From contig JANXAM010000010.1 in assembly GCA_025062155.1 (NCBI GenBank), positions 1 through 64,000 on the forward strand: 64,000 nucleotides of DNA. Direction: 5' to 3'. The notes under the pieces are model-generated. The model was not told the DNA's origin and did no database searches. It saw only the letters and a program-made list of their open reading frames with translations. The stretch comes from Gloeomargarita sp. SKYB120 (lineage in GTDB: Bacteria > Cyanobacteriota > Cyanobacteriia > Gloeomargaritales > Gloeomargaritaceae). How positions within the stretch are numbered: position 1 is the first letter of the stretch; every line of letters begins with the position of its first letter. A program made the position numbers and the translations under genes. Below, one piece after another: positions 1 to 64,000 of the stretch.

Positions 1-674
1 GAATTTGAGACTTATGAGACACCATTGGGGGTACTGCCGGGGGTGACAGTTTCAATCCCGCATACCGGGATAAGGAATTTGAGACACCCAAATCCCCCTG
101 CTGGGCCTCCTGGCAGTAAGCCTGTTTCAATCCCGCATACCGGGATAAGGAATTTGAGACCTTTACTTCACTCACAACTGGCTCCGGCACTCGCAAGTTT
201 CAATCCCGCATACCGGGATAAGGAATTTGAGACTTCGGCAACCGATAAACCAGGTAGCGGATGATACCGTTTCAATCCCGCATACCGGGATAAGGAATTT
301 GAGACACCACCCAGTGCGGGACGCGGTCGGGGCCGATGGGTGTTTCAATCCCGCATACCGGGATAAGGAATTTGAGACCACTGTCATCCCCTCAATACCT
401 GGAAGTCTTGCAAGTTTCAATCCCGCATACCGGGATAAGGAATTTGAGACACCTCCCAAACCCGCCAATTGCTTCTGCCGCTTCTCTAGTTTCAATCCCG
501 CATACCGGGATAAGGAATTTGAGACTTCAATTAACTGTTGGGCTTTGTAGGGAGATGTCTCGTGTTTCAATCCCGCATACCGGGATAAGGAATTTGAGAC
601 ACCGAACCTAATATAACTCAACAGTAATACGTAACACGTTTCAATCCCGCATACCGGGATAAGGAATTTGAGAC
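1..674 (-). CRISPR. CRISPR array, leader-proximal end (9 full repeats plus one partial)
   Basis: Nine identical 37-bp repeats start at 49, 124, 197, 269, 342, 414, 489, 564 and 638; an 11-base repeat end lies at 1-11, so the array continues beyond the left edge. Spacers are 35-38 nt and all differ. On the + strand the repeat begins GTTTCAATCCC and ends TTTGAGAC, with the palindrome CCCG-N4-CGGG inside. Read on the minus strand it ends in ATTGAAAC, the usual 8-nt 5' handle of mature crRNA, so transcription should run leftward from a leader at 675 upward. No cas genes lie in the window. Subtype cannot be settled from the repeat alone; spacer length and handle fit type III or a type I array. Confidence 0.97.
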
Positions 675-780
675 TCTGCGCCTGGAAAGACCCGTAAACC
701 GGGATGTCTGGCGCTCATTTTCGTGAAGGTCCCCCAACTGAGACCTTTTGTTAGTACATTGTCCCCACAATTTTGGGGCG

Positions 781-808
781 ATCACACCTTCAACTATCGA
801 ATTGTCAA
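781..808 (-). promoter_or_regulatory. Putative CRISPR array promoter
   Basis: On the minus strand a perfect TTGACA (-35, bases 808-803) is followed after 16 bp by TGTGAT (786-781), which matches 4 of 6 positions of TATAAT. It points into the array. It supports the transcription direction deduced from the ATTGAAAC end of the repeat. Confidence 0.5.
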
Positions 809-817
809 GGTCCTGGC

Positions 818-870
818 GGTTTTCGTGAACCCCCTAGGGTTTTGGCCGCCACTAAGGTTCACGAAAAACC
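818..870. repeat. Inverted repeat in the CRISPR leader
   Basis: GGTTTTCGTGAACC at 818-831 is matched by its inverse, GGTTCACGAAAAACC, at 856-870 with one extra A. The 24-nt loop contains CCCTAGGG. It lies upstream of the putative array promoter, so it could be a protein-binding or adaptation element; that role is inference. Confidence 0.55.
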
Positions 871-900
871 TTGCCCCCATTCTATACCAACTGACCCCAG

Positions 901-1233
901 TTAGTAGCGGGGGAAGGTTGGGTCGGCGTACCGGGCGTAGGCCTCTAATCCACCGGCCAAATTGCGCACCTGCTGGTAGCCTTGCTCCATCAACCAAGCG
1001 CACACCCAAGCAGACCGCACCCCGTGATGACAAATGACGATGACCTCCTGCTCCGGGTCGAGCAACGACCGGATTTGGGTGGACCACTGGGCAAACTCAC
1101 TCAGGGGCAGGTGCAAACAATCAGGCAACCGCGCTCGCTCGACTTCCCACCACTCCCGCACGTCAAGCACCTGGAGATAGGGATTTTGACGCCGACGCTC
1201 GGCCAGTTCCACCGGACTGACCTGCTGAATCAT
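901..1233 (-). CDS. Single-domain rhodanese-like sulfurtransferase
   Basis: 110 residues, one rhodanese domain. The active-site loop is CHHGVRS with the catalytic Cys at 68, preceded by the conserved LDVRE strand (about 23-27) and followed by NLAGGLEAY near the C-terminus. Single-domain rhodaneses carry sulfane sulfur as a persulfide on this Cys; the physiological donor and acceptor are not evident. There is no signal peptide, so it is cytoplasmic. It sits alone between the CRISPR leader and a nitroreductase transcribed the other way. Confidence 0.9.
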   Translation of the reverse strand: MIQQVSPVELAERRRQNPYLQVLDVREWWEVERARLPDCLHLPLSEFAQWSTQIRSLLDPEQEVIVICHHGVRSAWVCAWLMEQGYQQVRNLAGGLEAYARYADPTFPRY

Positions 1234-1350
1234 CGTTCCGAAGACCCTAATCCACCCGTCTTCCCCATTCTATTGGACTCCTGGACGGCCCACCCCTATA
1301 ATCGAAATCAAGGCTACAACGTTAACTTTTGTAAAGCAGGGGGATGGCTC

Positions 1351-2007
1351 ATGGGGGATGTGGTTTCGCCGGCGTTTGTCCAGCAGCGGTTGTACTGGCG
1401 GTACGCCACGAAAAAGTTTGACCCCACCCGCAAGATTCCCCCTGAGATTTGGGCGGTTCTCGAAGAAAGCTTGCGACTTGCGCCTTCGTCCTTTGGGTTG
1501 CAACCCTGGCGGTTTGTGGTTGTGAACAATCCTGACATTCGCGCCCGTTTGGTGGAGTATTCCTGGGGCCAAAAACAAGTGGTGGAAGCGTCCCACCTGG
1601 TGGTGCTGGCGTTACAAAAAAATATCGGCCCTGCGGACGTGGACCGCTATTTAGCGCGCATGGCGCAAGTGCAGGGGGTACCCCTGGAAAAGCTGCAGGG
1701 ATTTGGCCAGATGGTCAAGGGGTTTTTGACCCAGCCGCCTTACCCGTTGAACCTGGAGGAGTGGGCCGCCCGCCAGGTGTATATCGCTCTGGGACAGTTG
1801 ATGACGGTGGCGGCGTTTTTGGGGATTGATACCTGCCCGATGGAAGGGTTTCTGCCGGATAAATACGACGAAATTCTGGGACTTGCCGGGACGCCCTACC
1901 GCTCGGTGGTGGTCTGTCCGCTGGGCTATCGCGCGCCCGATGACCCCAACGCCCAGCGCCCTAAAGTGCGCTACGAAAAAAGCGATGTGTTTATGTATGT
2001 GAATTAG
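1351..2007 (+). CDS. NAD(P)H-dependent nitroreductase family oxidoreductase
   Basis: 218 residues. N-terminal RYATKKFD (17-24) and the FMN-binding stretch APSSFGLQPWRF (44-55) are typical of NfsB/YdgI-type nitroreductases, FMN flavoproteins that reduce nitro compounds or quinones with NAD(P)H. The C-terminal CPLGYRAPDD segment also fits. The reading frame is open much further upstream, but the ATG at 1351 has an AGGGGG 8 nt before it and gives the family length. The substrate is unknown. The last 17 bp overlap the convergent gene at 1991. Confidence 0.9.
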   Translation: MGDVVSPAFVQQRLYWRYATKKFDPTRKIPPEIWAVLEESLRLAPSSFGLQPWRFVVVNNPDIRARLVEYSWGQKQVVEASHLVVLALQKNIGPADVDRYLARMAQVQGVPLEKLQGFGQMVKGFLTQPPYPLNLEEWAARQVYIALGQLMTVAAFLGIDTCPMEGFLPDKYDEILGLAGTPYRSVVVCPLGYRAPDDPNAQRPKVRYEKSDVFMYVN

Positions 2008-3238
2008 AAAATTCGGGCAAGAGGTGCTCGAGCACCCAGAGCCAGTGCAACCAGGTAGTGCCGCCTTGGCAAAAGACGATGTAAGGCGGACGCAACGGCC
2101 CATCGGCAGACAACTCGCTGGTGCTGCCGTCAATGAAGGTGCCGCCGGCCATCAGCAGTTGGCTTTCGTAGCCAGGGGTCACAGCGGGCACAGGGTCCAG
2201 GTAACTCCCCACTGGACTCAAGCGCTGGAGCACGCGGCAAAAGCGCTGCAGGCGTTGGGGGTCTCCTAGTTGAATGGCTTGGATGGTGTCGGGACGCGGC
2301 TGGTCCGGCAAGGGCTGCACCGGGTACCCCAACCGCTGGAACGTGGCCGCTAGGAGCAACCCACCCTTGAGCGCTTCGCCGACCATCTGGGGTGCCAGAA
2401 ACAGCCCTTGGAAAAACAAGCGGTTGCACCCCAACGACGCGCCCGTTTCCATCCCAATGCCCGGCGCGCTCAACCGGTTGGCCGCCAGGTGTACGTACTC
2501 CCGCTTGCCCGCGACGTACCCACCGCAGGGGGCAATCGTACCCCCCGGATTTTTGATAAGCGACCCGGCAATGACATCAGCGCCCACCATCGGCGGCTCC
2601 TGCGCTTCGGCAAACTCCCCGTAGCAGTTGTCCACGACGCAAATGGTTTGGGGCCGGACTGACTTGACCAAGCGAATGATGTGGCCGATTTCTGCGACGG
2701 TCAAGCTGCGCCGCCAGCGATAGCCACAGGAGCGCTGGATAAACACCACGCGGGTTTGCGGCCCAATCGCCAGGGGTATCCGGTCCCAGTCCACCTCGCC
2801 GCGAGGGGTCAAGTCCACCTGCCGGTAGGTCACGCCGAAATCCCGCAGAGACCCTTGCCCTGTTCCCCGCAGGCCCAGCACCGGCTCCAGAGTGTCGTAG
2901 GGCGCGCCGGTCACGCTGAGCAACTCGTCGCCAGGGCGCAACAGACCGTACAGAGCGCAGGCAATCGCATGGGTGCCCGAAACAAACTGAAGACGCACCA
3001 GCGCGGCCTCCGCTCCCATCACCTGGGCCAACACCCGCTCGAAGGTGTCGCGTCCCAGGTCGCCGTGCCCGTAACCCGTCGTTTCCTGAAAGTGATGCAC
3101 CCCCACCTGGTGGTCAGCCATCGCCTGCACCACCCGCGCCAGGTTGGTCTTGACCAGGGCGTCAATCTGCTGGAACTGGGGCTGCAACTGGTCCACCACT
3201 GCCTGGAGCAACGGCTGTGTCGTCAATGCAAGCGCCAT
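1991..3238 (-). CDS. Methionine gamma-lyase / aluminium-resistance family PLP enzyme
   Basis: 415 residues, matching the Met_gamma_lyase family (annotated as cystathionine beta-lyase family protein involved in aluminium resistance). Visible family segments are TGYGHGDLGRD near 55-64, RLQFVSGTHA near 82-91 and the PLP lysine K229 in GSLIKNPGG. It probably cleaves or eliminates on a sulfur amino acid; the real substrate is uncertain. Its ATG follows directly on the TAG of the acetyltransferase gene, making it the last gene of a four-gene operon. It overlaps the convergent nitroreductase by 17 bp. Confidence 0.88.
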   Translation of the reverse strand: MALALTTQPLLQAVVDQLQPQFQQIDALVKTNLARVVQAMADHQVGVHHFQETTGYGHGDLGRDTFERVLAQVMGAEAALVRLQFVSGTHAIACALYGLLRPGDELLSVTGAPYDTLEPVLGLRGTGQGSLRDFGVTYRQVDLTPRGEVDWDRIPLAIGPQTRVVFIQRSCGYRWRRSLTVAEIGHIIRLVKSVRPQTICVVDNCYGEFAEAQEPPMVGADVIAGSLIKNPGGTIAPCGGYVAGKREYVHLAANRLSAPGIGMETGASLGCNRLFFQGLFLAPQMVGEALKGGLLLAATFQRLGYPVQPLPDQPRPDTIQAIQLGDPQRLQRFCRVLQRLSPVGSYLDPVPAVTPGYESQLLMAGGTFIDGSTSELSADGPLRPPYIVFCQGGTTWLHWLWVLEHLLPEFSNSHT

Positions 3239-3727
3239 CTAATCCCCCAGCCACTGGTACATGACCAAGGCATCAATGTAGCCCAGACGAGGGTGCAAAA
3301 ACGCCTTGGGCAAGCGTCCCACCACCTCAAACCCCAGTTTTTGCCACAGATGAATCGCCACCTGGTTGCTGGCCGCCACAAAGTTGAACTGCATCGCCTT
3401 GTACCCCAGCGCCCGCGCCATACGCAACGAATGCTCGCCCAATTGGCGTCCAATGCCCTGGCCGCGCCAGGTTTTGGCCACGATGTAACCGCAGTTGCAC
3501 ACATGCCGCCCTGGCCCCCCTTGATTGGGCTTCAGGTAGTAGGTGCCGACAATCTGACCATCCCGTGCGGCGACGTAGGTTTTTTGGGGCTGTTCCATCC
3601 AGAGACAGTAGGCTTGCGCTGGCGATATATCGGGGTCATAGCCGTAGGTTTCGCCGGCCCTTGCCACTTCCTGGATGAGGGGCCAAAGGTGCTCCCAATC
3701 CTGCGGTTGTGCTTCGCGAATGACCAT
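3239..3727 (-). CDS. GNAT family N-acetyltransferase
   Basis: 162 residues. The acetyl-CoA loop RGQGIG is at 88-93, followed by LGEHSLRMARALGYKAMQFNFV and N-V-A-I-H-L-W-Q-K-L-G-F, the usual GNAT motif B end. The start MVIREAQPQDW is chosen because its A is shared with the stop of the upstream gene (TGATG), implying translational coupling. The substrate is not predictable. Third gene of the CPP1-like, Mo-nitro, GNAT, Met_gamma_lyase operon. Confidence 0.9.
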   Translation of the reverse strand: MVIREAQPQDWEHLWPLIQEVARAGETYGYDPDISPAQAYCLWMEQPQKTYVAARDGQIVGTYYLKPNQGGPGRHVCNCGYIVAKTWRGQGIGRQLGEHSLRMARALGYKAMQFNFVAASNQVAIHLWQKLGFEVVGRLPKAFLHPRLGYIDALVMYQWLGD

Positions 3728-4362
3728 CAGGTAGGTACATCTTCCCCGCGTTCGGCCAAAAACGCCAGCGCCCGCATCCGCAGCCCCACCAACTGCTCGT
3801 ACAGGGGGTTGAGCTTGCACAAAGGAGGGATATGCACTACCTTGCGTCCGAAGAGCACCACATCCCGCTCAAACGGGCATTGCGCCGGAATCAGGCGACA
3901 GAGAAACCGCGCCACCTTCGGGTCATGAATCTCCAGCTGGTCAAGCCAGCGCCGCACCGGGTCGAGCAAGTCGTGACGCACCTCCGGATGGGGCACGCAC
4001 TGGTCCCCTGCGCGCTTGACTAAAGTGGCCTGCAACCCTTGCAAGAGGGTCAGCGGTTGGCCCAACGCCTGGCAAAACTGGCGCAAGAGCTGGTCCTCCG
4101 CCTCCGAGTAGGTGCCGTCGGCAATCGCCACCATCACGGCGGTGCGCAAAAAATCTACCGTCTGGGGGTTTGTCGGGCTAAAAACAGCCGCCAGTTCCTG
4201 GGGCGTCACCGGCTGAAAATGCGCTATTTCGTGACTGCCTACCGCCTCCGCCACCAGCGCCTTTTCCTCGTCAGTGTAGTGTCCGTCCGCCCAAGCAACC
4301 GTCAACAACCCCCGTAACCACAGGTCACTAGCGGTCGGCTGGGTAGAAACCGGCGCACTCAT
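3727..4362 (-). CDS. Mo-dependent nitrogenase C-terminal domain protein with TerB-like N-terminus
   Basis: 211 residues. The N-terminal half has two copies of a TerB-like helical pattern (VAWADGHYTDEE and VAIADGTYSEAED). The C-terminal half (about 125-205) matches the cyanobacterial Mo-nitro_C family: DQLEIHDPKVARFLC, LIPAQCPFERD and HIPPLCKLNPLYEQL. The family name comes from nitrogenase-linked genes, but the domain also occurs in non-fixing cyanobacteria, and no nif gene is present here. Function unknown. Start and stop are both coupled to neighbours by TGATG overlaps. Confidence 0.85.
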   Translation of the reverse strand: MSAPVSTQPTASDLWLRGLLTVAWADGHYTDEEKALVAEAVGSHEIAHFQPVTPQELAAVFSPTNPQTVDFLRTAVMVAIADGTYSEAEDQLLRQFCQALGQPLTLLQGLQATLVKRAGDQCVPHPEVRHDLLDPVRRWLDQLEIHDPKVARFLCRLIPAQCPFERDVVLFGRKVVHIPPLCKLNPLYEQLVGLRMRALAFLAERGEDVPT

Positions 4363-4967
4363 CAGCGGAGAAAACTACTCACCAACCAGAGAATGAGAAA
4401 CATTCCCCAGCTTACCGCCACGTTGGGATGCAATCCCAGGCCCAGGCTCGCCAGGACCGTCCCGACGACCGCCCCAAGCACCAGCCCCAGCAGCGTCAGC
4501 AGCATCGCCCGCCCAAAACGGTTTTCCTTGCGGTTGAGGAAAAACAGGCTGGCCCCAATCCCTAGCGCCACGGGCAAGGCCGCATTCACCGGCGCCGACC
4601 AAGCCCAAAACCCCAAACCGCCGTACACCAGCGCCGGCCAAGCCACGTCTGCAGCGGTAGGCGTGTCAATCCAAGTCCGCAACTGTTCCGCCCAGGCCGG
4701 CAACGTCACCGTGCGCACATCGTTTCTTTCCGCCGTTGCCACCATGTGACGTTCCGCGTAGCGAATCCGTTCCGGCACCTTGAGCCGTCCCTCCTGCCGC
4801 TGGCGTAACCGGTCCATCAGGATGGCATCATAGGCCATTTCCACCACTTGGGCGCGCCGTTCATCTCCCTGGCATTCTCGCAACAGTTGCGCCCGCGCCG
4901 CCTGCACCTCTTCAAAGGAGGCGTCTTCACTGACCCCCAACTGTGCGTAGGGATTGGTTTCGTTCAT
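4362..4967 (-). CDS. CPP1-like DnaJ-related membrane protein (DUF3353)
   Basis: 201 residues. An N-terminal J-like region (NPYAQLGVSEDASFEEVQAAR) lacks the HPD motif. The C-terminal half has about three hydrophobic segments (roughly 110-200). This is the layout of CPP1/DUF3353, the chaperone-like protein of protochlorophyllide oxidoreductase in plants, conserved in cyanobacteria. It is probably a thylakoid or plasma membrane holdase for chlorophyll synthesis proteins. The start MNETNPYAQLG at 4967 is preferred to an in-frame ATG four codons upstream. First gene of a coupled minus-strand operon; the 245-bp gap to the next gene holds its promoter. Confidence 0.88.
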   Translation of the reverse strand: MNETNPYAQLGVSEDASFEEVQAARAQLLRECQGDERRAQVVEMAYDAILMDRLRQRQEGRLKVPERIRYAERHMVATAERNDVRTVTLPAWAEQLRTWIDTPTAADVAWPALVYGGLGFWAWSAPVNAALPVALGIGASLFFLNRKENRFGRAMLLTLLGLVLGAVVGTVLASLGLGLHPNVAVSWGMFLILWLVSSFLR

Positions 4968-5212
4968 ACCGACGTCCACTCGCTCCCGCTACTTTTAGCC
5001 TAATGCACTGGCGAGAATAACTACAAGTTTGGAAAACCAAAAATTCTGTAAAAATTCGGCAAGTATCGTCATCGTGCGCCGCCGCAGACCGTTGCAACTT
5101 GTAAAGATTTGCTAAATGGCGGCAAAGTTGAAGATTTTGGGGAGAAAACGGGGTGGGAAGATGCCCCAAGGTTAACCTAAAATCAACGCGCGGGTCAACG
5201 GGAGCGCAACCG

Positions 5213-7798
5213 ATGCGGGCCACTGAGGTGTACGTCACCATTCATGGGCATTTTTACCAGCCCCCGCGGGAGAACCCCTACCTGGAGGCGATCGAGCGGC
5301 AAGAGAGCGCTGCGCCGTTTCACGACTGGAACGAGCGGATTTTTTACGAATGCTATCGCCCCAACGCCTTTGCGCGCGTCCTAAGCGACAGCGGCGATGT
5401 GATTGATATTGTCAATAACTTTGAATACCTGAGTTTCAACATTGGCCCGACGCTGTTGAGCTGGCTGGAGCGCTACGACCCAGAGACCTACCGGCGAATT
5501 CTCGAAGCAGACCGCCGCAGTTGTGAGCGGCTCAACGGCCACGGCAACGCCATCGCCCAGGTCTACAACCATGTCATCATGCCCCTGGCTTCCACGCGGG
5601 ACAAGTTTACCCAGGTGCGGTGGGCCAAGCAGGACTTCTTCGCCCGGTTTGGCCGCTGGCCTGAGGGGATATGGCTGGCGGAAACGGCGATTGACTACGA
5701 AACCCTGGCGGTGCTGGTAGCGGAAGGATTCAAGTTCACCATCATTGCCCCATCCCAAGCCCAGCGGTGCCGGCCTTTAACCGGCGGCGAGTGGTTGGAG
5801 GTCGGTGGCGGCCAGATTGACCCGACCCGCCCCTATCTCTGCCGGATTCCCGATGATGTCTTGCCGGAGTATGGCCGCGACCGCAGCATCACTCTCTTTG
5901 TCTATGACGGGCCGATTTCGGGGGATATGAGCTTTGGGGATGTGCTCTGTAGCAGCCAAACGCTGGTGGGACGCCTGGGGATGGCGGTGCAGCCCGGACG
6001 CACCCAATTGATCGCCGTCGCCACCGATGGGGAAACCTTCGGCCACCACAAAAAGGGCGCGGAGAAGACCATTGCCTACGCCCTGACCCGAGAAATCCCC
6101 CGGCGTGGCTGGAAGGTCACCAATTTTGCTCACTACCTGAGCCTGCACCCGCCGGAGTGGGAGGTGGTGATCAAACCCCGCACGGCCTGGAGTTGCGCCC
6201 ACGGAGTGGAACGCTGGCGCTCCGACTGTGGTTGCGGCGGCGGTGGTGGGTGGCACCAGAAATGGCGAGCGCCCCTACGCCAAAGCTTAGACTGGCTGGC
6301 CCAGCAGTTGGACCGGCTGTACGAGGAATGGGCGGGGGAGTGGCTGCTGAATCCCTGGCGGGCGCGGGACGACTACATCCACGTCATGCGGGAACGCACG
6401 CGGGAGCGGACCCAGGCCTTTTTGGCCCAGCACCAGCGGTATCCCTTGACCCCCGAGGAACAGGTGGATGTGTTGCGGCTGTTGGAGATGCAGCGTCACC
6501 GCCTGTTGATGTTCACCAGTTGCGGTTGGTTTTTCGATGAACTGTCCCGTCCTGAGGGCGTGCAGATTCTCCGCTATGCCGACCGAGCGATGAAGTGCGC
6601 ACAGGAGGTGACAGGGCAAGACCTGGAACCGGAGTTTCGCAAGCGGCTAGCCCTGGCCCCCAGCAACCTGCCCCAGTACGTCAACGGCGAAGTGGTGTAT
6701 CAAAAACGGGTGGAGCCGGCGCGGGTGACTATGGCCCAGGTGGCGGCCCACTACGGCATCAGTTCCCTGTACACCTCCTATCCCCGCCAGGAGCAGCTCT
6801 ACTGTTACCGCATCGAACAAAAGGACTACCAGGTGGACCGGCTAGGCACCTTAACCTTAGCAGTCGGCCAGGTGACGATTACCTCCGTCATCACCTGGGA
6901 AACCCAGCATTGGGTCTTGGCGGTGCTGCACCTGGGGGGCTGGGATTTCCACTGTTGTTTGCAACCCTTCAAGGGCCGCAAAGCCTACCAGCAGATGCGG
7001 GAGCAGTTGGTGCAGGTGTTTCGCCAGGGAAGCGGCGCCCAGACGGTCTTGGCGATGGCCCGGTTGTTTAGCGGTGGCGCGTGCTACAACCTGTCCGATG
7101 TCTTCAGCCAGGAGCGACAACGGATTATCCGCCTGCTGGCCCAGAACACCCTGACCCAGCTCGACCAGCTCTACAGCCAGGTCTATCGGGAAAACTACGG
7201 CGTGGTAATGGCCTTCCGTCGGGACCATTTACCCGTGCCCCAGGAGTTGCAGGTGGCGGCGGCCATCAGTCTCGGCCAGCGAGCCATGTCCCTGTTGCGG
7301 CAATTGGAGCTGGAAACTAGCAACCCGCTCCAGGACAGCCCCCCCAATGGGCTGATGTACCTCCAGGAGCTGCACAGCCTGGCGCAGGAGGTGGAACAGG
7401 TGGGCGTGCAGCTGGACATTCCCGAAGGGCGGCAGGTCGTCGAACGGCTGTTGCTCACCTGGTTGGAGGGCCTGCTCACCCATGTCCCCCCGTCCCTGTT
7501 GCAGTTAGGTGTACAGCGCTGGCGCCAGTTATTCCAGCTTGCCGAGCGGTTGCAGTTGCCCCTCCAGCTCGACCGGATTCAGGAGCGGTATTTCGCCTGG
7601 GGGGTGCGCGGGGAACTGGCGCCCGAACTGCTAGAACTGGCCCCCCTGGTAAAGGTCGCCCCGCCAAGTTGTTCAACAGAAACCTGGCTCAGGCCCCCGA
7701 TAGCCGCTGACCGGTTGCTCCCCCCAACAACTGGTGCGCCCGCTGCAACCGCCGCAGCACCTCCTCCGGCTGAGGATGGCGGCTCAGACAGGCCCTGA
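5213..7798 (+). CDS. Glycoside hydrolase family 57 protein with DUF3536
   Basis: 861 residues. The N-terminal VTIHGHFYQPPRENPYLE is the first conserved region of GH57 enzymes, and ATDGETFGHHKKGAE near residues 265-280 is another GH57 block. The long C-terminal half fits DUF3536. Members act on alpha-glucans, so a role in glycogen or maltodextrin metabolism is likely but untested. The start ATG at 5213 follows GGGAG. The last 36 codons are low-complexity (P, A, G, D) and lie antisense to the convergent aldo/keto reductase, a 110-bp overlap; this tail was probably gained by loss of an earlier stop. Confidence 0.88.
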   Translation: MRATEVYVTIHGHFYQPPRENPYLEAIERQESAAPFHDWNERIFYECYRPNAFARVLSDSGDVIDIVNNFEYLSFNIGPTLLSWLERYDPETYRRILEADRRSCERLNGHGNAIAQVYNHVIMPLASTRDKFTQVRWAKQDFFARFGRWPEGIWLAETAIDYETLAVLVAEGFKFTIIAPSQAQRCRPLTGGEWLEVGGGQIDPTRPYLCRIPDDVLPEYGRDRSITLFVYDGPISGDMSFGDVLCSSQTLVGRLGMAVQPGRTQLIAVATDGETFGHHKKGAEKTIAYALTREIPRRGWKVTNFAHYLSLHPPEWEVVIKPRTAWSCAHGVERWRSDCGCGGGGGWHQKWRAPLRQSLDWLAQQLDRLYEEWAGEWLLNPWRARDDYIHVMRERTRERTQAFLAQHQRYPLTPEEQVDVLRLLEMQRHRLLMFTSCGWFFDELSRPEGVQILRYADRAMKCAQEVTGQDLEPEFRKRLALAPSNLPQYVNGEVVYQKRVEPARVTMAQVAAHYGISSLYTSYPRQEQLYCYRIEQKDYQVDRLGTLTLAVGQVTITSVITWETQHWVLAVLHLGGWDFHCCLQPFKGRKAYQQMREQLVQVFRQGSGAQTVLAMARLFSGGACYNLSDVFSQERQRIIRLLAQNTLTQLDQLYSQVYRENYGVVMAFRRDHLPVPQELQVAAAISLGQRAMSLLRQLELETSNPLQDSPPNGLMYLQELHSLAQEVEQVGVQLDIPEGRQVVERLLLTWLEGLLTHVPPSLLQLGVQRWRQLFQLAERLQLPLQLDRIQERYFAWGVRGELAPELLELAPLVKVAPPSCSTETWLRPPIAADRLLPPTTGAPAATAAAPPPAEDGGSDRP

Positions 7799-8864
7799 GT
7801 GCCGCCAGGGGTAAATCCGCCGCGTTGCGCCCCGGCACCCAATGCCCTCCCGGCCCCAGCATGCTGTAGCGCGTCCGGCTGTACTCCCACAGGTCAAACG
7901 CCTCCGCCAAGTTCAGCAAGCGCAGGATAAGCGGCATATTGATTTCCCCCGGCGTCTCAAACCAGGGGGGCAAGTTCACCGCCCATTGCTCATACCAATC
8001 GCGTCCCAGGGCTTGAATAGCAGCCTCCTCCAGCCGTTGCAGGATGGGAGGCAAAACCTGCGGGGCCTTGGGCAACAAGGGCAACGTCTGCAGGTGGGTG
8101 TCGAAATCACTGGGGCGAGCCGCACCTATACTCAAAGTATGCACCTGGGGATGGCTCAGGCAAAACAGGTCATTAAACACCAACGGGTGCAGGGGTTGGC
8201 AAAGGCGCACGAGCTTTTCAGGGGGATTGTACAAATGTCCGCCCTTGTCGCTCGGACTAATAATAAACACCCCCATATCCTGTTGTTGTGCCGCCAGGAT
8301 TGCCGGCCAATTCTCTTGAAAAATGTAATACCAGTGTAGATTGACGTAATCAAATTCGCCGGTCTGAATCGCCTGGGTGATCAAGCTAACGTGCCCATGG
8401 GTAGAAAATCCCACAAAGCGCACCCGGCCTTCCCGTTGCCATTGGCGCACCAGGGGTAAACACACCTGCAAACTCCACTCCAAATGCTCCGGTAAATTTA
8501 TGCCGTGAATCGCTAATAAATCCACATACTCCAATTGCAAGTAGCGCAACGACGTGGCGAATTTTTCCGCAAACACCTGGGGGTCGGGACTGGGGGGCAC
8601 CTTCGTCTGCACAATGAGTTTTTCGCGGGGAAATTCTCCCAGCACCCAACCCAATTGCATTTCGGAAGTGCCGTATCCCCGCGCCGTTTCGATATGGGTG
8701 ATACCGACCTCCCAGGCCCTGTGGATGGTCGCCCGCAAATTCTCCTGGTTTTCCTTGGGGATGGCCGCTGGGTCCTGGTCTTGCCATTTGTACTGATACC
8801 GCATCCCGCCGCAGGAAAACACCGGCATGGGCAATTCGGTGCGGCCAAAACGGCGGTACTCCAT
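7689..8864 (-). CDS. Aldo/keto reductase
   Basis: 391 residues. The N-terminal YRRFGRTELPMPVFSCGGMR, THIETARGYGTSEMQLG with the catalytic-region Tyr, and YVDLLAIHGIN are classic aldo/keto reductase barrel motifs. A C-terminal helical extension of about 120 residues follows the barrel, as in other cyanobacterial members; I see no clear 4Fe-4S cysteine cluster in it. It lies 5 bp after the Uma2 gene and is probably co-transcribed with it. Its 3' end overlaps the GH57 gene by 110 bp. NADPH-dependent, substrate unknown. Confidence 0.9.
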   Translation of the reverse strand: MEYRRFGRTELPMPVFSCGGMRYQYKWQDQDPAAIPKENQENLRATIHRAWEVGITHIETARGYGTSEMQLGWVLGEFPREKLIVQTKVPPSPDPQVFAEKFATSLRYLQLEYVDLLAIHGINLPEHLEWSLQVCLPLVRQWQREGRVRFVGFSTHGHVSLITQAIQTGEFDYVNLHWYYIFQENWPAILAAQQQDMGVFIISPSDKGGHLYNPPEKLVRLCQPLHPLVFNDLFCLSHPQVHTLSIGAARPSDFDTHLQTLPLLPKAPQVLPPILQRLEEAAIQALGRDWYEQWAVNLPPWFETPGEINMPLILRLLNLAEAFDLWEYSRTRYSMLGPGGHWVPGRNAADLPLAALRACLSRHPQPEEVLRRLQRAHQLLGGATGQRLSGA

Positions 8865-8869
8865 CGCAG

Positions 8870-9460
8870 TTAATCGTTCGTACCGAAGATGGATGTCAAG
8901 TCGAGCATCAACCCCGGCAACACATCGTCACCGGTCAAGGGCTGGGCAAAATCCACGGTTTGCGGCGGTTGCTGGGGGCGGTAGATGGTGACGGTGCGGG
9001 TTTGGGGGTCAATCAACCAGCCCAGGCGCGCGCCGTTATCCAGGTACTCCTGCAGCTTGGCCTGCACCAGGGACTTGTCATCCGACGGCGAGAGCAACTC
9101 CACCACGAAATCGGGGCACACCGGCGCAAAACCCCGCCGCTGCTCCGGTGTCAAACCGTCCCATTTCTCCTTGGGAATCCAAGCCACATCGGGAGAACGA
9201 ATCGCCCCATTCGGCAACCGAAACCCCGTTGACGAATCAAACGCATAACCCAGCCCTGTCTGCCGGTTCCACAGGCTGAGCGCCACTGCCAGTTCCAAGT
9301 TGAACCGGCCCGTTTCCCCAGCCGTTGGTGCCATGGCGATGAGTTGCCCGTCGGCGGTCAATTCCCAGCGCCAGTCAGGATTGGCCTTGACCCACTCGCC
9401 AAATTCGCTTTCCGTCCAGCGCAACGTCGGGGGAATCCGCAGCGGCAAACCCGTCGCCAT
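8870..9460 (-). CDS. Uma2 family (DUF820) endonuclease-like protein
   Basis: 196 residues. Typical Uma2 features are TESEFGEWVKANPDWRWE, the R-S-P-D-V-A-W motif, FVVELLSPSD and the Glu-x-Leu region followed by GARLGWLIDPQ. The fold is that of PD-(D/E)XK nucleases, and these proteins are abundant in cyanobacteria with mostly unknown roles. It is the first gene of a two-gene minus-strand unit with the aldo/keto reductase. ATG at 9460. Confidence 0.93.
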   Translation of the reverse strand: MATGLPLRIPPTLRWTESEFGEWVKANPDWRWELTADGQLIAMAPTAGETGRFNLELAVALSLWNRQTGLGYAFDSSTGFRLPNGAIRSPDVAWIPKEKWDGLTPEQRRGFAPVCPDFVVELLSPSDDKSLVQAKLQEYLDNGARLGWLIDPQTRTVTIYRPQQPPQTVDFAQPLTGDDVLPGLMLDLTSIFGTND

Positions 9461-9623
9461 ACGCCCATTCTACAACAGACCAGCTTGCTTTTTGTACAAC
9501 GTTAGTGCAACAGGCAGGGTTCCGATGGCCCAATTGGCATTGCAGGCGGAGACAGCGGTTGCCAGAGGTTGGGAAATCCTCTAGAGTGGGGACGAATGCT
9601 GTGGTCTAGTGAGGAGTCTGCGG

Positions 9624-10646
9624 ATGGCCATTCACTGGTTGCAGGCGCTGGAGGTGGGGAAATACATCGTGACGCAGCGGCTGCGAGGGCGCAAAAAATT
9701 TGCCCTGACTTTGATGTTGGAGCCCCTGTTCCGGTGTAATCTGGCCTGCGCCGGCTGTGGCAAGATTCAGCACCCCCCCGACGTGTTGAAACGGCACTTG
9801 ACGCCGGAGGAGTGCTTCCGCGCGGTGGAGGAATGTGGCGCGCCCATCGTGGCGATTCCGGGCGGGGAACCCCTGCTCCATCCTCAGATTGACGAAATTG
9901 TGGCGGGGCTGGTGGCGCGGCGCAAGTTTGTGTATCTTTGCACCAACGGCCTGCTGCTGGAAAAAAACCTGCACAAGTTTAAGCCGTCCCCTTATTTTTC
10001 CTTCAGCGTTCACCTGGATGGGATGCGCGCGCTGCACGACAAATCTGTGAACCGTCCGGGCGTGTTTGATATCGCCGTAAGCGCGATTAAAGCGGCGAAA
10101 AAAGCCGGTTTTCGCGTGACGACCAACACCACCGTTTTTGAGGGCACGAAACCAGAGGAGATTCAAGAGCTGTTTGATTTCCTGACGGAATTGGGTGTAG
10201 ACGGGATGATGGTATCGCCAGGGTATAGCTACGAGCGGGCGCCGGACCAGGAGCACTTTCTCAAGCGGGAACAGACGCGGGCCTTGTTCCGGGAAATCCT
10301 GGCCCCCTATCGCAAAGGGTTGAAGAAATGGAACTTTAACCACAACCCGCTGTTTCTGGATTTTCTCATCGGGGAAAAGGACTACGCATGCACGCCGTGG
10401 GGGATGCCCAGCTACAGCGTCCTGGGCTGGCAAAAACCCTGCTATCTGCTCGATGAGGGCTACTGCCAAAGCTATCAGGAATTACTGGAAACCACTGACT
10501 GGGACAGGTACGGCCACGCCAGCGGTAACCCCAAATGCCGCGACTGCATGGTGCATTGCGGGTACGAACCGACGGCGGCGCTAGAGGCGATGGCACCCGC
10601 CAATGCGGCCCGTTCCTTGGCCAGTGTGCTGGGTCTAGGGCGGTAA
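9624..10646 (+). CDS. hpnH: Adenosyl-hopene transferase HpnH (radical SAM)
   Basis: 340 residues. CX3CX2C cluster ligands C38, C42, C45 in [11 protein letters not shown] mark a radical SAM enzyme, and the rest of the chain ([39 protein letters not shown]) matches HpnH. HpnH joins a 5'-deoxyadenosyl group to diploptene, the first step to bacteriohopanepolyols. The ATG at 9624 with GAGGAG upstream is preferred over a GTG at 9609. No squalene-hopene cyclase is nearby. The next gene, thf1, follows 50 bp later. Confidence 0.93.
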
Positions 10647-10696
10647 CGCCCGAACGCGGTAAGATAGATAACAGTCCATCGCCGGGGTGTGCGCCT

Positions 10697-11365
10697 GTGT
10701 CTGCCGTGCCGACGGTTGCTGATACCAAGCGGGCCTTCTACCAGCATTACCCCCGTCCTATCCATTCGGTTTATCAACGGGTGGTGGAAGAGTTGCTTGT
10801 GGAAATGCACTTGCTTCACGTGAATGTGGCGTTTCGCTACCAGCCGCTCTACGCCCTGGGGGTGGTGACGGCGTTTGACACGTTAATGCAGCACTATACG
10901 CCGCCAGCGCACCGGGATTTGATTTTTCAGGCGTTGTGCCGGGCGTTGCACCAGGACCCCCAGCAGTATCGAAAGGATGCGGAACGACTGTTGACCCTGG
11001 CCCAGGGAGACAGTGGCGCTCGGTTGCGTGCGTGGCTGGCCCAACCGGAAACCCCCCTGGCGGAACAGGACCCCCTGCAGCGGGAGTTGCGGGACTGGGT
11101 GACGCCACCGGTGCCCAAGTACAGTCGTCTGGCGGCGGTGGGGCTGTGGACGCTGGTGCAGACAGTGCTGCCGGAGGCTTCCGAACAGTGGTCTTTCGCG
11201 ATGCAAACCTTAGCCCAGGCGCTGCAGTGGAATCCGGAAAGGGTGCAGCGGGATGTGGACCTCTATCGCAGCACGCTAGAACGGTTGACGCAAGCGCGGG
11301 CGATGTTGGCGGATATGCGCAAGGGGAGCGCCCCCACGCCGCCGGCTACTGTGACGGCTTCCTAG
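10697..11365 (+). CDS. thf1: Photosystem II biogenesis protein Psp29 / Thf1
   Basis: 222 residues starting at GTG ([14 protein letters not shown]). The family signature is clear: [24 protein letters not shown], followed by [10 protein letters not shown] and FDTLMQHY. Thf1/Psp29 is a helical thylakoid-associated protein needed for photosystem II stability and FtsH complex function. The frame is open further upstream, but only this start matches the conserved N-terminus and usual length. The C-terminal basic/acidic tail ([13 protein letters not shown]) is present. rbfA follows after 29 bp. Confidence 0.92.
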
Positions 11366-11394
11366 GGCTTTACCACGCACAAGGAGGAGAACCA

Positions 11395-11772
11395 ATGGCT
11401 ACCAGTCGCCGGGTGGAGCGGGTCGCCGAACTCATCAAGCGGGAGATCAGCCAGTTGTTGCTCAAGGGCATCAAGGACGAGCGGGTAGGGCAAGGACTGG
11501 TGAGTGTCACTGATGTAGAAGTGTCGGCGGATTTGCAACATGCCCAGGTGTATGTGAGTATTTACGGGTCGCCGGAGGTGCGGGCGCAGACGATGGCGGG
11601 TTTGCAGTCGGCCACGGGCTACGTGCGCTCGATGCTCGGGCAACGGATTCGCCTGCGGCGGACGCCGGAGGTGGTCTTTCGCGAGGACACGTCCTTAGAG
11701 CGGGGAAGCCGCGTCATTGCCCTGTTGAACCGGTTGCAGCAGGAGCGCGCTACGCCGCCGACACAGGAGTAA
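11395..11772 (+). CDS. rbfA: 30S ribosome-binding factor RbfA
   Basis: 125 residues. [19 protein letters not shown] opens the typical RbfA KH-like fold; the chain continues with [18 protein letters not shown] and the [15 protein letters not shown] strand. RbfA binds the 30S subunit and assists 16S rRNA 5'-end maturation. A very strong AAGGAGGAG lies 5 nt before the ATG. The 3' end overlaps the convergent transglutaminase gene by 23 bp. Confidence 0.96.
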
Positions 11773-12601
11773 TGGCGATGTTGTAGGTCAATTCGCCCGT
11801 GACGCCAGGTGTCAGAACCTGACCGGTCAAAGGCAGGGTGTCTTGGGGATAGGGGCGGGCGGTTAGGGCTACGTAGCGGTCGTTGACGGCCAGACCGTGG
11901 GTGGGGTCATAACCCCGCCAACCGGCGCCCGGGAGATAGACCTCGGCCCAGGCATGGAGATGCCGGTGCGGCCAGCTTGGGTCTCCCTCGTGGTAGCCGC
12001 TGACAAAGCGGGCCGCCAACCCCATCGCGCGACACACGGCGATAAACAGCATCGTCAAATCCCGGCAAGCTCCCTCTCGGCGTTGCCACGTCAGACCTGC
12101 TGGCCAAGCAGCGCCCGTTGGACGAATGATGTGGGTGCATTTGTCGTGGATGGTCTGGTTCAACCGCCACAGAAACGGCACCACCTGGGCGTCGCTTGCT
12201 AGCCACAGCTCTTGCGCCAGGGCGATGGCCGCCGGATCCGGTGGTTCGGTCGCTAGGTACGGCTGCAATTCCTGGCGCAGGCGGTGGGGGTACTCCAGCG
12301 GCAAGGTCACCGCCCAAGGCTCTAGCAGGAAATCAAAGGGATTGTCCCGGTAGGTGCGCACCACCGTCTCCATCTGGAGATACAACGCTGTAATACCCGC
12401 AGGCGGGAGCAAAATGGTTTCGGTGCTCCCATCGAGCGCGATGTTGCTGTAAAGACGCTGAGGGGGTGGGTCTATCTGCAACTCGTAGCACTCGACCGCT
12501 TGGGCGCAATCGCTCCGGGGATGCAAGCGCACCACCTGCGGCGACAACTGCACCGGCTGGGGATAGGTGTAATGCAGGCTGTGACGGATGCGATAACGCA
12601 T
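11750..12601 (-). CDS. Transglutaminase-like cysteine protease family protein
   Basis: 283 residues. N-terminal bacterial transglutaminase-like domain ([24 protein letters not shown]) followed by the catalytic core: C179 in [10 protein letters not shown]216 in HLHAWAEVY and D232 in YDPTHG. These are probably peptidases rather than cross-linkers. No signal peptide is seen. The start [10 protein letters not shown] is preferred over an in-frame ATG 11 codons upstream. It overlaps rbfA by 23 bp at the 3' end and diverges from the VWA lipoprotein gene. Confidence 0.92.
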
Positions 12602-12661
12602 GGGTAGACAGGGGCATTTTGCTACAGTATGCACAGCAGAGGCGCAGCCAGGGGGTTAACC

Positions 12662-14359
12662 ATGCAACAACGCCGGCGGTGGGTTTGGGCTATAGGGTTC
12701 ACGGCCCTGGCGGCGGGGTGTCAAGCAGTCGGCCCGTTCAACCCGTCGCCGTCGCTGGAAATCGAATTGCTCTTCGGTAGCGCCTTGAAGGAATTCTGCG
12801 CACAGGCGGTTCCCGAATTCAACCAACGCCAGCCCCGCTTGGCCGATGGCACACGCTTTAGCGTGCGTTGCACCACCCTGGGGTCGGGCGATGTGGTGAC
12901 GCGCGTCGTGAGTCTGGCCCAGCAGTGGCAACAGGGACTGGTCAAGGAAACCGACCCCCAATTTCCTACCTTGGTCTCGGTGGACGGGGACATTTACCAC
13001 AGTCAACTGGTCTATCGCATCAATCAACTGTTTCCGGGCCGCAAATACATCCCCGATGTGACCGAGGCGCCCTTGATCGCCTACAGCCCGATGGTGTTCA
13101 TGGTGCCGGCGGAGGTGGCTGGTTCTGTGCAGAAGATGGATTCCGTCTATCGCGCTATCGTGTCGGCGACCACCTTTCAGGACATCGACCCCAAGGCCCC
13201 GCCGTTGAAAATCTTTTTTGTCCAGACGGCCCCTACCCGCTCCAATTCCGGCTTGCAGAGTCTGGTCGCCCAATTTGCCGAGGTGTCGGGCAAACCGCCG
13301 GAGCAATTGACGGTGCAGGACGTGCAAACCTACCTTCCGCAGGTGCAAAAAATCCAGGCCAAGGTCACCCGCTACGGCATTTCCACCGGCAGTCTGGCGC
13401 GCGATATGGTCAAATACGGTCCGTTTTGGGCCTCCATCGGCGCGGTCTATGAATCGTCCGTGATCGAGGCCAACCAAAAAACCACGCCTGGCCAGACCCG
13501 CTACGTCGCCGTTTATCCCAAAGCCACGTTCACCTCCAACATGCGGGCGATTTTGCCCAATGCCCCCTGGGTGAGTCCCCAGGAGCGGGAAGCCGCCCAG
13601 CAGGTCATCGAATTCCTGCGCTCCCAACCGGTTCAGGAACGGGCAGCCCGTTTGGGATTGCGACCGGGTGCGCCGGGTGTGCCCCTGGGCAATCAATTCA
13701 CGCCGGCCAACGGGGTGCAGCCTAAGCCCACCTATGACTCCCTGCGTCCGCCGGCGCCGGAGGTGGTGGAGGCGATGCTCCGGGCCTGGGAGACCGTCGC
13801 CAAGAAACCGTCGCGGGTAGTGGTGGTCGTGGACGATTCCGGTTCCATGCGGGGGCCTAAGCTGGCAGCGATGCAGCAGTCTCTTTACACCTACATCAAC
13901 AACCTGAATCCCAGGGACGAACTGGTGCTGATTCGCTTTAGCTCCCAGGTGGATGCGCCGGTTTTCATCCGGGGCGATGCGGCGGGCAAACAACAGGGAC
14001 TGGCCTTTGTAAACAACCTGCGCGCGCAGGGGGCCACCGCGCTCTACGACGCCGTGGGGCAAGCAGTCACCTGGCTACGGCAAAACCTGCGCCCAGGGGC
14101 GATCAACGCCGTGCTGGTGTTGACCGATGGGGAGGACACCAACTCCCGCACCAGCCTGAGCCAACTGGAGCAGCAACTGCGACAAAGTAACTTCGAAACC
14201 GATGTGCGCATTGGCTTTTTCACCATCGGCTATGGCGAAGAAGGAGAGTTTAACCCGCAGGTTCTCCAGCAGATTGCCACCTTGGGCGGGGGGTATTACC
14301 AGCACGGGAAACCGGAGACGATTGCCGCCGTCATGGCCGACCTGCAGTTGGAGTTCTAA
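12662..14359 (+). CDS. Lipoprotein with solute-binding domain fused to von Willebrand A domain
   Basis: 565 residues. A signal peptide ends in the lipobox LAAGC (Cys 20). Residues about 35-340 look like an extracellular solute-binding fold (LLFGSALKEFC, the ligand-binding lobe YSPMVFMVP, late LRSQPVQERAARLGLRPG). A VWA domain starts near 385 with MIDAS residues D391, S393 and S395 (DDSGSMRG), T in the RAQGATALYDA loop and LTDGEDTN. It is probably anchored outside the plasma membrane and uses a metal-dependent ligand contact. No transporter partner is adjacent. Function unknown. Confidence 0.88.
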   Translation: MQQRRRWVWAIGFTALAAGCQAVGPFNPSPSLEIELLFGSALKEFCAQAVPEFNQRQPRLADGTRFSVRCTTLGSGDVVTRVVSLAQQWQQGLVKETDPQFPTLVSVDGDIYHSQLVYRINQLFPGRKYIPDVTEAPLIAYSPMVFMVPAEVAGSVQKMDSVYRAIVSATTFQDIDPKAPPLKIFFVQTAPTRSNSGLQSLVAQFAEVSGKPPEQLTVQDVQTYLPQVQKIQAKVTRYGISTGSLARDMVKYGPFWASIGAVYESSVIEANQKTTPGQTRYVAVYPKATFTSNMRAILPNAPWVSPQEREAAQQVIEFLRSQPVQERAARLGLRPGAPGVPLGNQFTPANGVQPKPTYDSLRPPAPEVVEAMLRAWETVAKKPSRVVVVVDDSGSMRGPKLAAMQQSLYTYINNLNPRDELVLIRFSSQVDAPVFIRGDAAGKQQGLAFVNNLRAQGATALYDAVGQAVTWLRQNLRPGAINAVLVLTDGEDTNSRTSLSQLEQQLRQSNFETDVRIGFFTIGYGEEGEFNPQVLQQIATLGGGYYQHGKPETIAAVMADLQLEF

Positions 14360-14389
14360 AATAGCCACAGGGAGCGGTAGGTGTGGGGA

Positions 14390-15511
14390 ATGCACATTGC
14401 CTGGTTAGGAAAAAAATCGCCCTTTTGTGGCAATGTCACCTATAGCCGCGAAGTGACCAACGCCCTGCGGGACCGGGGGTATCATGTGAGTTTTCTGCAC
14501 TTTGCACCCCCTAGCGAGTGTGAATCGGACCAGGACTTTTCCCTACCCTGTCTGTACAAATCTCAGATCTATACCCTACCCAGTCCAGGGGCGACCCAAG
14601 CGCTGTTACGCACCTTGAAAAAATTGCGCCCTGATGTCCTGCATGCTTCGTTGACCCTGTCGCCGCTGGATTTCAGCTTGCCGGACATTTGTGGGGAGTT
14701 GGGGATTCCCCTGGTGGCAACGTTTCATCCCCCTTTTGCCAGCCGCCGGTTGAACTTGGCCGCCAGCACCCAGTTTTTGACCTACCAGTTGTACGCCCCT
14801 TGCCTGAGCCACTACGACCGGGTAATCGTCTTTTCGCGGTTGCAGCAGGAATTGCTGGTGCGGTTGGGGGTGCCGGAACAGCGGCTATGCGTAATTCCCA
14901 ACGGCGTGGACCCCGACCGCTATGCCCCCGGCTGGAGCACCCTTAAAAGCGAGCTAAACGCGGATTGCGTGTTCATCTACCAGGGGCGGATTGCCCTGGA
15001 AAAAAACGTGGAGGCGCTCCTGCGGGCCTGGAAAGCAGCGGACCTGGGACCCCGCGTGAAGTTACTCATTGTCGGCAATGGCCCCTTGGCCCCCAGCCTG
15101 ATGGCCCACTACGGCCCGGAGCAGGGCGTGCTGTGGCTCGGGTTTGTGGCCCAGGAAAGGGAGCGGATCCGCCTGTTGCAGGGAGCTGATGTTTTTGTCT
15201 TGCCATCGCTGGTGGAGGGCTTGTCCCTGTCGCTTTTGGAGGCGATGGCCTGTGGCCTGGCCTGTGTGGCCACCGATGCGGGCGCTGATGGGGAAGTGCT
15301 CGAGGGCGGGGCCGGGATTGTTCTGTCCACCCAGGGCGTGGCGACCCAGTTGCGTACCCTGCTGCCGATGCTGGTGCAACAGCCGGAGTTTCGCCGCATT
15401 TTGGGGGTTAAGGCCCGCCAGCGGGTGCTAGAGCGCTACACCTTGAGTCACAATCTGGACCGGTTGGAAGCCCTCTATGCCCAAGTGGTCCGTCCGGTCT
15501 GCGCTTGCTGA
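14390..15511 (+). CDS. Glycosyltransferase family 4 protein
   Basis: 373 residues. It starts MHIAWLGKKSPFCGNVTY, contains PDVLHASLTLSPLD and the GT4 C-terminal signature, including PNGVDPDRYAP, YQGRIALEKNVEALL, FVLPSLVEGLSLSLLEAMACG and a GADGEVLEGG nucleotide-sugar pocket. It is a retaining GT-B enzyme, likely using a UDP- or GDP-sugar to build a glycolipid or exopolysaccharide; donor and acceptor are unknown. A GTG nine bases upstream is an alternative start. The 3' end overlaps rsmB by 35 bp. Confidence 0.9.
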   Translation: MHIAWLGKKSPFCGNVTYSREVTNALRDRGYHVSFLHFAPPSECESDQDFSLPCLYKSQIYTLPSPGATQALLRTLKKLRPDVLHASLTLSPLDFSLPDICGELGIPLVATFHPPFASRRLNLAASTQFLTYQLYAPCLSHYDRVIVFSRLQQELLVRLGVPEQRLCVIPNGVDPDRYAPGWSTLKSELNADCVFIYQGRIALEKNVEALLRAWKAADLGPRVKLLIVGNGPLAPSLMAHYGPEQGVLWLGFVAQERERIRLLQGADVFVLPSLVEGLSLSLLEAMACGLACVATDAGADGEVLEGGAGIVLSTQGVATQLRTLLPMLVQQPEFRRILGVKARQRVLERYTLSHNLDRLEALYAQVVRPVCAC

Positions 15512-16835
15512 CCCGCGTTATCTGGCGTGGCAAGCCCTGCGGGCGATTCAGGCGGGTCAACCGACGGAAACCGCCCTAGCGCCCTACCTAGACAACGGGC
15601 TGAAGGAACCTGACCGGCGCCTGTTGATGGAACTGGTGTGCGGGGTCACGCGCCAGCGGGGGTTTTTGGATGCAGTGATTGACCAGTTAGTGCCTCGTTC
15701 GCCGCCGGTGCCGGTGCGGCTGCTGTTGCGGCTGGGGCTGTATCAACTGCACTTTTGCCAGCAGATTCCCGACTTTGCGGCGGTAGACACAACGGTGGCC
15801 CTGGCAGAACAGGTGGGTTGTCAGCGCTGGCGCGGGTTGGTGAACGCCGTTTTGCGGCATTACCTACGGGTGGTGGGCGACCCGCCCCGGCATTTCCCCT
15901 TGCCGTTACCAGCCGAACCAGCTGCCGCGTTGGCCTTGCAGTACAGCTATCCGGCGGAGCTGGTCCAACACTGGCTGGCCCAACTGGGTCATGCCGAAAC
16001 TGAACAGCTCTGTCAGTGGTTCAATCAACCGCCGGTAACCTACCTGCGAGTCAACCGCCTGCGCACCGATGTCCCAACGGTCGTGGCCCAATTTCAGCAG
16101 GCGGGTTTAGCAGCGCATCCCGTTCCCGAGCTGCCCGGCGGGCTACAGGTCACCAGCGGCGGCAAAGTGACCACCTGGCCCGGATTTGCCGACGGCCACT
16201 GGACTGTGCAGGATGCGGCGGCCCAATGGGTCTCGCTCATTCTCGACCCGCAACCGGGCGAAACTGTGATAGACGCCTGCGCTGCGCCGGGGGGTAAAAC
16301 CACCCACATTGCTGAACTCATGCGCGACCACGGCACCGTCTGGGCCTGCGAGCTTCGCCCCGACCGTCTCGTACAACTGCAAGCCAATGTCCAGCGTTTG
16401 GGATTGACCTGTATTCGCTATCGCCTGGGAGACGCCCGCCGCTTTGCAGACTGGCGCAACCAAGCCGACCGGGTCCTGGTGGACGCGCCTTGCAGCGGCT
16501 GGGGAACCCTGCACCGGCACCCTGAAGCTCGCTGGCGCTATCGCACGGAGGAGCTAGCTCGGCTGGTGCAGTTGCAGCGGGAACTGTTGCAGGCGGCGGC
16601 GACCTGGGTGAAACCGGGGGGCATTTTGGTCTATGCCACCTGCACGCTGAACCCGGCGGAAAACGTCCAGCAAATCCAGCAGTTTCTGGCCCAACATCGC
16701 ACTTGGGAGGTGGTTCCCCCGTCGTTACCCGCTTCGCTTGCCAGCGCTCTGGACCCCCAGACCCACACGGTAACCTTTTGGCCCCAGCGCCACCGGATGG
16801 ACGGGTTTTTTATCGCCAAGTTACGCCGGCGCTAG
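15477..16835 (+). CDS. rsmB: 16S rRNA (cytosine(967)-C(5))-methyltransferase RsmB
   Basis: 452 residues: N-terminal NusB-like RNA-binding domain (about 1-145) and a SAM-dependent Rossmann domain with DACAAPGGKTTH, the PCSGWGTLHRHPE catalytic loop (Cys nucleophile in DAPCSG) and YATCTLNPAEN with the second Cys. It methylates C967 of 16S rRNA. The start lies inside the preceding glycosyltransferase gene (35-bp overlap, different frame), suggesting coupled expression. It ends 12 bp before a convergent methyltransferase gene. Confidence 0.94.
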   Translation: MPKWSVRSALADPRYLAWQALRAIQAGQPTETALAPYLDNGLKEPDRRLLMELVCGVTRQRGFLDAVIDQLVPRSPPVPVRLLLRLGLYQLHFCQQIPDFAAVDTTVALAEQVGCQRWRGLVNAVLRHYLRVVGDPPRHFPLPLPAEPAAALALQYSYPAELVQHWLAQLGHAETEQLCQWFNQPPVTYLRVNRLRTDVPTVVAQFQQAGLAAHPVPELPGGLQVTSGGKVTTWPGFADGHWTVQDAAAQWVSLILDPQPGETVIDACAAPGGKTTHIAELMRDHGTVWACELRPDRLVQLQANVQRLGLTCIRYRLGDARRFADWRNQADRVLVDAPCSGWGTLHRHPEARWRYRTEELARLVQLQRELLQAAATWVKPGGILVYATCTLNPAENVQQIQQFLAQHRTWEVVPPSLPASLASALDPQTHTVTFWPQRHRMDGFFIAKLRRR

Positions 16836-16847
16836 GCTATCCTGACT

Positions 16848-17648
16848 TCATTTGGTAGCAACGACCGCCACGTTCCAGGCCCAGCGTTTCAGGCCCGGCA
16901 GGCGCTTCAACCAGTGATCCACTTTTTCCAAGCGCGTATAAAGGGGTTGCAAGCGCCGGTGTTCGGCAATGATTTTTTTCCAATAGCGTTCCCGGTTGGG
17001 GTTCACCTTTTCAATGAAGTAGAACTGCAAGAAAATCCAGAGGGTTGCCAACCAAAACGTATCCCAGGCGATATGGCGAAATAAGGGGCGAATGTGTCGA
17101 ATGATGTTGATAGACAAGGGCCGTTCATCAGGGGTACGCACCTGGGTCGCCAAGCGCCGGTACACGTTGATGATGGGATTGTGAATCAAAGGGTCCCAAA
17201 AGCAAACGTGACCGCCTGGTTTAACAACTCGTCGCATTTCTTGCAGGGCCAGGAGCGGGTCGGGTAAGTGATGCAGTAAGTTGGCCGCATAGACAATATC
17301 AAACGTATTATCGGGAAAGTCAATCGCCATGGCGTTCACAACTTTCGTGCCAATTGTTACCCCGTATTGGTCGGCTAATTTTTGGGCCACGTTCAACATT
17401 TCGGGGGCGTAATCAGCAGCAATACAATTGGCTCCCCGCAACGCGAAATAGACGCTGTTTTCACCCGCGCCACAGCCCAAATCTAGGACCGATTTGCCGC
17501 GCATATCTCCCAGATGGCTAAGAATAAACCGGTTTTCGGGGGCGGTGCAGGCAGTGAAGTAGTCCACAACCGGAATTTCATCGGTGTCTATCACCTTGGC
17601 CCAGGCGTCGTGAAAGGCCCGTTCCCTGGCTAAGATGTCGTCAAACAT
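16848..17648 (-). CDS. Class I SAM-dependent methyltransferase
   Basis: 266 residues. SAM-binding motif VLDLGCGAGENS near 63-74, followed by post-motifs DIVYAANLLHHLPDP and VKPGGHVCFWDP. The C-terminal 90 residues are basic and aromatic with a hydrophobic stretch (FWLATLWIFLQFYF), suggesting membrane association and a lipid or quinone-like substrate; that is inference. The start MFDDILARERAF at 17648 has GGAAGGA upstream and overlaps the end of queC by 8 bp, so both are probably one transcription unit. Confidence 0.85.
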   Translation of the reverse strand: MFDDILARERAFHDAWAKVIDTDEIPVVDYFTACTAPENRFILSHLGDMRGKSVLDLGCGAGENSVYFALRGANCIAADYAPEMLNVAQKLADQYGVTIGTKVVNAMAIDFPDNTFDIVYAANLLHHLPDPLLALQEMRRVVKPGGHVCFWDPLIHNPIINVYRRLATQVRTPDERPLSINIIRHIRPLFRHIAWDTFWLATLWIFLQFYFIEKVNPNRERYWKKIIAEHRRLQPLYTRLEKVDHWLKRLPGLKRWAWNVAVVATK

Positions 17649-18345
17649 GGGGCGTTCCTTCCGTGACCGCGTAGGGGAGGGGGTCGGTGATGCCTGCTTC
17701 GCGAAATCCAGCGCGCCGCAGGATGCAACTGTCGCACACCCCACAGGCAATTTCTTCCCCCCGATAGCAAGACCAGGTCAGTTCCCACGGCACCCCCAGG
17801 GTTTGCCCCAGCCGGATGATGTCGGCTTTGTGCAGATGCAGTAGCGGCGCGGTCAGCAGGATGGGTTGTCCTTCCCGGCCTTGTTTCGTGCCCAAGGTAT
17901 AAACTTGCTGCATGGCGGCCAGGTAGTCTTCCCGGCAGTCGGGATAACCCGAGTAGTCCAGCGCATTGGCGCCAATGTAGACCCGCACAGCGCCTAGGAC
18001 TTCGGCCCAGGCGAGGGCAAAGCTCAAAAAAATCGTATTGCGGGCAGGGACGTAGGTGATGGGAATCCCCTGGTTCATCTCGGCAGGCAAGCGGTGGCGC
18101 GGCAAGTCCAAATCCCGCTGAGTCAAGGCCGATCCCCCCCATCGCCCCAGCACAAGCGGCACAATTTCGTGTTGGATGACGCCCGCCCGTTGCGCAATCG
18201 CCTGAGCAGCCTGCAGCTCCCGCCGGTGCCGTTGGCCATAATCAAACGACAGGGCGTAACAGTCATAGCCGGCGGCTTTGGCCTGGTACAAAACAGTGGC
18301 CGAATCCAGCCCGCCCGATAGCAGCACCACCACCCGCTGGTTCAT
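17641..18345 (-). CDS. queC: 7-cyano-7-deazaguanine synthase QueC
   Basis: 234 residues. PP-loop SGGLDS at 10-15, followed by YALSFDYGQRHRREL and the zinc-binding cysteines in CYRGEEIACGVCDSC near the C-terminus. QueC converts 7-carboxy-7-deazaguanine to preQ0 with ATP and ammonia, on the route to queuosine. Other que genes are not in the window. It is followed by a methyltransferase gene that overlaps its end. Confidence 0.96.
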   Translation of the reverse strand: MNQRVVVLLSGGLDSATVLYQAKAAGYDCYALSFDYGQRHRRELQAAQAIAQRAGVIQHEIVPLVLGRWGGSALTQRDLDLPRHRLPAEMNQGIPITYVPARNTIFLSFALAWAEVLGAVRVYIGANALDYSGYPDCREDYLAAMQQVYTLGTKQGREGQPILLTAPLLHLHKADIIRLGQTLGVPWELTWSCYRGEEIACGVCDSCILRRAGFREAGITDPLPYAVTEGTPHV

Positions 18346-18463
18346 GATTCATCCCGGCGCGACTATTGTTAGAATGATCACCATGTTAGGGAACATGGAA
18401 AACCTGTGGAGAACCGAACAGGTTTTGGCTACTGGATACTCTTTCGCTTTGAGGAGACCGCCG

Positions 18464-18754
18464 ATGCTACACCGTAAACTATATCAACTCTGCTGCGACG
18501 GTCGCGAAGTGTGGATTTATCTCAGGGACCAGCAACGGATGATCGAGCGGGCTCGGATTGTCGATATTGAGGGAGACCTGGTAACCTTACGCTACGAAAC
18601 CGAAGAAGACGACGAAATCTGCTCCTGGGAAGAAATGGTGCGCATCGAGAGCATCGGTTCCATTACCCAAAAAATTGCGTCCGTCCCGCGGGGCGACCTG
18701 GAACCCCTGGTTTCCGATGAGTGCCCGGAAGCGGAACAAATTCGCGAAGACTAG
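18464..18754 (+). CDS. Conserved cyanobacterial protein, DUF6679 type
   Basis: 96 residues, starting MLHRKLYQLCCDGREVWIYLRD with GAGGAG eight bases upstream. The rest is acidic (ETEEDDEICSWEEMVRIESIGSI) and reads like a small SH3-like or Sm-like beta barrel. It resembles the short conserved cyanobacterial family labelled DUF6679. No function is known. The stop overlaps the convergent DUF1995 gene by 4 bp. Confidence 0.72.
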   Translation: MLHRKLYQLCCDGREVWIYLRDQQRMIERARIVDIEGDLVTLRYETEEDDEICSWEEMVRIESIGSITQKIASVPRGDLEPLVSDECPEAEQIRED

Positions 18755-19425
18755 GCCCGCAACGCCCGCAACAAGCGCGTGAGTCCCCGCCAGAATCCGC
18801 CGCTTGGCGTTGGGGGATTGAGCAACTGGTCCAACGTCTCCGCATCGGGGTTGGTGGGAACTTCACCAGCAGGTTGATAGTCGCCGTTGCTGGTCTCTCG
18901 CCAAATTTGCCAGGGGTTGGGGTAACAGCGCAGGACGGCTCCCCCTTCCACCGGGCGCAGGTGATAGGCCGTGACCAAAGTCTGCAAAAACTCTCGCCGC
19001 AATCGCCGGCCCGCATAGCCAATCCCCACAGTGCCTGCATCTTCCAAGCGGGCGTTGAGCAAGATGACTGGACAAGGGGCCGTTTCCACGAGCAACCGAA
19101 CTTCCGTGACAGCTGCCGGATCCGGTGCAATGACCACCACCCCTTGGTCAGTCGGTTGATGGGGTTCCCGCAAGGTTTCCAAGCGCCAGGGCACATCCCC
19201 CCAATCCCGTCGGGCCAGGGCGGCGGCTCCAGCATCGGGAAAAACCACCCGTCCGGCGGCGCCCCATTCCGTGAACGCCTGTAAAAACGCCCACCCTAGC
19301 GCCATGGGTTTCACATCAGGTAGCCACAGTTCCACCAGCAAACGGGTTTCGCCAGCCGCTATCGCCTGTTGAGTCGCCATCTGGGCCTGGGCAATCGCCT
19401 CCGGCAGGGTTTGGGGCAAGGTCAT
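18751..19425 (-). CDS. DUF1995 family protein
   Basis: 224 residues. N-terminal LPQTLPEAIAQAQMATQQAIAAG, the central VVIAPDPAAVTEVRLLVE and the late FLQTLVTAYHLRPVEGGAVLRCYPNPWQIW are characteristic of DUF1995, found in cyanobacteria and plastids; plant LPA3 acts in photosystem II assembly. No signal or membrane segment is seen. Four-base overlap with the convergent small gene. The exact role in cyanobacteria is unknown to me. Confidence 0.85.
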   Translation of the reverse strand: MTLPQTLPEAIAQAQMATQQAIAAGETRLLVELWLPDVKPMALGWAFLQAFTEWGAAGRVVFPDAGAAALARRDWGDVPWRLETLREPHQPTDQGVVVIAPDPAAVTEVRLLVETAPCPVILLNARLEDAGTVGIGYAGRRLRREFLQTLVTAYHLRPVEGGAVLRCYPNPWQIWRETSNGDYQPAGEVPTNPDAETLDQLLNPPTPSGGFWRGLTRLLRALRA

Positions 19426-19490
19426 AGGTGGTCGTTCGCCAGTAAGTCATCTATATTATGGGGAAAATGTCACGCTAAACACTGGTTTGG

Positions 19491-20445
19491 ATGGTCAACT
19501 TTTTACTCGGTCTGCTAGTGGGGGTCATCGGACTCCTATGGATGTGGCAACGCTATCAGCGTGTGCGTTCCCAGTGGCAAAAACGTTTACAGCAATCAGA
19601 AGAAACAACCCAAAGTTACCAGCAAGAACGGGATGCGCTCATTCGGCAATATCAAGAACTGACCCAACGGTTACAGGCGCTGGACGAAGCGTATCAAGCC
19701 GCCGTACAAAGAGTTAAGGAACTTGAACAAGAAAATCAGCGTTACAAACAACAGGTTCAACGCCTGGAAACCGACCATCGAATCGCGATTCAGCGTGTCC
19801 AGGTTCTTGAAGCAGAAAATCAACAATTACAAACCGACTGCACGGACTTCCAGAAATATGCTCAGGCAATTGAAGCAACCCATCAACAAACCCAAGCAGA
19901 CTATCAGGATGCCATTAATCAAATCCAAGTTTTGGAGACACAGAAGCGACAACTACAGCAGCGAGTAGACCAACTCCTAGAGTGCATCAATCAACCAACA
20001 TGCAGACCAGCGTCCTATTGTTTCAGCCGGCACCCAGACGAATTCCCATATTGCTGTCATCTTTGAAGCTACTGAACAAGACCTGTATCCCGATGAAATT
20101 TATGACACTATTCTGAGTATCCTGAAAATCTACGCCAATAGCTTGCCGGAAGAATACCGTCGCCGCCATCACATTTTGCAAGACATTTTGAATTGCAATC
20201 CCCCTTCTGGCCGCCGCGATGAGCTTCAACAAACGATCAAATCCCTATTTGCCAACTATCAAGGCAAAACCGAGCGTCTTGTCCGAGATTTAGTTGATTT
20301 AGGCTTTGAGTTTTTAGATAGCCCGAACCACTACAAGGTGAAATGGTGTGGTGATGACCGTTATGTATTCTCATTTGCGAAAACACCAAGCGACTACCGA
20401 GCCGGTGCCAATATTGCCCGCGACCTGATTCGTTTACTGTTTTGA
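19491..20445 (+). pseudogene. Coiled-coil protein with C-terminal domain, paralog 1, frameshifted
   Basis: A single N-terminal membrane segment (FLLGLLVGVIGLLWMW) leads into about 140 residues of Gln/Glu-rich coiled coil. The first frame then drifts to a short unrelated tail ending at 20066. A second frame, open from 19981 to 20445, carries a conserved globular domain: LYPDEIYDTIL, SLPEEYRRRHHILQDIL, LVDLGFEFL, HYKVKWCGDDRY, TPSDYRAGA. That domain is homologous to the C-terminus of the next gene, where it is in frame with its coiled coil, so I infer one original gene of about 317 residues split by a +1 shift between 19981 and 20064. Codon use is AT-richer than the neighbours. Sequencing error is the alternative. 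Confidence 0.72.
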
Positions 20446-20464
20446 CATGCGAAGGATGGCCATC

Positions 20465-21490
20465 ATGAATACCTTGCGTCGCTTGTACCGTTCTCTAAAA
20501 TATGCTTGCTTCCAATTCATGCATCACTGGAAATACGGCAGCAGTCGTGCTGGTTCTCCGTACTGGGAAAGTGTGATTCAGACCTTAGAAAGGGAAAAGT
20601 CAGTATTGGAACGGCGGAACAGCGAACTCAGGCGGGTCAATCAAGAACTTCAGAGCGAGCGCCAGCAATTGCGATATCAAGTTGACCAGATGACTAGGGA
20701 GAATCGAGAACTTGCTAATCAAAAACTTATCCTGCAGGGGCGTTGTCAGGAGTTAGCTGACCGACTGGGTCAATGGCAACAGGAAAATCAAAGTCTCAGA
20801 AACCAGCTCCAGCAATTGCAAGTTGAAAAGGTTCAGCTACAACAGGAGAACCAGAATTTTGCAGGTCAGCTCCAGCAATTGCAAATCGAAGTAACTGGCT
20901 ACAAAGAAAGCCTAGATAGATAAAACCAGTACTTACAGGATTTGGCTCAAGAAAACGAAGCCCTGCAAGTCGCTCTCCACCAGCAGGAGCAAGAATGTAA
21001 AAAACTGCAAAGTCAAACGGAGCAGCAAGCGCAAGAAATTGCTCAACTACGGGAGCAGTTAGAATGGTACCGGAAACCGAGTTCGAATCTGGAATTTAGA
21101 ACCGGTGAGCGCGGCCTTTACGAAGGTGAAATACGGGACATGATACTGATGATTCTCAGGCAACATCTCGAAAGTTTACCGGCGGATCCGAGAGACTATC
21201 CACGACGCAAGGATATTCTACGCGATGTACTAGCGCATAATTCCCGTCACGGTGAAATGGACCAACTCCGCCAGAATATTAGACAGCTCTTTCAGGGTTA
21301 CACGAAGTGGAATGACCGTATTGGCGAAGAATTGAGACATTTGGGTTTTCAATACTCAACCGACGGTGAACATTGCAAGGTAACTTGGCGCGGTGATAAG
21401 CGCTATACCGTTACCATCTCGACAACACCGGGTGACAAAAAGAATGCAGGCCACACTGTTATACAGAACTTCAACCAAACGTTTTTCTGA
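20465..21490 (+). pseudogene. Coiled-coil protein with C-terminal domain, paralog 2, interrupted by in-frame TAA
   Basis: ATG at 20465 follows GAAGGA; in-frame ATGs at 20447 and 20456 are alternatives. About 150 residues of coiled coil run to SLDR, then TAA at 20921-20923, and the same frame continues with NQYLQDLAQENEALQ and more heptads to residue about 215. The C-terminal domain follows (LYEGEIRDMIL, RRKDILRDVL, EELRHLGFQY, HCKVTWRGDKRY, TPGDKKNAG). The TAA is one transition from CAA (Gln), the commonest residue around it. It therefore looks like a recent nonsense mutation; readthrough or reinitiation at ATG or TTG near 20942 is possible. Unlike paralog 1 it has no clear membrane segment. 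Confidence 0.72.
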
Positions 21491-21541
21491 AGAGTCATTC
21501 GCCTACTATGGAAAAAGAAGGGGCTGGGAGATAGGGAGCGA

Positions 21542-22807
21542 ATGGAACAGCGGGCGCGGAAGGTGGTGTTGGCCTACTCGGGCGGGGTGGACACAACGGT
21601 GTGCATTCCTTACCTGCGGCACGAATGGGGCGTCGAGGAAATCATTGCGCTAACGGTGGATGTGGGACAAGGGCTGACGCTGGAGATGGCGGACGCACCG
21701 GAACTGGAAACCCGCCGGCAGCAGGAATTGGAAGCCATTCGCACGAAAGCCTTGGCCGCCGGCGCTAATGTGGCTTTGGTAAAAGACGCGCGGGAGACGT
21801 TTGTGCGGGAGTATGCCCTGCCGGCGATTCAGGCCAATGCCCTCTACGAGGGTCGCTATCCGCTTTCGACGGCGCTGGCTCGCCCCTTGATCGCTCGCCT
21901 GCTGGTGGAAGTGGCCGAAGAGTACGGCGCGGATGCGGTGGCCCACGGTTGCACAGGCAAGGGCAATGACCAGGTGCGGTTTGATGTGGCGATTGCGGCG
22001 TTGAATCCCCGGCTGAAAGTCCTGGCGCCGGCGCGGGAATGGGGCATGAGCCGCGAGCAGACGATTGCCTACGGGGAGCGATTTGGGCTGAGTTTTCCGG
22101 TCAAAAAGTCGTCCCCCTACAGCATTGACAGTAATTTGTTGGGGCAAAGTATTGAGGCGGGGCCGCTGGAAGACCCCTGGCTGGAACCACCGGAAGAGAT
22201 TTACACGCTGACCCGTTCGGTCGCCCAAGCGCCCCCTTTGCCGGAGTACATCACGGTGGATTTTGTCCAGGGACAACCGGTGGGTGTGAATGAGGAACCC
22301 CTGCCGCCAGTGGCGTTGATGGAGCAGTTGAATTTCCTGGCGGGGCGACATGGCGTAGGCCGGATTGACATGATCGAAAACCGGCTGGTGGGGATTAAAT
22401 CGCGGGAGGTGTACGAGGCGCCAGGGTTAGCGGTGTTGATAACGGCGCACCAAGCCCTGGAAAGTTTGACCCTGACGCGGGATGTGACCCATTACAAGTA
22501 TGGGATTGAGCGCACCTATGCCGAACTGGTCTATAACGGGTTGTGGTTTAGCCCCCTGAAAGCGGCACTGGATGCGTTTATTCAAGAGACACAAAAACGG
22601 GTGACAGGGACAATTCGCTTGCGGCTCCATAAGGGCACGGCAACGGTGGTGGGGTGGCAATCGCCCTATTCCCTTTATGACCCTGATTTGGCGACCTATA
22701 CCGAAGGGGACCGGTTTGACCACCAAGCAGCGGAAGGATTCATTTATGTGTGGGGATTGCCGCTGCGGGTCTGGGCGCAAGTGGGACAAAAGCATCCGCC
22801 GGTTTAA
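21542..22807 (+). CDS. argG: Argininosuccinate synthase
   Basis: 421 residues. N-terminal ATP-binding [15 protein letters not shown] (10-24), then [28 protein letters not shown] and the C-terminal [19 protein letters not shown]. It condenses citrulline and aspartate to argininosuccinate in arginine synthesis. It heads a run of five same-strand genes with gaps of 22-33 bp (argG, HD, upp, small membrane protein, aroA). GC content returns to the genome norm here after the AT-rich coiled-coil patch. Confidence 0.97.
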
Positions 22808-22829
22808 GGGTTAAAGTGGAAGAAAAACG

Positions 22830-24113
22830 ATGGGCAAAACCCGCACGTATCATGACCCAGTGCATGGGGCAATTACGCTCGATGGGCGGGACCCGGTCGA
22901 GGCGCTGTTGATTCGTTTGATTGATACACCCCCATTTCAACGCCTGCGCCGGTTGCGTCAATTGGGAGCGGCCAGTTTTACGTTTCATGGGGCGGAAGGG
23001 TCGCGGTTTACCCATTCGCTGGGGGTGTTGTGGGTGGCGCGCCGCGTGTTTGACCGGTTGCAAAATCATTACCCAGAATTAAAACCCCATCGGGCGGTGG
23101 TATTGGTAGCGGCGTTGTTTCACGATTTGGGTCATGGCCCCTACAGTCACACCGGCGAAGAAATGTTCCATTATCACCATGAACATTGGACGCAAAAAAT
23201 TCTGGAACAGGACCCCAGCATTCGTTCGCTTTTAGATGGGTTTGACTCCGAATTGATGCCGAAGGTTTTGCAAGTTTATCAACAGGTCTATCCCCTAAAG
23301 TTTGTGGGGCAATGGGTGTCGGGACAATTGGACTGCGACCGGTTGGATTATCTGATGCGGGATAGTTATCTGACTGGGGCGGCCTACGGGCGGTTGGATT
23401 TAGACCGGATTCTGGCGGCGATTGATTACGACCCCGATAGCGGCGGGTTAGTCGTGCATCGCAAGGGGCTGGCGGCGATTGAACATTACCTGGTGGTGCG
23501 CTATTTCATGTATGTCCAGGTGTACAGCCATCGCAAAAATGTGGCGGCCACGTGGATGCTCTGCCGGTTGATAGAGCGCGCCAAACAAGACCCCCAAGTG
23601 CTCTTTTGTGACTCAACAATGCACCGCTGGCTAACTCAACCCATCGAGGCGCTCGAACTCCCGGATTATTTAGCCGCCGATGATGACGTTGTGAACTATC
23701 ACCTTCATCGCTGGACAGAGGCATCAGACCCGGTGATTGCGGATTTGTGCCGGCGATTTTTGCAGCGCGATTTGTTCAAAGCGACGGAGGTGACCCGCTG
23801 GAGTGAGGCGCAACAGCAGGAGTTGCTGGCGGATATTCAACAGGCGGTCCGACAAAAGGGCTGGGATGAACACTATTACTGTGGGTTGCACCGCCGTTCC
23901 ATTCGCGGTTACACGCTGTATCAAAAGGGTATCCTGATGCAGACGGATGAGGGTCTGCGGGAGATTAACGAGCTGTCGCCGCTGGTGCAATCGTTGAGTC
24001 ATCCCCACACCCGCGCGTGGTTGATCTATCCCCGTGACGTGACGGAACAGGTGATGACCTGGGTGCAGCGCCACGCCACGGTTCCCGAGGCAACAAATGG
24101 GCAAAGTTTTTAG
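22830..24113 (+). CDS. HD-domain phosphohydrolase (dGTPase/SAMHD1-like)
   Basis: 427 residues. Metal ligands are visible as FTHSLG (H62), HDLGHGPYSH (H98, D99) and a later LDCDRLDYLMRDS. It opens with RTYHDPVHGAITLD, typical of the YwfO/HD superfamily related to SAMHD1 and deoxynucleotide triphosphohydrolases. A dNTPase role is likely but not proved. It sits 22 bp after argG and 33 bp before upp. Confidence 0.9.
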   Translation: MGKTRTYHDPVHGAITLDGRDPVEALLIRLIDTPPFQRLRRLRQLGAASFTFHGAEGSRFTHSLGVLWVARRVFDRLQNHYPELKPHRAVVLVAALFHDLGHGPYSHTGEEMFHYHHEHWTQKILEQDPSIRSLLDGFDSELMPKVLQVYQQVYPLKFVGQWVSGQLDCDRLDYLMRDSYLTGAAYGRLDLDRILAAIDYDPDSGGLVVHRKGLAAIEHYLVVRYFMYVQVYSHRKNVAATWMLCRLIERAKQDPQVLFCDSTMHRWLTQPIEALELPDYLAADDDVVNYHLHRWTEASDPVIADLCRRFLQRDLFKATEVTRWSEAQQQELLADIQQAVRQKGWDEHYYCGLHRRSIRGYTLYQKGILMQTDEGLREINELSPLVQSLSHPHTRAWLIYPRDVTEQVMTWVQRHATVPEATNGQSF

Positions 24114-24146
24114 GGGATAATTGGTTAGGGTTTTCTGGATGGGCTA

Positions 24147-24803
24147 GTGACGCTCCAAGGAACGGTTTATGTGCCCCCGCATCCATTGATCCAGCACTGG
24201 TTGGGGGTGGTGCGGGATAAACAAACGCCGAATGCCCTGTTTCGCCCGGCGCTGGTGGAATTGGGACGCTGGTTGACCTATGAGGCCATCCGGCGGGATT
24301 GGTTGCCGTTGACGACCGCAACGGTGGAAACCCCCCTGGCCCCTGCAACAGCGCAATTTGTGGACCCGACCGTGCCGCTAGTTTTGGTGCCGATTCTGCG
24401 GGCGGGGTTGACCTTGCTGGAGGGGAGCCAGAACCTGTTGCCCCTGGCGCGGGTGTACCACTTTGGAGTGATGCGCAACGAACATACCCTCGAACCGATG
24501 GTCTATCTCAACACCTTACCAGCGCAATTCGACCCCCAGACACGGGTGCTGGTGCTGGACCCGATGCTGGCGACGGGTGGGACAGCCATGACAGCATTGA
24601 CAGCCTTGGTGGAACGGGGCGCCCAACCGGCCTACATTCGCCTGGTTTCGGTCATTGCCGCGCCGCCAGCTTTGCAAAAAATTACGAGCCATTACCCCCA
24701 GGTGCAAATTTACACCGCTGGCATTGACCCCGAACTCAATGACGTCGGTTTTATCGTGCCTGGCTTGGGAGATGCCGGTGACCGGAGCTTCGGGACGGGG
24801 TAA
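24147..24803 (+). CDS. upp: Uracil phosphoribosyltransferase
   Basis: 218 residues starting at GTG (MTLQGTVYVPPHPLIQHW). The PRPP-binding loop is DPMLATGGTAMTAL, and the uracil-binding end is YTAGIDPELNDVGFIVPGLGDAGDRSFGT. It salvages uracil to UMP. Part of the argG-aroA gene run. Confidence 0.96.
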   Translation: MTLQGTVYVPPHPLIQHWLGVVRDKQTPNALFRPALVELGRWLTYEAIRRDWLPLTTATVETPLAPATAQFVDPTVPLVLVPILRAGLTLLEGSQNLLPLARVYHFGVMRNEHTLEPMVYLNTLPAQFDPQTRVLVLDPMLATGGTAMTALTALVERGAQPAYIRLVSVIAAPPALQKITSHYPQVQIYTAGIDPELNDVGFIVPGLGDAGDRSFGTG

Positions 24804-24831
24804 ACTGGGAACAGGACTGGGAGAAATGTCC

Positions 24832-25116
24832 ATGGAATCGCGAGGGGATGGTTTTGGCAAGGGCTTGCTGCTGGGGACCCTGTTTGGCGGTGTCATTGGC
24901 GGCGTCCTAGGGGTGATCATTGCCAATCGGTTAACGGCGCAATCCCGACCCCAACCTGTGAAAGCAGCCGGCAATAGTAACAACCTGCGCCAGAACCTAG
25001 AGGAGAAAATCAACCAGTTGAACGAAACAATTGACCAGGTGCGCGACCAACTGGCCCAGGCGAGTGCCGCCGCGAGTGAACCTGTCCCCGAACCCAGCGG
25101 GCGAGAATCTCCATGA
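24832..25116 (+). CDS. Small single-pass membrane protein, YtxH-like
   Basis: 94 residues. A glycine-rich membrane segment ([24 protein letters not shown], about 9-32) is followed by a short coiled coil ([21 protein letters not shown]) and an acidic Pro tail. This matches the YtxH-like pattern, small membrane proteins of unknown function. The ATG at 24832 has GGGAG eight bases upstream; the one at 24826 is too close. Its TGA overlaps the ATG of aroA (ATGA). Confidence 0.72.
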
Positions 25117-26441
25117 CAGTCGAGCGCTCGCTGCTGGCGTTTACTGCTGACGGCGTTCTCCTGCAACCCCCACCGGACTTCACCTTGCGGGGAACGGTGC
25201 AAGTGCCAGGCGATAAGTCCATTTCCCATCGCGCCTTGATCATTGGCTGCTTGGCCCAGGGGACCACCGTCATTGAAGGGATACTGCCTGCTGCCGACCC
25301 CCAGAGTACGGCCCAGTGTTTACGGGCGTTGGGGCATCGGATTTCGCCGCTCAATCCCCAACGCGTGGAAGTCACACCGGGAGCCTGGCAAGAACCGGAC
25401 CAGGTGCTGGACTGCGGCAATTCCGGGACCACGATGCGCTTGCTGGCGGGCGTGCTCGCGGGTCGGGTGGAGCAGTTTTTCGTACTCACAGGGGATGCGT
25501 CGCTGCGGAGCCGGCCCATGCAACGGGTGGTTACGCCCTTACGCCAGATGGGTGCGGTGATGGATGGCCGCCAGAATGGGACGCGGGCGCCTTTGGCGAT
25601 TCGGGGACAGCGGTTGCGGGCGATTGACTACGAAAGCCCGGTGGCGTCAGCCCAAGTGAAATCAGCGATTTTGCTGGCGGGATTAACGTGTGCGGGCGTG
25701 ACCCAGGTGCGCGAACCCTACCCATCGCGGGACCACACGGAACGAATGCTGAAAGCCTTTGGGGCTGACATCGCCTGGGAAAACGCCGTGGTGGAACTGC
25801 GGGGGGGTGCCACGTTGCACGGTCAACGGGTAGTGGTGCCAGGGGACATAAGTTCGGCAGCGTTCTGGCTGGTGGCGGGCGCCATTACCCCCGGCGCAGA
25901 CATTGTGATGACTAACGTGGGTGTCAATCCCAGCCGCACCGGTATCTTGGAAGTTCTGGAAGCGATGGGAGCGCGGATTGAATGGCTGAACCAGCGGGAG
26001 GTAGCGGGCGAACCCTTAGCCGATATCCGGGTGCAACACAGCGCGCTCCGGGGGGCAACCATTGGCGGCGCGTTGATTCCCCGCTTGATTGATGAGATTC
26101 CCATTTTGACCGTGGCGGCGGCCTTTGCCCAAGGGAAGACGGTGATCCGGGATGCGGCGGAACTGCGGGTGAAAGAGAGCGACCGGCTGACTGCGATGGC
26201 AACCCAATTGACCCGGATGGGCGTGCAGGTAGAAGAATACCCAGATGGTTTGACCATCTACGGGACCGACAAACCGCTGGTGGGCGCGGATTTGCATACC
26301 TACGACGACCACCGGATTGCCATGGCCTTGGCGATTGCGGCGTTAAACGCGCAGGGCAACTCTCATTTAGCGCCCGCCGATTGTGTGCGGATTTCCTATC
26401 CCGAATTCTGGGAGACGTTGCAGCAGCTCTATCACGGTTAA
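25113..26441 (+). CDS. aroA: 3-phosphoshikimate 1-carboxyvinyltransferase (EPSP synthase)
   Basis: 442 residues. [15 protein letters not shown] near 30-44, [13 protein letters not shown], the [13 protein letters not shown] loop and [32 protein letters not shown] all mark AroA. It joins shikimate-3-phosphate and PEP in aromatic amino acid synthesis. The ATG overlaps the preceding stop (ATGA), and the 3' end overlaps the convergent kinase gene by 4 bp. Confidence 0.97.
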
Positions 26442-27700
26442 TCCTTTGGCCCCAGCAGCAGGAACTCCAATTTATTCAAGTCCCTGAGAGCGTCGGCGGC
26501 GGACGGATACCGGTCTTGGGGATAATAGCGGGTCATGGCTTGCAAGATGTTCAATAAATGACCGTTTTGGGGGGTGCGCCAGGGGGTCAAATCCAGTTCG
26601 CCGTTGTGAACATCCCAGGGCAAATCGGTCGGAGGAACGCCCGTCAGCGCCTGCAGAGCCACCATGCCCAACGCATACAGGTCACTGTTGAATTCGGGGT
26701 AGCCCATGAGTTGTTCAATGGGTGCATACCCCCGCGTGCCAATCGAGACGCTGGCGGCATAGGGATCAGGTTGGGGCGACATTTCTTTCACCGCGCCAAA
26801 ATCTATCAAAAAATAGTGGTCGCTTGCTGCTTCGTAGATGATGTTATCGGGTTTGATGTCGCGATGAATGACCGAGTGCCGGTGCATAAATTTCAGGATT
26901 TTGAGTAGATTTTTCACTAGGCCAAATACGGCTGGGACAGGCCAAGGCTTGCCATCGGCGAAACGTTCTCGCAACGACGGCCCGGCGATGAATTCTTCCA
27001 CCAGATAAAAGTCCCCATCCTGTTCAAAATAGGCCAACAGGCGGGGAATGTGTTTGTAATGGCCTAGATTTTCCAGCACTCGAGCTTCCCGTTGAAACAA
27101 TTGGCGGGTGCGCCGCAGTTTTTCGGGTTCCGTCAGAGGCACAGAGAGCAATTTTTTGACGACACACAGGGGCTTACCGGGCCGGTGCCAGTCCTGAGCG
27201 AGATACGTGCGCCCAAATCCGCCTTCCCCCAGCGGTCGCAGAATCTCGTAACGTCCCCCCAGGTGCGATGCCAATGTAGGCTTTGTCGCCTGGATACTCC
27301 GCACTGTCGCCAGTTGCGCCGCCACCCGAGCTGCTACCACCGGTAAATCCAGGGGTTTGGTGATGTAGTCATTCGCGCCCGCTTGCAGGGCAGTCACGAC
27401 ATCGGCGCTTGCTGCCCGACCCGTCACCATAATCACCGGTAGGACGCCTGGCGGGTGGGTTTAGCGAATCACTTTCAGCAAGTCCAGCCCCGTCATCCCT
27501 GGCAATAGCCAATCCAGCAACACCAAATCCCACCGGTCGCTTTGCAACAACTGGAGCGCTGTTTCGGGTTCACTGGCCGTTGCGACGCGGTAGTTGCCCT
27601 GCTGGCTGAGGAACCGTTGTAAGAGCTTGCGCATCAGGGGGTCGTCATCTACGACCAGCAGCGACGCCGACGTGCCCACATCCGTTTTCTCGTCTTCCAT
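26438..27700 (-). pseudogene. Receiver-Ser/Thr kinase hybrid interrupted by in-frame TAA
   Basis: From 27700 the frame encodes a response-regulator receiver (LLVVDDDPLMRKLL, phospho-Asp strand LVLLDWLLPGMTGLDLLKVIR), then TAA at 27461-27463. The same frame continues THPPGVLPVIMVTG and the receiver C-terminus (ALQAGANDYITKPLDL), followed by a complete Hanks-type kinase (LGEGGFGRTYLA, HRDIKPDN, LIDFGAVKE, SIGTRGYAPIEQ). The stop falls inside the receiver fold, at a position where a polar residue is expected; TAA is one transition from CAA. The kinase half could still be made alone from an internal start. Sequencing error is the other explanation. It overlaps aroA by 4 bp at the 3' end. Confidence 0.78.
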
Positions 27701-27801
27701 TACCAAACACTCCGACCCCCCACCGCTTATCTTAAAGGGTTGCAGCGGCGAGAAAGTCAACCCCCGTTAGGATGGAATTGACGGTGGTGTTGCGAGCAGC
27801 G

Positions 27802-28443
27802 ATGGATTGGGCCAGCGTGGTTCACCAGGTCAAAACCGCTGCGTCGCCGGGGGCTTTGGTGGCGGCGGTGCAACGGGTCGCTGAATGGCCGGAGCCGTCC
27901 CAGGCGATTCCTTTGTTGATCGAGGTGCTGGGGTACAACAACCCGGCGGCGGCGCAGGTGGCCATCGCCAGTTTGCAGCGCTGGGGACGACAGGCGGTAC
28001 CCGAATTGCTGGCACGGTTGGATGGCTACAACTATGGGGCCAGAGCCTATGCCGTGCGGGTCCTGGCGCACATTGGCGACCCCCGCGCTTTAGAGGTCTT
28101 GGAACAGGCGGCGCGCTACGACTTTGCTCCGAGTGTGCGGCGGGCGGCGATTCGGGGTTTGGGCAACATACAGTGGCAGGAACTGGCAACGCCAGAACCC
28201 TTACAGGAACGGGTGGCCCAGGCGCTCCGGGATTTGAGTGGCGATGGCGATTGGGGAATTCGCTATGCCGTGATTGTCGCCTGGGAATTGTGGCACCAGC
28301 GGGGGTTGCCGGGCTTTTTGCAGCCGCAGATGGACGCTTTACTCCAGCAGTTAGCCCGAGATGAGGACCGGGTTGTCCAAGCGCGCGCCCAGTGGGCTCT
28401 GCAAAGGTCTGATAAGTACGTTACCATGCCAAAAGAAGTCTGA
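27802..28443 (+). CDS. cpcF: Phycocyanobilin lyase subunit CpcF (HEAT-repeat)
   Basis: 213 residues of HEAT-like repeats. The stretches IPLLIEVLGYNNPAAA, LLARLDGYNYGARAYA, RVLAHIGDPRAL and DFAPSVRRAAIRGLG closely follow CpcF, the partner of CpcE in attaching phycocyanobilin to the alpha subunit of phycocyanin. The ATG at 27802 gives the normal length; one at 27772 is an alternative. Neither cpcE nor the cpcBA genes are adjacent, so this subunit is separated from its usual partners. mrp follows 12 bp later. Confidence 0.75.
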   Translation: MDWASVVHQVKTAASPGALVAAVQRVAEWPEPSQAIPLLIEVLGYNNPAAAQVAIASLQRWGRQAVPELLARLDGYNYGARAYAVRVLAHIGDPRALEVLEQAARYDFAPSVRRAAIRGLGNIQWQELATPEPLQERVAQALRDLSGDGDWGIRYAVIVAWELWHQRGLPGFLQPQMDALLQQLARDEDRVVQARAQWALQRSDKYVTMPKEV

Positions 28444-28455
28444 AAGAGGCCAGCC

Positions 28456-29523
28456 ATGAGCGTGACGCCCCAGCAGGTGTTGGAAGCCTTGCGCCCTGTC
28501 AAAGACCCGGAACTCCAACGCAGCCTGGTGGAATTGAACATGATCCGGCGCGTGCAAGTGGAAAACGGGCGGGTGTCGTTCCATCTGGTGCTGACCACGC
28601 CGGCTTGTCCCCTGCGGCAAATGATCGAAGAGGACTGTCGCCAAGCCGTGTTGCAGTTGCCTGGGGTCGAACAAGTCGAAATTGTCACCACGGCGGAAAC
28701 GCCCCAGCAGAAATCCCTGCCCCAGCGGCAGCAGATTCCCGGCGTGCGCAACATCATTGCGGTCGCCAGCGGCAAAGGAGGTGTGGGCAAGAGCACCGTA
28801 GCAGTCAATCTGGCGGTGGCCTTGGCTCAGGCGGGCGCGCGGGTGGGGTTGCTCGATGCGGACATCTACGGCCCCAACGACCCGATGATGCTTGGCGTCA
28901 GTCACCAGCGCTTGGTCGTCGCCGACAGTCCCCAGGGGGAAGTACTGACTCCAGCGGAAAACTACGGCGTCAAGCTAGTGTCCATGGCGTTTTTGCTGAC
29001 CCCCAGTCAACCGGTGATTTGGCGCGGCCCTATGCTCAACGGCGTGATCCGGCAATTTCTCTACCAGGTGCAGTGGGGCGAATTGGATTACCTGCTGGTG
29101 GACTTGCCGCCCGGAACCGGTGATGCCCAGTTGACCCTCGCCCAAGCGGTTCCGATGGCCGGCGCCGTGATTGTGACTACTCCCCAAAAGGTAGCGGTGG
29201 CCGACGCGCGCCGGGGACTGGAAATGTTCCGTCAACTAGGTGTGCCGGTGCTAGGCGTCATCGAAAACATGAGCTATTTCATTCCCCCGGATGCGCCCGA
29301 AAAACGCTATACCATTTTTGGCGAGGGAGGCGGTGTCCAGTTGGCGGAAACCCTGGGCGTGCCGTTGCTTGGGCAGGTCCCCTTGGAATTGCCAGTGCAG
29401 TGGGGGGGCGATAGCGGTCAACCGGTGGTGGTAGCGCACCCGGAATTGGCGTCGGCTAAGGCGTTTCGGGAGATTGCCGGCAAAGTCGCGGCGCGGGTGT
29501 CGGTATTGGCGTTAGGGGCATGA
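28456..29523 (+). CDS. mrp: Mrp/NBP35 family P-loop ATPase, Fe-S carrier
   Basis: 355 residues. N-terminal DUF59/MIP18-like domain (about 1-80, with AcPLRQMIEED), then the deviant Walker A GKGGVGKST at 106-114 and LLVDLPPGTGDAQLTL. The region where many homologs have a Cys-Pro-x-Cys cluster motif reads ENMSYFIPPDAPEK with no cysteines, as in other cyanobacterial homologs I recall, so cluster binding may differ. Probable role is Fe-S cluster transfer. The stop overlaps the next ATG (ATGA). Confidence 0.92.
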   Translation: MSVTPQQVLEALRPVKDPELQRSLVELNMIRRVQVENGRVSFHLVLTTPACPLRQMIEEDCRQAVLQLPGVEQVEIVTTAETPQQKSLPQRQQIPGVRNIIAVASGKGGVGKSTVAVNLAVALAQAGARVGLLDADIYGPNDPMMLGVSHQRLVVADSPQGEVLTPAENYGVKLVSMAFLLTPSQPVIWRGPMLNGVIRQFLYQVQWGELDYLLVDLPPGTGDAQLTLAQAVPMAGAVIVTTPQKVAVADARRGLEMFRQLGVPVLGVIENMSYFIPPDAPEKRYTIFGEGGGVQLAETLGVPLLGQVPLELPVQWGGDSGQPVVVAHPELASAKAFREIAGKVAARVSVLALGA

Positions 29524-29915
29524 TGGCAAGGGGATGGGGGTCGGGTCTAGGGCTGCTCATGGGATTGAGCCTGTTCCCGGCCTACGCCCAACCGCAGCGT
29601 GTGCAATTCCCACCCGGCGCTTCGTCCACGACCCTGCAGGCAACCGTACGGGGTTATCAGGTGGCGGAATACGTCCTGCGAGCCAGAGCAGGGCAGGTCA
29701 TGTCCGTCCAGGTTGTTTCCGCCAATCCCCATGTAGTTTTCTCCATGTTTGACCAAGAGGGCCGCCACTTCCCTGGTTCTCCCGCCGAAACCACCCAATG
29801 GCGCGGTCGTCTCCCCAGCTCTGGCGACTATGTGATCGTTGCCGGTCTCACTCGAGCAGCAGCTCGCCGTACCTCTCAACCCGTGCGTTTGACACTCCAC
29901 GTCACCATCCGCTGA
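29520..29915 (+). CDS. Small secreted protein, possible lysozyme-inhibitor-like fold
   Basis: 131 residues. The signal peptide (GLGLLMGLSLFPAYA) probably ends at AYA-QP. The mature part has VQFPPGASSTTLQATVRGY, YVLRARAGQVMSVQV, WRGRLPSSGDYVIV and a C-terminal LTLHVTIR strand, a beta-sandwich pattern seen in PPC-like and g-type lysozyme inhibitor-like proteins. That likeness is by eye and weak. The ATG overlaps the mrp stop; a second ATG is one codon in. It ends 2 bp from the convergent aminotransferase gene. Confidence 0.65.
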   Translation: MMARGWGSGLGLLMGLSLFPAYAQPQRVQFPPGASSTTLQATVRGYQVAEYVLRARAGQVMSVQVVSANPHVVFSMFDQEGRHFPGSPAETTQWRGRLPSSGDYVIVAGLTRAAARRTSQPVRLTLHVTIR

Positions 29916-29917
29916 TT

Positions 29918-31066
29918 TTAGGACAGAACCTGCAGGGCGGCGGCCACCCCACTCCCTGGGGTCACGGGATGTCCCAACTGCTGCAATACCGCTTCCAGGG
30001 CGCTGATCACCGTCAACATTTCCCGCTCACCCGCAAACCCCAGATGCCCGATGCGGAAAATTTTGCCCTTGAGATGGTCTTGCCCCCCAGCGACCGCAAT
30101 GCCGTATTGCTTCTTCAACAGGCTGCGCACCGCTTCCGGGTCCACCGTGGTCGGAGCTACCGCTGTGACGGCGGGGCTTGCGCACTCTTTGGGCCCCAAT
30201 AGGGGCAATCCCAACGCCGCCATCGCCGCTTGCACCATCTGCGATGTCCGCCGATGCCGCGCAAAGATGTGGGGCAACCCCTCCTGCTGCATTAACTGCA
30301 AACTCTGGCGCAGGGCAAAAAACAGGTTCACCGGCGGCGTGAAAGGCGTGGTGTTCTTCGCTGCGTCTCGACGATATTGACCCAAATCGAAGTAGAACTT
30401 GGGCAGTTGGGCCGTCTGGTAGGCCTCCCACGCCCGCGCGCTCACGGCCACAAACCCCAGCCCTGGCGGAATCATGTAGCCCTTCTGGGACCCGGAGACG
30501 ACCACATCCAAGCCCCATTCATCCATCGGCACCGGCGTCGCCCCCAAACTGGTCACCGCATCCACGATGATCAAGGCTCGCCCGTGGGCCTGGACGTAAC
30601 GGTTGATCGCCTCCAGGTCGTTCAACACACCGGTGGAAGTTTCGCTGTGGGTAACAATCACCGCCTTGATGGTTTTTTCCGTGTCGGCGGCTAGCTTCTC
30701 CCCAAACGCCTCGGGATCTAGGGGTTGACCCCAAGGCGCCGTGATGGTCTCCACCTGCAATTGGAACGCTCGGCACAGAGCCGCCCATCGCTCGCCAAAC
30801 TTGCCGTTGCACCCGCACAGCACCCGGTCCCCTGGACTCAAAAAATTGATAATCCCCGCCTCCATTGCGCCCGTGCCCGAGGCGGTCAGGATCAGCACGT
30901 CGTTATTCGTCTGGTGCAACCACTTGAGACCCGCCGTTACTTCCTCCATCAGGGCGCTAAACTCGCTGCTGCGGTGCCCAATGGGATGCTGGGCCATGGC
31001 CCGCAACACCGAATCCGGCACCAACGTCGGGCCAGGGATCAACAGCAGCGAACGGTCAAAGGTCAT
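29918..31066 (-). CDS. Class V aminotransferase, alanine/serine-glyoxylate type
   Basis: 382 residues. LLIPGPTLVPDSVL at the N-terminus, GHRSSEF, the TASGTGAMEAG cofactor loop and the PLP lysine in SGSQKGYMIPPGL mark the serine/alanine-glyoxylate aminotransferase group. In cyanobacteria this enzyme serves photorespiratory glycine or serine metabolism; some members were once named soluble hydrogenase small subunit. It follows ndhG on the same strand with a 53-bp gap. Confidence 0.92.
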   Translation of the reverse strand: MTFDRSLLLIPGPTLVPDSVLRAMAQHPIGHRSSEFSALMEEVTAGLKWLHQTNNDVLILTASGTGAMEAGIINFLSPGDRVLCGCNGKFGERWAALCRAFQLQVETITAPWGQPLDPEAFGEKLAADTEKTIKAVIVTHSETSTGVLNDLEAINRYVQAHGRALIIVDAVTSLGATPVPMDEWGLDVVVSGSQKGYMIPPGLGFVAVSARAWEAYQTAQLPKFYFDLGQYRRDAAKNTTPFTPPVNLFFALRQSLQLMQQEGLPHIFARHRRTSQMVQAAMAALGLPLLGPKECASPAVTAVAPTTVDPEAVRSLLKKQYGIAVAGGQDHLKGKIFRIGHLGFAGEREMLTVISALEAVLQQLGHPVTPGSGVAAALQVLS

Positions 31067-31119
31067 GGGCGCTTCACCGCCTTCAGGGTAGGTAACCTAC
31101 TATACCACACCCCAGCGTC

Positions 31120-31716
31120 CTAGCGCTGACCAGTGGGCGTGGGAAGTTCGGGACGAGGCCGCTCGGGCAAACTCAACGGCGGCACCTCTGGAACTTCCGT
31201 CGGAGGAATCAACTCGCGCCGCGCCAAAACTACAGCGCCAATGAGCGCCATCAACAACAGCACCGATGCCAGCTCAAACGGCAGCAAGAACCCATTGAAG
31301 AAGTGCTGGCCGATGCGCACGATGGAACGGGCCGGATGGGGCGCCACCTGCACCGCCCAGGGCGTGGTAAAAATCATCGTCCCTAGCAATGCCAGCAGTC
31401 CAAAACAGACAAAGGTGGTCACGACCTGGCGCACTCCGGAGCGAGGCACCGGCGCAAACCGCTCCCGCTTGTTTACCAGCATGATGGCAAATAGGATCAG
31501 CACGTTCACCGACCCCACATAGATCAGAACCTGGGCGGCGGCTACGAAATCGGCATTCAGCAGGATATACATCCCCGCCAGGCTAATAAACACCCCCCCT
31601 AGCAGGAACGCCGAATGCACAATGTTGTCCAGCAGGACTACCCCCAGGGCGGCCAGGAGCATCATCCCGCTTAACACCGCAAAACTAACCAGCTGTACCC
31701 CTTGCCCTAAGGTCAC
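31120..31716 (-). CDS. ndhG: NAD(P)H-quinone oxidoreductase subunit NdhG (chain 6)
   Basis: 198 residues, five membrane helices in the first 165 residues, with VVLLDNIVHSAFLLGGVFISLAG and DFVAAAQVLIYVGSVNVLILFAIML, typical of complex I subunit J/ND6. A Pro-rich cytoplasmic tail follows. It is part of thylakoid NDH-1. ndhI lies 34 bp upstream on the same strand. The usual ndhA before and ndhE after this pair are missing, so the common ndhAIGE cluster is broken. Confidence 0.96.
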   Translation of the reverse strand: MTLGQGVQLVSFAVLSGMMLLAALGVVLLDNIVHSAFLLGGVFISLAGMYILLNADFVAAAQVLIYVGSVNVLILFAIMLVNKRERFAPVPRSGVRQVVTTFVCFGLLALLGTMIFTTPWAVQVAPHPARSIVRIGQHFFNGFLLPFELASVLLLMALIGAVVLARRELIPPTEVPEVPPLSLPERPRPELPTPTGQR

Positions 31717-31750
31717 AGCAGCGCCTCCTTTTGTGTTGTCCTTCCGTATT

Positions 31751-32335
31751 TTAACCCTGCGCCTGTTCCAGAATTTCCTCCGGTCGCAGGCCCGCCCGCC
31801 GTTCAGTGTGGGGCACCTCGTGGCCGTCCATGACTCCTTTCGGCAAGTAGGCCAACCCGCGAATGGGTTGCACCATCGGGTCCTGGGTCACGTTTAGCGG
31901 TAGACGCCCCAGCGCCTGGCTATCGTAGTTGAGTTCATGCCGGTCGTAGGTGGACAGTTCGTACTCCTCGGTCATGGACAGGCAATTGGTGGGGCAGTAC
32001 TCCACGCAGTTCCCGCAGAAGATACACACCCCAAAATCAATACTGTAGTGCTTGAGTTCCTTTTTCTTAATGTCCTTGTTGTATTCCCAATCCACCACCG
32101 GCAGGTTGATCGGGCACACCCGCACACACACCTCACAGGCAATGCACTTGTCAAATTCAAAGTGAATCCGGCCCCGGAACCGCTCCGACGGGATGAGCTT
32201 TTCGTAGGGATACTGGATCGTCACGGGCCGCCGCTGCATGTGGTCAAACGTCACCGATAGCCCCTGGCCAATGTAGCGGGCCGCCTGGAGCGCCTCCCGC
32301 CCATAGTCCGCCACTTTGTTGAGAAATTTGAACAT
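31751..32335 (-). CDS. ndhI: NAD(P)H-quinone oxidoreductase subunit NdhI (2 x 4Fe-4S)
   Basis: 194 residues. Two CxxCxxCxxxCP ferredoxin motifs: [16 protein letters not shown] and [16 protein letters not shown], preceded by the conserved [13 protein letters not shown]. NdhI carries electrons in the peripheral arm of NDH-1 from ferredoxin toward plastoquinone. The start [16 protein letters not shown] has GAGAG upstream; the open frame further upstream does not match the family. It diverges from the HEAT-repeat gene across 137 bp. Confidence 0.97.
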
Positions 32336-32472
32336 AGCTGCTCTCTCGATGGGGTCTGCACAATTCCTATGATGAACTCCCTTCTCGCCCTGCGCAAGGA
32401 ATTCCCTCCTCGCCAACCGCCTATCCCCTGCGCTAGGATAATTGTTAAGAAATGTTACGAATGGGGTGGGCG

Positions 32473-33159
32473 ATGGTGGACCTGAAGCAGTTGGAACGGC
32501 AGTTGGACAGTCCGAATCTCAAGGACCGGTTGTTAGCTCTGGTGGCGCTGCGGGATGTGGAGCCGGCGCAAGCGTTTCCCCTGTTGAAGAAGGCGCTGGC
32601 AGACGAGAGCTTGCAGATTCGCTCGATGGCGGTATTTGGGTTGGGGGTCAAACCCACGCCGGAGTGCTTGCCACTGCTGGTGCAGTTGTTGCAAAACGAC
32701 CCGGACTATGGGATTCGGGCCGATGCGGCTGGGGCCTTGGGCTACTTGCAGGACCCTCGCGCGGTCGAACCCCTGATTCACGCGCTCTACGAAGATACAG
32801 ACTGGTTGGTGCGCTTTAGCGCCGCTGTTTCCCTGGGGAACCTGGGCGACCCCCGCGCCTATCAGGTGTTGCTGCAGGCCCTTGAGGCGCCTGAACCCGT
32901 GATCCAGCAGGCAGCGATTGCAGCGCTGGGGGAAATCGGCGCTGTTCAAGCTGTGGAACGGCTGTTGACCTTTGTGCAGTCGGAGGACTGGTTGGTGCGT
33001 CAGCGGGTTGCCGAGGCCCTAGGGAACCTGCCCCATCCGAAAACGCGCGCCGCGTTGCAGTACCTGGCCAAGGACAATCATCCCCAGGTGCGGGCGGCAG
33101 CGACCCATAGCCTATCGCGGTTGGCCGAGCCCTCGGTGCAAGACTCGATAGTCCACTAA
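32473..33159 (+). CDS. HEAT-repeat protein, NblB-like
   Basis: 228 residues made of six or seven HEAT-like repeats ([55 protein letters not shown] and so on). Length and pattern fit NblB, a phycobilisome degradation factor related to CpcE/CpcF lyases that acts on phycocyanin under starvation; other HEAT-repeat lyase-like proteins are possible. The ATG at 32473 gives the usual N-terminus; 32461 and 32452 are in-frame alternatives. The 3' end overlaps the convergent gene by 48 bp. Confidence 0.62.
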
Positions 33160-33927
33160 TTGCCAGCCATTCCCCTGGAAACGGCCGTAGACCATCGGTT
33201 GATCGGCCCGCGCCGCCAGGGTAACCCCATCTAGGGCCACTTGCCACAGGGACGACCGCTCCACCCCCAGGATGTAAGTCTCGAAAAGGATGCTGGTGGG
33301 GTTTTCCCGGCTCCAGCCCAGCAGCAGGGAGTGGGTGTAGGCGACCGCCTGCGGACTCAGGAGACGCACGCCCGTGTCATCCCACACCAGGGCCCGGTCG
33401 GTAATCTCCGACGACCCAAACCAGCCTACCACTTGCCGCGCCAGCAGTTGCCGGCCATTGGCAGACCAGGAGACCGGCACGAGCGCCCAGATTTGGCCTG
33501 GTTCAACGACGGTCGGTTGACCCACTGGGCGCAGGGCAATGGGTGATGTCTCCCCCAATCGCCGGATGTAGAGGGTGCTGGTGACCCGAGTGCGGGTGTA
33601 ATCCTGGGGATGAGCAAAAACCTGCACCTGGCTAAAGGCGGCGTAACGCCCGTCTGGTGACCTCAGCACCGGGCTCTGGACCGTCCCCCGCATCGGCTGT
33701 CGTCGTTGCTGCGCCTGGGTCTGAATGCCCCACACCCACCGCCAGGGCATGGGATAGGCGCTCTGCAATGGGTCTTCTGGCACCCAGGCCGGTACAGGTA
33801 GCGATAACGGTCGGGGATGCGCCGTGGCCGGGGAAGTCTCTAACTGTGCGAAGCCTAGCAATAATAGCAGCACAATGGTTACTCCCTGGATGGTCCAAAC
33901 CCTGTGGTGTCCTTTTCGCCCAGGCAT
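33112..33927 (-). CDS. Secreted or membrane-anchored conserved cyanobacterial protein, beta-propeller-like
   Basis: 271 residues. An N-terminal hydrophobic segment (VTIVLLLLLGFAQ) followed by SPATAH suggests secretion or an anchor. The rest contains repeated short beta strands with SPDGRYAAFSQV, WSANGRQLLARQ and LLLGWSRENPTS, resembling WD40/TolB-like blades. I do not recognise a named family. It faces the NblB-like gene, with which it overlaps by 48 bp, and starts 193 bp from the divergent lipoprotein gene. Confidence 0.7.
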   Translation of the reverse strand: MPGRKGHHRVWTIQGVTIVLLLLLGFAQLETSPATAHPRPLSLPVPAWVPEDPLQSAYPMPWRWVWGIQTQAQQRRQPMRGTVQSPVLRSPDGRYAAFSQVQVFAHPQDYTRTRVTSTLYIRRLGETSPIALRPVGQPTVVEPGQIWALVPVSWSANGRQLLARQVVGWFGSSEITDRALVWDDTGVRLLSPQAVAYTHSLLLGWSRENPTSILFETYILGVERSSLWQVALDGVTLAARADQPMVYGRFQGNGWQLVDYRVLHRGLGQPR

Positions 33928-34120
33928 GGCGACGTTACCCTGGTCTCACCCCCACTATAGCAAGCGCATCTGGACTATTGTTGCCTAGTTTTTTATAGAA
34001 AGAAATAAAAATCAACCTACAGCGGCACAAAAAGTTCCCTTTTCAGGGGATTAAGCAGCGCATAAACCTCCAGCAATGTTATAGTGATGGATAAAAATGG
34101 TGTGAGGTGCCAGAACTCCT

Positions 34121-35008
34121 ATGATGCGAACCAAAGCTTGCCTCCGGTGGACAGGGTTAGCAGCGCTGGTACTAGGGGGATGTACCACTGCTGTTAACCA
34201 GACGAGTGAGAATGCACCCACGCCCTCACCCATTCAACAACTGAATAACGTCCAAGCGGCAGCGCGGCCAACGCCCCCGCTTTCTGTTGCTGTCAGCGCA
34301 CCGGTTCCCTTGGCCCAGGATGATTTGATCCCTTCGGAGGACCCCGACAAGCGCCGCGACGAGTTGATGCCAGGTCGGAACGACCCCTTTGCGCCTCCCG
34401 GAACAACCGCCCAGCGCCCTGGTGAAGTCGTGGAGATTCCACCGCCGCCGTTTGACATCGCCCCAGCGCCGGGGCCGTTGCCCCAAGTCCAGAATGCGCC
34501 GTTACCGCCGTTTGACCCTGGTTCCTCTACGCTGGCGGATTTCCCGGGACGGGGCGCCGACATTGCCAATATGATCATCGTGCATGGCGTTGTGCAGGTG
34601 GGCGACCAGGTACAGGCGATTGTGAAAACGCCCAACGAATCCTCGGCGCGCTACGTGCGAGCAGGGCAACGCCTGGAAAGCGGTCTAGTGCTCGTCAAAC
34701 GCATTGAAGCGCGGGGCGTGCAACCTGTGGTGGTGTTCGAACAAGATGGGGTGCAAGTGGCGCGTGCGGTGGGTCAGGAACCCGATTTCCCGGTGAATCC
34801 CTACACCATCGGCGCGCGGGTGCCGAGCTTGCAAAGTCAAACGCCACCGGTTCGCTCAGGTATGACGGTGGGACCTTTGGAAACTCAACCGGCGATGCCT
34901 GGGCAACCGTCGTCACCGGCAACTCCGCCCCGCCAGGGTCAAACGCCTGGGATGCCGACCCCAGCGCAACCAGCCGTGGTCTTACCGCCCGCTCCTCCCG
35001 TTCGTTAA
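34121..35008 (+). CDS. Pro-rich lipoprotein with PilP-like domain
   Basis: 295 residues. The lipobox LVLGGC places the lipidated Cys at 21. A low-complexity Pro-rich linker contains NDPFAPPG, reminiscent of the RDPF motif of PilP. Residues about 145-215 (MIIVHGVVQVGDQVQAIVK, ARYVRAGQRLESGLVLVKRIE, VVVFEQDG) resemble the beta domain of PilP/GspC-type proteins, a by-eye likeness only. A second Pro-rich tail ends the chain. It starts a four-gene run with two HtrA-like genes and a peptide-binding lipoprotein. The stretch 33928-34120 upstream is AT-rich and gene-free. Confidence 0.65.
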   Translation: MMRTKACLRWTGLAALVLGGCTTAVNQTSENAPTPSPIQQLNNVQAAARPTPPLSVAVSAPVPLAQDDLIPSEDPDKRRDELMPGRNDPFAPPGTTAQRPGEVVEIPPPPFDIAPAPGPLPQVQNAPLPPFDPGSSTLADFPGRGADIANMIIVHGVVQVGDQVQAIVKTPNESSARYVRAGQRLESGLVLVKRIEARGVQPVVVFEQDGVQVARAVGQEPDFPVNPYTIGARVPSLQSQTPPVRSGMTVGPLETQPAMPGQPSSPATPPRQGQTPGMPTPAQPAVVLPPAPPVR

Positions 35009-35034
35009 CCGTTTATGGAAGGGAGTGATTGCCT

Positions 35035-36048
35035 ATGCGATCCGTACCGTTGACAGTGGGGTTGCTGTTGACCTTGGCGTTGCCGACGCTAGCCCAGCGG
35101 TTGACCCCCCAGAATGTCCAGGATGTTTATACATTGATTGCTGAGAACGTTTGTCCCTACCCCCGTAGCCCGATTGACCTGCGTTCGCTGCGGGAGTTGA
35201 CGGGACGCGATGATTTGACCCTAACGGATGTCCAGCTCATCTGTGGCCGGGCGACGGGACGCCGGGTGGCGGTCGCGCGAACAGTTGGCCGTCGAGCAGC
35301 TCTATCCAACTTTGATCTCATCGAGCGGGCGCGGCGGGCAACGGTGTCGGTCATTTTGTCGGTTTACGATGCCGTTGGGCAACCTCAGCCGTCTCCGGGC
35401 AACATTCCTACCAACCCAACGTTTGGGGAGTTCTTTGCACTACAGCGGCTGTACGATATCCGGCAAAGCACGGGGTTCCATATTGGCAACGGTCTGATTA
35501 TCACCAATCTAACGTCTGTAGGGGGCGTACCAACGGCCATCAGCAGCGACGGTACGCTCGTGCAGGTAGAGGGCGCTAATGCCAATAACATGCGCATACG
35601 GGTCGAGCTGGCGGATGGGTCGGTGCGGTTAGCGCGGCTAGTGTACTTTGACCCCACAACGGATACGGCGCTGCTGGCCGTCAAGGGAGACATTCGCCGA
35701 TTGCCTGCTCTGCCGGTGGCCACGGGTTTGCCGCGAATTGGCCAGCGCGTGTTGACGGTGAGTTATCCCATTGGAGTGCTGCCGGTGACGGCGACGGAGG
35801 GGATGGTGGTGGGCATTCGGCCCTACGGACGGTTGACCCTTTTGCAGATTGATGCGGCCACCAGCGAAGGTTCCCAGGGCGGGCCGGTCTTGGATGAGCA
35901 GGGTGCGGTCGTGGGTGTGATTACTCTCAAGAACCCCACAGCCTTCCAACTGGCTGGTTCGCTGCTAGGGACTCAAAACATCGGCTTTGCAGTGCCGATT
36001 GGCACTGTTTTGCAACGGTTGAATCTCGCAGCGCGGGGAGGTCACTGA
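35035..36048 (+). CDS. Secreted HtrA-like protein lacking the catalytic triad
   Basis: 337 residues with signal peptide (VGLLLTLALPTLA). A helical N-terminal region with conserved cysteines (NVCPYP, LICGRATG) is followed by a trypsin-like fold: STGFHIGNGLIITN, DTALLAV, SYPIGVLPVTATEG, GSQGGPVLDEQGAVVGV. Compared with the next gene, the catalytic His in TNLHV is Thr (TNLTS, about residue 160), and the Ser in GNSGGP is Gln (GSQGGP, about 281); the Asp strand remains. It should be inactive and may bind peptides or regulate its neighbour. No PDZ domain is seen. The stop is one base before the next ATG. Confidence 0.85.
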   Translation: MRSVPLTVGLLLTLALPTLAQRLTPQNVQDVYTLIAENVCPYPRSPIDLRSLRELTGRDDLTLTDVQLICGRATGRRVAVARTVGRRAALSNFDLIERARRATVSVILSVYDAVGQPQPSPGNIPTNPTFGEFFALQRLYDIRQSTGFHIGNGLIITNLTSVGGVPTAISSDGTLVQVEGANANNMRIRVELADGSVRLARLVYFDPTTDTALLAVKGDIRRLPALPVATGLPRIGQRVLTVSYPIGVLPVTATEGMVVGIRPYGRLTLLQIDAATSEGSQGGPVLDEQGAVVGVITLKNPTAFQLAGSLLGTQNIGFAVPIGTVLQRLNLAARGGH

Positions 36049-36049
36049 A

Positions 36050-37237
36050 ATGAATTGGCGACGGTGGTATTGGTTTGCAGCGCCAGTAGGGGCGGCAGCC
36101 GTCTTAACCACGGCGGTCATCACCACAGGACAGGGCGTGCGTTCCCAGTCTCAACCGGTGGTCGTTACAGACACGCAACCGGCAACGGCTCCGGCAACCC
36201 AACCCGCAGTTCAGGAAACGGACTGGCGAGCAGCGGCGCGGTTGGAGGCGGAAAGTGCGGCAGCCATTGCCCAAACGGCGATGACGCCAGCCGACTGGGA
36301 ACTGGTGCGGTCCAAGTGGCGAAAAGCGTTGGCCCTGTTAGACAAAGCGCCCCAGGACGCGCAGACCGCACGCATGCGCCGTTACTACCAGCAGCAGTTG
36401 CAAGAGCAAGGGATGGTGGAAGAAGACGAGGTGCCTGCTGGGCGACGGGTAGCCAGCGCCAATCTCCTGCCAGGGACGCGGGGCATCTTCGCGCGGGAAA
36501 TCGTCATCCGAGGCGTTCCTGTACCAAACCAGGTGTTGACCCCCGCCCAAATTGTCAATCGCTATTTGCCGGCAGCGGTGACGGTGGAGCCAACACGTGC
36601 AGTCGTAGGAAGCGGGTTCCACATTGGGGAGGGTTACGTGATTACCAACCTGCACGTGGCCCAGGAGGCGCGGGCGTTTGACCGGCGGATTTTCGAGGAC
36701 CGTCCGATTCCGATAACTGTCCAGCTCTATGACCGAACCCGCCGGCCAGCACGGGTACTGCGAATCATGGAAGGCGGCTTGGCGGCAATGGCTGTTTTTA
36801 CGATTCCCCATGAACCCTACGACATCGCCTTGTTGCAAATTCAGGGGGATGTGAGCGACTTGCAAGCGGTGCCCTTGTGCGGCAAGATGCGGGTAGGCGA
36901 TGAGGTGATTGCCATTGGAACGCCCCTTGGCCAACGCAACACCATTACCCGAGGCATCATTAGCGTCATTCACTCTTTCGAGGCGGGGCATATCATTCAG
37001 ACCGACACCCAAATTCTCGGAGGCAACAGCGGCGGTCCTTTGCTCAACAACCGGGGAGCCGTCGTGGCGGTTAACAGCGCGGGGATTTTTGGCGCTGCGG
37101 TGGAAGGACTGAAGTTCTCGGTACCGATTGTCCAAGCGCTAGAACGGATGCGGGTGCGGGTGCTCAATACGGATAACCCCGGCTGTGGCGGTACAGGGCC
37201 AGCCGATCGCATGGTTTATGCCCCGGGGCAAAAATAA
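36050..37237 (+). CDS. HtrA-like trypsin-fold serine protease
   Basis: 395 residues. An N-terminal membrane anchor or signal (FAAPVGAAAVLTTAVITTG) is followed by a Pro/Thr-rich spacer, a short helical region (WRKALALLDKAPQD) and the protease domain with H202 in ITNLHVA, D258 in YDIALLQI and S327 in GGNSGGPLL. There is no PDZ domain. The triad is intact, in contrast to the gene just upstream, which it resembles in GSGFHIGEGYVITN. It probably degrades or processes periplasmic proteins. Its 3' end overlaps the next gene by 20 bp. Confidence 0.9.
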   Translation: MNWRRWYWFAAPVGAAAVLTTAVITTGQGVRSQSQPVVVTDTQPATAPATQPAVQETDWRAAARLEAESAAAIAQTAMTPADWELVRSKWRKALALLDKAPQDAQTARMRRYYQQQLQEQGMVEEDEVPAGRRVASANLLPGTRGIFAREIVIRGVPVPNQVLTPAQIVNRYLPAAVTVEPTRAVVGSGFHIGEGYVITNLHVAQEARAFDRRIFEDRPIPITVQLYDRTRRPARVLRIMEGGLAAMAVFTIPHEPYDIALLQIQGDVSDLQAVPLCGKMRVGDEVIAIGTPLGQRNTITRGIISVIHSFEAGHIIQTDTQILGGNSGGPLLNNRGAVVAVNSAGIFGAAVEGLKFSVPIVQALERMRVRVLNTDNPGCGGTGPADRMVYAPGQK

Positions 37238-38825
37238 GCGCCAGTGGTGGGGAATTCTCCTGCTGCTTTTGACGGGCTGTCCCTCACCGGCGCCGCCACC
37301 CTTTATCCAGGAACGCGACCCCAATCAAATTCTCATCGGCACGACCGCCAAGGTCAGCACCTTAGACCCCGCCGACGCCTACACCGTGTTTGCCGGGAAT
37401 GTGCTGATGGCCTTGGGGGACCGGCTCTACACCTACAAGCCGGGAACAACAGAACTCCAACCCCAGTTGGCAACGGCTTTACCGCAGGTGAGCGCCGATG
37501 GCTTGACCTACCGGATTCCCCTGCGTCAAGGGGTGGTGTTTCACGACGGCACACCCTTTGACGCTGAGGCCATGGCCTTTTCGCTGCGGCGGTTTATGGA
37601 AAATGGAGGGCGGCCTTCGTTTTTGCTCAGAAATATCGTGGCGGACATTCAAGCCACAGGCCCCTATGAACTCACCATTCGCTTGCAAAGGCCTTTTGCT
37701 CCCTTTCCCCGGTTGCTGGCGTTTTCGGGGCTGTGTGCCGTCTCCCCCAAGGCCTACACGATTGGGCCAGGGCAATTTCAACCGCGCACGTTTGTGGGGA
37801 CGGGTCCCTATCAGTTGGTGTACTTTGGGAGCGATGTGCTCAAGCTCAAACGGTTTCCGCGCTACTGGGGGCCGCCGCCGGCCAATGCCCAGTTGGATAT
37901 TCAGTTTTTCAGTAGCAGCGCCAATCTGTACAACGCTTTACAAACAGGGGCCATTGACGTGGCCTACCAGTTTTTGGAGCCAACCCAAATTCTGGAGTTG
38001 CAAAAGCGTGACGATATCCAAGTCATCAGTAGCGCTGGCACCGGCGTCAATTACCTCACTCTCAATCGCAACCAACCGCCCCTAGACCGCCGGGAAGTGC
38101 GACAGGCCCTCGCTTTGGCCATGCCCCGCGAACTCATCCAACAACGGGTGTTCCAGAATTTGGTGGAACCCGCCTTTAGTCTCGTGCCCAGCACCTTGCC
38201 AGGATATCAGCCGGTCTTTCGGGTGGCCAGCGACCCACTGCCTATCGAGCGGGCCAAAACCCTGCTGGCCCAAGCAGGTTTCAATCCCACGCAACCCCTG
38301 CAACTCGACCTGTGGTACCGGAGCAATATCCCCAGCCAAATCCAGGTGGTGAGCACGATTAAGGCTGCGCTGGAGCGAGAGTTGCCGGTGCGTCTCAATC
38401 TCCAACCCGTGGACTCCACGACCGCTTACCAAAATCTAGAAAAGGGAATTTACCCCCTGTTTTTGCTGGACTGGTATCCCGACTTCCTCGACGCCGATAA
38501 TTACTTGGAGCCGTTTCTCAGTTGCACCAAAGGAAACGAGACCGAGGGTTGCCTAGAAGGGTCGAGCCGTACCTTTGGTTCGTTTTACTACAGCGCCAAG
38601 GCCAATGATTTGATTAGCCGCAGTCGTCGCACCACTGACCCTAAACAACGCCTGGTATTACTAGGAGAATTGCAAAAGTTACTGGCCCAGGATGTACCCT
38701 ACATTCCCCTCTGGCAAAACCGAGAGTTCGTATTTGCGCGTAGAGACGTCCAAGGGGTGCGCCTAGAACCAACCCAGACCTTTCCCCTCTGGTTGTTGCA
38801 GAAAGCGCCCCCTGCGCCCAATTAA
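37218..38825 (+). CDS. ABC transporter substrate-binding lipoprotein, family 5 (peptide/nickel type)
   Basis: 535 residues. Lipobox LLLLTGC gives Cys 21. The mature protein has the SBP family 5 pattern: VSTLDPADAYTVFAGNVLMALGDRLYTY, LRQGVVFHDGTPFDAEAMAFS, FVGTGPYQLVYF and a long C-terminal lobe with PYIPLWQNREFVFA. Such proteins bind oligopeptides, nickel or glycosides for an ABC importer. No permease or ATPase genes are adjacent. The start MPRGKNKRQWW lies in the last 20 bp of the protease gene. It abuts the convergent RTX gene with no gap. Confidence 0.9.
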   Translation: MPRGKNKRQWWGILLLLLTGCPSPAPPPFIQERDPNQILIGTTAKVSTLDPADAYTVFAGNVLMALGDRLYTYKPGTTELQPQLATALPQVSADGLTYRIPLRQGVVFHDGTPFDAEAMAFSLRRFMENGGRPSFLLRNIVADIQATGPYELTIRLQRPFAPFPRLLAFSGLCAVSPKAYTIGPGQFQPRTFVGTGPYQLVYFGSDVLKLKRFPRYWGPPPANAQLDIQFFSSSANLYNALQTGAIDVAYQFLEPTQILELQKRDDIQVISSAGTGVNYLTLNRNQPPLDRREVRQALALAMPRELIQQRVFQNLVEPAFSLVPSTLPGYQPVFRVASDPLPIERAKTLLAQAGFNPTQPLQLDLWYRSNIPSQIQVVSTIKAALERELPVRLNLQPVDSTTAYQNLEKGIYPLFLLDWYPDFLDADNYLEPFLSCTKGNETEGCLEGSSRTFGSFYYSAKANDLISRSRRTTDPKQRLVLLGELQKLLAQDVPYIPLWQNREFVFARRDVQGVRLEPTQTFPLWLLQKAPPAPN

Positions 38826-39470
38826 CTAGCCCACAATCAGGATGTCAGCGGCGGTGAGATTGGGAGTGCCGGCCAAGGTGGCAAATAACCCACCCGTTCC
38901 CAGCCCAGCCGTCCCTCGGTCGGGGTTGTAGAACAGGTTCCCCGTTTGCCGGTTGTACACAATCAGCGCCGATGCATTCCCTGCTGTGATGACTTCATTG
39001 GCAGCGGCCACATCCACCACCGCGAAATCGGCAGGGGCTAGGGGGGTTCCCCCACTGAGAATCGTTCCGCTAGCAGCGGCTAACGCTGTAAACGTGGTAC
39101 GGCTCAGTACAAGAGCATCGAGACCCGGCGTGAAGTCGGTCACCGTATCCCGACCCAGCGCCGCACCAAAGGGCGCGTTGCCGTCGAATACAAAGCGGTC
39201 GCTGCCAGACCCACCCGTGAGCAGGTCATCTCCAAAACCACCGACCAGCACGTCACCGCCAGACCCGCCATCGAGAATGTCGTTACCCGCACCCCCAATC
39301 AGCGTATCAGCGCCAGACCCGCCGTTGAGCGTGTCATTGCCGTCGCCACCGTCAATGGTGTCGCTGCCCGAATCGCCGCTGAGAACGTCATTACCCCCTT
39401 CACCGTAGAGAATGTCGTTCCCTACACCGCCGTTGATGGTGTCATTGCCCGCCGTACCCACCAGAATACT
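38826..39470 (-). repeat. C-terminal RTX repeats and type I secretion signal region
   Basis: Encodes about 214 residues: nine or so GGxGxDxLx nonapeptides ([27 protein letters not shown] and so on), then a glycine-poor hydrophobic end finishing ADILIVG. RTX repeats bind calcium and fold outside the cell; the last tens of residues normally carry the uncleaved signal read by the ABC exporter. Confidence 0.88.
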
Positions 39471-42400
39471 CGCGCCCGGATTCGGGTCATTTAGGGTTTC
39501 TCCTGGGCGCGCTAAAGCTAGGGGCATCCCGGCCAACATATTGCCAATCCCCAGCAGCCCATCATAGGGCGTCGTCGGGCGGGGCAGGATTTCGTAGGCC
39601 GTCAATGTATTGCTGATTTCGTTGGCCACCAACAGCACCGGGCGACCGCTGGGACTGTCTGCTGCCGGGATAAACAACAGCCCTTCGGGACTGACATCGC
39701 CAGGAACATTGATGTAGTCCACAAAACGGGGCGCATTGGGATTGGTGATGTTATAGACCACCACCCCGTTAGACCGCTCCCAGGCGATGAAGGCATAGAT
39801 CTGGTTGCCCACCTGTCCCAGCACCAACCCTTCCGGCTCCGGCCCTTTGTTATCGCTACGACTTTTATCCAGCACCCCTCGGGCCGCCGCAATCAGGTCA
39901 AAGTCGTTGCCGCTGTCGTACACCAAGGCCCCTGTCTGGGCGTTCCAGATGGAAAACGACCGACCGCCTAGCGTCACCAAGCGTTCGTAGCCGGGCGCGG
40001 GCGCATCGTCCCCCACCGTCCGCAGCACCGTTAACCGCCCCAACGCCTCCGTGTCCTGAATCCCGCTGGGGATGGGGAAACGCTCCGGATTCAACGTCAG
40101 GCTGCCGACCCGCGCTTCATTGGCAAAACCACTGTACTCGCGCCCATCCCCCTCGTTTGCCGTTACCAGATACGTCACCCCATCCACCACGTAGGCAGCA
40201 ATCGCATCCGGCTGGTACGCCCCAAACAGATTGGGAAAACTCTGCGGATTGAAGGGATAGGCAATGATGCGGGCACCCCGACCACCCGTCAGGTTGCGCC
40301 CATCCACCGTGATGCGGGTATTGACACCCCCGACAAACTCGCCGCGGGCGTTGGTTCCCGAAAACCGAATGTCAAACTGGCCGCCAATGGCCGCCACCGC
40401 CACATTCGCATTGCCCCCCACACTGGGTAAAGCACCCAAGGCATCGCGGATCGCCGTCGCACTGGCGTTGAAGGGCAAAGGTCCGGTGGTAAAGGTCCCC
40501 GCGCTATTGCTCACCGTCAGGGTAAAGGTGCCCCCTGTCGCGCCCCCCAAATCCAACACCGCAAACGTGTCCGTTGCATCCAGGCTGTTGCGGGGCGAGC
40601 TGTGGTCCTTAAAGCCCAAGGGCAGGATATTGGTGACCACCCCTCGCTCCAGGTCCACCAGCGCCACCGCGTTGTTTTCCTGCAACGTCACGTAGGCAAA
40701 GCGGGAGTCAGGGGTGATTGCCACGTATTCCGGCTCCACATCCTGGGCCACCGTGCGACCCGGCCCATCAAAGATGGCACCCCGTCCCTGCAGTTCCGCC
40801 CGGCGGTCGTTAAACGCCCGAAAATCGGCATCCACCACCCGCAGGGGCGATGTCGCCGTCAGCCCTCGGACGCCCCCTTCAAACGTGATGATGCTGACCG
40901 ACCCTTCGGGGTCCACATCGCCAGTACCGTAGCCTTGGGGTTCCCCTTCGTTGGCCACCACCAACCGCCGTCCATCGGGAGAAAACGCGATGTTATCCGG
41001 CAAGAAGCCAACTTCCACCTCGCGAATAAAACTGTTGTCGCTGGCGCGGAAAAACAGCACCCGGCCCCGCACCCCCGCATCCGCCCGCTCAGCCGACGTT
41101 GTTCCCAAGGCTGGACTAATGGCCACCGCCACAATCCCGTCTTTGACCGCCACGCTGTTGGCGCTGATCCCCCGGCTGTAGCGGGCTGTCGTCACCGTCC
41201 CCAGGTCAATGGTGGTCACCGCGCTGGGATTCCCTAAATCGGCAACCGTGCGAATCTCCAGCCGGTTGGTGCCCCCCACCACAAACACCTTGCGCGTTGC
41301 CGGGTCATAGGCCACGATTTCCGCGCTATCAAACCGCACCGTACTCCGCGGCGCCAGCAACAGCTCCCGATTCGGCACCGTGCTCAAGACAGTGTCCTGG
41401 GTCCCCGGCACCGCCAGATTTTGGATGCGCTGGTCAAAGCGAGCATCGGTTTCCGGTGTGCTGTAGCTGGGCCGCCCCTGGGCCACGTTGTAGCGGGTAA
41501 ACAGATATTCCGCTAAAGCGTCCTGCTCCGTCCCCTGTGCCGCAAACGTGACATTGTTCCCTAAAATCGCACCGCCGACCCCAGGCGTGCGGGGGTTGCC
41601 GTCCAGGTTCAAATCCACCCCCGTCTCTGGCAGGAAATCCACCCGATTGGCCAGGGTGGGATTGGCCTTGACCCAGCGCGCCAAGGGATACACCGTATCC
41701 ACAATCGCCGGCACTGCTGGCGTGGGGTCTCCCGCTAGGAAATTCAGCGTCACCAGGCGCAACGTGGCGTTAGGGTCCCCCACAAACCGCCCGTCTTGGA
41801 CAATGACCTTGGTCACAATCCCGTTTTCGTCCGTCAGCACCAGGTTGCGCAGGCGCCCTTCGCCGTTGGCCAAGCGCTGTTGAAACTCGGGTTGCAAGAC
41901 CCCCAGCGCGTCAAATACGCGCGTAGAAGTAGCTCCTTCACCCCGCAGCTCCTGCAGCCCTGGCCGCGTGGGGTCATAGCTGAAGCGCACCCCCGCCACC
42001 TGCGGGAAATTCCCCGGCGTTTGTCCAGGTGCCACCGTCGCCACCGCCGCCTCAAACAGCCAGTAGAGCTGCTGCTCCGTGATCGTCAGTAGTGTCAACC
42101 CATTGTTAAACCGCAGCGTCCCGGCAATATCCAACTGGGACACTTGTCCTTCCTGCTTGCCCGACAGGGGATTGGCCTGGGTCGGCAAAAAGTCTGTCCG
42201 GTCGCCGACATTGCGCACCGCCCCGATGACATCGCGGATGCCGCCTCCATTTTTCAAAGACAGCGTTACCGTTGGGTCCACCGCCCGGGCATAGACCAAA
42301 TTGGCGTCCGCTGTTAAATTCCCCAAATTCGTCTCCTGGGTGCGCACCTGGGAGCGCCGTCCTTCCAGAAATACGCTGGTGTTCCCAGCAATGTTGCTGT

Positions 42401-44360
42401 CCTGGGCATTGACTACCGCCGTCACTGCATCCACCAGTTGCCCAGCCAGCGCGGCCCGCAGACTGGTTTCCCGCAGCCTGGCCGTATCCGCCGCCCGGTT
42501 CCCGCTGGGGGTCCCCAACCCCAACGCCGGAAACACTACACTGTCCAGCGTCGCGTAGGCCCCGCTCACGTTCGGGTTATAGCTGCTGGGAATAATTACC
42601 CCCCGGTCATCGAACTGGATCACCAGGCGTCCCACGTACTCGTACAGGCCGTCAGTGTTGACCAGGGCTATGGGGTTGCCGTCCGCCCCGTTGACAAAGG
42701 TGGGGTAGGGGCCCTGGCTCACGTCTCCAGGCCGCAGCACATCGTTGGCATCCGTTAGAATGGTGCCGGACCCCCCCGCCATGATAATGTCCACACCCCG
42801 CAGGAGCGGCGCCAGCGCCAGGTCCACCTGGAACTGTTGCAGGTGGGTCACCAGGATGATCTTGTTGATGTCATCGGCAGTGCCCAGGTTGTTATCCGGT
42901 CCCCGAATCACCCGGTCAATCACCGGCTGGATGAGCTGGGCCAGCTCCTGCACATCGTTGCGCCCACTGCCGATCACCCGCGTAGCTCCTGGCGACGAGA
43001 TACTCGCCAGCAAGGGCGTTGTCAGTCCAATCACCCCGACCCGGTCAAAGGTGGTGCTGGGGTCGCCATCCAAGTCCACTACCGTTGCCGGCGCCAGCTT
43101 ATCCCGCTCCTCCAGTTCCGTTGGCGTGGTCGCCCGCTGAATCCGGTCCGCCGTCAGGGCAAACGCTGTACTGAGCCGCAGGGGTTCGGTAGTAAACAGC
43201 GGCCCCCCGTTGATGAACGTATTGATGATGTCCGCATTCAGGTTGGGGTCCTGGGAAAAATCCAAATTTGCCGCCAGGTAGGGGAAAAGCGTCCCTAGCC
43301 AGCGCGTCCCACCTAGCACATTCCCGCTAGCGCTAGCCCGAATGTCTTCCGCAATCAGCTCGGCCACAATCGCCGTGCCCAGGTCAAACTCGTGGTTCCC
43401 CAGCGCCGACGCATCAAACCCCACGATGTTCATCAGGGCAATGTCAATCCGGCCAGCGCCGCCCCGCAGGTCCGTAAACGCCGGAATCGCGTTCCCCACC
43501 ACGAAATTGGCCGCCGTCAGAGTCGGGTTACCCGTCAGCGTCGCAAATTGCCCGCCTGCTGCGCCAAAGCCCGCCTCCGTCCCGTTTTGGTTGTAAAACA
43601 GCTTGCCGTTGGTGCGGTTGTAAACGATAAAGGCGGCACTGGTTTCCGCCGCTGCATCGCTGTCGACGACCGCAAAAGTTGCCGCGTCAATCGCCCCAAA
43701 ACTGGTAAACCGAGTAAACGTGCTGCGGTCCAGCACAATCGTGTCTTCGGCAGGGTTAAAGTCGGTGATTGTATCAATCCCGATGAGCGTGGTCACCGCC
43801 GTTGTGGCGCTGGGGGATGGCGCGCTGAAAATAAACCGGTCCCGTCCGGCTCCACCCGTCAACGTATCGTCTCCTGGCCCACCTTGCAGCGTGTCATTAC
43901 CCGCACCGCCGTTGAGCACATCATTCCCTGCGCCCCCATCGAGAATGTCATCCCCCTCATTGCCGCTCAAGGTGTCATTGCCCAGAGCGCCGCTAAAGTG
44001 GTCATTGCCAGGCCCGCCGGTCAAGGTGCCATTGCCGTCTCCATCGGTAATGCGGTTGAAGAAAAAGCGGTCATACACCCGCCGCAGGACCGTCTCCACC
44101 GTTTGGACACCCGGTTCGCCCGGTAACACGTCCACCGTCGTATCCCCGGCTGCGTTGAAAAACGGCCCCGCCAGGTAGTTATCCCCCGATGAAAGGATCA
44201 AAGTATTGCGGGACAAGGGGCGGACAACCGTACCACTTGGCACCAGCGTTGGGTCATTGGCGAAAAAGTCAATCAGGGCCGTAAACCGGTCCACGTTGGG
44301 AATCGCCCGAACCGTTCCCTCCAAGTCGGAAGCGTGGAGCAGTTGCAAGGTAAATACCAT
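38826..44360 (-). CDS. Giant RTX metallophosphoesterase/5'-nucleotidase with choice-of-anchor-I beta-propeller
   Basis: 1844 residues. Order (numbering from a codon three before the chosen ATG): metallophosphoesterase start [11 protein letters not shown] (9-18) and [10 protein letters not shown] (60-69); RTX nonapeptide repeats (about 113-178) plus a serralysin-type C-terminal module to 292; the phosphoesterase resumes with [10 protein letters not shown] (322-331) and VTHLQQF (507-513); 5'-nucleotidase C-terminal domain (about 640-880); beta-propeller of choice-of-anchor-I type (about 1010-1595) with a 100-residue insertion at 1268-1366; C-terminal RTX repeats (about 1634-1725) and secretion module to the end. 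There is no N-terminal signal, as expected for type I secretion. A Pho box lies 60 bp upstream. Probably a secreted Ca-binding phosphatase or nucleotidase for phosphate scavenging. ATG 44360 has GAAGGGG upstream. Confidence 0.92.
40272..40568 (-). other. Domain insertion within the beta-propeller
   Basis: Encodes about 100 residues ([20 protein letters not shown] to [11 protein letters not shown]) between NSLDATD and IIAYPFNP, two segments that are normally close in choice-of-anchor-I proteins. The insert has the pattern [36 protein letters not shown] split by a short linker, resembling a repeat unit found in other large bacterial surface proteins. Insertion is inferred from the interrupted flanks. 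Confidence 0.6.
43494..44033 (-). repeat. Internal RTX plus secretion-like module inserted in the phosphoesterase domain
   Basis: Encodes about 180 residues: GGxGxD repeats followed by a segment that matches the protein's own C-terminus ([94 protein letters not shown]). It separates SGDN from GNHEFD, two metal-ligand motifs that belong to one fold. It therefore looks like a copy of the C-terminal module moved inside the enzyme domain. Confidence 0.8.
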
Positions 44361-44513
44361 CGTCCTCACCCCTTCCCGTGCTGAACCAGTATCAAGCTAG
44401 GGAAAAAGGTGGTTCGGGTCAATTAAGAACTGGCTAAGAAAACGTTAAGGCCGATGACCAAGGGCAAGTAGCCGGCGCCGCCCTGCTAAAGTTTTACTGA
44501 ATAGGGAGCAACG
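44361..44513. promoter_or_regulatory. Divergent promoter region of the RTX and type I secretion genes
   Basis: 153 bp between the RTX gene (minus) and the parvulin gene (plus). It contains the Pho box (44420-44449) and, on the minus strand, a GATACT (44393-44388) that could be a -10. On the plus strand AGGGAG lies 5 nt before the GTG of the parvulin gene. A shared regulator for substrate and exporter is plausible. Confidence 0.6.
44420..44449 (-). promoter_or_regulatory. Pho box (three 8-bp direct repeats, 11-bp period)
   Basis: Read on the minus strand from 44449: CTTAACGT, TTT, CTTAGCCA, GTT, CTTAATTG. The cyanobacterial Pho box is three copies of CTTAACCT-like octamers separated by 3 nt, bound by SphR/PhoB. 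Period and spacing are exact here; the octamers match the consensus at 6, 6 and 5 positions. It ends 60 bp before the ATG of the RTX phosphoesterase. Phosphate-starvation control of that gene is the inference. Confidence 0.72.
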
Positions 44514-45269
44514 GTGGCCGTAACAGTGACCATGACGGCAGCGACTGGGGTCTTGCAGGTCGGTGACCAGATTTTTCAGGCTACCGACTTGTTGCGCTTG
44601 CTGGCGGTGCATCAATTGTTATTGCCCCTGCTGCGGGGTATTGTGACCGATAAGGCCCTTGCCGACATCCCCTGCATACCGGAAGAGACCCGCCAGTGGG
44701 TGCAAGCGTTTTGGCAACAGCAGCAGGCCACCACACCGGAGCAGCAACAAGCCTGGTTACAAAAGCATCACCTGACGCCGGAACAGGTAGAAATGATTGC
44801 CAGCCGTCCCCACCGGTTACAACGCTTCAAGGAAAAAACCTGGGGCGCGGACGTGTCCAGTTACTTCCTGCAACGCAAAGACCAGCTCGACCGGGTGATT
44901 TACTCGCTCATCCGGGTGCCCGACCCTGGCGTGGCTCAAGAAGTGTACTTTCGCATCAGCGACGGGGAGCAATCCTTTACCGAAGCCGCCCAGCAATTTT
45001 CCCAAGGCCCGGAAGCGATGACGGGTGGGCTCATTGGCCCGATGCCCTTGGGGAGACTCCATCCCAGCCTGCGCAAACTGCTAGCGATGAGTCAACCGGG
45101 CCAGCTGTGGCCGCCGGTGCAGTTAGGGCAGTGGTGGGTGATAGTGCGCTTGGAACGGCTGTTACCGGCCCAGTTGGACGATACCACGCGCCAGCAACTG
45201 CTGGATGAGCTGTTTGAGCAGTGGCTGGAGCAGCAACTGAGCCGCCTGTCGTGGAAGGAGTTGGGATGA
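44514..45269 (+). CDS. Parvulin-type peptidylprolyl isomerase of a type I secretion operon
   Basis: 251 residues starting at GTG with AGGGAG upstream. An N-terminal helical part of SurA type (LLRLLAVHQLLLPLLRG, LTPEQVEMIASRPHRLQRFKEK) precedes a rotamase domain with VAQEVYFRISDGEQSFTEAAQQFSQGPEA, GGLIGPMPLGRLHPSLRKLL and QLGQWWVIVRLERLLPAQLDD. No signal peptide is present. Parvulins next to HlyB/HlyD genes are common in cyanobacteria and may keep RTX substrates unfolded or assist assembly. The stop overlaps the ATG of the exporter gene (ATGA). Confidence 0.86.
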   Translation: MAVTVTMTAATGVLQVGDQIFQATDLLRLLAVHQLLLPLLRGIVTDKALADIPCIPEETRQWVQAFWQQQQATTPEQQQAWLQKHHLTPEQVEMIASRPHRLQRFKEKTWGADVSSYFLQRKDQLDRVIYSLIRVPDPGVAQEVYFRISDGEQSFTEAAQQFSQGPEAMTGGLIGPMPLGRLHPSLRKLLAMSQPGQLWPPVQLGQWWVIVRLERLLPAQLDDTTRQQLLDELFEQWLEQQLSRLSWKELG

Positions 45270-48193
45270 CCGCGACTGCAGCGCCGATTCAGGAGTTTGT
45301 GCTGGGGTTGCCGTTTATGCAGGCGCTGGCCCCAGCCGTGCAGCAGCGCGTGCTTGACGCCATCCAAGTCTGGAAGTATCGCATAGGCCAGCCGTTGCTG
45401 GTGGCCCACCAAACTCCGGACCAGGTGTTGCTGCTCTATCAAGGCTCCGTGCGGCTGTTATTTACTGACCCCCGCAGCCAGAAGCTGGTGACGCTGGCGC
45501 GGTTGTCGCCTGGGGCGGTGGTGGGGTGGCTGAGCGCCCTGCGGGGCCAAACCTGTGAAACGGCGATGGCAGCCGAAGAAAGCGTAGCGGTGAGCCTACC
45601 GGCGGCGCTGTTTGGGGAGCTGTGGCGCACTCAACCCGCGTGGCAAACGTATTTCGGTCCGGAACCCACGGCGGTGGAGATAGCGGAAGTCATCGCTGCG
45701 GAATGGCAACACCAGGCGCAGCAACCGGTGGATTTGCCCTTGCGGGAATGGGTGGCCCAACTGCGGCCCCACATCCAGTGCATTACCCTGCAGCCAGGGC
45801 CCTTGACCTTGCCCGACGTGCCGGACTGTCGTTGGTGGGTCAGCGTGGGCCAGGTGGGCGAGTATACCCAGGGGCAATGGCTCGACGGGGCAGCTCCCCA
45901 TGTGCGGGTCCGCCAGGTGACGCGCTTGCTGGGAGTCACCCAGCCCATCCTACCTGAGTCTGCAACGGCGGCTATTCCCGTTCCGGCGTCACCCCGCTCG
46001 GATTCGCTGACGGAGATTCCCTATGCGCCGGCGTTGAGTGGGCAACCAGCCAAGCAGGCCAGCCGTTATCCCTACGTGCAGGGGGAAGGACCTGTTGGGG
46101 GCGCGTTGGCCTGCCTGCAGATGGTGGCGAGGTTTTGGCAACTCCCTTTCCGGCGCGAAATGCTGCGGCGACTGTTGGAAACCCGCAGTCGGCAACTTGG
46201 CGGCGTGACGCCCCAGTTAATGGGTGCGCTGGTGCAACTGCTGGGGTTGGATGCGCAACTGCTCAGCGTCCCCGCCCCCTTGTTGACCCGCGTGGAAACG
46301 CCGGCGCTGGTGCAGTGGCAGGGGCAGTGGGTGGTGCTGTTTGCCGTTTCGCCGGCTGAAGTGGTGCTGGGGGTGCCGGAGCAGGGCCTGGTGTACCGGG
46401 AGCCGGCTAAACTCTTGCCGACCTTTGGGGATGACATCACGCTCTTGACGCTCAAAAAAACGGCCCACACGCCCCAAAAACGGTTTGGCTGGGGCTGGTT
46501 TTGGCCGGTGATTTGGCGCTACCGGCGGGTATTAGCGGAAGTTTTTATTGCGTCCTTTTTCGTGCAATTATTCAGCTTGGCGAACCCTTTGATGATTCAA
46601 ATCATCATTGATAAAGTCCTGGTTCAAAACAGCGTCAGCACGCTGCATGTGCTGGGGATGTTGCTGCTGGGGATAGCGGTGGCGGAAGCCGTCTTAGGGG
46701 CACTGCGCACGTATTTGTTTGTCGACACCACCAACCGGATGGACCTGGCGCTGGGGTCAGCAGTGATTGACCACTTGTTGCGCTTGCCGTTGCGCTATTA
46801 CGAGCGGCGACCGGTAGGGGAATTAGCCACCCGCATCAATGAGCTGGAAAACATCCGGCAATTTCTGACCGGCACGGCGCTCACTGTGGTGCTTGATGCC
46901 GTGTTTTCGGTGGTCTACATCGTGGTGATGGTGATTTACAGTTGGTTGCTGACGCTGCTTGCCCTGGCGACCGTGCCCTTGTTTGCCCTGTTGACCCTGC
47001 TGGCGGCGCCTTTGATGCGGCGGCAGTTGCGCACCAAAGCCGAGCGCAACGCAGAAACCCAAGCCTACTTCACGGAAGTCATCACAGGGATTCAAACGGT
47101 GAAGGCGCAAAATTTGGAGCTGACGGCGCGCTGGCGCTGGCAAGGCCACTACGGTCGCTACATCAGCGCGGGGTTTCAAACCGTGATAACGGCAACGACG
47201 GCCCATTCAGTGAGTAACTTTCTCAACCAGCTGTCGGGTTTGTTGCTGATTTGGGTGGGGGCGTTTTTAGTGCTCAAAGGGGAATTGACGCTGGGGCAAT
47301 TGATTGCCTTTCGCATTATTGCCGGCTACACCACTAGTCCCCTGTTGCGGCTGGTGCAACTGTGGCAAAACTTTCAGGAGACGGCGCTATCCCTGGAGCG
47401 GCTAGCCGACATTGTGGACACGCCGCAAGAAGCAGAAGACAGCACCCAGATTCCCATGCCGCCCATCGTGGGGGCGATTCGCTTGGAAGAAGTCAGTTTT
47501 CGGTTTAGTCCCAACGGGCCGTGGCAATTGGTCAATATCTCGTTAGAGATTCAACCCGGAACTTTCGTGGGGATTGTGGGGCAAAGTGGGGCGGGCAAAA
47601 GCACGCTGACCAAGCTGATAGCGCGGTTGTACACCCCGGAGTCGGGACGGATATTGATTGACAATTACGACATTGCCAAGGTGGATTTGTACTCGCTGCG
47701 CCAGCAGATTGGAATGGTGTTGCAAGAGCCGTTGTTGTTCGACGGCACGATTTTGGAAAACATTGCCCAGTCGAATCCGGATTTACCCATCGAAGCGATT
47801 ATTGAAGCTGCGAAGATTGCCTGTGCGCATGAGTTCATCATGGCATTGCCCCAGGGGTACAACACGCGGGTGGGGGAGCGGGGGAGTGCGCTTTCGGGTG
47901 GGCAACGGCAACGGATTGCTCTGGCGCGGGTGTTGGTGCAACAGCCCCGGTTGCTAATTTTGGACGAGGCCACCAGCGCGTTGGATTACGACACGGAGCA
48001 GCAGGTGTGTGCTAATTTGCGGCGGGCGTTCCAAGGGGTGACGGTGTTGTTTGTGACGCACCGGTTGAGCACGATTCGCCAGGCGGACCGGATTTTAGTG
48101 ATGGACAAGGGGCGGATTGTGGAAGATGGCACGCACGACGAATTAATGGCCCTGAAAGGGCGGTATTATTCGCTGTATCAAAAACAGGACTAG
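45266..48193 (+). CDS. Type I secretion ABC exporter, HlyB-like, with cNMP-like and inactive C39 domains
   Basis: 975 residues. Residues 1-130 resemble a cyclic-nucleotide-binding domain (VLLLYQGSVRLLF, LSPGAVVGWLSAL). Residues about 268-395 are a C39 peptidase-like domain, but the catalytic Cys of the D/E-C-G motif is replaced (PVGGALAC, 276-283), so it should act as a docking domain as in HlyB. Six membrane helices (about 410-690) follow, then the ATPase with GQSGAGKST (772-780), LSGGQRQR and LLILDEATSALD. An uncleaved C-terminal signal fits the RTX protein encoded divergently. ATG 45266 has AAGGAG upstream. Confidence 0.93.
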   Translation: MTATAAPIQEFVLGLPFMQALAPAVQQRVLDAIQVWKYRIGQPLLVAHQTPDQVLLLYQGSVRLLFTDPRSQKLVTLARLSPGAVVGWLSALRGQTCETAMAAEESVAVSLPAALFGELWRTQPAWQTYFGPEPTAVEIAEVIAAEWQHQAQQPVDLPLREWVAQLRPHIQCITLQPGPLTLPDVPDCRWWVSVGQVGEYTQGQWLDGAAPHVRVRQVTRLLGVTQPILPESATAAIPVPASPRSDSLTEIPYAPALSGQPAKQASRYPYVQGEGPVGGALACLQMVARFWQLPFRREMLRRLLETRSRQLGGVTPQLMGALVQLLGLDAQLLSVPAPLLTRVETPALVQWQGQWVVLFAVSPAEVVLGVPEQGLVYREPAKLLPTFGDDITLLTLKKTAHTPQKRFGWGWFWPVIWRYRRVLAEVFIASFFVQLFSLANPLMIQIIIDKVLVQNSVSTLHVLGMLLLGIAVAEAVLGALRTYLFVDTTNRMDLALGSAVIDHLLRLPLRYYERRPVGELATRINELENIRQFLTGTALTVVLDAVFSVVYIVVMVIYSWLLTLLALATVPLFALLTLLAAPLMRRQLRTKAERNAETQAYFTEVITGIQTVKAQNLELTARWRWQGHYGRYISAGFQTVITATTAHSVSNFLNQLSGLLLIWVGAFLVLKGELTLGQLIAFRIIAGYTTSPLLRLVQLWQNFQETALSLERLADIVDTPQEAEDSTQIPMPPIVGAIRLEEVSFRFSPNGPWQLVNISLEIQPGTFVGIVGQSGAGKSTLTKLIARLYTPESGRILIDNYDIAKVDLYSLRQQIGMVLQEPLLFDGTILENIAQSNPDLPIEAIIEAAKIACAHEFIMALPQGYNTRVGERGSALSGGQRQRIALARVLVQQPRLLILDEATSALDYDTEQQVCANLRRAFQGVTVLFVTHRLSTIRQADRILVMDKGRIVEDGTHDELMALKGRYYSLYQKQD

Positions 48194-48201
48194 GGGGTGA
48201 T

Positions 48202-49527
48202 ATGAGTCTGGACCGTCCAGTGACGAACCTGCAAAAACGCCCGCCTGCGGCGATAGCCGCATTGGACCAGCCGGTGGTGTTGCAACAGCCTAGTATTTGG
48301 TCACACGTGATTTTATGGTCGTTGATTGTGAGTGCAACGGGCGCGGTGACATGGGCGGCGCTGGCGCCAATAGAACAAGCGGTGCAGGCCCAGGGGAAAC
48401 TGGAACCAGCAGGGAAAGTGCAGGAGGTACGGGTGCCGGTCAATGGGGTCGTGCGCGCGGTGCATGTGCGCGAAGGGGAGCAAGTGCAAAAAGGGCAATT
48501 GCTGCTGACGCTCGACCCGCGCTTGAACCAGGCGGATTTAGCGGCCAGCCGCCAGCTACGGGACAATTTGGTCGCGGAAAACCGGATTTACCGGGCGTTT
48601 TTGGCGGGGAACTTGCAAGTTGGCAACCTAACGCCCGAGCAGCGAGCGATGCTCAACGAGAGTTATCGGGAGCGAGCGACACGCATCGCAGCCACGCAAG
48701 AACGGATCGAGCAACTGCGGGAACAACTGCGCCAGAATCAAGCGTTGTTGACCAGTAATCTGGAAGTACTCAAACTCAATCGCCAGTTACTCCAGGACTT
48801 GCAAACCTTGGTCGAAGAAGGGGGTTTGGCGCGGGTGCAGTATGTGCGCCTGCAGCAGGAGGTTTTAGAGCAACAGGCCGAAGTCGAGCGCCTCGAACGG
48901 GAACGCCCCCGGCTGGAAAGCGCGATGCGTCAAGCCACCCAAGAGTTGCAAAATACCATTGCCGCCAGCCGACGCGACCTGCTTTTGCGCATCAGTGACA
49001 ATGAGCGTCGGATTGCTGAGATTAATCGGCAACTGCAACAGGCGCAGGTTTCCCAGCAGTATCAGGAAGTGCGGGCGCCGGTGGGGGGGATGGTGTTTGA
49101 TTTACAAGTCCATGCACCGGGTTATGTGGCCAACGTGAATGATTTGCGTCCTTTGCTCAAGATTGTGCCGACGGACCGGTTGGTGGGCAAGGTGTTTATC
49201 ACAAATCGGGACATTGGTTTTGTGAAACCGGGGATGCCGGTGGATGTGCGCATTGACACATTTCCGTTTAGCGAGTTTGGGGATGTCAAGGGGAAGGTGG
49301 TGCAGATTGGTTCCGATGCGCTGCCGCCGGATGCGGTGTACAACTTTTTCCGGTTTCCAGCGACGATTGAGTTAGAGCGGCAGTATCTGGTAGTAGATGG
49401 GCGCCAAGTGCCCCTGCAGTCGGGGATGAGTATCTCGGCCAACATTCGTACCCGCCAGCGCACGGTGCTGAGCATCTTCACGGAGTTGTTCACCCGCCAA
49501 ACCGAAAGCCTGCGATATGTCCGGTAG
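48202..49527 (+). CDS. HlyD family periplasmic adaptor of type I secretion
   Basis: 441 residues: a membrane anchor (ILWSLIVSATGAVTWAALAPIEQ, about 36-58), lipoyl-like half motifs (AQGKLEPAGKVQEVRVPVNGVV and EVRAPVGGMVFDLQVHAPGYV) on either side of a long coiled-coil hairpin (about 120-275), and a C-terminal beta domain with GMSISANIRTRQRTVLSIFTELF. It links the ABC exporter to a TolC-type outer membrane channel, which is not in the window. It begins 8 bp after the exporter stop. Confidence 0.94.
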   Translation: MSLDRPVTNLQKRPPAAIAALDQPVVLQQPSIWSHVILWSLIVSATGAVTWAALAPIEQAVQAQGKLEPAGKVQEVRVPVNGVVRAVHVREGEQVQKGQLLLTLDPRLNQADLAASRQLRDNLVAENRIYRAFLAGNLQVGNLTPEQRAMLNESYRERATRIAATQERIEQLREQLRQNQALLTSNLEVLKLNRQLLQDLQTLVEEGGLARVQYVRLQQEVLEQQAEVERLERERPRLESAMRQATQELQNTIAASRRDLLLRISDNERRIAEINRQLQQAQVSQQYQEVRAPVGGMVFDLQVHAPGYVANVNDLRPLLKIVPTDRLVGKVFITNRDIGFVKPGMPVDVRIDTFPFSEFGDVKGKVVQIGSDALPPDAVYNFFRFPATIELERQYLVVDGRQVPLQSGMSISANIRTRQRTVLSIFTELFTRQTESLRYVR

Positions 49528-49575
49528 GGTCAAGCCACCCAGCGACCGGCATCGCAGAGCCTAACCGAGGACCTA

Positions 49576-49592
49576 AGCCAGTGCAACTGGCT
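49576..49592. terminator. Small hairpin between convergent genes
   Basis: AGCCAGT, GCA, ACTGGCT: a 7-bp perfect stem with 3-nt loop in the 87-bp gap after hlyD. It is followed on + by AACTTGCTCTT, a poor T-run, so it is at best a weak terminator. The gap marks the left edge of the AT-rich island. Confidence 0.35.
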
Positions 49593-49614
49593 AACTTGCT
49601 CTTAGCTCACTTGG

Positions 49615-50472
49615 TTACACCATGGCCGGTTGACCTGTTTCAATCGGTAATTCGGGGATACGGGACCATTCATTCCAGGAAGCAAAATAGTTGCGCACAT
49701 CTCTAAAGCCCGCTTCTTTGAGCGCCACTAAAGTATTGGAGGCTCGTGAACCCTTGAAGCAATATACGTAAATACTTTTATCGGGAGTAACGCCTTTGGA
49801 ACGACACATTTCCAATATTTCCGGTCCAGATTTAAACATTACTGGCTCTCTAGTGGTATCCATGAAGTTATACCACTCAATCCAAACTGCGCCAGGAATC
49901 CGACCCTTGCGGGGGCAAAAATCCCTACCATAGGGCGAAGAACTCTCTCCTAACCACTCATCACGATCACGCACATCAAGAATTACCACACCTTCTTTAC
50001 CAATTCCGGCCAGCATTTCTTCCTTCGTCAGCCAAATTTCTGGATTAATCTGGACAGGAAATTTCTTGGCAATGGGATTTGCTGGCTCTGTAGAGATAGG
50101 CAAACCAGCTGATAACCATGCCTGGTAACCACCATGCAGAATCATAACCCTAGGGTAGCCAAGATACTTGAGCAGAAAATAACCTCGGCAGGATTGACCA
50201 AAACCCCGGTTCATGGCTTCTTCATAAACCACAGCAGTTTCTTCACCTGACAGACCAGCTGCACCAAAAATATCGGCAAATTTAGCGCTCATACTGGCAA
50301 TGCCTTCAGGCGTAGAATCTGCCAAATAGGTAAAAATTTCACGGATATTCACTGCATTCGGGATATGGCCCTTAGCATAGTCTTTTGGGTCACGCGTATC
50401 AATAATGACTACTGGCTCACTCACACTGAGAGCAAATAGCTCCTGGGGAGACAAGAGTACCTTTTCGGCCAT
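49615..50472 (-). CDS. Tandem-domain sulfurtransferase (rhodanese)
   Basis: 285 residues, two rhodanese domains. The C-terminal one has the active loop CFKGSRAS with Cys 238; in the N-terminal one the loop position reads EEAMNRG, without Cys, as usual for this class. Thiosulfate sulfurtransferases move sulfane sulfur to cyanide (giving thiocyanate) or to thiols. An NtcA-type promoter lies at 50510-50551. Base composition is visibly AT-richer than the genes to the left. It is the leftmost gene of the cyanase/ABC island. Confidence 0.93.
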   Translation of the reverse strand: MAEKVLLSPQELFALSVSEPVVIIDTRDPKDYAKGHIPNAVNIREIFTYLADSTPEGIASMSAKFADIFGAAGLSGEETAVVYEEAMNRGFGQSCRGYFLLKYLGYPRVMILHGGYQAWLSAGLPISTEPANPIAKKFPVQINPEIWLTKEEMLAGIGKEGVVILDVRDRDEWLGESSSPYGRDFCPRKGRIPGAVWIEWYNFMDTTREPVMFKSGPEILEMCRSKGVTPDKSIYVYCFKGSRASNTLVALKEAGFRDVRNYFASWNEWSRIPELPIETGQPAMV

Positions 50473-50509
50473 GATTTTTCTCCTGAAATGGGACCTAAAC
50501 TACCTATAG

Positions 50510-50551
50510 ATAATAGATAGAATCAGTCGAATAATTTGTGCCCAAAGCTAC
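50510..50551 (-). promoter_or_regulatory. NtcA-type promoter of the sulfurtransferase gene
   Basis: On the minus strand GTAGCTTTGGGCAC (50551-50538; GTA-N8-CAC, matching the GT-N10-AC core) is followed by 22 bp and TATTAT (50515-50510, TA-N3-T). This is the layout of NtcA-activated cyanobacterial promoters. The start codon is 38 bp downstream. Confidence 0.55.
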
Positions 50552-50731
50552 ATTTAGAAAAACTGTTATACTTGAGTAGGTATTGCTCTGGAGTACTACA
50601 ACTGTATGGATCTTTATTATCCAGATAACCGCCACAAAGTTTGGACATTTTATAGCCAAGCCGCTTTAGTTTGCTTAGAGAGAACCAACAGCCAACTTTG
50701 CCCTACGACTTAAGGGATGAAAAGTGTCAGT

Positions 50732-50753
50732 CTGCAGGGGGAAATTCCTGCAG
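50732..50753 (-). terminator. Hairpin after the flavoprotein gene
   Basis: CTGCAGG and CCTGCAG pair around an 8-nt loop, 8 bp after the stop of the minus-strand flavoprotein gene. It is followed by CACTTTTCATCC on the minus strand, only a short T-run, so termination would be partial. Confidence 0.45.
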
Positions 50754-50760
50754 GTATAAA

Positions 50761-51894
50761 TCACTCGAGGGAAGCTAGCATCTTACGCAAGTGCTTAAGT
50801 GCAGGGGTTACAATAGCAACAAAGTAAGCCTCTCTCAACTTACGATAATAGGGACTGTTTTCCAAATAGGCAATTGCACCTGCGTGCAACATTGCAGATT
50901 GAGCGGCGCGCAGAGCCAGTTCTGACGCTTTGATTCTACATATAATTACTTCTTTAAGCGTCTCCTTTGAAAGGAATTTCTGACCACAACCAATCACCTC
51001 CGCAAGATGGTGGGAATTGCGACGTAGCTCATCTAGCTCCTTTTCTAAGCTTTCAGCCTGGTCATCCAGAAAACAGTTTACATGGGATTTACGACGATTC
51101 TGTTGCCGGATAAGTTCAATACAACTAGCAACAATACCCAGTCCTATACCAACTTGACTCAGAATAAATCCAGGCTTGATCAATTCTACGTACTGAGTGC
51201 AGGGCGCAGATAAGATCCATTCACTACTGACAAAATAATCACGGAATATACATTTAAAAGTGCCCGTTCCTTCGAGAGCAATAAAATGGGCATCATTGCG
51301 TAAAACTAAACCTGGCTCTCCACCCTTCACAATTGCCATCAAGTAATTACCTGAATTAGCCAAACGCGCAGCAATAGCAAAGTAATGACCGTCTCCGATA
51401 TTTGAAACCCAGGGAAGCATACCATTCAGAACATATCCTCCCTGGCAAGGTTGAGCAATCAGGTTAATCTTTTCGATGCCAGCAAAGTGTTTCATGGGGT
51501 TAGATAAACCTGTACCAGCTAGAAATTCACCCCTGGCGACTGCTGGTAGGACTGTATGTTTCAAAAAGAGATTATCAGAGTTTTGCATATACCAGGCACA
51601 AGCATTCTGGCACCATGTTAGGAAACCAGTACTGCCGCATTCACGGGCAACAGTCTCAATCACTTGTAGAGTGCCCAGCAATCCCTGACCAGTGCCACCA
51701 AAATCAGAATCAACGGCCTGGGCATATGCTCCCAAAGCGCCAATGTACCTGAGAAAATCCTTGGGATAAAGACCTAAACGGTCAATTGCCTCCGTCATGG
51801 GCTGGAGCTTTTCTTTGACCGCCGCCTTTAAATGAGATATGAGAGTTGCCCCTGATAGAAATTGGGCATTGCCAAGAGCAACGGATGCAACCAT
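50761..51894 (-). CDS. Acyl-CoA dehydrogenase-fold flavoprotein (SfnB/DszC-like)
   Basis: 377 residues. The layout is that of acyl-CoA dehydrogenases: helical N-terminus with GALGAYAQAVDSDFGGTGQGL, STGFLTWCQNACAWYM, a central beta domain (GYVLNGMLPWVSNIG, LVLRNDAHFIALEGTGTF) and C-terminal helical bundle with AQSAMLHAGAIAYLENSP. The canonical catalytic-Glu/acyl-CoA context is weak, so the sulfur-compound monooxygenase or SfnB-like branch is more likely. GGAGG lies 5 nt before the ATG, directly after a strong terminator, so it may depend on readthrough from the OsmC gene. Part of the AT-rich island. Confidence 0.82.
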   Translation of the reverse strand: MVASVALGNAQFLSGATLISHLKAAVKEKLQPMTEAIDRLGLYPKDFLRYIGALGAYAQAVDSDFGGTGQGLLGTLQVIETVARECGSTGFLTWCQNACAWYMQNSDNLFLKHTVLPAVARGEFLAGTGLSNPMKHFAGIEKINLIAQPCQGGYVLNGMLPWVSNIGDGHYFAIAARLANSGNYLMAIVKGGEPGLVLRNDAHFIALEGTGTFKCIFRDYFVSSEWILSAPCTQYVELIKPGFILSQVGIGLGIVASCIELIRQQNRRKSHVNCFLDDQAESLEKELDELRRNSHHLAEVIGCGQKFLSKETLKEVIICRIKASELALRAAQSAMLHAGAIAYLENSPYYRKLREAYFVAIVTPALKHLRKMLASLE

Positions 51895-51905
51895 AGAGAA
51901 CCTCC

Positions 51906-51963
51906 AAAATAAAAGTGAAAAACAGTCCCTAAAGTGACCCTACCGCTGACTCTTTAGGGACTG
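51906..51963 (-). terminator. Rho-independent terminator or attenuator between OsmC and flavoprotein genes
   Basis: Perfect 12-bp inverted repeat CAGTCCCTAAAG (51923-51934) and CTTTAGGGACTG (51952-51963), 17-nt loop, followed on the minus strand by TTTTTCACTTTTATTTT. It lies 9 bp after the OsmC stop. Its T-run reaches to the Shine-Dalgarno of the next gene, leaving no room for a separate promoter. Confidence 0.82.
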
Positions 51964-51972
51964 GAGAAAACC

Positions 51973-52509
51973 CTAGGCAAGAGTTACGGTCATGTTGACA
52001 GGATTGCGCAAGGTATTTGCCACGGGAGACCAGTAGTTGGCATGGGCAACCAAATCCTCCAGCGCCGCCCTATCAACCCCTTCGGCAGCAATGTCCACTT
52101 GCACACGAATGTCGGAAAACCCCAAACGCTTTTCCGATAAATCGCCAATTCCCCAGACGCCAGTGATATTGATATCCCCTTCTACATACAGCTCTAGCTT
52201 CGTTAGCTGGATACCACGCATGATGGCGTTGGCATGAATCCCAACCGATAGGCATGAGCCTAGCGCAGCAAGCACTGCTTCAGATGGGTTCGGAGCTGTA
52301 TCTTGCCCGAGTAAAGTGGGAGGTTCATCAATAATGTGGGCTGGTAAGTTCCGAACGTAATTCAAATTCCGAAATTGTCCTTCGCATACTGTCTTGACCT
52401 TCAACGTGGCCACTGCATTGGGATTGGCTTTAGCCTTTTCCGCCAAGGACACCAACCCGTCTTTGCTCACTGGACGCAAACAGGTCTTGATTTCCGCCGA
52501 TTGAGTCAT
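51973..52509 (-). CDS. OsmC/Ohr family protein
   Basis: 178 residues. N-terminal FRNLNYVRNLPAHIIDEPPTLLGQDTAPNPSEAVLAALGSCLSVGI, with the peroxidatic-type Cys in GSCLSVG, and the C-terminal ANYWSPVANTLRNPVNMTVTL. Where peroxide-reducing OsmC/Ohr proteins have a second Cys (C-P-V), this one has S-P-V, so classic thiol peroxidase chemistry is unlikely. The family often handles thiols or organic hydroperoxides. An NtcA-type promoter lies upstream (52555-52596). Confidence 0.9.
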   Translation of the reverse strand: MTQSAEIKTCLRPVSKDGLVSLAEKAKANPNAVATLKVKTVCEGQFRNLNYVRNLPAHIIDEPPTLLGQDTAPNPSEAVLAALGSCLSVGIHANAIMRGIQLTKLELYVEGDINITGVWGIGDLSEKRLGFSDIRVQVDIAAEGVDRAALEDLVAHANYWSPVANTLRNPVNMTVTLA

Positions 52510-52554
52510 GGCTCTACCCCTTCGTGAGTAAGTAAATAGAACGCTCTTTATAGT

Positions 52555-52596
52555 AAGTTAGCCTGTAGCCGTTTGGCAAATTGTTACCTGGGATAC
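52555..52596 (-). promoter_or_regulatory. NtcA-type promoter of the OsmC gene
   Basis: On the minus strand GTATCCCAGGTAAC (52596-52583; GTA-N8-AAC) is followed by exactly 22 bp and TAACTT (52560-52555, TA-N3-T). The start codon is 45 bp further. The rest of the 192-bp gap (52510-52701) holds no gene; a GGG/CCC hairpin is possible near 52645-52680. Confidence 0.55.
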
Positions 52597-52701
52597 CGTT
52601 TCTTCAAACTTCTTGGGGCTACTGATATCGCCAATCATTGGAAAACCAGCAAGGGAACTTAACCCTGTGACCCTGGCGATGACAAGCGTAAATAAAAAGC
52701 A

Positions 52702-53583
52702 CTACCCTAAATTCTGGGCTTTTTCGACTTCACGGGTTTCCCGCGTGAGATGTTCTTCCATTAAAGCCTTCAGCTCGTGATAACCGGCTTGTTGGTCCAA
52801 GGTATCCCGATGTCGCGGTCGTGGAAATGGTACATCTAAAATCCGGTCAATTTTGGCTGAGGGGCCCCTAGTCATCATGATAATTTTGTCCGATAGCAGC
52901 AGGGCTTCTTCGATACTGTGAGTAACTAGCACAACCGTTTTGCGTTTTTGTTCCCAGATACGCTCAACTTCATCCTGAAGATACCCTCTCGTTAGTGCAT
53001 CAAGTGCACCAAATGGCTCGTCCATGAGCAAAATTTGTGGCTCAATTGCTAATGCACGCGCAATACTGACTCTTTGTTTCATGCCTCCAGAGAGTTCGTG
53101 GGGGTACTTCCGCTCGGCGCCGCGCAATCCCACCAGCTCAATATATTCATAAGCAAGACTAAGGCGTTGGGGCTTAGTCATCTGTGGAAAAACAGTCTCA
53201 ATAGCAAAAAGAATATTCTCCAAGGCCGTCATCCAGGGTAGCAATGAATAGTTCTGGAAAACAACGCCACGGTCAGGTCCTGGACCAGTAATAGGTTGAC
53301 CATTGAGAAATACCTTGCCCCCAGTCGGTCGCACCAAACCAGCGATGATATTCAGTAGTGTTGACTTTCCACAACCAGAAGGCCCAATGATGGATACAAA
53401 TGTATTAGGTTCTATATCCAGGTTGATGTCAGAAAGAGCAACGTAATTCTTAGTTGAGCGACGCGTCACCCTATCCATCCAGCTACACCGCCCTGGATAG
53501 ACCATGTAAATGTGGCGCAAAGACAGATGACTTGTTGGTTCAGCGACCAAGGACTCAGTCTGCATTTGCTCAGCTGTAATCAT
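52702..53583 (-). CDS. cynD: ABC transporter ATPase, NrtD/CynD/SsuB type
   Basis: 293 residues. Walker A GPSGCGKST, Q-loop VVFQNYSLLPWMTALENI, signature ELSGGMKQR, Walker B ILLMDEPFGALDALTR and switch VTHSIEEA, closest in pattern to nitrate/cyanate/taurine/sulfonate importer ATPases. The ATG overlaps the permease stop (ATGA). The symbol is offered because of cyanase and NtcA sites nearby; a sulfonate transporter is the main alternative. Confidence 0.72.
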   Translation of the reverse strand: MITAEQMQTESLVAEPTSHLSLRHIYMVYPGRCSWMDRVTRRSTKNYVALSDINLDIEPNTFVSIIGPSGCGKSTLLNIIAGLVRPTGGKVFLNGQPITGPGPDRGVVFQNYSLLPWMTALENILFAIETVFPQMTKPQRLSLAYEYIELVGLRGAERKYPHELSGGMKQRVSIARALAIEPQILLMDEPFGALDALTRGYLQDEVERIWEQKRKTVVLVTHSIEEALLLSDKIIMMTRGPSAKIDRILDVPFPRPRHRDTLDQQAGYHELKALMEEHLTRETREVEKAQNLG

Positions 53584-54380
53584 ACTTGCCTCCCGTAAGC
53601 AACCCAACTCTGAAGCAATGCAAAAAGTCGGTCAAATAAAAGGCCGACGAAACCAATGACAATTATCCCCGTAATCAGGCTGGTGATGCTCAAATTATTC
53701 CACTCATTCCACACAAAATAACCCATCCCTAGATTGCCAATGATAATCTCTGCCGCCACAATTACTAGCCAAGCAATGCCAAACCCTATCCGCATACCAG
53801 CAACAATGTTCGGTGCAGCGGCGGGTAGAATGACTCTTGTAATTGTGCGCCAGAAAGAAGCCCCCAAGAAACGAGTGACATCTAGGTAGGATTTGTCCAC
53901 GGTGCTCACCCCAAACCTAGTATTCAGCAGGGTGGGCCACATACTGGTAATTGTGATAACGAATAAAGCTGTCGCCTCTGAGTCCTTGAGTAATCCCAAG
54001 CCTAAGGGCAACCAAGCCAGCGGTGAGACTGGTCTGAGGACTTGAACATAGGGATTTAGCGCCTTATCAACCACTTCCGAGAGTCCCATGAGAACACCTA
54101 CAGGAATGGCAATAGATACGCCGATTAAAAAGCCTAAACAAACACGGCGTAAGCTAAACAAAACCAGCCACCCAATCCCCTTATCATTAGGCCCATTGTC
54201 GTAGAATGGATTGGATACCCACCGCCAAAACTCCTTAGCAGTATCAAAGGGAGAAGGGATCAGCTCCGAGAAAATACGCGCCTTGACACCCATATCCCAC
54301 AGCGTCACTAAGACCATGAATGAAAGAATGAACAGCGCCAAGGCCGTAATGTTTCGATGACGTTCCCATACGGTTGGCAT
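53580..54380 (-). CDS. cynB: ABC transporter permease, NrtB/CynB/SsuC type
   Basis: 266 residues, six membrane helices. The importer EAA loop is SYLDVTRFLGASFWRTITRVILPAAAPNIVAGMRIGFGIAW, with earlier VQVLRPVSPLAWLPLGLGL, both typical of the nitrate/cyanate/sulfonate family. The start MPTVWERHRN is one base after the stop of the binding-protein gene; AGGAGG lies 13 bp upstream. Gene symbol inferred from context. The last gene of this set, the ATPase, overlaps its stop. Confidence 0.72.
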   Translation of the reverse strand: MPTVWERHRNITALALFILSFMVLVTLWDMGVKARIFSELIPSPFDTAKEFWRWVSNPFYDNGPNDKGIGWLVLFSLRRVCLGFLIGVSIAIPVGVLMGLSEVVDKALNPYVQVLRPVSPLAWLPLGLGLLKDSEATALFVITITSMWPTLLNTRFGVSTVDKSYLDVTRFLGASFWRTITRVILPAAAPNIVAGMRIGFGIAWLVIVAAEIIIGNLGMGYFVWNEWNNLSITSLITGIIVIGFVGLLFDRLFALLQSWVAYGRQV

Positions 54381-54381
54381 A

Positions 54382-55977
54382 CTACAATTTAAACCTCCTT
54401 CTTTGCTCAGCGATATAAGCTGCAGGATTTTGAGGATTAAAAGTATCAAACTTCAAACGTTCAACCCGTAGCTCTTGTGTGGGTGGATTCTGCCCCGTCT
54501 CCCGAGCTAAGGTTCTTGCGAGAGCTGTTTGGAAAACTTGATCAGCAATTTCTTTGTAGCGAGCCTGCTTTTCCGGCATCAGATTCCAACGCACCATCTG
54601 GGACATGAGCCAATAGGCAAAACTCTTCCAGGGGTAAGGGTCAAAGTCAATCCGGTCAGGGACATTGAATTTTCGGCCTTGACCGTCCTCAAAGTTACCC
54701 GTCAGCACAGCGTTGATCACTGGCTCAGGTGCGTTCAAAAATTCTCTAGCGGCAATGGCTCTAGCAATTCTTGGGCGATTAACGGCCTGTCGCGAAAAAC
54801 CACAGCCGTCAATAATCGCCTTGTTCACGGCGCGGAAGGTATTGGGGTGGTCACTGATCCAGCGCTGACTAGCCGCAAAGGCACAACAGGGATGGCCCTG
54901 CCACAATTCTTTGCTGAGCATGATGATGTGACCCACTTTATTGAAGACAGCCCGCTGTCCGACACTATCAGGAAGCAAAAAGGCATCCAACTGTCCAGCG
55001 GCCATCTTTGCTAGGGCTTCAGGAGGTGGAATAATGACAATCTCCACGTCCCGGTCAGGATTGAGACCCGCCGTTGCCAAATAGTAACGAATCAGCAAAT
55101 TATGCACCGAATAGGGGAAAGGCACACCGATACTGAAACCACGGAAATCTCTAGGCCCTTTAACTTTACCCTGGTGCTTGTTAGCTACAACAATCGACTG
55201 TCCATGGATGTTTTCTATGCTAGCCAAGCGCATCGGGAAAGTCACTGAACCAAGTCCCAGTGTCATCGCAATGGGCATGGGTGTTAGCATGTGATAGGCA
55301 TCCAGTTCACCCGCAATCGCTGAATCCCTAATAGCCGGCCAGCTCGGCATTTTTATCAATTCCACCTCAAGGCCATATTTTTTGTAAAAGCCCAGTGGCT
55401 TTGACATGATGATGGGTGTGGCGCAGGTAATGGGGATAAAGCCGATTTTAAGTTGATTTTTCTCGGGTTTACCTGGACCTTTGTCCTGCGCTCTTAGGTC
55501 GTCCTGGGTTAGGATAGACTGCATCGAAAAGGCAAGCGCTAGTAAACCTGCTGCAATGGTGATTTGCTTGAGAAAATGGCGACGGCTAAAACTTCCTTTT
55601 TTCAGAGTTGCGCCTAAAAATTCTTCGACCTGTGGGCCAAATGCAGCACGGAATGCAGCGGCTACTCCGCCAGCTTCTTTGATAAGTTCCTCACACAGTT
55701 GCCGTTTTAGAGGGTCGTCCCCCGCCACATAATCTGTGAACAAAGCATCTAGCATTTCAGCCTTGGCAAGTTTTTCTCCCAAAGCAACTGCCTCTGGACT
55801 GTACAGCCCCATCTTGTAGAAGTCATCGGCCAGGTCAATGGGGTCTTGTGGCATACCAAGCGCCTGATGGTCATGCTCTTGGGGCGAATGCATCCCGCCA
55901 CAAAAACATCTCAATTCTTCATGCGGCTCCTGTTGCTCACCCAGGTAGATAGAAACGCTTTTCGTCCAAACAGCCAT
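54382..55977 (-). CDS. cynA: NrtA/CmpA/CynA-like substrate-binding protein with N-terminal extension and internal Tat-like signal
   Basis: 531 residues. Residues 1-125 form an extra region with C24, C26 and H30 (CFCGGMH) and acidic helices. A twin-arginine motif SRRHFLK follows at 131-137, with a hydrophobic stretch (ITIAAGLLALAFSMQ). The binding domain comes next: LKIGFIPITCATPIIMSKPLGFYKKYGL, the NrtA-like GVPFPYSVHNLLIRYYLATAGL and CCAFAASQRWI. If the Tat-like segment exports the C-terminal part, the N-terminal region stays inside or is removed. NtcA promoter 56007-56048. Ligand is likely cyanate or another small N anion; the symbol is tentative. Confidence 0.75.
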   Translation of the reverse strand: MAVWTKSVSIYLGEQQEPHEELRCFCGGMHSPQEHDHQALGMPQDPIDLADDFYKMGLYSPEAVALGEKLAKAEMLDALFTDYVAGDDPLKRQLCEELIKEAGGVAAAFRAAFGPQVEEFLGATLKKGSFSRRHFLKQITIAAGLLALAFSMQSILTQDDLRAQDKGPGKPEKNQLKIGFIPITCATPIIMSKPLGFYKKYGLEVELIKMPSWPAIRDSAIAGELDAYHMLTPMPIAMTLGLGSVTFPMRLASIENIHGQSIVVANKHQGKVKGPRDFRGFSIGVPFPYSVHNLLIRYYLATAGLNPDRDVEIVIIPPPEALAKMAAGQLDAFLLPDSVGQRAVFNKVGHIIMLSKELWQGHPCCAFAASQRWISDHPNTFRAVNKAIIDGCGFSRQAVNRPRIARAIAAREFLNAPEPVINAVLTGNFEDGQGRKFNVPDRIDFDPYPWKSFAYWLMSQMVRWNLMPEKQARYKEIADQVFQTALARTLARETGQNPPTQELRVERLKFDTFNPQNPAAYIAEQRRRFKL

Positions 55978-56006
55978 AGCTCCCGCAAAACTGTTTTACT
56001 ACGAAG

Positions 56007-56048
56007 AATTTATTGAATTTACCCCCACTTATCTGTAACAATCGCTAC
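56007..56048 (-). promoter_or_regulatory. NtcA-activated promoter of the ABC importer operon
   Basis: Perfect GTA-N8-TAC (GTAACAATCGCTAC on +, 56035-56048). On the minus strand it is followed after 22 bp by TAAATT (56012-56007, TA-N3-T), the canonical class II NtcA architecture. The ATG of the binding-protein gene is 29 bp downstream. Confidence 0.75.
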
Positions 56049-56068
56049 TAAATAAAACGTTTTGTTTA
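56049..56068. promoter_or_regulatory. Candidate TetR operator (20-bp near-palindrome)
   Basis: TAAATAAAACGTTTTGTTTA is symmetric about the central CG except for one base pair. It directly adjoins the first NtcA box, upstream of the ABC operon and 83 bp from the end of the TetR gene. Binding by the neighbouring TetR protein is inference. Confidence 0.4.
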
Positions 56069-56112
56069 TTTGCAACCAACGCAGAGCGTGGTCAATCCCG
56101 AGCCGTTTGTCT

Positions 56113-56126
56113 GTAACAATGGCTAC
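56113..56126. promoter_or_regulatory. Second NtcA box
   Basis: GTAACAATGGCTAC, a perfect GTA-N8-TAC inside a 22-bp direct repeat (56032-56053 and 56110-56131) that differs at one base. It is 78 bp from the first site on the upstream side. No gene is driven on the + strand, so it probably assists the same promoter. Confidence 0.65.
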
Positions 56127-56150
56127 TAAATGGGTGACTGCTAGGGCAAT

Positions 56151-56753
56151 TTAGTGTTTGATACAGGCATCCTTTAGGAGCTGGCGGATGTAGCTAAAGC
56201 CACGTCTGAGGTGATGACGTTCGTCTCCTTGGTCATAAAGACGGCTCATGAGCAAGGTGCCTTCCATATAAGTCAGTATTTGCTCTGCAAGCTGCTCTGG
56301 AACAATCTCGGGCCGGAGCTGCTGCTTCCCCTGTTCGAGCAACCTGGTAAAAATTCCTTGCCATTCGTCAAAAACAGTTATCAGATGCTTTCTAAAAGCA
56401 TCATCTGAACCGGCTAAGTCCACAATCAAGTTGCCTAATAGACATCCGGCGCAGTTTGGCTCATGCAAATGGCGCTGCTCGATAGCATCAATGACCGCCA
56501 GTAGCTGGGCAATCGGTTCGTCGCAAGAAGCGATCGCTGGCCATATCACCTTATCCCTGATGTTCTTCCATTGATAATCAATCAGTGCATGCCCTAGCTC
56601 GTCTTTGTTCCCAAAGTAGTTGTATATACTGCCGGCGCTGGTTTGACTGACCGCCAACAGCTCTTTCAAACCAGTTGCACGAAATCCGTGCTGGTGAACA
56701 ACATCTACGATAGAACGTAGGATGTCCTCACGTGTTCGCTTGATATAGGCCAT
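56151..56753 (-). CDS. TetR/AcrR family transcriptional regulator
   Basis: 200 residues. N-terminal HTH: TREDILRSIVDVVHQHGFRATGLKELLAVSQTSAGSIYNYFGNKDELGHALIDY. The ligand domain contains CAGCLLGNLIVDLAG, the pattern of the C-terminal domain found in TetR regulators that respond to small electrophiles or thiols. It lies between the ABC operon and cyanase, all on the minus strand, and is the likely local regulator. A TTG four codons upstream is an alternative start. It holds the only GCGATCGC (56530-56537) I noticed in the window. Confidence 0.92.
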   Translation of the reverse strand: MAYIKRTREDILRSIVDVVHQHGFRATGLKELLAVSQTSAGSIYNYFGNKDELGHALIDYQWKNIRDKVIWPAIASCDEPIAQLLAVIDAIEQRHLHEPNCAGCLLGNLIVDLAGSDDAFRKHLITVFDEWQGIFTRLLEQGKQQLRPEIVPEQLAEQILTYMEGTLLMSRLYDQGDERHHLRRGFSYIRQLLKDACIKH

Positions 56754-56803
56754 ACAAGCTGTCAATCATCCGAAGAAAGGCCCGCCATCCTCTCCAGGGG
56801 TCA

Positions 56804-57244
56804 TTACCACTTCTTGTAGGGAAGAAATTTACCACTCATCACCACTTTAACTCGTGCGCCGCCGGGGTCATCAACCTTTTCGACATCCAAAGTAAAGTCA
56901 ATAGCGCTCATAATACCATCGCCAAACTTCTCCTGGATGACATCTTTTAAGGGCAGGCCGTAAATCTGCACAATCTCATAAAAGCGATAGATGAGGGGGT
57001 CTGTCGGCACAGTAGGCCCTAAACCTTTGACAGGATAGACGGTCAATTCAGTTAGGTCGGCTTCTGGTAAACCCAACGCTTCGGCTAGTTGCTTCACTTG
57101 GGTAGGCGTTGCGGTAGCCTGGCGATAGAACAGCGCCGCTGTAAAGACTTCACTCTGACCGATGAGCTTGCCTAGCTCCGCAAAGGTCAACCCCTTCTCG
57201 CGCTTGGCTTTCAATAGCTTTGCACTAATTTCTGGAATCATCAT
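56804..57244 (-). CDS. cynS: Cyanate hydratase (cyanase)
   Basis: 146 residues. Catalytic residues correspond to R87, E90 and S113 ([11 protein letters not shown] and [11 protein letters not shown]), each nine positions earlier than in the E. coli enzyme. The N-terminal helical domain ([25 protein letters not shown]) and the end [10 protein letters not shown] are typical. It converts cyanate and bicarbonate to ammonia and CO2, giving nitrogen and removing a toxic ion. An NtcA-like promoter lies upstream. The TetR gene follows 50 bp downstream. Confidence 0.97.
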
Positions 57245-57282
57245 CGCTCACACACCCTAGCTTGAAAGAGCATTCTATCTAA

Positions 57283-57323
57283 ATCTTACGGGAAAGGGGT
57301 TGCATTTTTGTATCGTTGGCAAC
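57283..57323 (-). promoter_or_regulatory. NtcA-like promoter of cynS
   Basis: On the minus strand GTTGCCAACGATAC (57323-57310; GT-N10-AC, GTT-N8-TAC) is followed by 21 bp and TAAGAT (57288-57283, TA-N3-T). The ATG is 38 bp downstream. The box is weaker than that of the ABC operon. Confidence 0.5.
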
Positions 57324-57359
57324 ACTTGGTCAAGTTTGTACTGGAGCTAGCTAAGCCAC

Positions 57360-57731
57360 CTACTGCGCTTGCAGCAGGGCCATCACCTTGGCCAGCAATT
57401 GCTGCGGTTCAAAGGGTTTGACGATGTAATCGGTTGCTCCTTGGCGCTTGGCCCAATGCTCATCAAAGGGTTCTCCCTTGGACGAACACACGAGAATCGG
57501 GACGTTGACGGTTGCCGCCTCCGGTTTGCGCAATTGCCGGATGAGTTCGTAGCCGTTCATGACCGGCATCACCACGTCCGTAATCACTAGATGGGGCACC
57601 GCCTGTTTTACGCACTCTAGGGCTTCGCTGCCGTTGCTGGCGGCCATGACGGTCATGCCCTTGTCCTTGAGTAGGCTGACAATCATTTCTCGCTGAGGCG
57701 CGCTGTCCTCCACAACCAAAATCCTGTGCAT
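57360..57731 (-). CDS. CheY-like receiver protein, PilH type (copy 1)
   Basis: 123 residues, a stand-alone receiver: VVEDSAPQRE acidic pocket, phospho-Asp in LVITDVVMPVMNGYEL, switch Ser in ILVCSSKGEPFD and K in YIVKPFEP. The ending WAKRQGATDYIVKPFEPQQLLAKV is typical of PilH/PilG-like regulators of type IV pili or phototaxis in cyanobacteria. A paralog lies 55 bp upstream on the same strand, and hmpF is divergent beyond it, supporting a pilus motility role. Confidence 0.88.
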   Translation of the reverse strand: MHRILVVEDSAPQREMIVSLLKDKGMTVMAASNGSEALECVKQAVPHLVITDVVMPVMNGYELIRQLRKPEAATVNVPILVCSSKGEPFDEHWAKRQGATDYIVKPFEPQQLLAKVMALLQAQ

Positions 57732-57786
57732 GGCCCTTGATGACGCTGGAAAGTTTTTTTAATCTTACACCTATCTAAGGCAGAGA

Positions 57787-58164
57787 TTAACGCTGCTGGC
57801 TAGCCCGCAAAAGACTCCGTACAGTCCCTACCAGCACCTGGGGTTCAAAGGGCTTAACTACGTAGGCGTTCGACCCCAGCCGCTGCGCCCAGTGCTTGTC
57901 AAAGACTTCCCCCTTGACACTACAGACGACTACCGGTACGTTGGCCAGCTCAGGACGCTTGCGCACCTCCCGCAACAATTCGTAGCCGTTCATGTTGGGC
58001 ATGACCACATCCAGCACAATGATGTCGGGGCGGGTGGTTTTGAGCTTCTCGAGGGCCTCTCGGCCATCTGCCGCGGCAATCACCTCCAGCCCATCTTTGG
58101 CTAGCGTCTCTGCCATCATCTCGCGTTGGGCGCGCTGATCCTCAACCACCAGTACTGTTGCCAT
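57787..58164 (-). CDS. CheY-like receiver protein, PilG/PilH type (copy 2)
   Basis: 125 residues: VVEDQRAQREMM, phospho-Asp in IIVLDVVMPNMNGYELL, VVVCSVKGEVFDKHWAQRLGSNAYVVKPFEP. Clearly paralogous to the next gene downstream; the two share KGE-FD-HWA and the AYVVKPFEP/DYIVKPFEP end. Probably co-transcribed from a promoter in the 178-bp gap shared with hmpF. The sensor kinase is not in the window. Confidence 0.88.
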   Translation of the reverse strand: MATVLVVEDQRAQREMMAETLAKDGLEVIAAADGREALEKLKTTRPDIIVLDVVMPNMNGYELLREVRKRPELANVPVVVCSVKGEVFDKHWAQRLGSNAYVVKPFEPQVLVGTVRSLLRASQQR

Positions 58165-58223
58165 AGAGACCCCCAGCTTGACCCGCGCACCTCCATTTTA
58201 CACGGAACGATTCGTGGCTCAAG

Positions 58224-58254
58224 TTGAACCGCCAGACCTGCTATACTCTATACT
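58224..58254 (+). promoter_or_regulatory. Putative hmpF promoter
   Basis: TTGAAC (58224-58229) and TATACT (58249-58254) are separated by 19 bp; a second TATACT lies at 58242-58247. They precede the hmpF start by about 90 bp. Spacing is longer than ideal. Confidence 0.4.
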
Positions 58255-58342
58255 GTTTTAACAACGCCAGGGCTGAGGGCCTAGGCTAGCTTGTTAGTGC
58301 TGCGACTGTTTGTTGGTAGAGCGTGTCCTGAGGGCGACAGTG

Positions 58343-60016
58343 GTGAAATATCTAGCAGAAATTCAGCGACGGACGAAAACAGGCTTTTTAGGGACGGCCA
58401 CCAGCATTGAATTGAATGTTTTAGCGGTGCAGCGAGGGGAGTTGTGGTCTACTACCTCTACGACCTTATCGCTGACGCCGGCGGATGAAAAGCGTTTTGA
58501 CCAGAGCTACGGCAACGGTGCCCTGGTGCTGGTGGAAACGGACGCCAACAACAAAGTCCTGCAAGTTGACGACGCCAAGCGCCATGTGCTGAACATCTTG
58601 CGCCAGATGAACCAACTGCAAGAGAGATTGCAGCAGGTGGAACGCGAATCGGAAGAAATGCAGCAATCCCTCATGCTTCAGGCGCAGGAGTTTCACCGGC
58701 GGCAAATGGAATTGGAAGAACGGTTGGCCCAGGTGGAACAGGCGGAAGAAGCGCTCAAGGGACTGGAGGAACAACAGCAGCAGCTCCAGATGCTCCAGGC
58801 GGAAGTGGAAGCCCTGCAAGCCGATATCCAGCAAAAGGAAGCCGCCCTTAGCCAAGCGTGGCAGCAGTTAGAACGGGAGCGGGAGCAACTGCAGGCGAAT
58901 CGCGCGGGGGTGCTTACCCACGACATGGCCCAGCAGATGCTCAGTTGTGTAGAGCAACTACGGCGGGTGCAACCGGCGGGAGATAGTTTCCATCGCTGGC
59001 ACGAGCTACTGACGCAACAACAACGCTTTCTGGATGCTCAACAGCATCAATCCCACCAAGCCCAAGACCAACTGCAATCCCTTCAGGAACGACTGCATCA
59101 ACTCCAACCCCAATGGTCGGAATTGCATCGGCGGGAAGCGGAACTGGTTGCTCAAGAACGGCTAGCGGAACATTTGCAAGCAGAGTGCGAGCAACTTCAG
59201 CAGCGATTGCTGGTGTTGGATCGAGCGGTCCAGGACCAGGAACAAACCTGTAAACAAATGAAACGTCTGATTGGTGCTAGCGCCCTGGTGGACAGAGCCG
59301 CATTGATGGCGATGGATTTGGAGGAGTTGGAACGGGAGGTTCAAGACAAGGAACAGGCTGTACATAAACTGCAAAATTATTTGCGGGAACAGGAAGAAGA
59401 GCTGCGTATGCAACAGGAAGCAATTGAAGCAATCCGTGCCAAGATGCAGCAGGCGAATGATTACGAAAAAATTGACCTGGAAAGTGAACTGGAAAGCGAG
59501 CAGCAAAATTATCAATTTTTGGAAGCGTCTTTGCTGGGACAACGAGAGACGCTCGCGGAACGGGAAGCTATCGCCCGCGCCTACCGGCAAATTCTAGAAC
59601 AACGCTTGGGTCGCGCTACTGCAGACGACAAAAGCTCGGATTTGGAACCCATCTTGCAGGCGGCGGAGCAACAATTGCAGCGCTTAATCCAGGAACGCCA
59701 GGCTTGCCAGCAGCAATTCCAGGAACGGCAGGCTCAGTTGGAACAACTACGAGACCGCCTACAACAGGAACGGGACGCCTGCGCTCAATACCGGCATGCC
59801 TTGACACAACAACAACAGGAGTGGGAGCAGACGCGCCAGCAATTGGAGCAGCTCACAGGCCGCATCAATGCCTATCAAGACTTATTACCAGCGCAACAGG
59901 ACTATCTCCGCCAACTGTGGGAGTGCTATCACCAAGTGGGTCAGGGGGTTGGACAAGGGCAATCCCAGGTGGTGGATGAGTTATTAGCGCTGATGCAGCA
60001 GGTGCTCCAGAGTTAG
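58343..60016 (+). CDS. hmpF: Pilus motility taxis protein HmpF (coiled coil)
   Basis: 557 residues. A short N-terminal globular part (MKYLAEIQRRTKTGFLGT, VLAVQRGELWS, GALVLVETDANNKVLQV) matches HmpF, and the remaining 450 or so residues are Gln/Glu-rich coiled coil. In filamentous cyanobacteria HmpF is needed for hormogonium motility and localises with the type IV pilus motor; unicellular homologs act in pilus-based motility. GTG at 58343 has GAGGG eight bases upstream. It overlaps tilS by 4 bp at the 3' end. Confidence 0.8.
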   Translation: MKYLAEIQRRTKTGFLGTATSIELNVLAVQRGELWSTTSTTLSLTPADEKRFDQSYGNGALVLVETDANNKVLQVDDAKRHVLNILRQMNQLQERLQQVERESEEMQQSLMLQAQEFHRRQMELEERLAQVEQAEEALKGLEEQQQQLQMLQAEVEALQADIQQKEAALSQAWQQLEREREQLQANRAGVLTHDMAQQMLSCVEQLRRVQPAGDSFHRWHELLTQQQRFLDAQQHQSHQAQDQLQSLQERLHQLQPQWSELHRREAELVAQERLAEHLQAECEQLQQRLLVLDRAVQDQEQTCKQMKRLIGASALVDRAALMAMDLEELEREVQDKEQAVHKLQNYLREQEEELRMQQEAIEAIRAKMQQANDYEKIDLESELESEQQNYQFLEASLLGQRETLAEREAIARAYRQILEQRLGRATADDKSSDLEPILQAAEQQLQRLIQERQACQQQFQERQAQLEQLRDRLQQERDACAQYRHALTQQQQEWEQTRQQLEQLTGRINAYQDLLPAQQDYLRQLWECYHQVGQGVGQGQSQVVDELLALMQQVLQS

Positions 60017-60972
60017 TCGGTCATGACCAAAACATCTCCCTGGACAACGACGCGCTGACCACCGGGCAAAGGAGCGCTCTGGCTGCGGTTTCCAGCGGTA
60101 ACGAGTCGCCGGATGTGTTCAATGTGATGAAAATCCACAGCGCGACCCAGTTGTTTTTGCAGAAAAGTGCGCAGAACGTGACGTTGACCAGCGAGGGGCA
60201 ATCGGGCTAGTTTACGCCGGTTGAGGGCCTGCTGCTGAGGGTCGTACAAGTAGGGCCAGAGATGGTTCACCCACTGTTGCCAAAACTGTTGTTCAGCGGT
60301 GAGGATGTCTAAGGTTTGGAGCAATTGCCGCTCAATCTGGGGATTGAAGTGACGGCGCAGGTAGGGAATCAGTTCGTGACGAATGCGATTGCGCCGGTAG
60401 TCCAAGGTTTGATTGGTCGGGTCGGGCCAGATGCACAACCCTTGCTGTTGACAGTAGGTGGCGGTTTCGTCGCGCGTGATGTGCCACAGTGGTCGAACTA
60501 AACGAATCGTCGGCGTCAGGGACCGGGCCGCAACCAACGCCACCAACCCACTCACCCCGCTGCCGCGCCAGAGGTTAAACAAAAATGTTTCCACGCGGTC
60601 GCTGGCGGTGTGGCCGGTCGTGATGATGGTGTACTGGTGTTGTTGGGCAATTTGCACCAGCGCTTGATAACGCCATTGCCGCCCGGCCGCTTCTTGGGGT
60701 GGGAGGTTCTGGGCGCGCATCACATGAAACGGATACCCGTAGTGTTGGGCAAGTTGCGCGATGTAGTGGGCATTATCGGCGCTGTCGGGTCGCCAGCCAT
60801 GGTCGCAGTGGGCCACGCCCAAAACCCAGTCCCACCGCGGTCGCAACTGGTGCAGCACGTCCAGCAGGCACAGGGAATCCTGACCACCAGAGACGGCGAC
60901 TAACACCCGCGCCTGGGCCGGTAGATAATTTGTCTGCCGGAGAAAGGCTTGCACCCGTCGTGGGAGGTTCAT
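60013..60972 (-). CDS. tilS: tRNA(Ile)-lysidine synthase
   Basis: 319 residues. PP-loop VAVSGGQDS at 25-33, then GVAHCDHGWRPDS, TGHTASDRVETFLFNLWRGSG, WPDPTNQTLDYRRNRIRHELIPYLR. It converts C34 of the CAU-anticodon tRNA-Ile to lysidine, essential for AUA reading. It is short: the C-terminal TilS domain of enterobacterial enzymes is absent, as in other cyanobacteria. The ATG overlaps the mutS2 stop (ATGA). Confidence 0.95.
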   Translation of the reverse strand: MNLPRRVQAFLRQTNYLPAQARVLVAVSGGQDSLCLLDVLHQLRPRWDWVLGVAHCDHGWRPDSADNAHYIAQLAQHYGYPFHVMRAQNLPPQEAAGRQWRYQALVQIAQQHQYTIITTGHTASDRVETFLFNLWRGSGVSGLVALVAARSLTPTIRLVRPLWHITRDETATYCQQQGLCIWPDPTNQTLDYRRNRIRHELIPYLRRHFNPQIERQLLQTLDILTAEQQFWQQWVNHLWPYLYDPQQQALNRRKLARLPLAGQRHVLRTFLQKQLGRAVDFHHIEHIRRLVTAGNRSQSAPLPGGQRVVVQGDVLVMTD

Positions 60973-63263
60973 GACTGCCAGTAGGCAATGGTCGTCGTGG
61001 GGTTGGGCGTTTCCCAGCGCTGGATGTGGGGGTGTTGCTCTAAGTAGGCATGGACGGCTTGCCGGAGTCGCCCTGTCCCTTGACCATGAATGATCCACCA
61101 GGCCCGTTGACCCCCGTGTAGCTGCTGGTCCAGTTGGGCTGGTACCTGTTCCACTCGTAGGCCCCGTAGGTCAATGGTGTTGTCGGGGGTTTGCACCAAG
61201 GGCGGCGGCGGCAGCGCAACGGGTTGCCCGTCTAACGAGGTCACGTCTTTCGCCGAGGCCGTCACCCGCAGTTGTCCCAACCGCACAGTCATCTTGCCGT
61301 CCGCATCGGGCAAACTCAGGACTTCCCCTACCTGGCCCAACACGCGCACCCGTTGCCCAATCTGAGGGGTGAATCCGGCGACTACAGGTTCCGGTCGGGG
61401 TTGGTGACGCTTTTGAATATCCCTGAGGGTGGCGCTGGCGTGGTGGGCTTTTTGAGCCGTAACGCGGCGGCCCTTGAGGGTTTGGATCACCTGGGCAATT
61501 TCCTGCTTGGCTTGGGCAATGGCGGCTTCCACAGCTTGGGTTTGATGTTCCGCCAGGGCTTGTTTTTGCCGCTGGAGTTCCTGAGCCTGCTGTTGGATTT
61601 GCTGGTAAAGCTGTTCTGCTTGGGCCAGCAGTTCCGCGGCGGCTTGGTTTTTCTGCACTTGTTCCTGGCGATGCTGCTCGATTTGCCGGAGCAATTGATT
61701 GAGTTCTTGGTGGCTGCTGTGGAGATAGGAGGCTGCTCGCTGGAGAATGGCGGGGTCAAGGCCTAACCGCTGGGCGATCCGCAGGGCCTGCGATTGACCA
61801 GGGATGCCCCAGAGTAGGTGATAGGTAGGGGCGAGGGTGACGTCATCGAAGGCGACGGAAACGTTTTCAAACCGGGGGTCCTGGTACTTAAGGAGCTTGA
61901 GTTCGCCGTAGTGGGAGGTCGCCAGGGTCAAGCGGGCCTGGTCCGCACAGGTTTCCAACAGCGCGCGCGCCAAGGCTGTGCCTTCAGTAGGGTCAGTGCC
62001 GGCGCCAATTTCGTCCAAAAGAACCAGCGACTCGGAAGTAGCGGCCTGGAGAATCCGCTGGATGCGGGTGATGTGGCCTGAAAAGGTAGAGAGGTTTTGG
62101 CTCAGGGATTGCTCGTCGCCAATGTCAGCCAACACCTGGTCAAACCAGGGAAGTTGCGCCGGGGCCACCGCTGGTAGATACAAACCGGCCTGCGCCATGA
62201 GTGCCACCAGCCCTAGGGTTTTCAAGGTCGCCGTTTTCCCGCCGGTGTTGGGTCCCGTAATCACCACCACCCGCACATCCGCCGGAATCAACAAGTCAAT
62301 GGGAACAACAGGGCGACCGGCTTCGTGGTGGGCTTGCCAGACCAGCAGGGGATGCCGCACCTGGCGTAATTGCACGCTCGGGCCGAACTGGGGGGGATGA
62401 CCGTTCAACCAGCGACTGTAATGACAACGGGCGTAGGCCACGTCCAGCCGGGTTAACCCCAGAGCCAATTGGCGCAGGTCATCAGCCACCGCTCCCACCT
62501 GCTGACTCAATTCCTGCCGCACGGCTTCGGCCAGTTCTTGCACCCGTTTTTGCTGGATACGCCACTCGTTGTTGAGCGGGACGACGCTGTGGGGTTCGAT
62601 GTAGTAGGTGGCGCCGGAAGCAGACGTGTCGTGAACCAAACCGGGGATGACGTCCTTGTGGCTGGCTTTAACCGGTAATACATAGCGGTCGTGACGCTGG
62701 GTCATCAGGGGTTCCTGGAGCGCCTGGGGATGTTTTTGCATGAGCTGCTGAAGGGTTTGCCGGAGACGTTCTTCGGTCTGGCGGCATTGCTGGCGGGCCT
62801 GGGCCAAGGCGGGACTGGCGCGGTCGGTCACGTCTCCCCCATCGTCAATGCAGTGGAAAATGGTTTGTTCGAGTTCGGGATGGGTACGCCAAGGTGCCAC
62901 CAACGCTTGCAGAACTGGAATGTCCCGCTGGGCTTCTATTTGCCGCCGCACCTGCCGAGCAGTTTGACACAGATACGCCAGCGCTAGGAGCTCCAACCCA
63001 CTCAGGAGGCCCCCCCGTTCCGCACGCTCAATGGCTGGTAACACGTCATCCACTTTGGATAAATCCAGGCGCACGCCCCGTTCCGTCAGCAGGTCAATCG
63101 CTTGGGTTTCCGCCAAAAGCTGCAAAGCGGTGGCCTGGTCCGTTGCCGGTTGCCAGTGTTGAGCGGCTTGTTTGCCAGTCTTCGTTTGGGCAAAGGTGGC
63201 GAGATGTTCACACAGACGCGGCCATTCCAACAGTTCGAGCGTTTCGCGGTGAATATCCCCCAT
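60969..63263 (-). CDS. mutS2: Endonuclease MutS2
   Basis: 764 residues. MutS core with VLPVKASHKDVIPGLVHDTSASGATYYIEP, Walker A GPNTGGKT at 337-344, LVLLDEIGAGTDPTEGTALA, a coiled-coil region (about 500-600) and a C-terminal Smr domain with IDLRGLRVEQVPAQL and WWIIHGQGTGRLRQAVHAYL. MutS2 acts on recombination intermediates or stalled ribosomes, not mismatch repair. It is transcribed with tilS and diverges from the ferredoxin gene. Confidence 0.95.
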   Translation of the reverse strand: MGDIHRETLELLEWPRLCEHLATFAQTKTGKQAAQHWQPATDQATALQLLAETQAIDLLTERGVRLDLSKVDDVLPAIERAERGGLLSGLELLALAYLCQTARQVRRQIEAQRDIPVLQALVAPWRTHPELEQTIFHCIDDGGDVTDRASPALAQARQQCRQTEERLRQTLQQLMQKHPQALQEPLMTQRHDRYVLPVKASHKDVIPGLVHDTSASGATYYIEPHSVVPLNNEWRIQQKRVQELAEAVRQELSQQVGAVADDLRQLALGLTRLDVAYARCHYSRWLNGHPPQFGPSVQLRQVRHPLLVWQAHHEAGRPVVPIDLLIPADVRVVVITGPNTGGKTATLKTLGLVALMAQAGLYLPAVAPAQLPWFDQVLADIGDEQSLSQNLSTFSGHITRIQRILQAATSESLVLLDEIGAGTDPTEGTALARALLETCADQARLTLATSHYGELKLLKYQDPRFENVSVAFDDVTLAPTYHLLWGIPGQSQALRIAQRLGLDPAILQRAASYLHSSHQELNQLLRQIEQHRQEQVQKNQAAAELLAQAEQLYQQIQQQAQELQRQKQALAEHQTQAVEAAIAQAKQEIAQVIQTLKGRRVTAQKAHHASATLRDIQKRHQPRPEPVVAGFTPQIGQRVRVLGQVGEVLSLPDADGKMTVRLGQLRVTASAKDVTSLDGQPVALPPPPLVQTPDNTIDLRGLRVEQVPAQLDQQLHGGQRAWWIIHGQGTGRLRQAVHAYLEQHPHIQRWETPNPTTTIAYWQS

Positions 63264-63350
63264 GGAACTCCGACAATGGACTGCCTTGATCCTAGCGTGG
63301 GGGTCGAAATTGCGTACAATGCATGTGGTGCGGGTTCAGTGCAAAAGAGG

Positions 63351-63686
63351 ATGACGGAAATCTTTCCCATCGAAATTCGCCATCGGGGGCAAGTTTTCAC
63401 GATACAAGCGCCGGCCAACCAGACGATTTTAGATAGCGCTGCTGCAGCGGGCTGGGAATTACCGTCGTCTTGCCGGGCGGGCATTTGCACGACCTGTGCC
63501 GCTCGTCTTCTCAGTGGGACGGTGGAGCAACCGGATGCGATGGGATTGAGCCCAGCACTGATGGAACAGGGATTTGCCCTACTGTGTGTAGCCTATCCCC
63601 GCTCACCCATCGTTTTGGAAACGGGTCACGAGGAAACAGTTTACGAACTGCAATTCGGTCAGTTTCAAAAACCTGCCAAGTCTTAG
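63351..63686 (+). CDS. Plant-type 2Fe-2S ferredoxin
   Basis: 111 residues. Cluster ligands C41, C46, C49 and C79 (SSCRAGICTTCA and ALLCVAYPRS) form the plant-type pattern CX4CX2C-X29-C. The chain continues to EETVYELQFGQF. It differs from photosynthetic PetF in sequence and is likely one of the accessory cyanobacterial ferredoxins. AAAGAGG touches the ATG, so a GTG at 63339 or an ATG at 63276 could be the true start; 63351 matches the family N-terminus. The stop abuts the degraded convergent gene. Confidence 0.9.
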   Translation: MTEIFPIEIRHRGQVFTIQAPANQTILDSAAAAGWELPSSCRAGICTTCAARLLSGTVEQPDAMGLSPALMEQGFALLCVAYPRSPIVLETGHEETVYELQFGQFQKPAKS

Positions 63687-64000
63687 TTATGCGCTCTCGA
63701 TAATGAGCATCAGACCCAGGTGCTCGACGAAGGATTGAAAGTCCCCGTCTCGGATGTAGCACACGGCAATAAGAACTTCAATTATTCTCAAATTATCTTA
63801 CGAATCGCGATACTATGCTTACGGAGGGTTCTGTAGTTCTCAGCACAGTTGATGGCGTTGGCTTTGCCCAGCATCGCTACGACCGTCAAAAAACGCATCA
63901 GTTGCTTAGCCGTTTCGTCATCCGCGTCGCTGCGAAAACCTTAGAGCACTTTAGCAAGGATTACATCAGCCATAGCTGAGCAGCTTCGGTTTGTCAGGGC
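63687..64000 (-). pseudogene. Degraded gene fragment of unknown function, continuing past the right edge
   Basis: On the minus strand one frame enters at 64000 (ALTNRSCSAMADVILAKVL), meets TAA at 63943-63941, continues in frame with GFRSDADDETAKQL and MRFLTVVAMLGKANAINC to TGA at 63790-63788. Another frame (open from 63797) continues with LRIIEVLIAVCYIRDGDF and QSFVEHLGLMLIIESA to TAA at 63689-63687. Together they read like one coding sequence hit by a nonsense change and a frameshift near 63790. The end abuts the ferredoxin stop, as for real genes here. I do not recognise the family. A non-coding stretch that looks coding by chance is possible. Confidence 0.5.

Follow-up and report, generated by a model that had tools for sequence, protein, structure and literature searches.

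The window, i.e. the whole 64,000-nt stretch of DNA analysed, to which all coordinates refer unless stated otherwise, belongs to a 2.48-Mb draft genome of 91 contigs (G000). Two tandem genes were located on its forward strand between a divergent, conserved DUF1995 protein gene (18751-19425, reverse strand; the ortholog from genome G001 matches Pfam DUF1995 with E 2e-55), which serves as syntenic landmark, and argG (argininosuccinate synthase; 21542-22807, forward strand; gene name by sequence reading). Both genes end in the same C-terminal domain (CTD), as a preliminary description of this locus had proposed: the two copies were 40 % identical over ~130 aa (E 3e-21), and a search of the whole source genome found no CTD besides these two.

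Paralog 1 (19491-20445, delimited by ORF reading) starts with an N-terminal membrane anchor (19491-19560) composed of MVNFLLGLLVGVIGLLWMW and then the basic stretch RYQRVRSQWQKR, with a predicted N-out/C-in topology. A coiled-coil stalk follows in frame 0 (19561-19977); it gathered many weak coiled-coil HMM matches and displayed 50 % identity to the coiled coil of the G002 ortholog. Next come a lesion zone (19981-20066), where frame 0 and the CTD-encoding +1 frame overlap, and the CTD itself (20047-20445), in which a three-helix part precedes a probable HicA-like part of predicted dsRBD fold (~20266-20442). Paralog 2 (20447-21490) reads in a single frame from the ATG at 20447 to the TGA at 21488-21490, with one TAA within. 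According to ORF reading and hydropathy, it comprises a coiled coil devoid of membrane anchor (20447-20920), the in-frame TAA inside this coiled coil (20921-20923), the rest of the coiled coil (20924-21088) and a CTD (21089-21490) which retained the core motifs while its SDxRxGxN tail was changed to TPGDKKNAGHTVIQN. The best 19-residue Kyte-Doolittle mean was 2.11 in paralog 1 (at residue 1) versus 0.19 in paralog 2, in agreement with the earlier statement that only paralog 1 is anchored.

Both genes were interrupted, as previously described, each in its own way. The coiled-coil ORF of paralog 1 extends in frame 0 from the ATG at 19491 to the TGA at 20064-20066, while the +1 frame, which encodes its CTD, is free of stops from 19981, just after a TAG at 19978, to the TGA at 20443-20445. 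As these two frames overlap, a frame change is needed within 19981-20063, which delimits the frameshift formerly placed near 19981-20064. The CTD frame contained no ATG, GTG or TTG able to start the whole domain; its first possible start, a TTG at 20143, lies within it. The TAA at 20921, which paralog 2 had been said to cross, proved to be the sole interruption of its frame. Heptad phase was identical before, across and after this codon, so the stop breaks a formerly continuous coiled coil. The open frames exceed chance expectation: among 1000 shuffles of the 2-kb sequence, stretches of 154 and 188 open codons occurred in 15 and 2, respectively.

Relatives were sought in other sampled cyanobacterial genomes, identified here by G numbers, of which G001 was placed in the same genus as the source. 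The CTD was carried by only six of 386 sampled cyanobacterial genomes. Homologs consisting of one ORF were encountered in G001 (429 aa), G003 (357 aa), G129 (373 aa), G249 (308 aa) and G034 (635 aa) and, elsewhere, on Klebsiella plasmids (473 aa), in a gammaproteobacterial MAG (467 aa) and on two IMG/VR contigs (471 aa). The G001 and G003 proteins display anchor, coiled coil and CTD in one reading and adjoin DUF1995; those from G129, G249 and G034, which lie outside the genus, combine an anchor or membrane segments with coiled coil and CTD in a single ORF. The same type of N-terminal anchor was found in G001, G002, G003, G129 and G249. As every intact homolog was a single fused gene, naturally separate coiled-coil and domain genes, which would have contradicted the preliminary description, could be ruled out. 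The two window genes are thus probable pseudogenes: their orthologs include intact copies read in a single frame, and the lesions part conserved regions from one another.

The position beside DUF1995 is common to the window, G001, G002, G003 and G006, while no family ORF was found at the DUF1995 site of G004 or G007. In G002, argG directly follows the paralog 1 ortholog (290 aa), which crosses the joint in one frame and shows a frame slip near its C-terminus. This slip coincides with a T run (L011, about 5130-5225), and the lost tail is nearly unchanged in the next frame. The nearest genome was G006 (96.3 % DNA identity over 2.8 kb), whose frame stays open across the paralog 1 joint and reaches the first part of the CTD before the contig terminates. 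Stretch 2870-3462 of L038 (G006:C191) was compared with window 19491-20083: identity was ~96 % along the DUF1995 gene and up to the end of the anchor, and the coiled coil turned synonymous-saturated right at a 10-N scaffold gap. This region of G006 looks mosaic or hypervariable, or like a scaffolding artefact. The G001 coiled coil harbored a 108-bp repeat (3.7 copies, 97 % match; L010 4150-4548), and the near-identical G003 gene was 72 aa shorter, with fewer repeat units. A short CTD remnant of 65 codons was also noticed in G011 (L014, about 4970-5165).

The family had initially been called unrecognised, which holds with respect to Pfam and NCBIfam: neither contains a convincing match, and no model of either covers the domain. 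A Pfam scan of the CTD of paralog 1 returned zero families at E<=1, and PF07927 was not among the matches listed for paralog 2. The designation does not hold for the distal half of the domain, which is likely HicA-like with a dsRBD fold according to HMM matches, predicted structure and motif. As suggested earlier, the CTD was searched in a defence database, and the HicA-like PADLOC model PDLC02910 matched five CTDs with E-values ranging from 3e-7 to 6e-4 (3e-7 for G003, 7e-6 for G001 and 2e-5 for paralog 1). Model phrog_2053 matched paralog 1 (E 3e-12), paralog 2 (E 6e-6) and the gammaproteobacterial homolog (E 2e-13). These are direct matches to the distal CTD, by models spanning 61 (PDLC02910) and 72 (phrog_2053) positions only.

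AlphaFold2 modelling with six family members gave a pLDDT of 85 for the CTD and predicted three helices followed by a helix-strand-strand-strand-helix arrangement; this alpha-beta-beta-beta-alpha tail, i.e. the last ~57 residues, corresponds to the predicted HicA/dsRBD fold. Foldseek ranked HicA chains (5yrz, 6hpb, 4c26 and 6g26) 1, 3, 4, 7 and 13 among PDB matches, at a weak best E-value of 0.31. Among viral models, its best matches were phage proteins of 57-80 aa, with a named HicA-like toxin at rank 10. A histidine located after the first strand was invariant in 10 out of 10 CTDs and coincided with the invariant histidine of a HicA profile built from 15 cyanobacterial domains in an hhalign comparison of the CTD tail (P 0.0013, probability 18 %). 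Given the weak Foldseek E-values and the hhalign probability, a HicA-like nature is likely rather than proven. PDB sequence searches with the CTD produced chance-level matches only, and protein searches of phage records yielded no match. No HicB antitoxin was found among the flanking genes scanned. As both PF07927 and a HicB partner were looked for and not found, the CTD is referred to as HicA-like and not as HicA.

Compared with HicA toxins (PF07927), the CTD displays a GxHxK rather than a GSH histidine motif, an additional three-helix part ahead of the HicA-like fold and neither a PF07927 match nor a HicB partner; mRNA interferase activity is putative. Its C-terminal location after long coiled coils recalls the class 14 SMC-HicA fusions of Gerdes (2024, PMC10865869), with a membrane anchor in place of the SMC ATPase. 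The anchor-stalk-CTD layout is absent from the 14 fused HicA classes in the consulted passages of the same paper.

Outside cyanobacteria, the CTD was attached to a different N-terminal region. On Klebsiella ColRNAI plasmids, in the gammaproteobacterial MAG and on the two IMG/VR contigs it follows a region resembling the HEC-07 candidate defence proteins (PADLOC PDLC04161/04159). Scores for this match were obtained with the Klebsiella and MAG proteins (E 1e-8 and 9e-10), and the entire IMG/VR protein aligned with that of the MAG (35 %). The likeness was confined to proteobacterial CTD proteins: no HEC-07 match was among those listed for the window proteins or the G002 and G003 orthologs, and the cyanobacterial proteins possess an anchor and a coiled coil instead (a coiled coil only in paralog 2). 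The AlphaFold2 model of the full HEC-07-like protein was too poor for use (pLDDT 47). Literature searches on HEC-07 and on HicA-like together with PADLOC found nothing.

The preliminary description had also called for an inspection of the neighbors of intact homologs, and the outcome differed between groups. A phage-type integrase adjoins the gene on the IMG/VR contigs, so that proteobacterial homologs reside in plasmid, integrase-linked and HEC-07-like contexts, while the neighbors of cyanobacterial copies were housekeeping genes and not a defence island. A Citrobacter plasmid carried its homolog in two pieces (L016 5959-6378 and 10854-11702), annotated apart and flanking Tn4401, one piece adjoining tnpR of Tn4401 and the other ISKpn6. 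This is the split expected from Tn4401 insertion. Two further plasmids retained the CTD only.

Substitution patterns indicated past purifying selection. Between the CTD of paralog 1 and its G002 counterpart, pS reached 0.81 (saturated) while pN was 0.145, from which it follows that the domain was constrained during most of its history and functional until recently. The coiled coil changed faster (pN 0.32, paralog 1 versus G002) and argG more slowly (pN 0.06, window versus G002). Judging from these sequences, the lesion of paralog 1 is probably recent. In paralog 2, the invariant core residues of the CTD were retained and the tail departs from the SDxRxGxN motif, which may reflect a longer relaxation.

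The locus had further been described as an AT-rich patch, hence possibly acquired. Its AT-richness was evident, with 46.7 % GC over 19491-21490 versus 57.6 % for the window. Intact orthologs from sister genomes, however, were equally AT-rich relative to their surroundings at the same locus; a recent acquisition by the source strain, as argued from low GC, was therefore rejected, and the composition is either of long standing within the genus or characteristic of the family. In the tree, paralog 2 fell within the clade of the genus (99/98), as befits an old paralog and not a recent import. Searches for inverted or flanking repeats, tRNA genes and Rfam matches around paralog 2 were all negative, and its delivery by a mobile element was rejected on these grounds and on its position in the tree. 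A second AT-rich patch (49600-57000, mostly 44-50 % GC) was noticed in the window; its ORFs, read by eye, were rhodanese-like, acyl-CoA-dehydrogenase-like, ABC-transporter (sulfonate/nitrate type) and TetR-like, and it may be an acquired island.

Taken as a whole, the locus probably harbors two recently inactivated tandem copies of a one-protein family whose intact members would be tethered HicA-like toxins or abortive-infection factors devoid of HicB. The intact protein would consist of an N-terminal transmembrane anchor, a coiled-coil stalk facing the cytoplasm and a CTD made of three helices and the HicA-like dsRBD-fold part. The coiled coil may oligomerise, or may hold the HicA-like domain at the inner membrane; to judge from fold and family context, this domain would bind and probably cut RNA upon a trigger such as phage or stress. 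The indel of paralog 1 and the nonsense mutation of paralog 2 would sever this effector from its stalk, so neither paralog should give an active full-length product. Inactivation of both copies, in a dispensable and fast-evolving family, is the best reading of the lesions. Since damage was also encountered in G002, in the G011 remnant and on the Citrobacter plasmid, it is recurrent and fits a costly or dispensable gene, as had been suspected from the parallel breakage of the two neighbors; such a gene is indeed likely.

Three other explanations concern the lesions themselves. One or both might be assembly or consensus errors concealing intact genes: the genome is a draft of 91 contigs, similar coiled-coil codons abound in this region, and the N-gap of the G006 scaffold falls in the same gene, which implies that the locus assembles badly. 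This is nevertheless unlikely, as the adjacent genes suffered lesions of two kinds (indel and nonsense), neither of them situated in a homopolymer longer than four bases; moreover, of 32 surveyed G002 ORFs that match the window well, only the counterpart of paralog 1 corresponds to a window gene that switches frame, which does not support a general indel error. At window 26438-27436, it is the G002 ortholog of a protein-kinase-like gene that appears frame-shifted. An adaptive split, in which truncated anchor-stalk and free CTD fragments would work as separate proteins, must be judged very unlikely. Long open frames were kept in both halves and a TTG occurs at 20942, beyond the stop of paralog 2, but the ribosome-binding site of this post-stop start is poorly spaced, paralog 1 lacks a start codon for its whole CTD, and no homologs with naturally separate halves were found. 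Programmed recoding, already raised in the preliminary description, would involve a +1 frameshift at CTT-TGA (20061-20066) in paralog 1 and stop readthrough in paralog 2. The frame-0 TGA of paralog 1 is indeed preceded by CTT, a shift-prone codon-stop pair; shifting by +1 at this point would lead into the CTD frame at the first conserved residue(s) of the domain, and conservation is lacking in the linker that would lie out of frame. The prfB gene of the source genome contains CTT TGA (L078 379-384) where its frame breaks, followed by C, and the remainder of RF2 continues in the +1 frame; the ribosomes of this organism thus probably shift at that codon pair. On the other hand, no Shine-Dalgarno-like stimulator lies upstream of CTT-TGA in paralog 1, the base after its TGA is A versus C in prfB, and the pair, noticed post hoc, accounts for 1.6 % (23/1421) of shifted-frame stops in window ORFs. 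No mechanism is at hand for the TAA of paralog 2. Orthologs cross the junction in one frame, without stop or shift at the corresponding place, which deprives recoding of comparative support; the proposal was retained as a very unlikely reading. Likewise very unlikely is a switchable paralog 1 that would yield either an anchored stalk ending exactly at the CTD or, via the +1 shift, a full-length anchored HicA-like effector in amounts scaled to a lack of RF2 or to translational stress; the condition of the translation machinery would then govern how much of an RNase-like effector is made.

Another explanation bears on the function of intact members and not on the lesions, so that its likelihood is not exclusive of the others: these proteins might fulfil a structural or RNA-tethering role, as RNase Y-like proteins or scaffolds, instead of acting in toxicity or defence. 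An anchor, a stalk and an RNA-fold domain are reminiscent of RNase Y. The housekeeping neighborhood in cyanobacteria, the long and variable coiled coils with their 108-bp repeats and the lack of HicB among the scanned flanking genes agree with such a role, whereas the patchy distribution, the repeated decay of family copies and the HEC-07-like N-terminus of plasmid and integrase-linked homologs do not. It was considered a possible, less probable function.

The breakage itself is ordinary gene decay, and it is the family behind it that deserves some attention: little known and patchily spread, it has features suggestive of a role in defence or toxicity. In cyanobacteria, a HicA-like domain lacking HicB is carried on a membrane-anchored coiled-coil stalk; on proteobacterial plasmids and integrase-linked contigs, the domain is joined to a candidate defence module. 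Its repeated damage is consistent with a gene that imposes a cost while it is not required. If the putative effector role is true, the family would add to the contexts of the HicA fold one that is tethered and free of an antitoxin, and would offer a defence candidate consisting of one gene and amenable to study.
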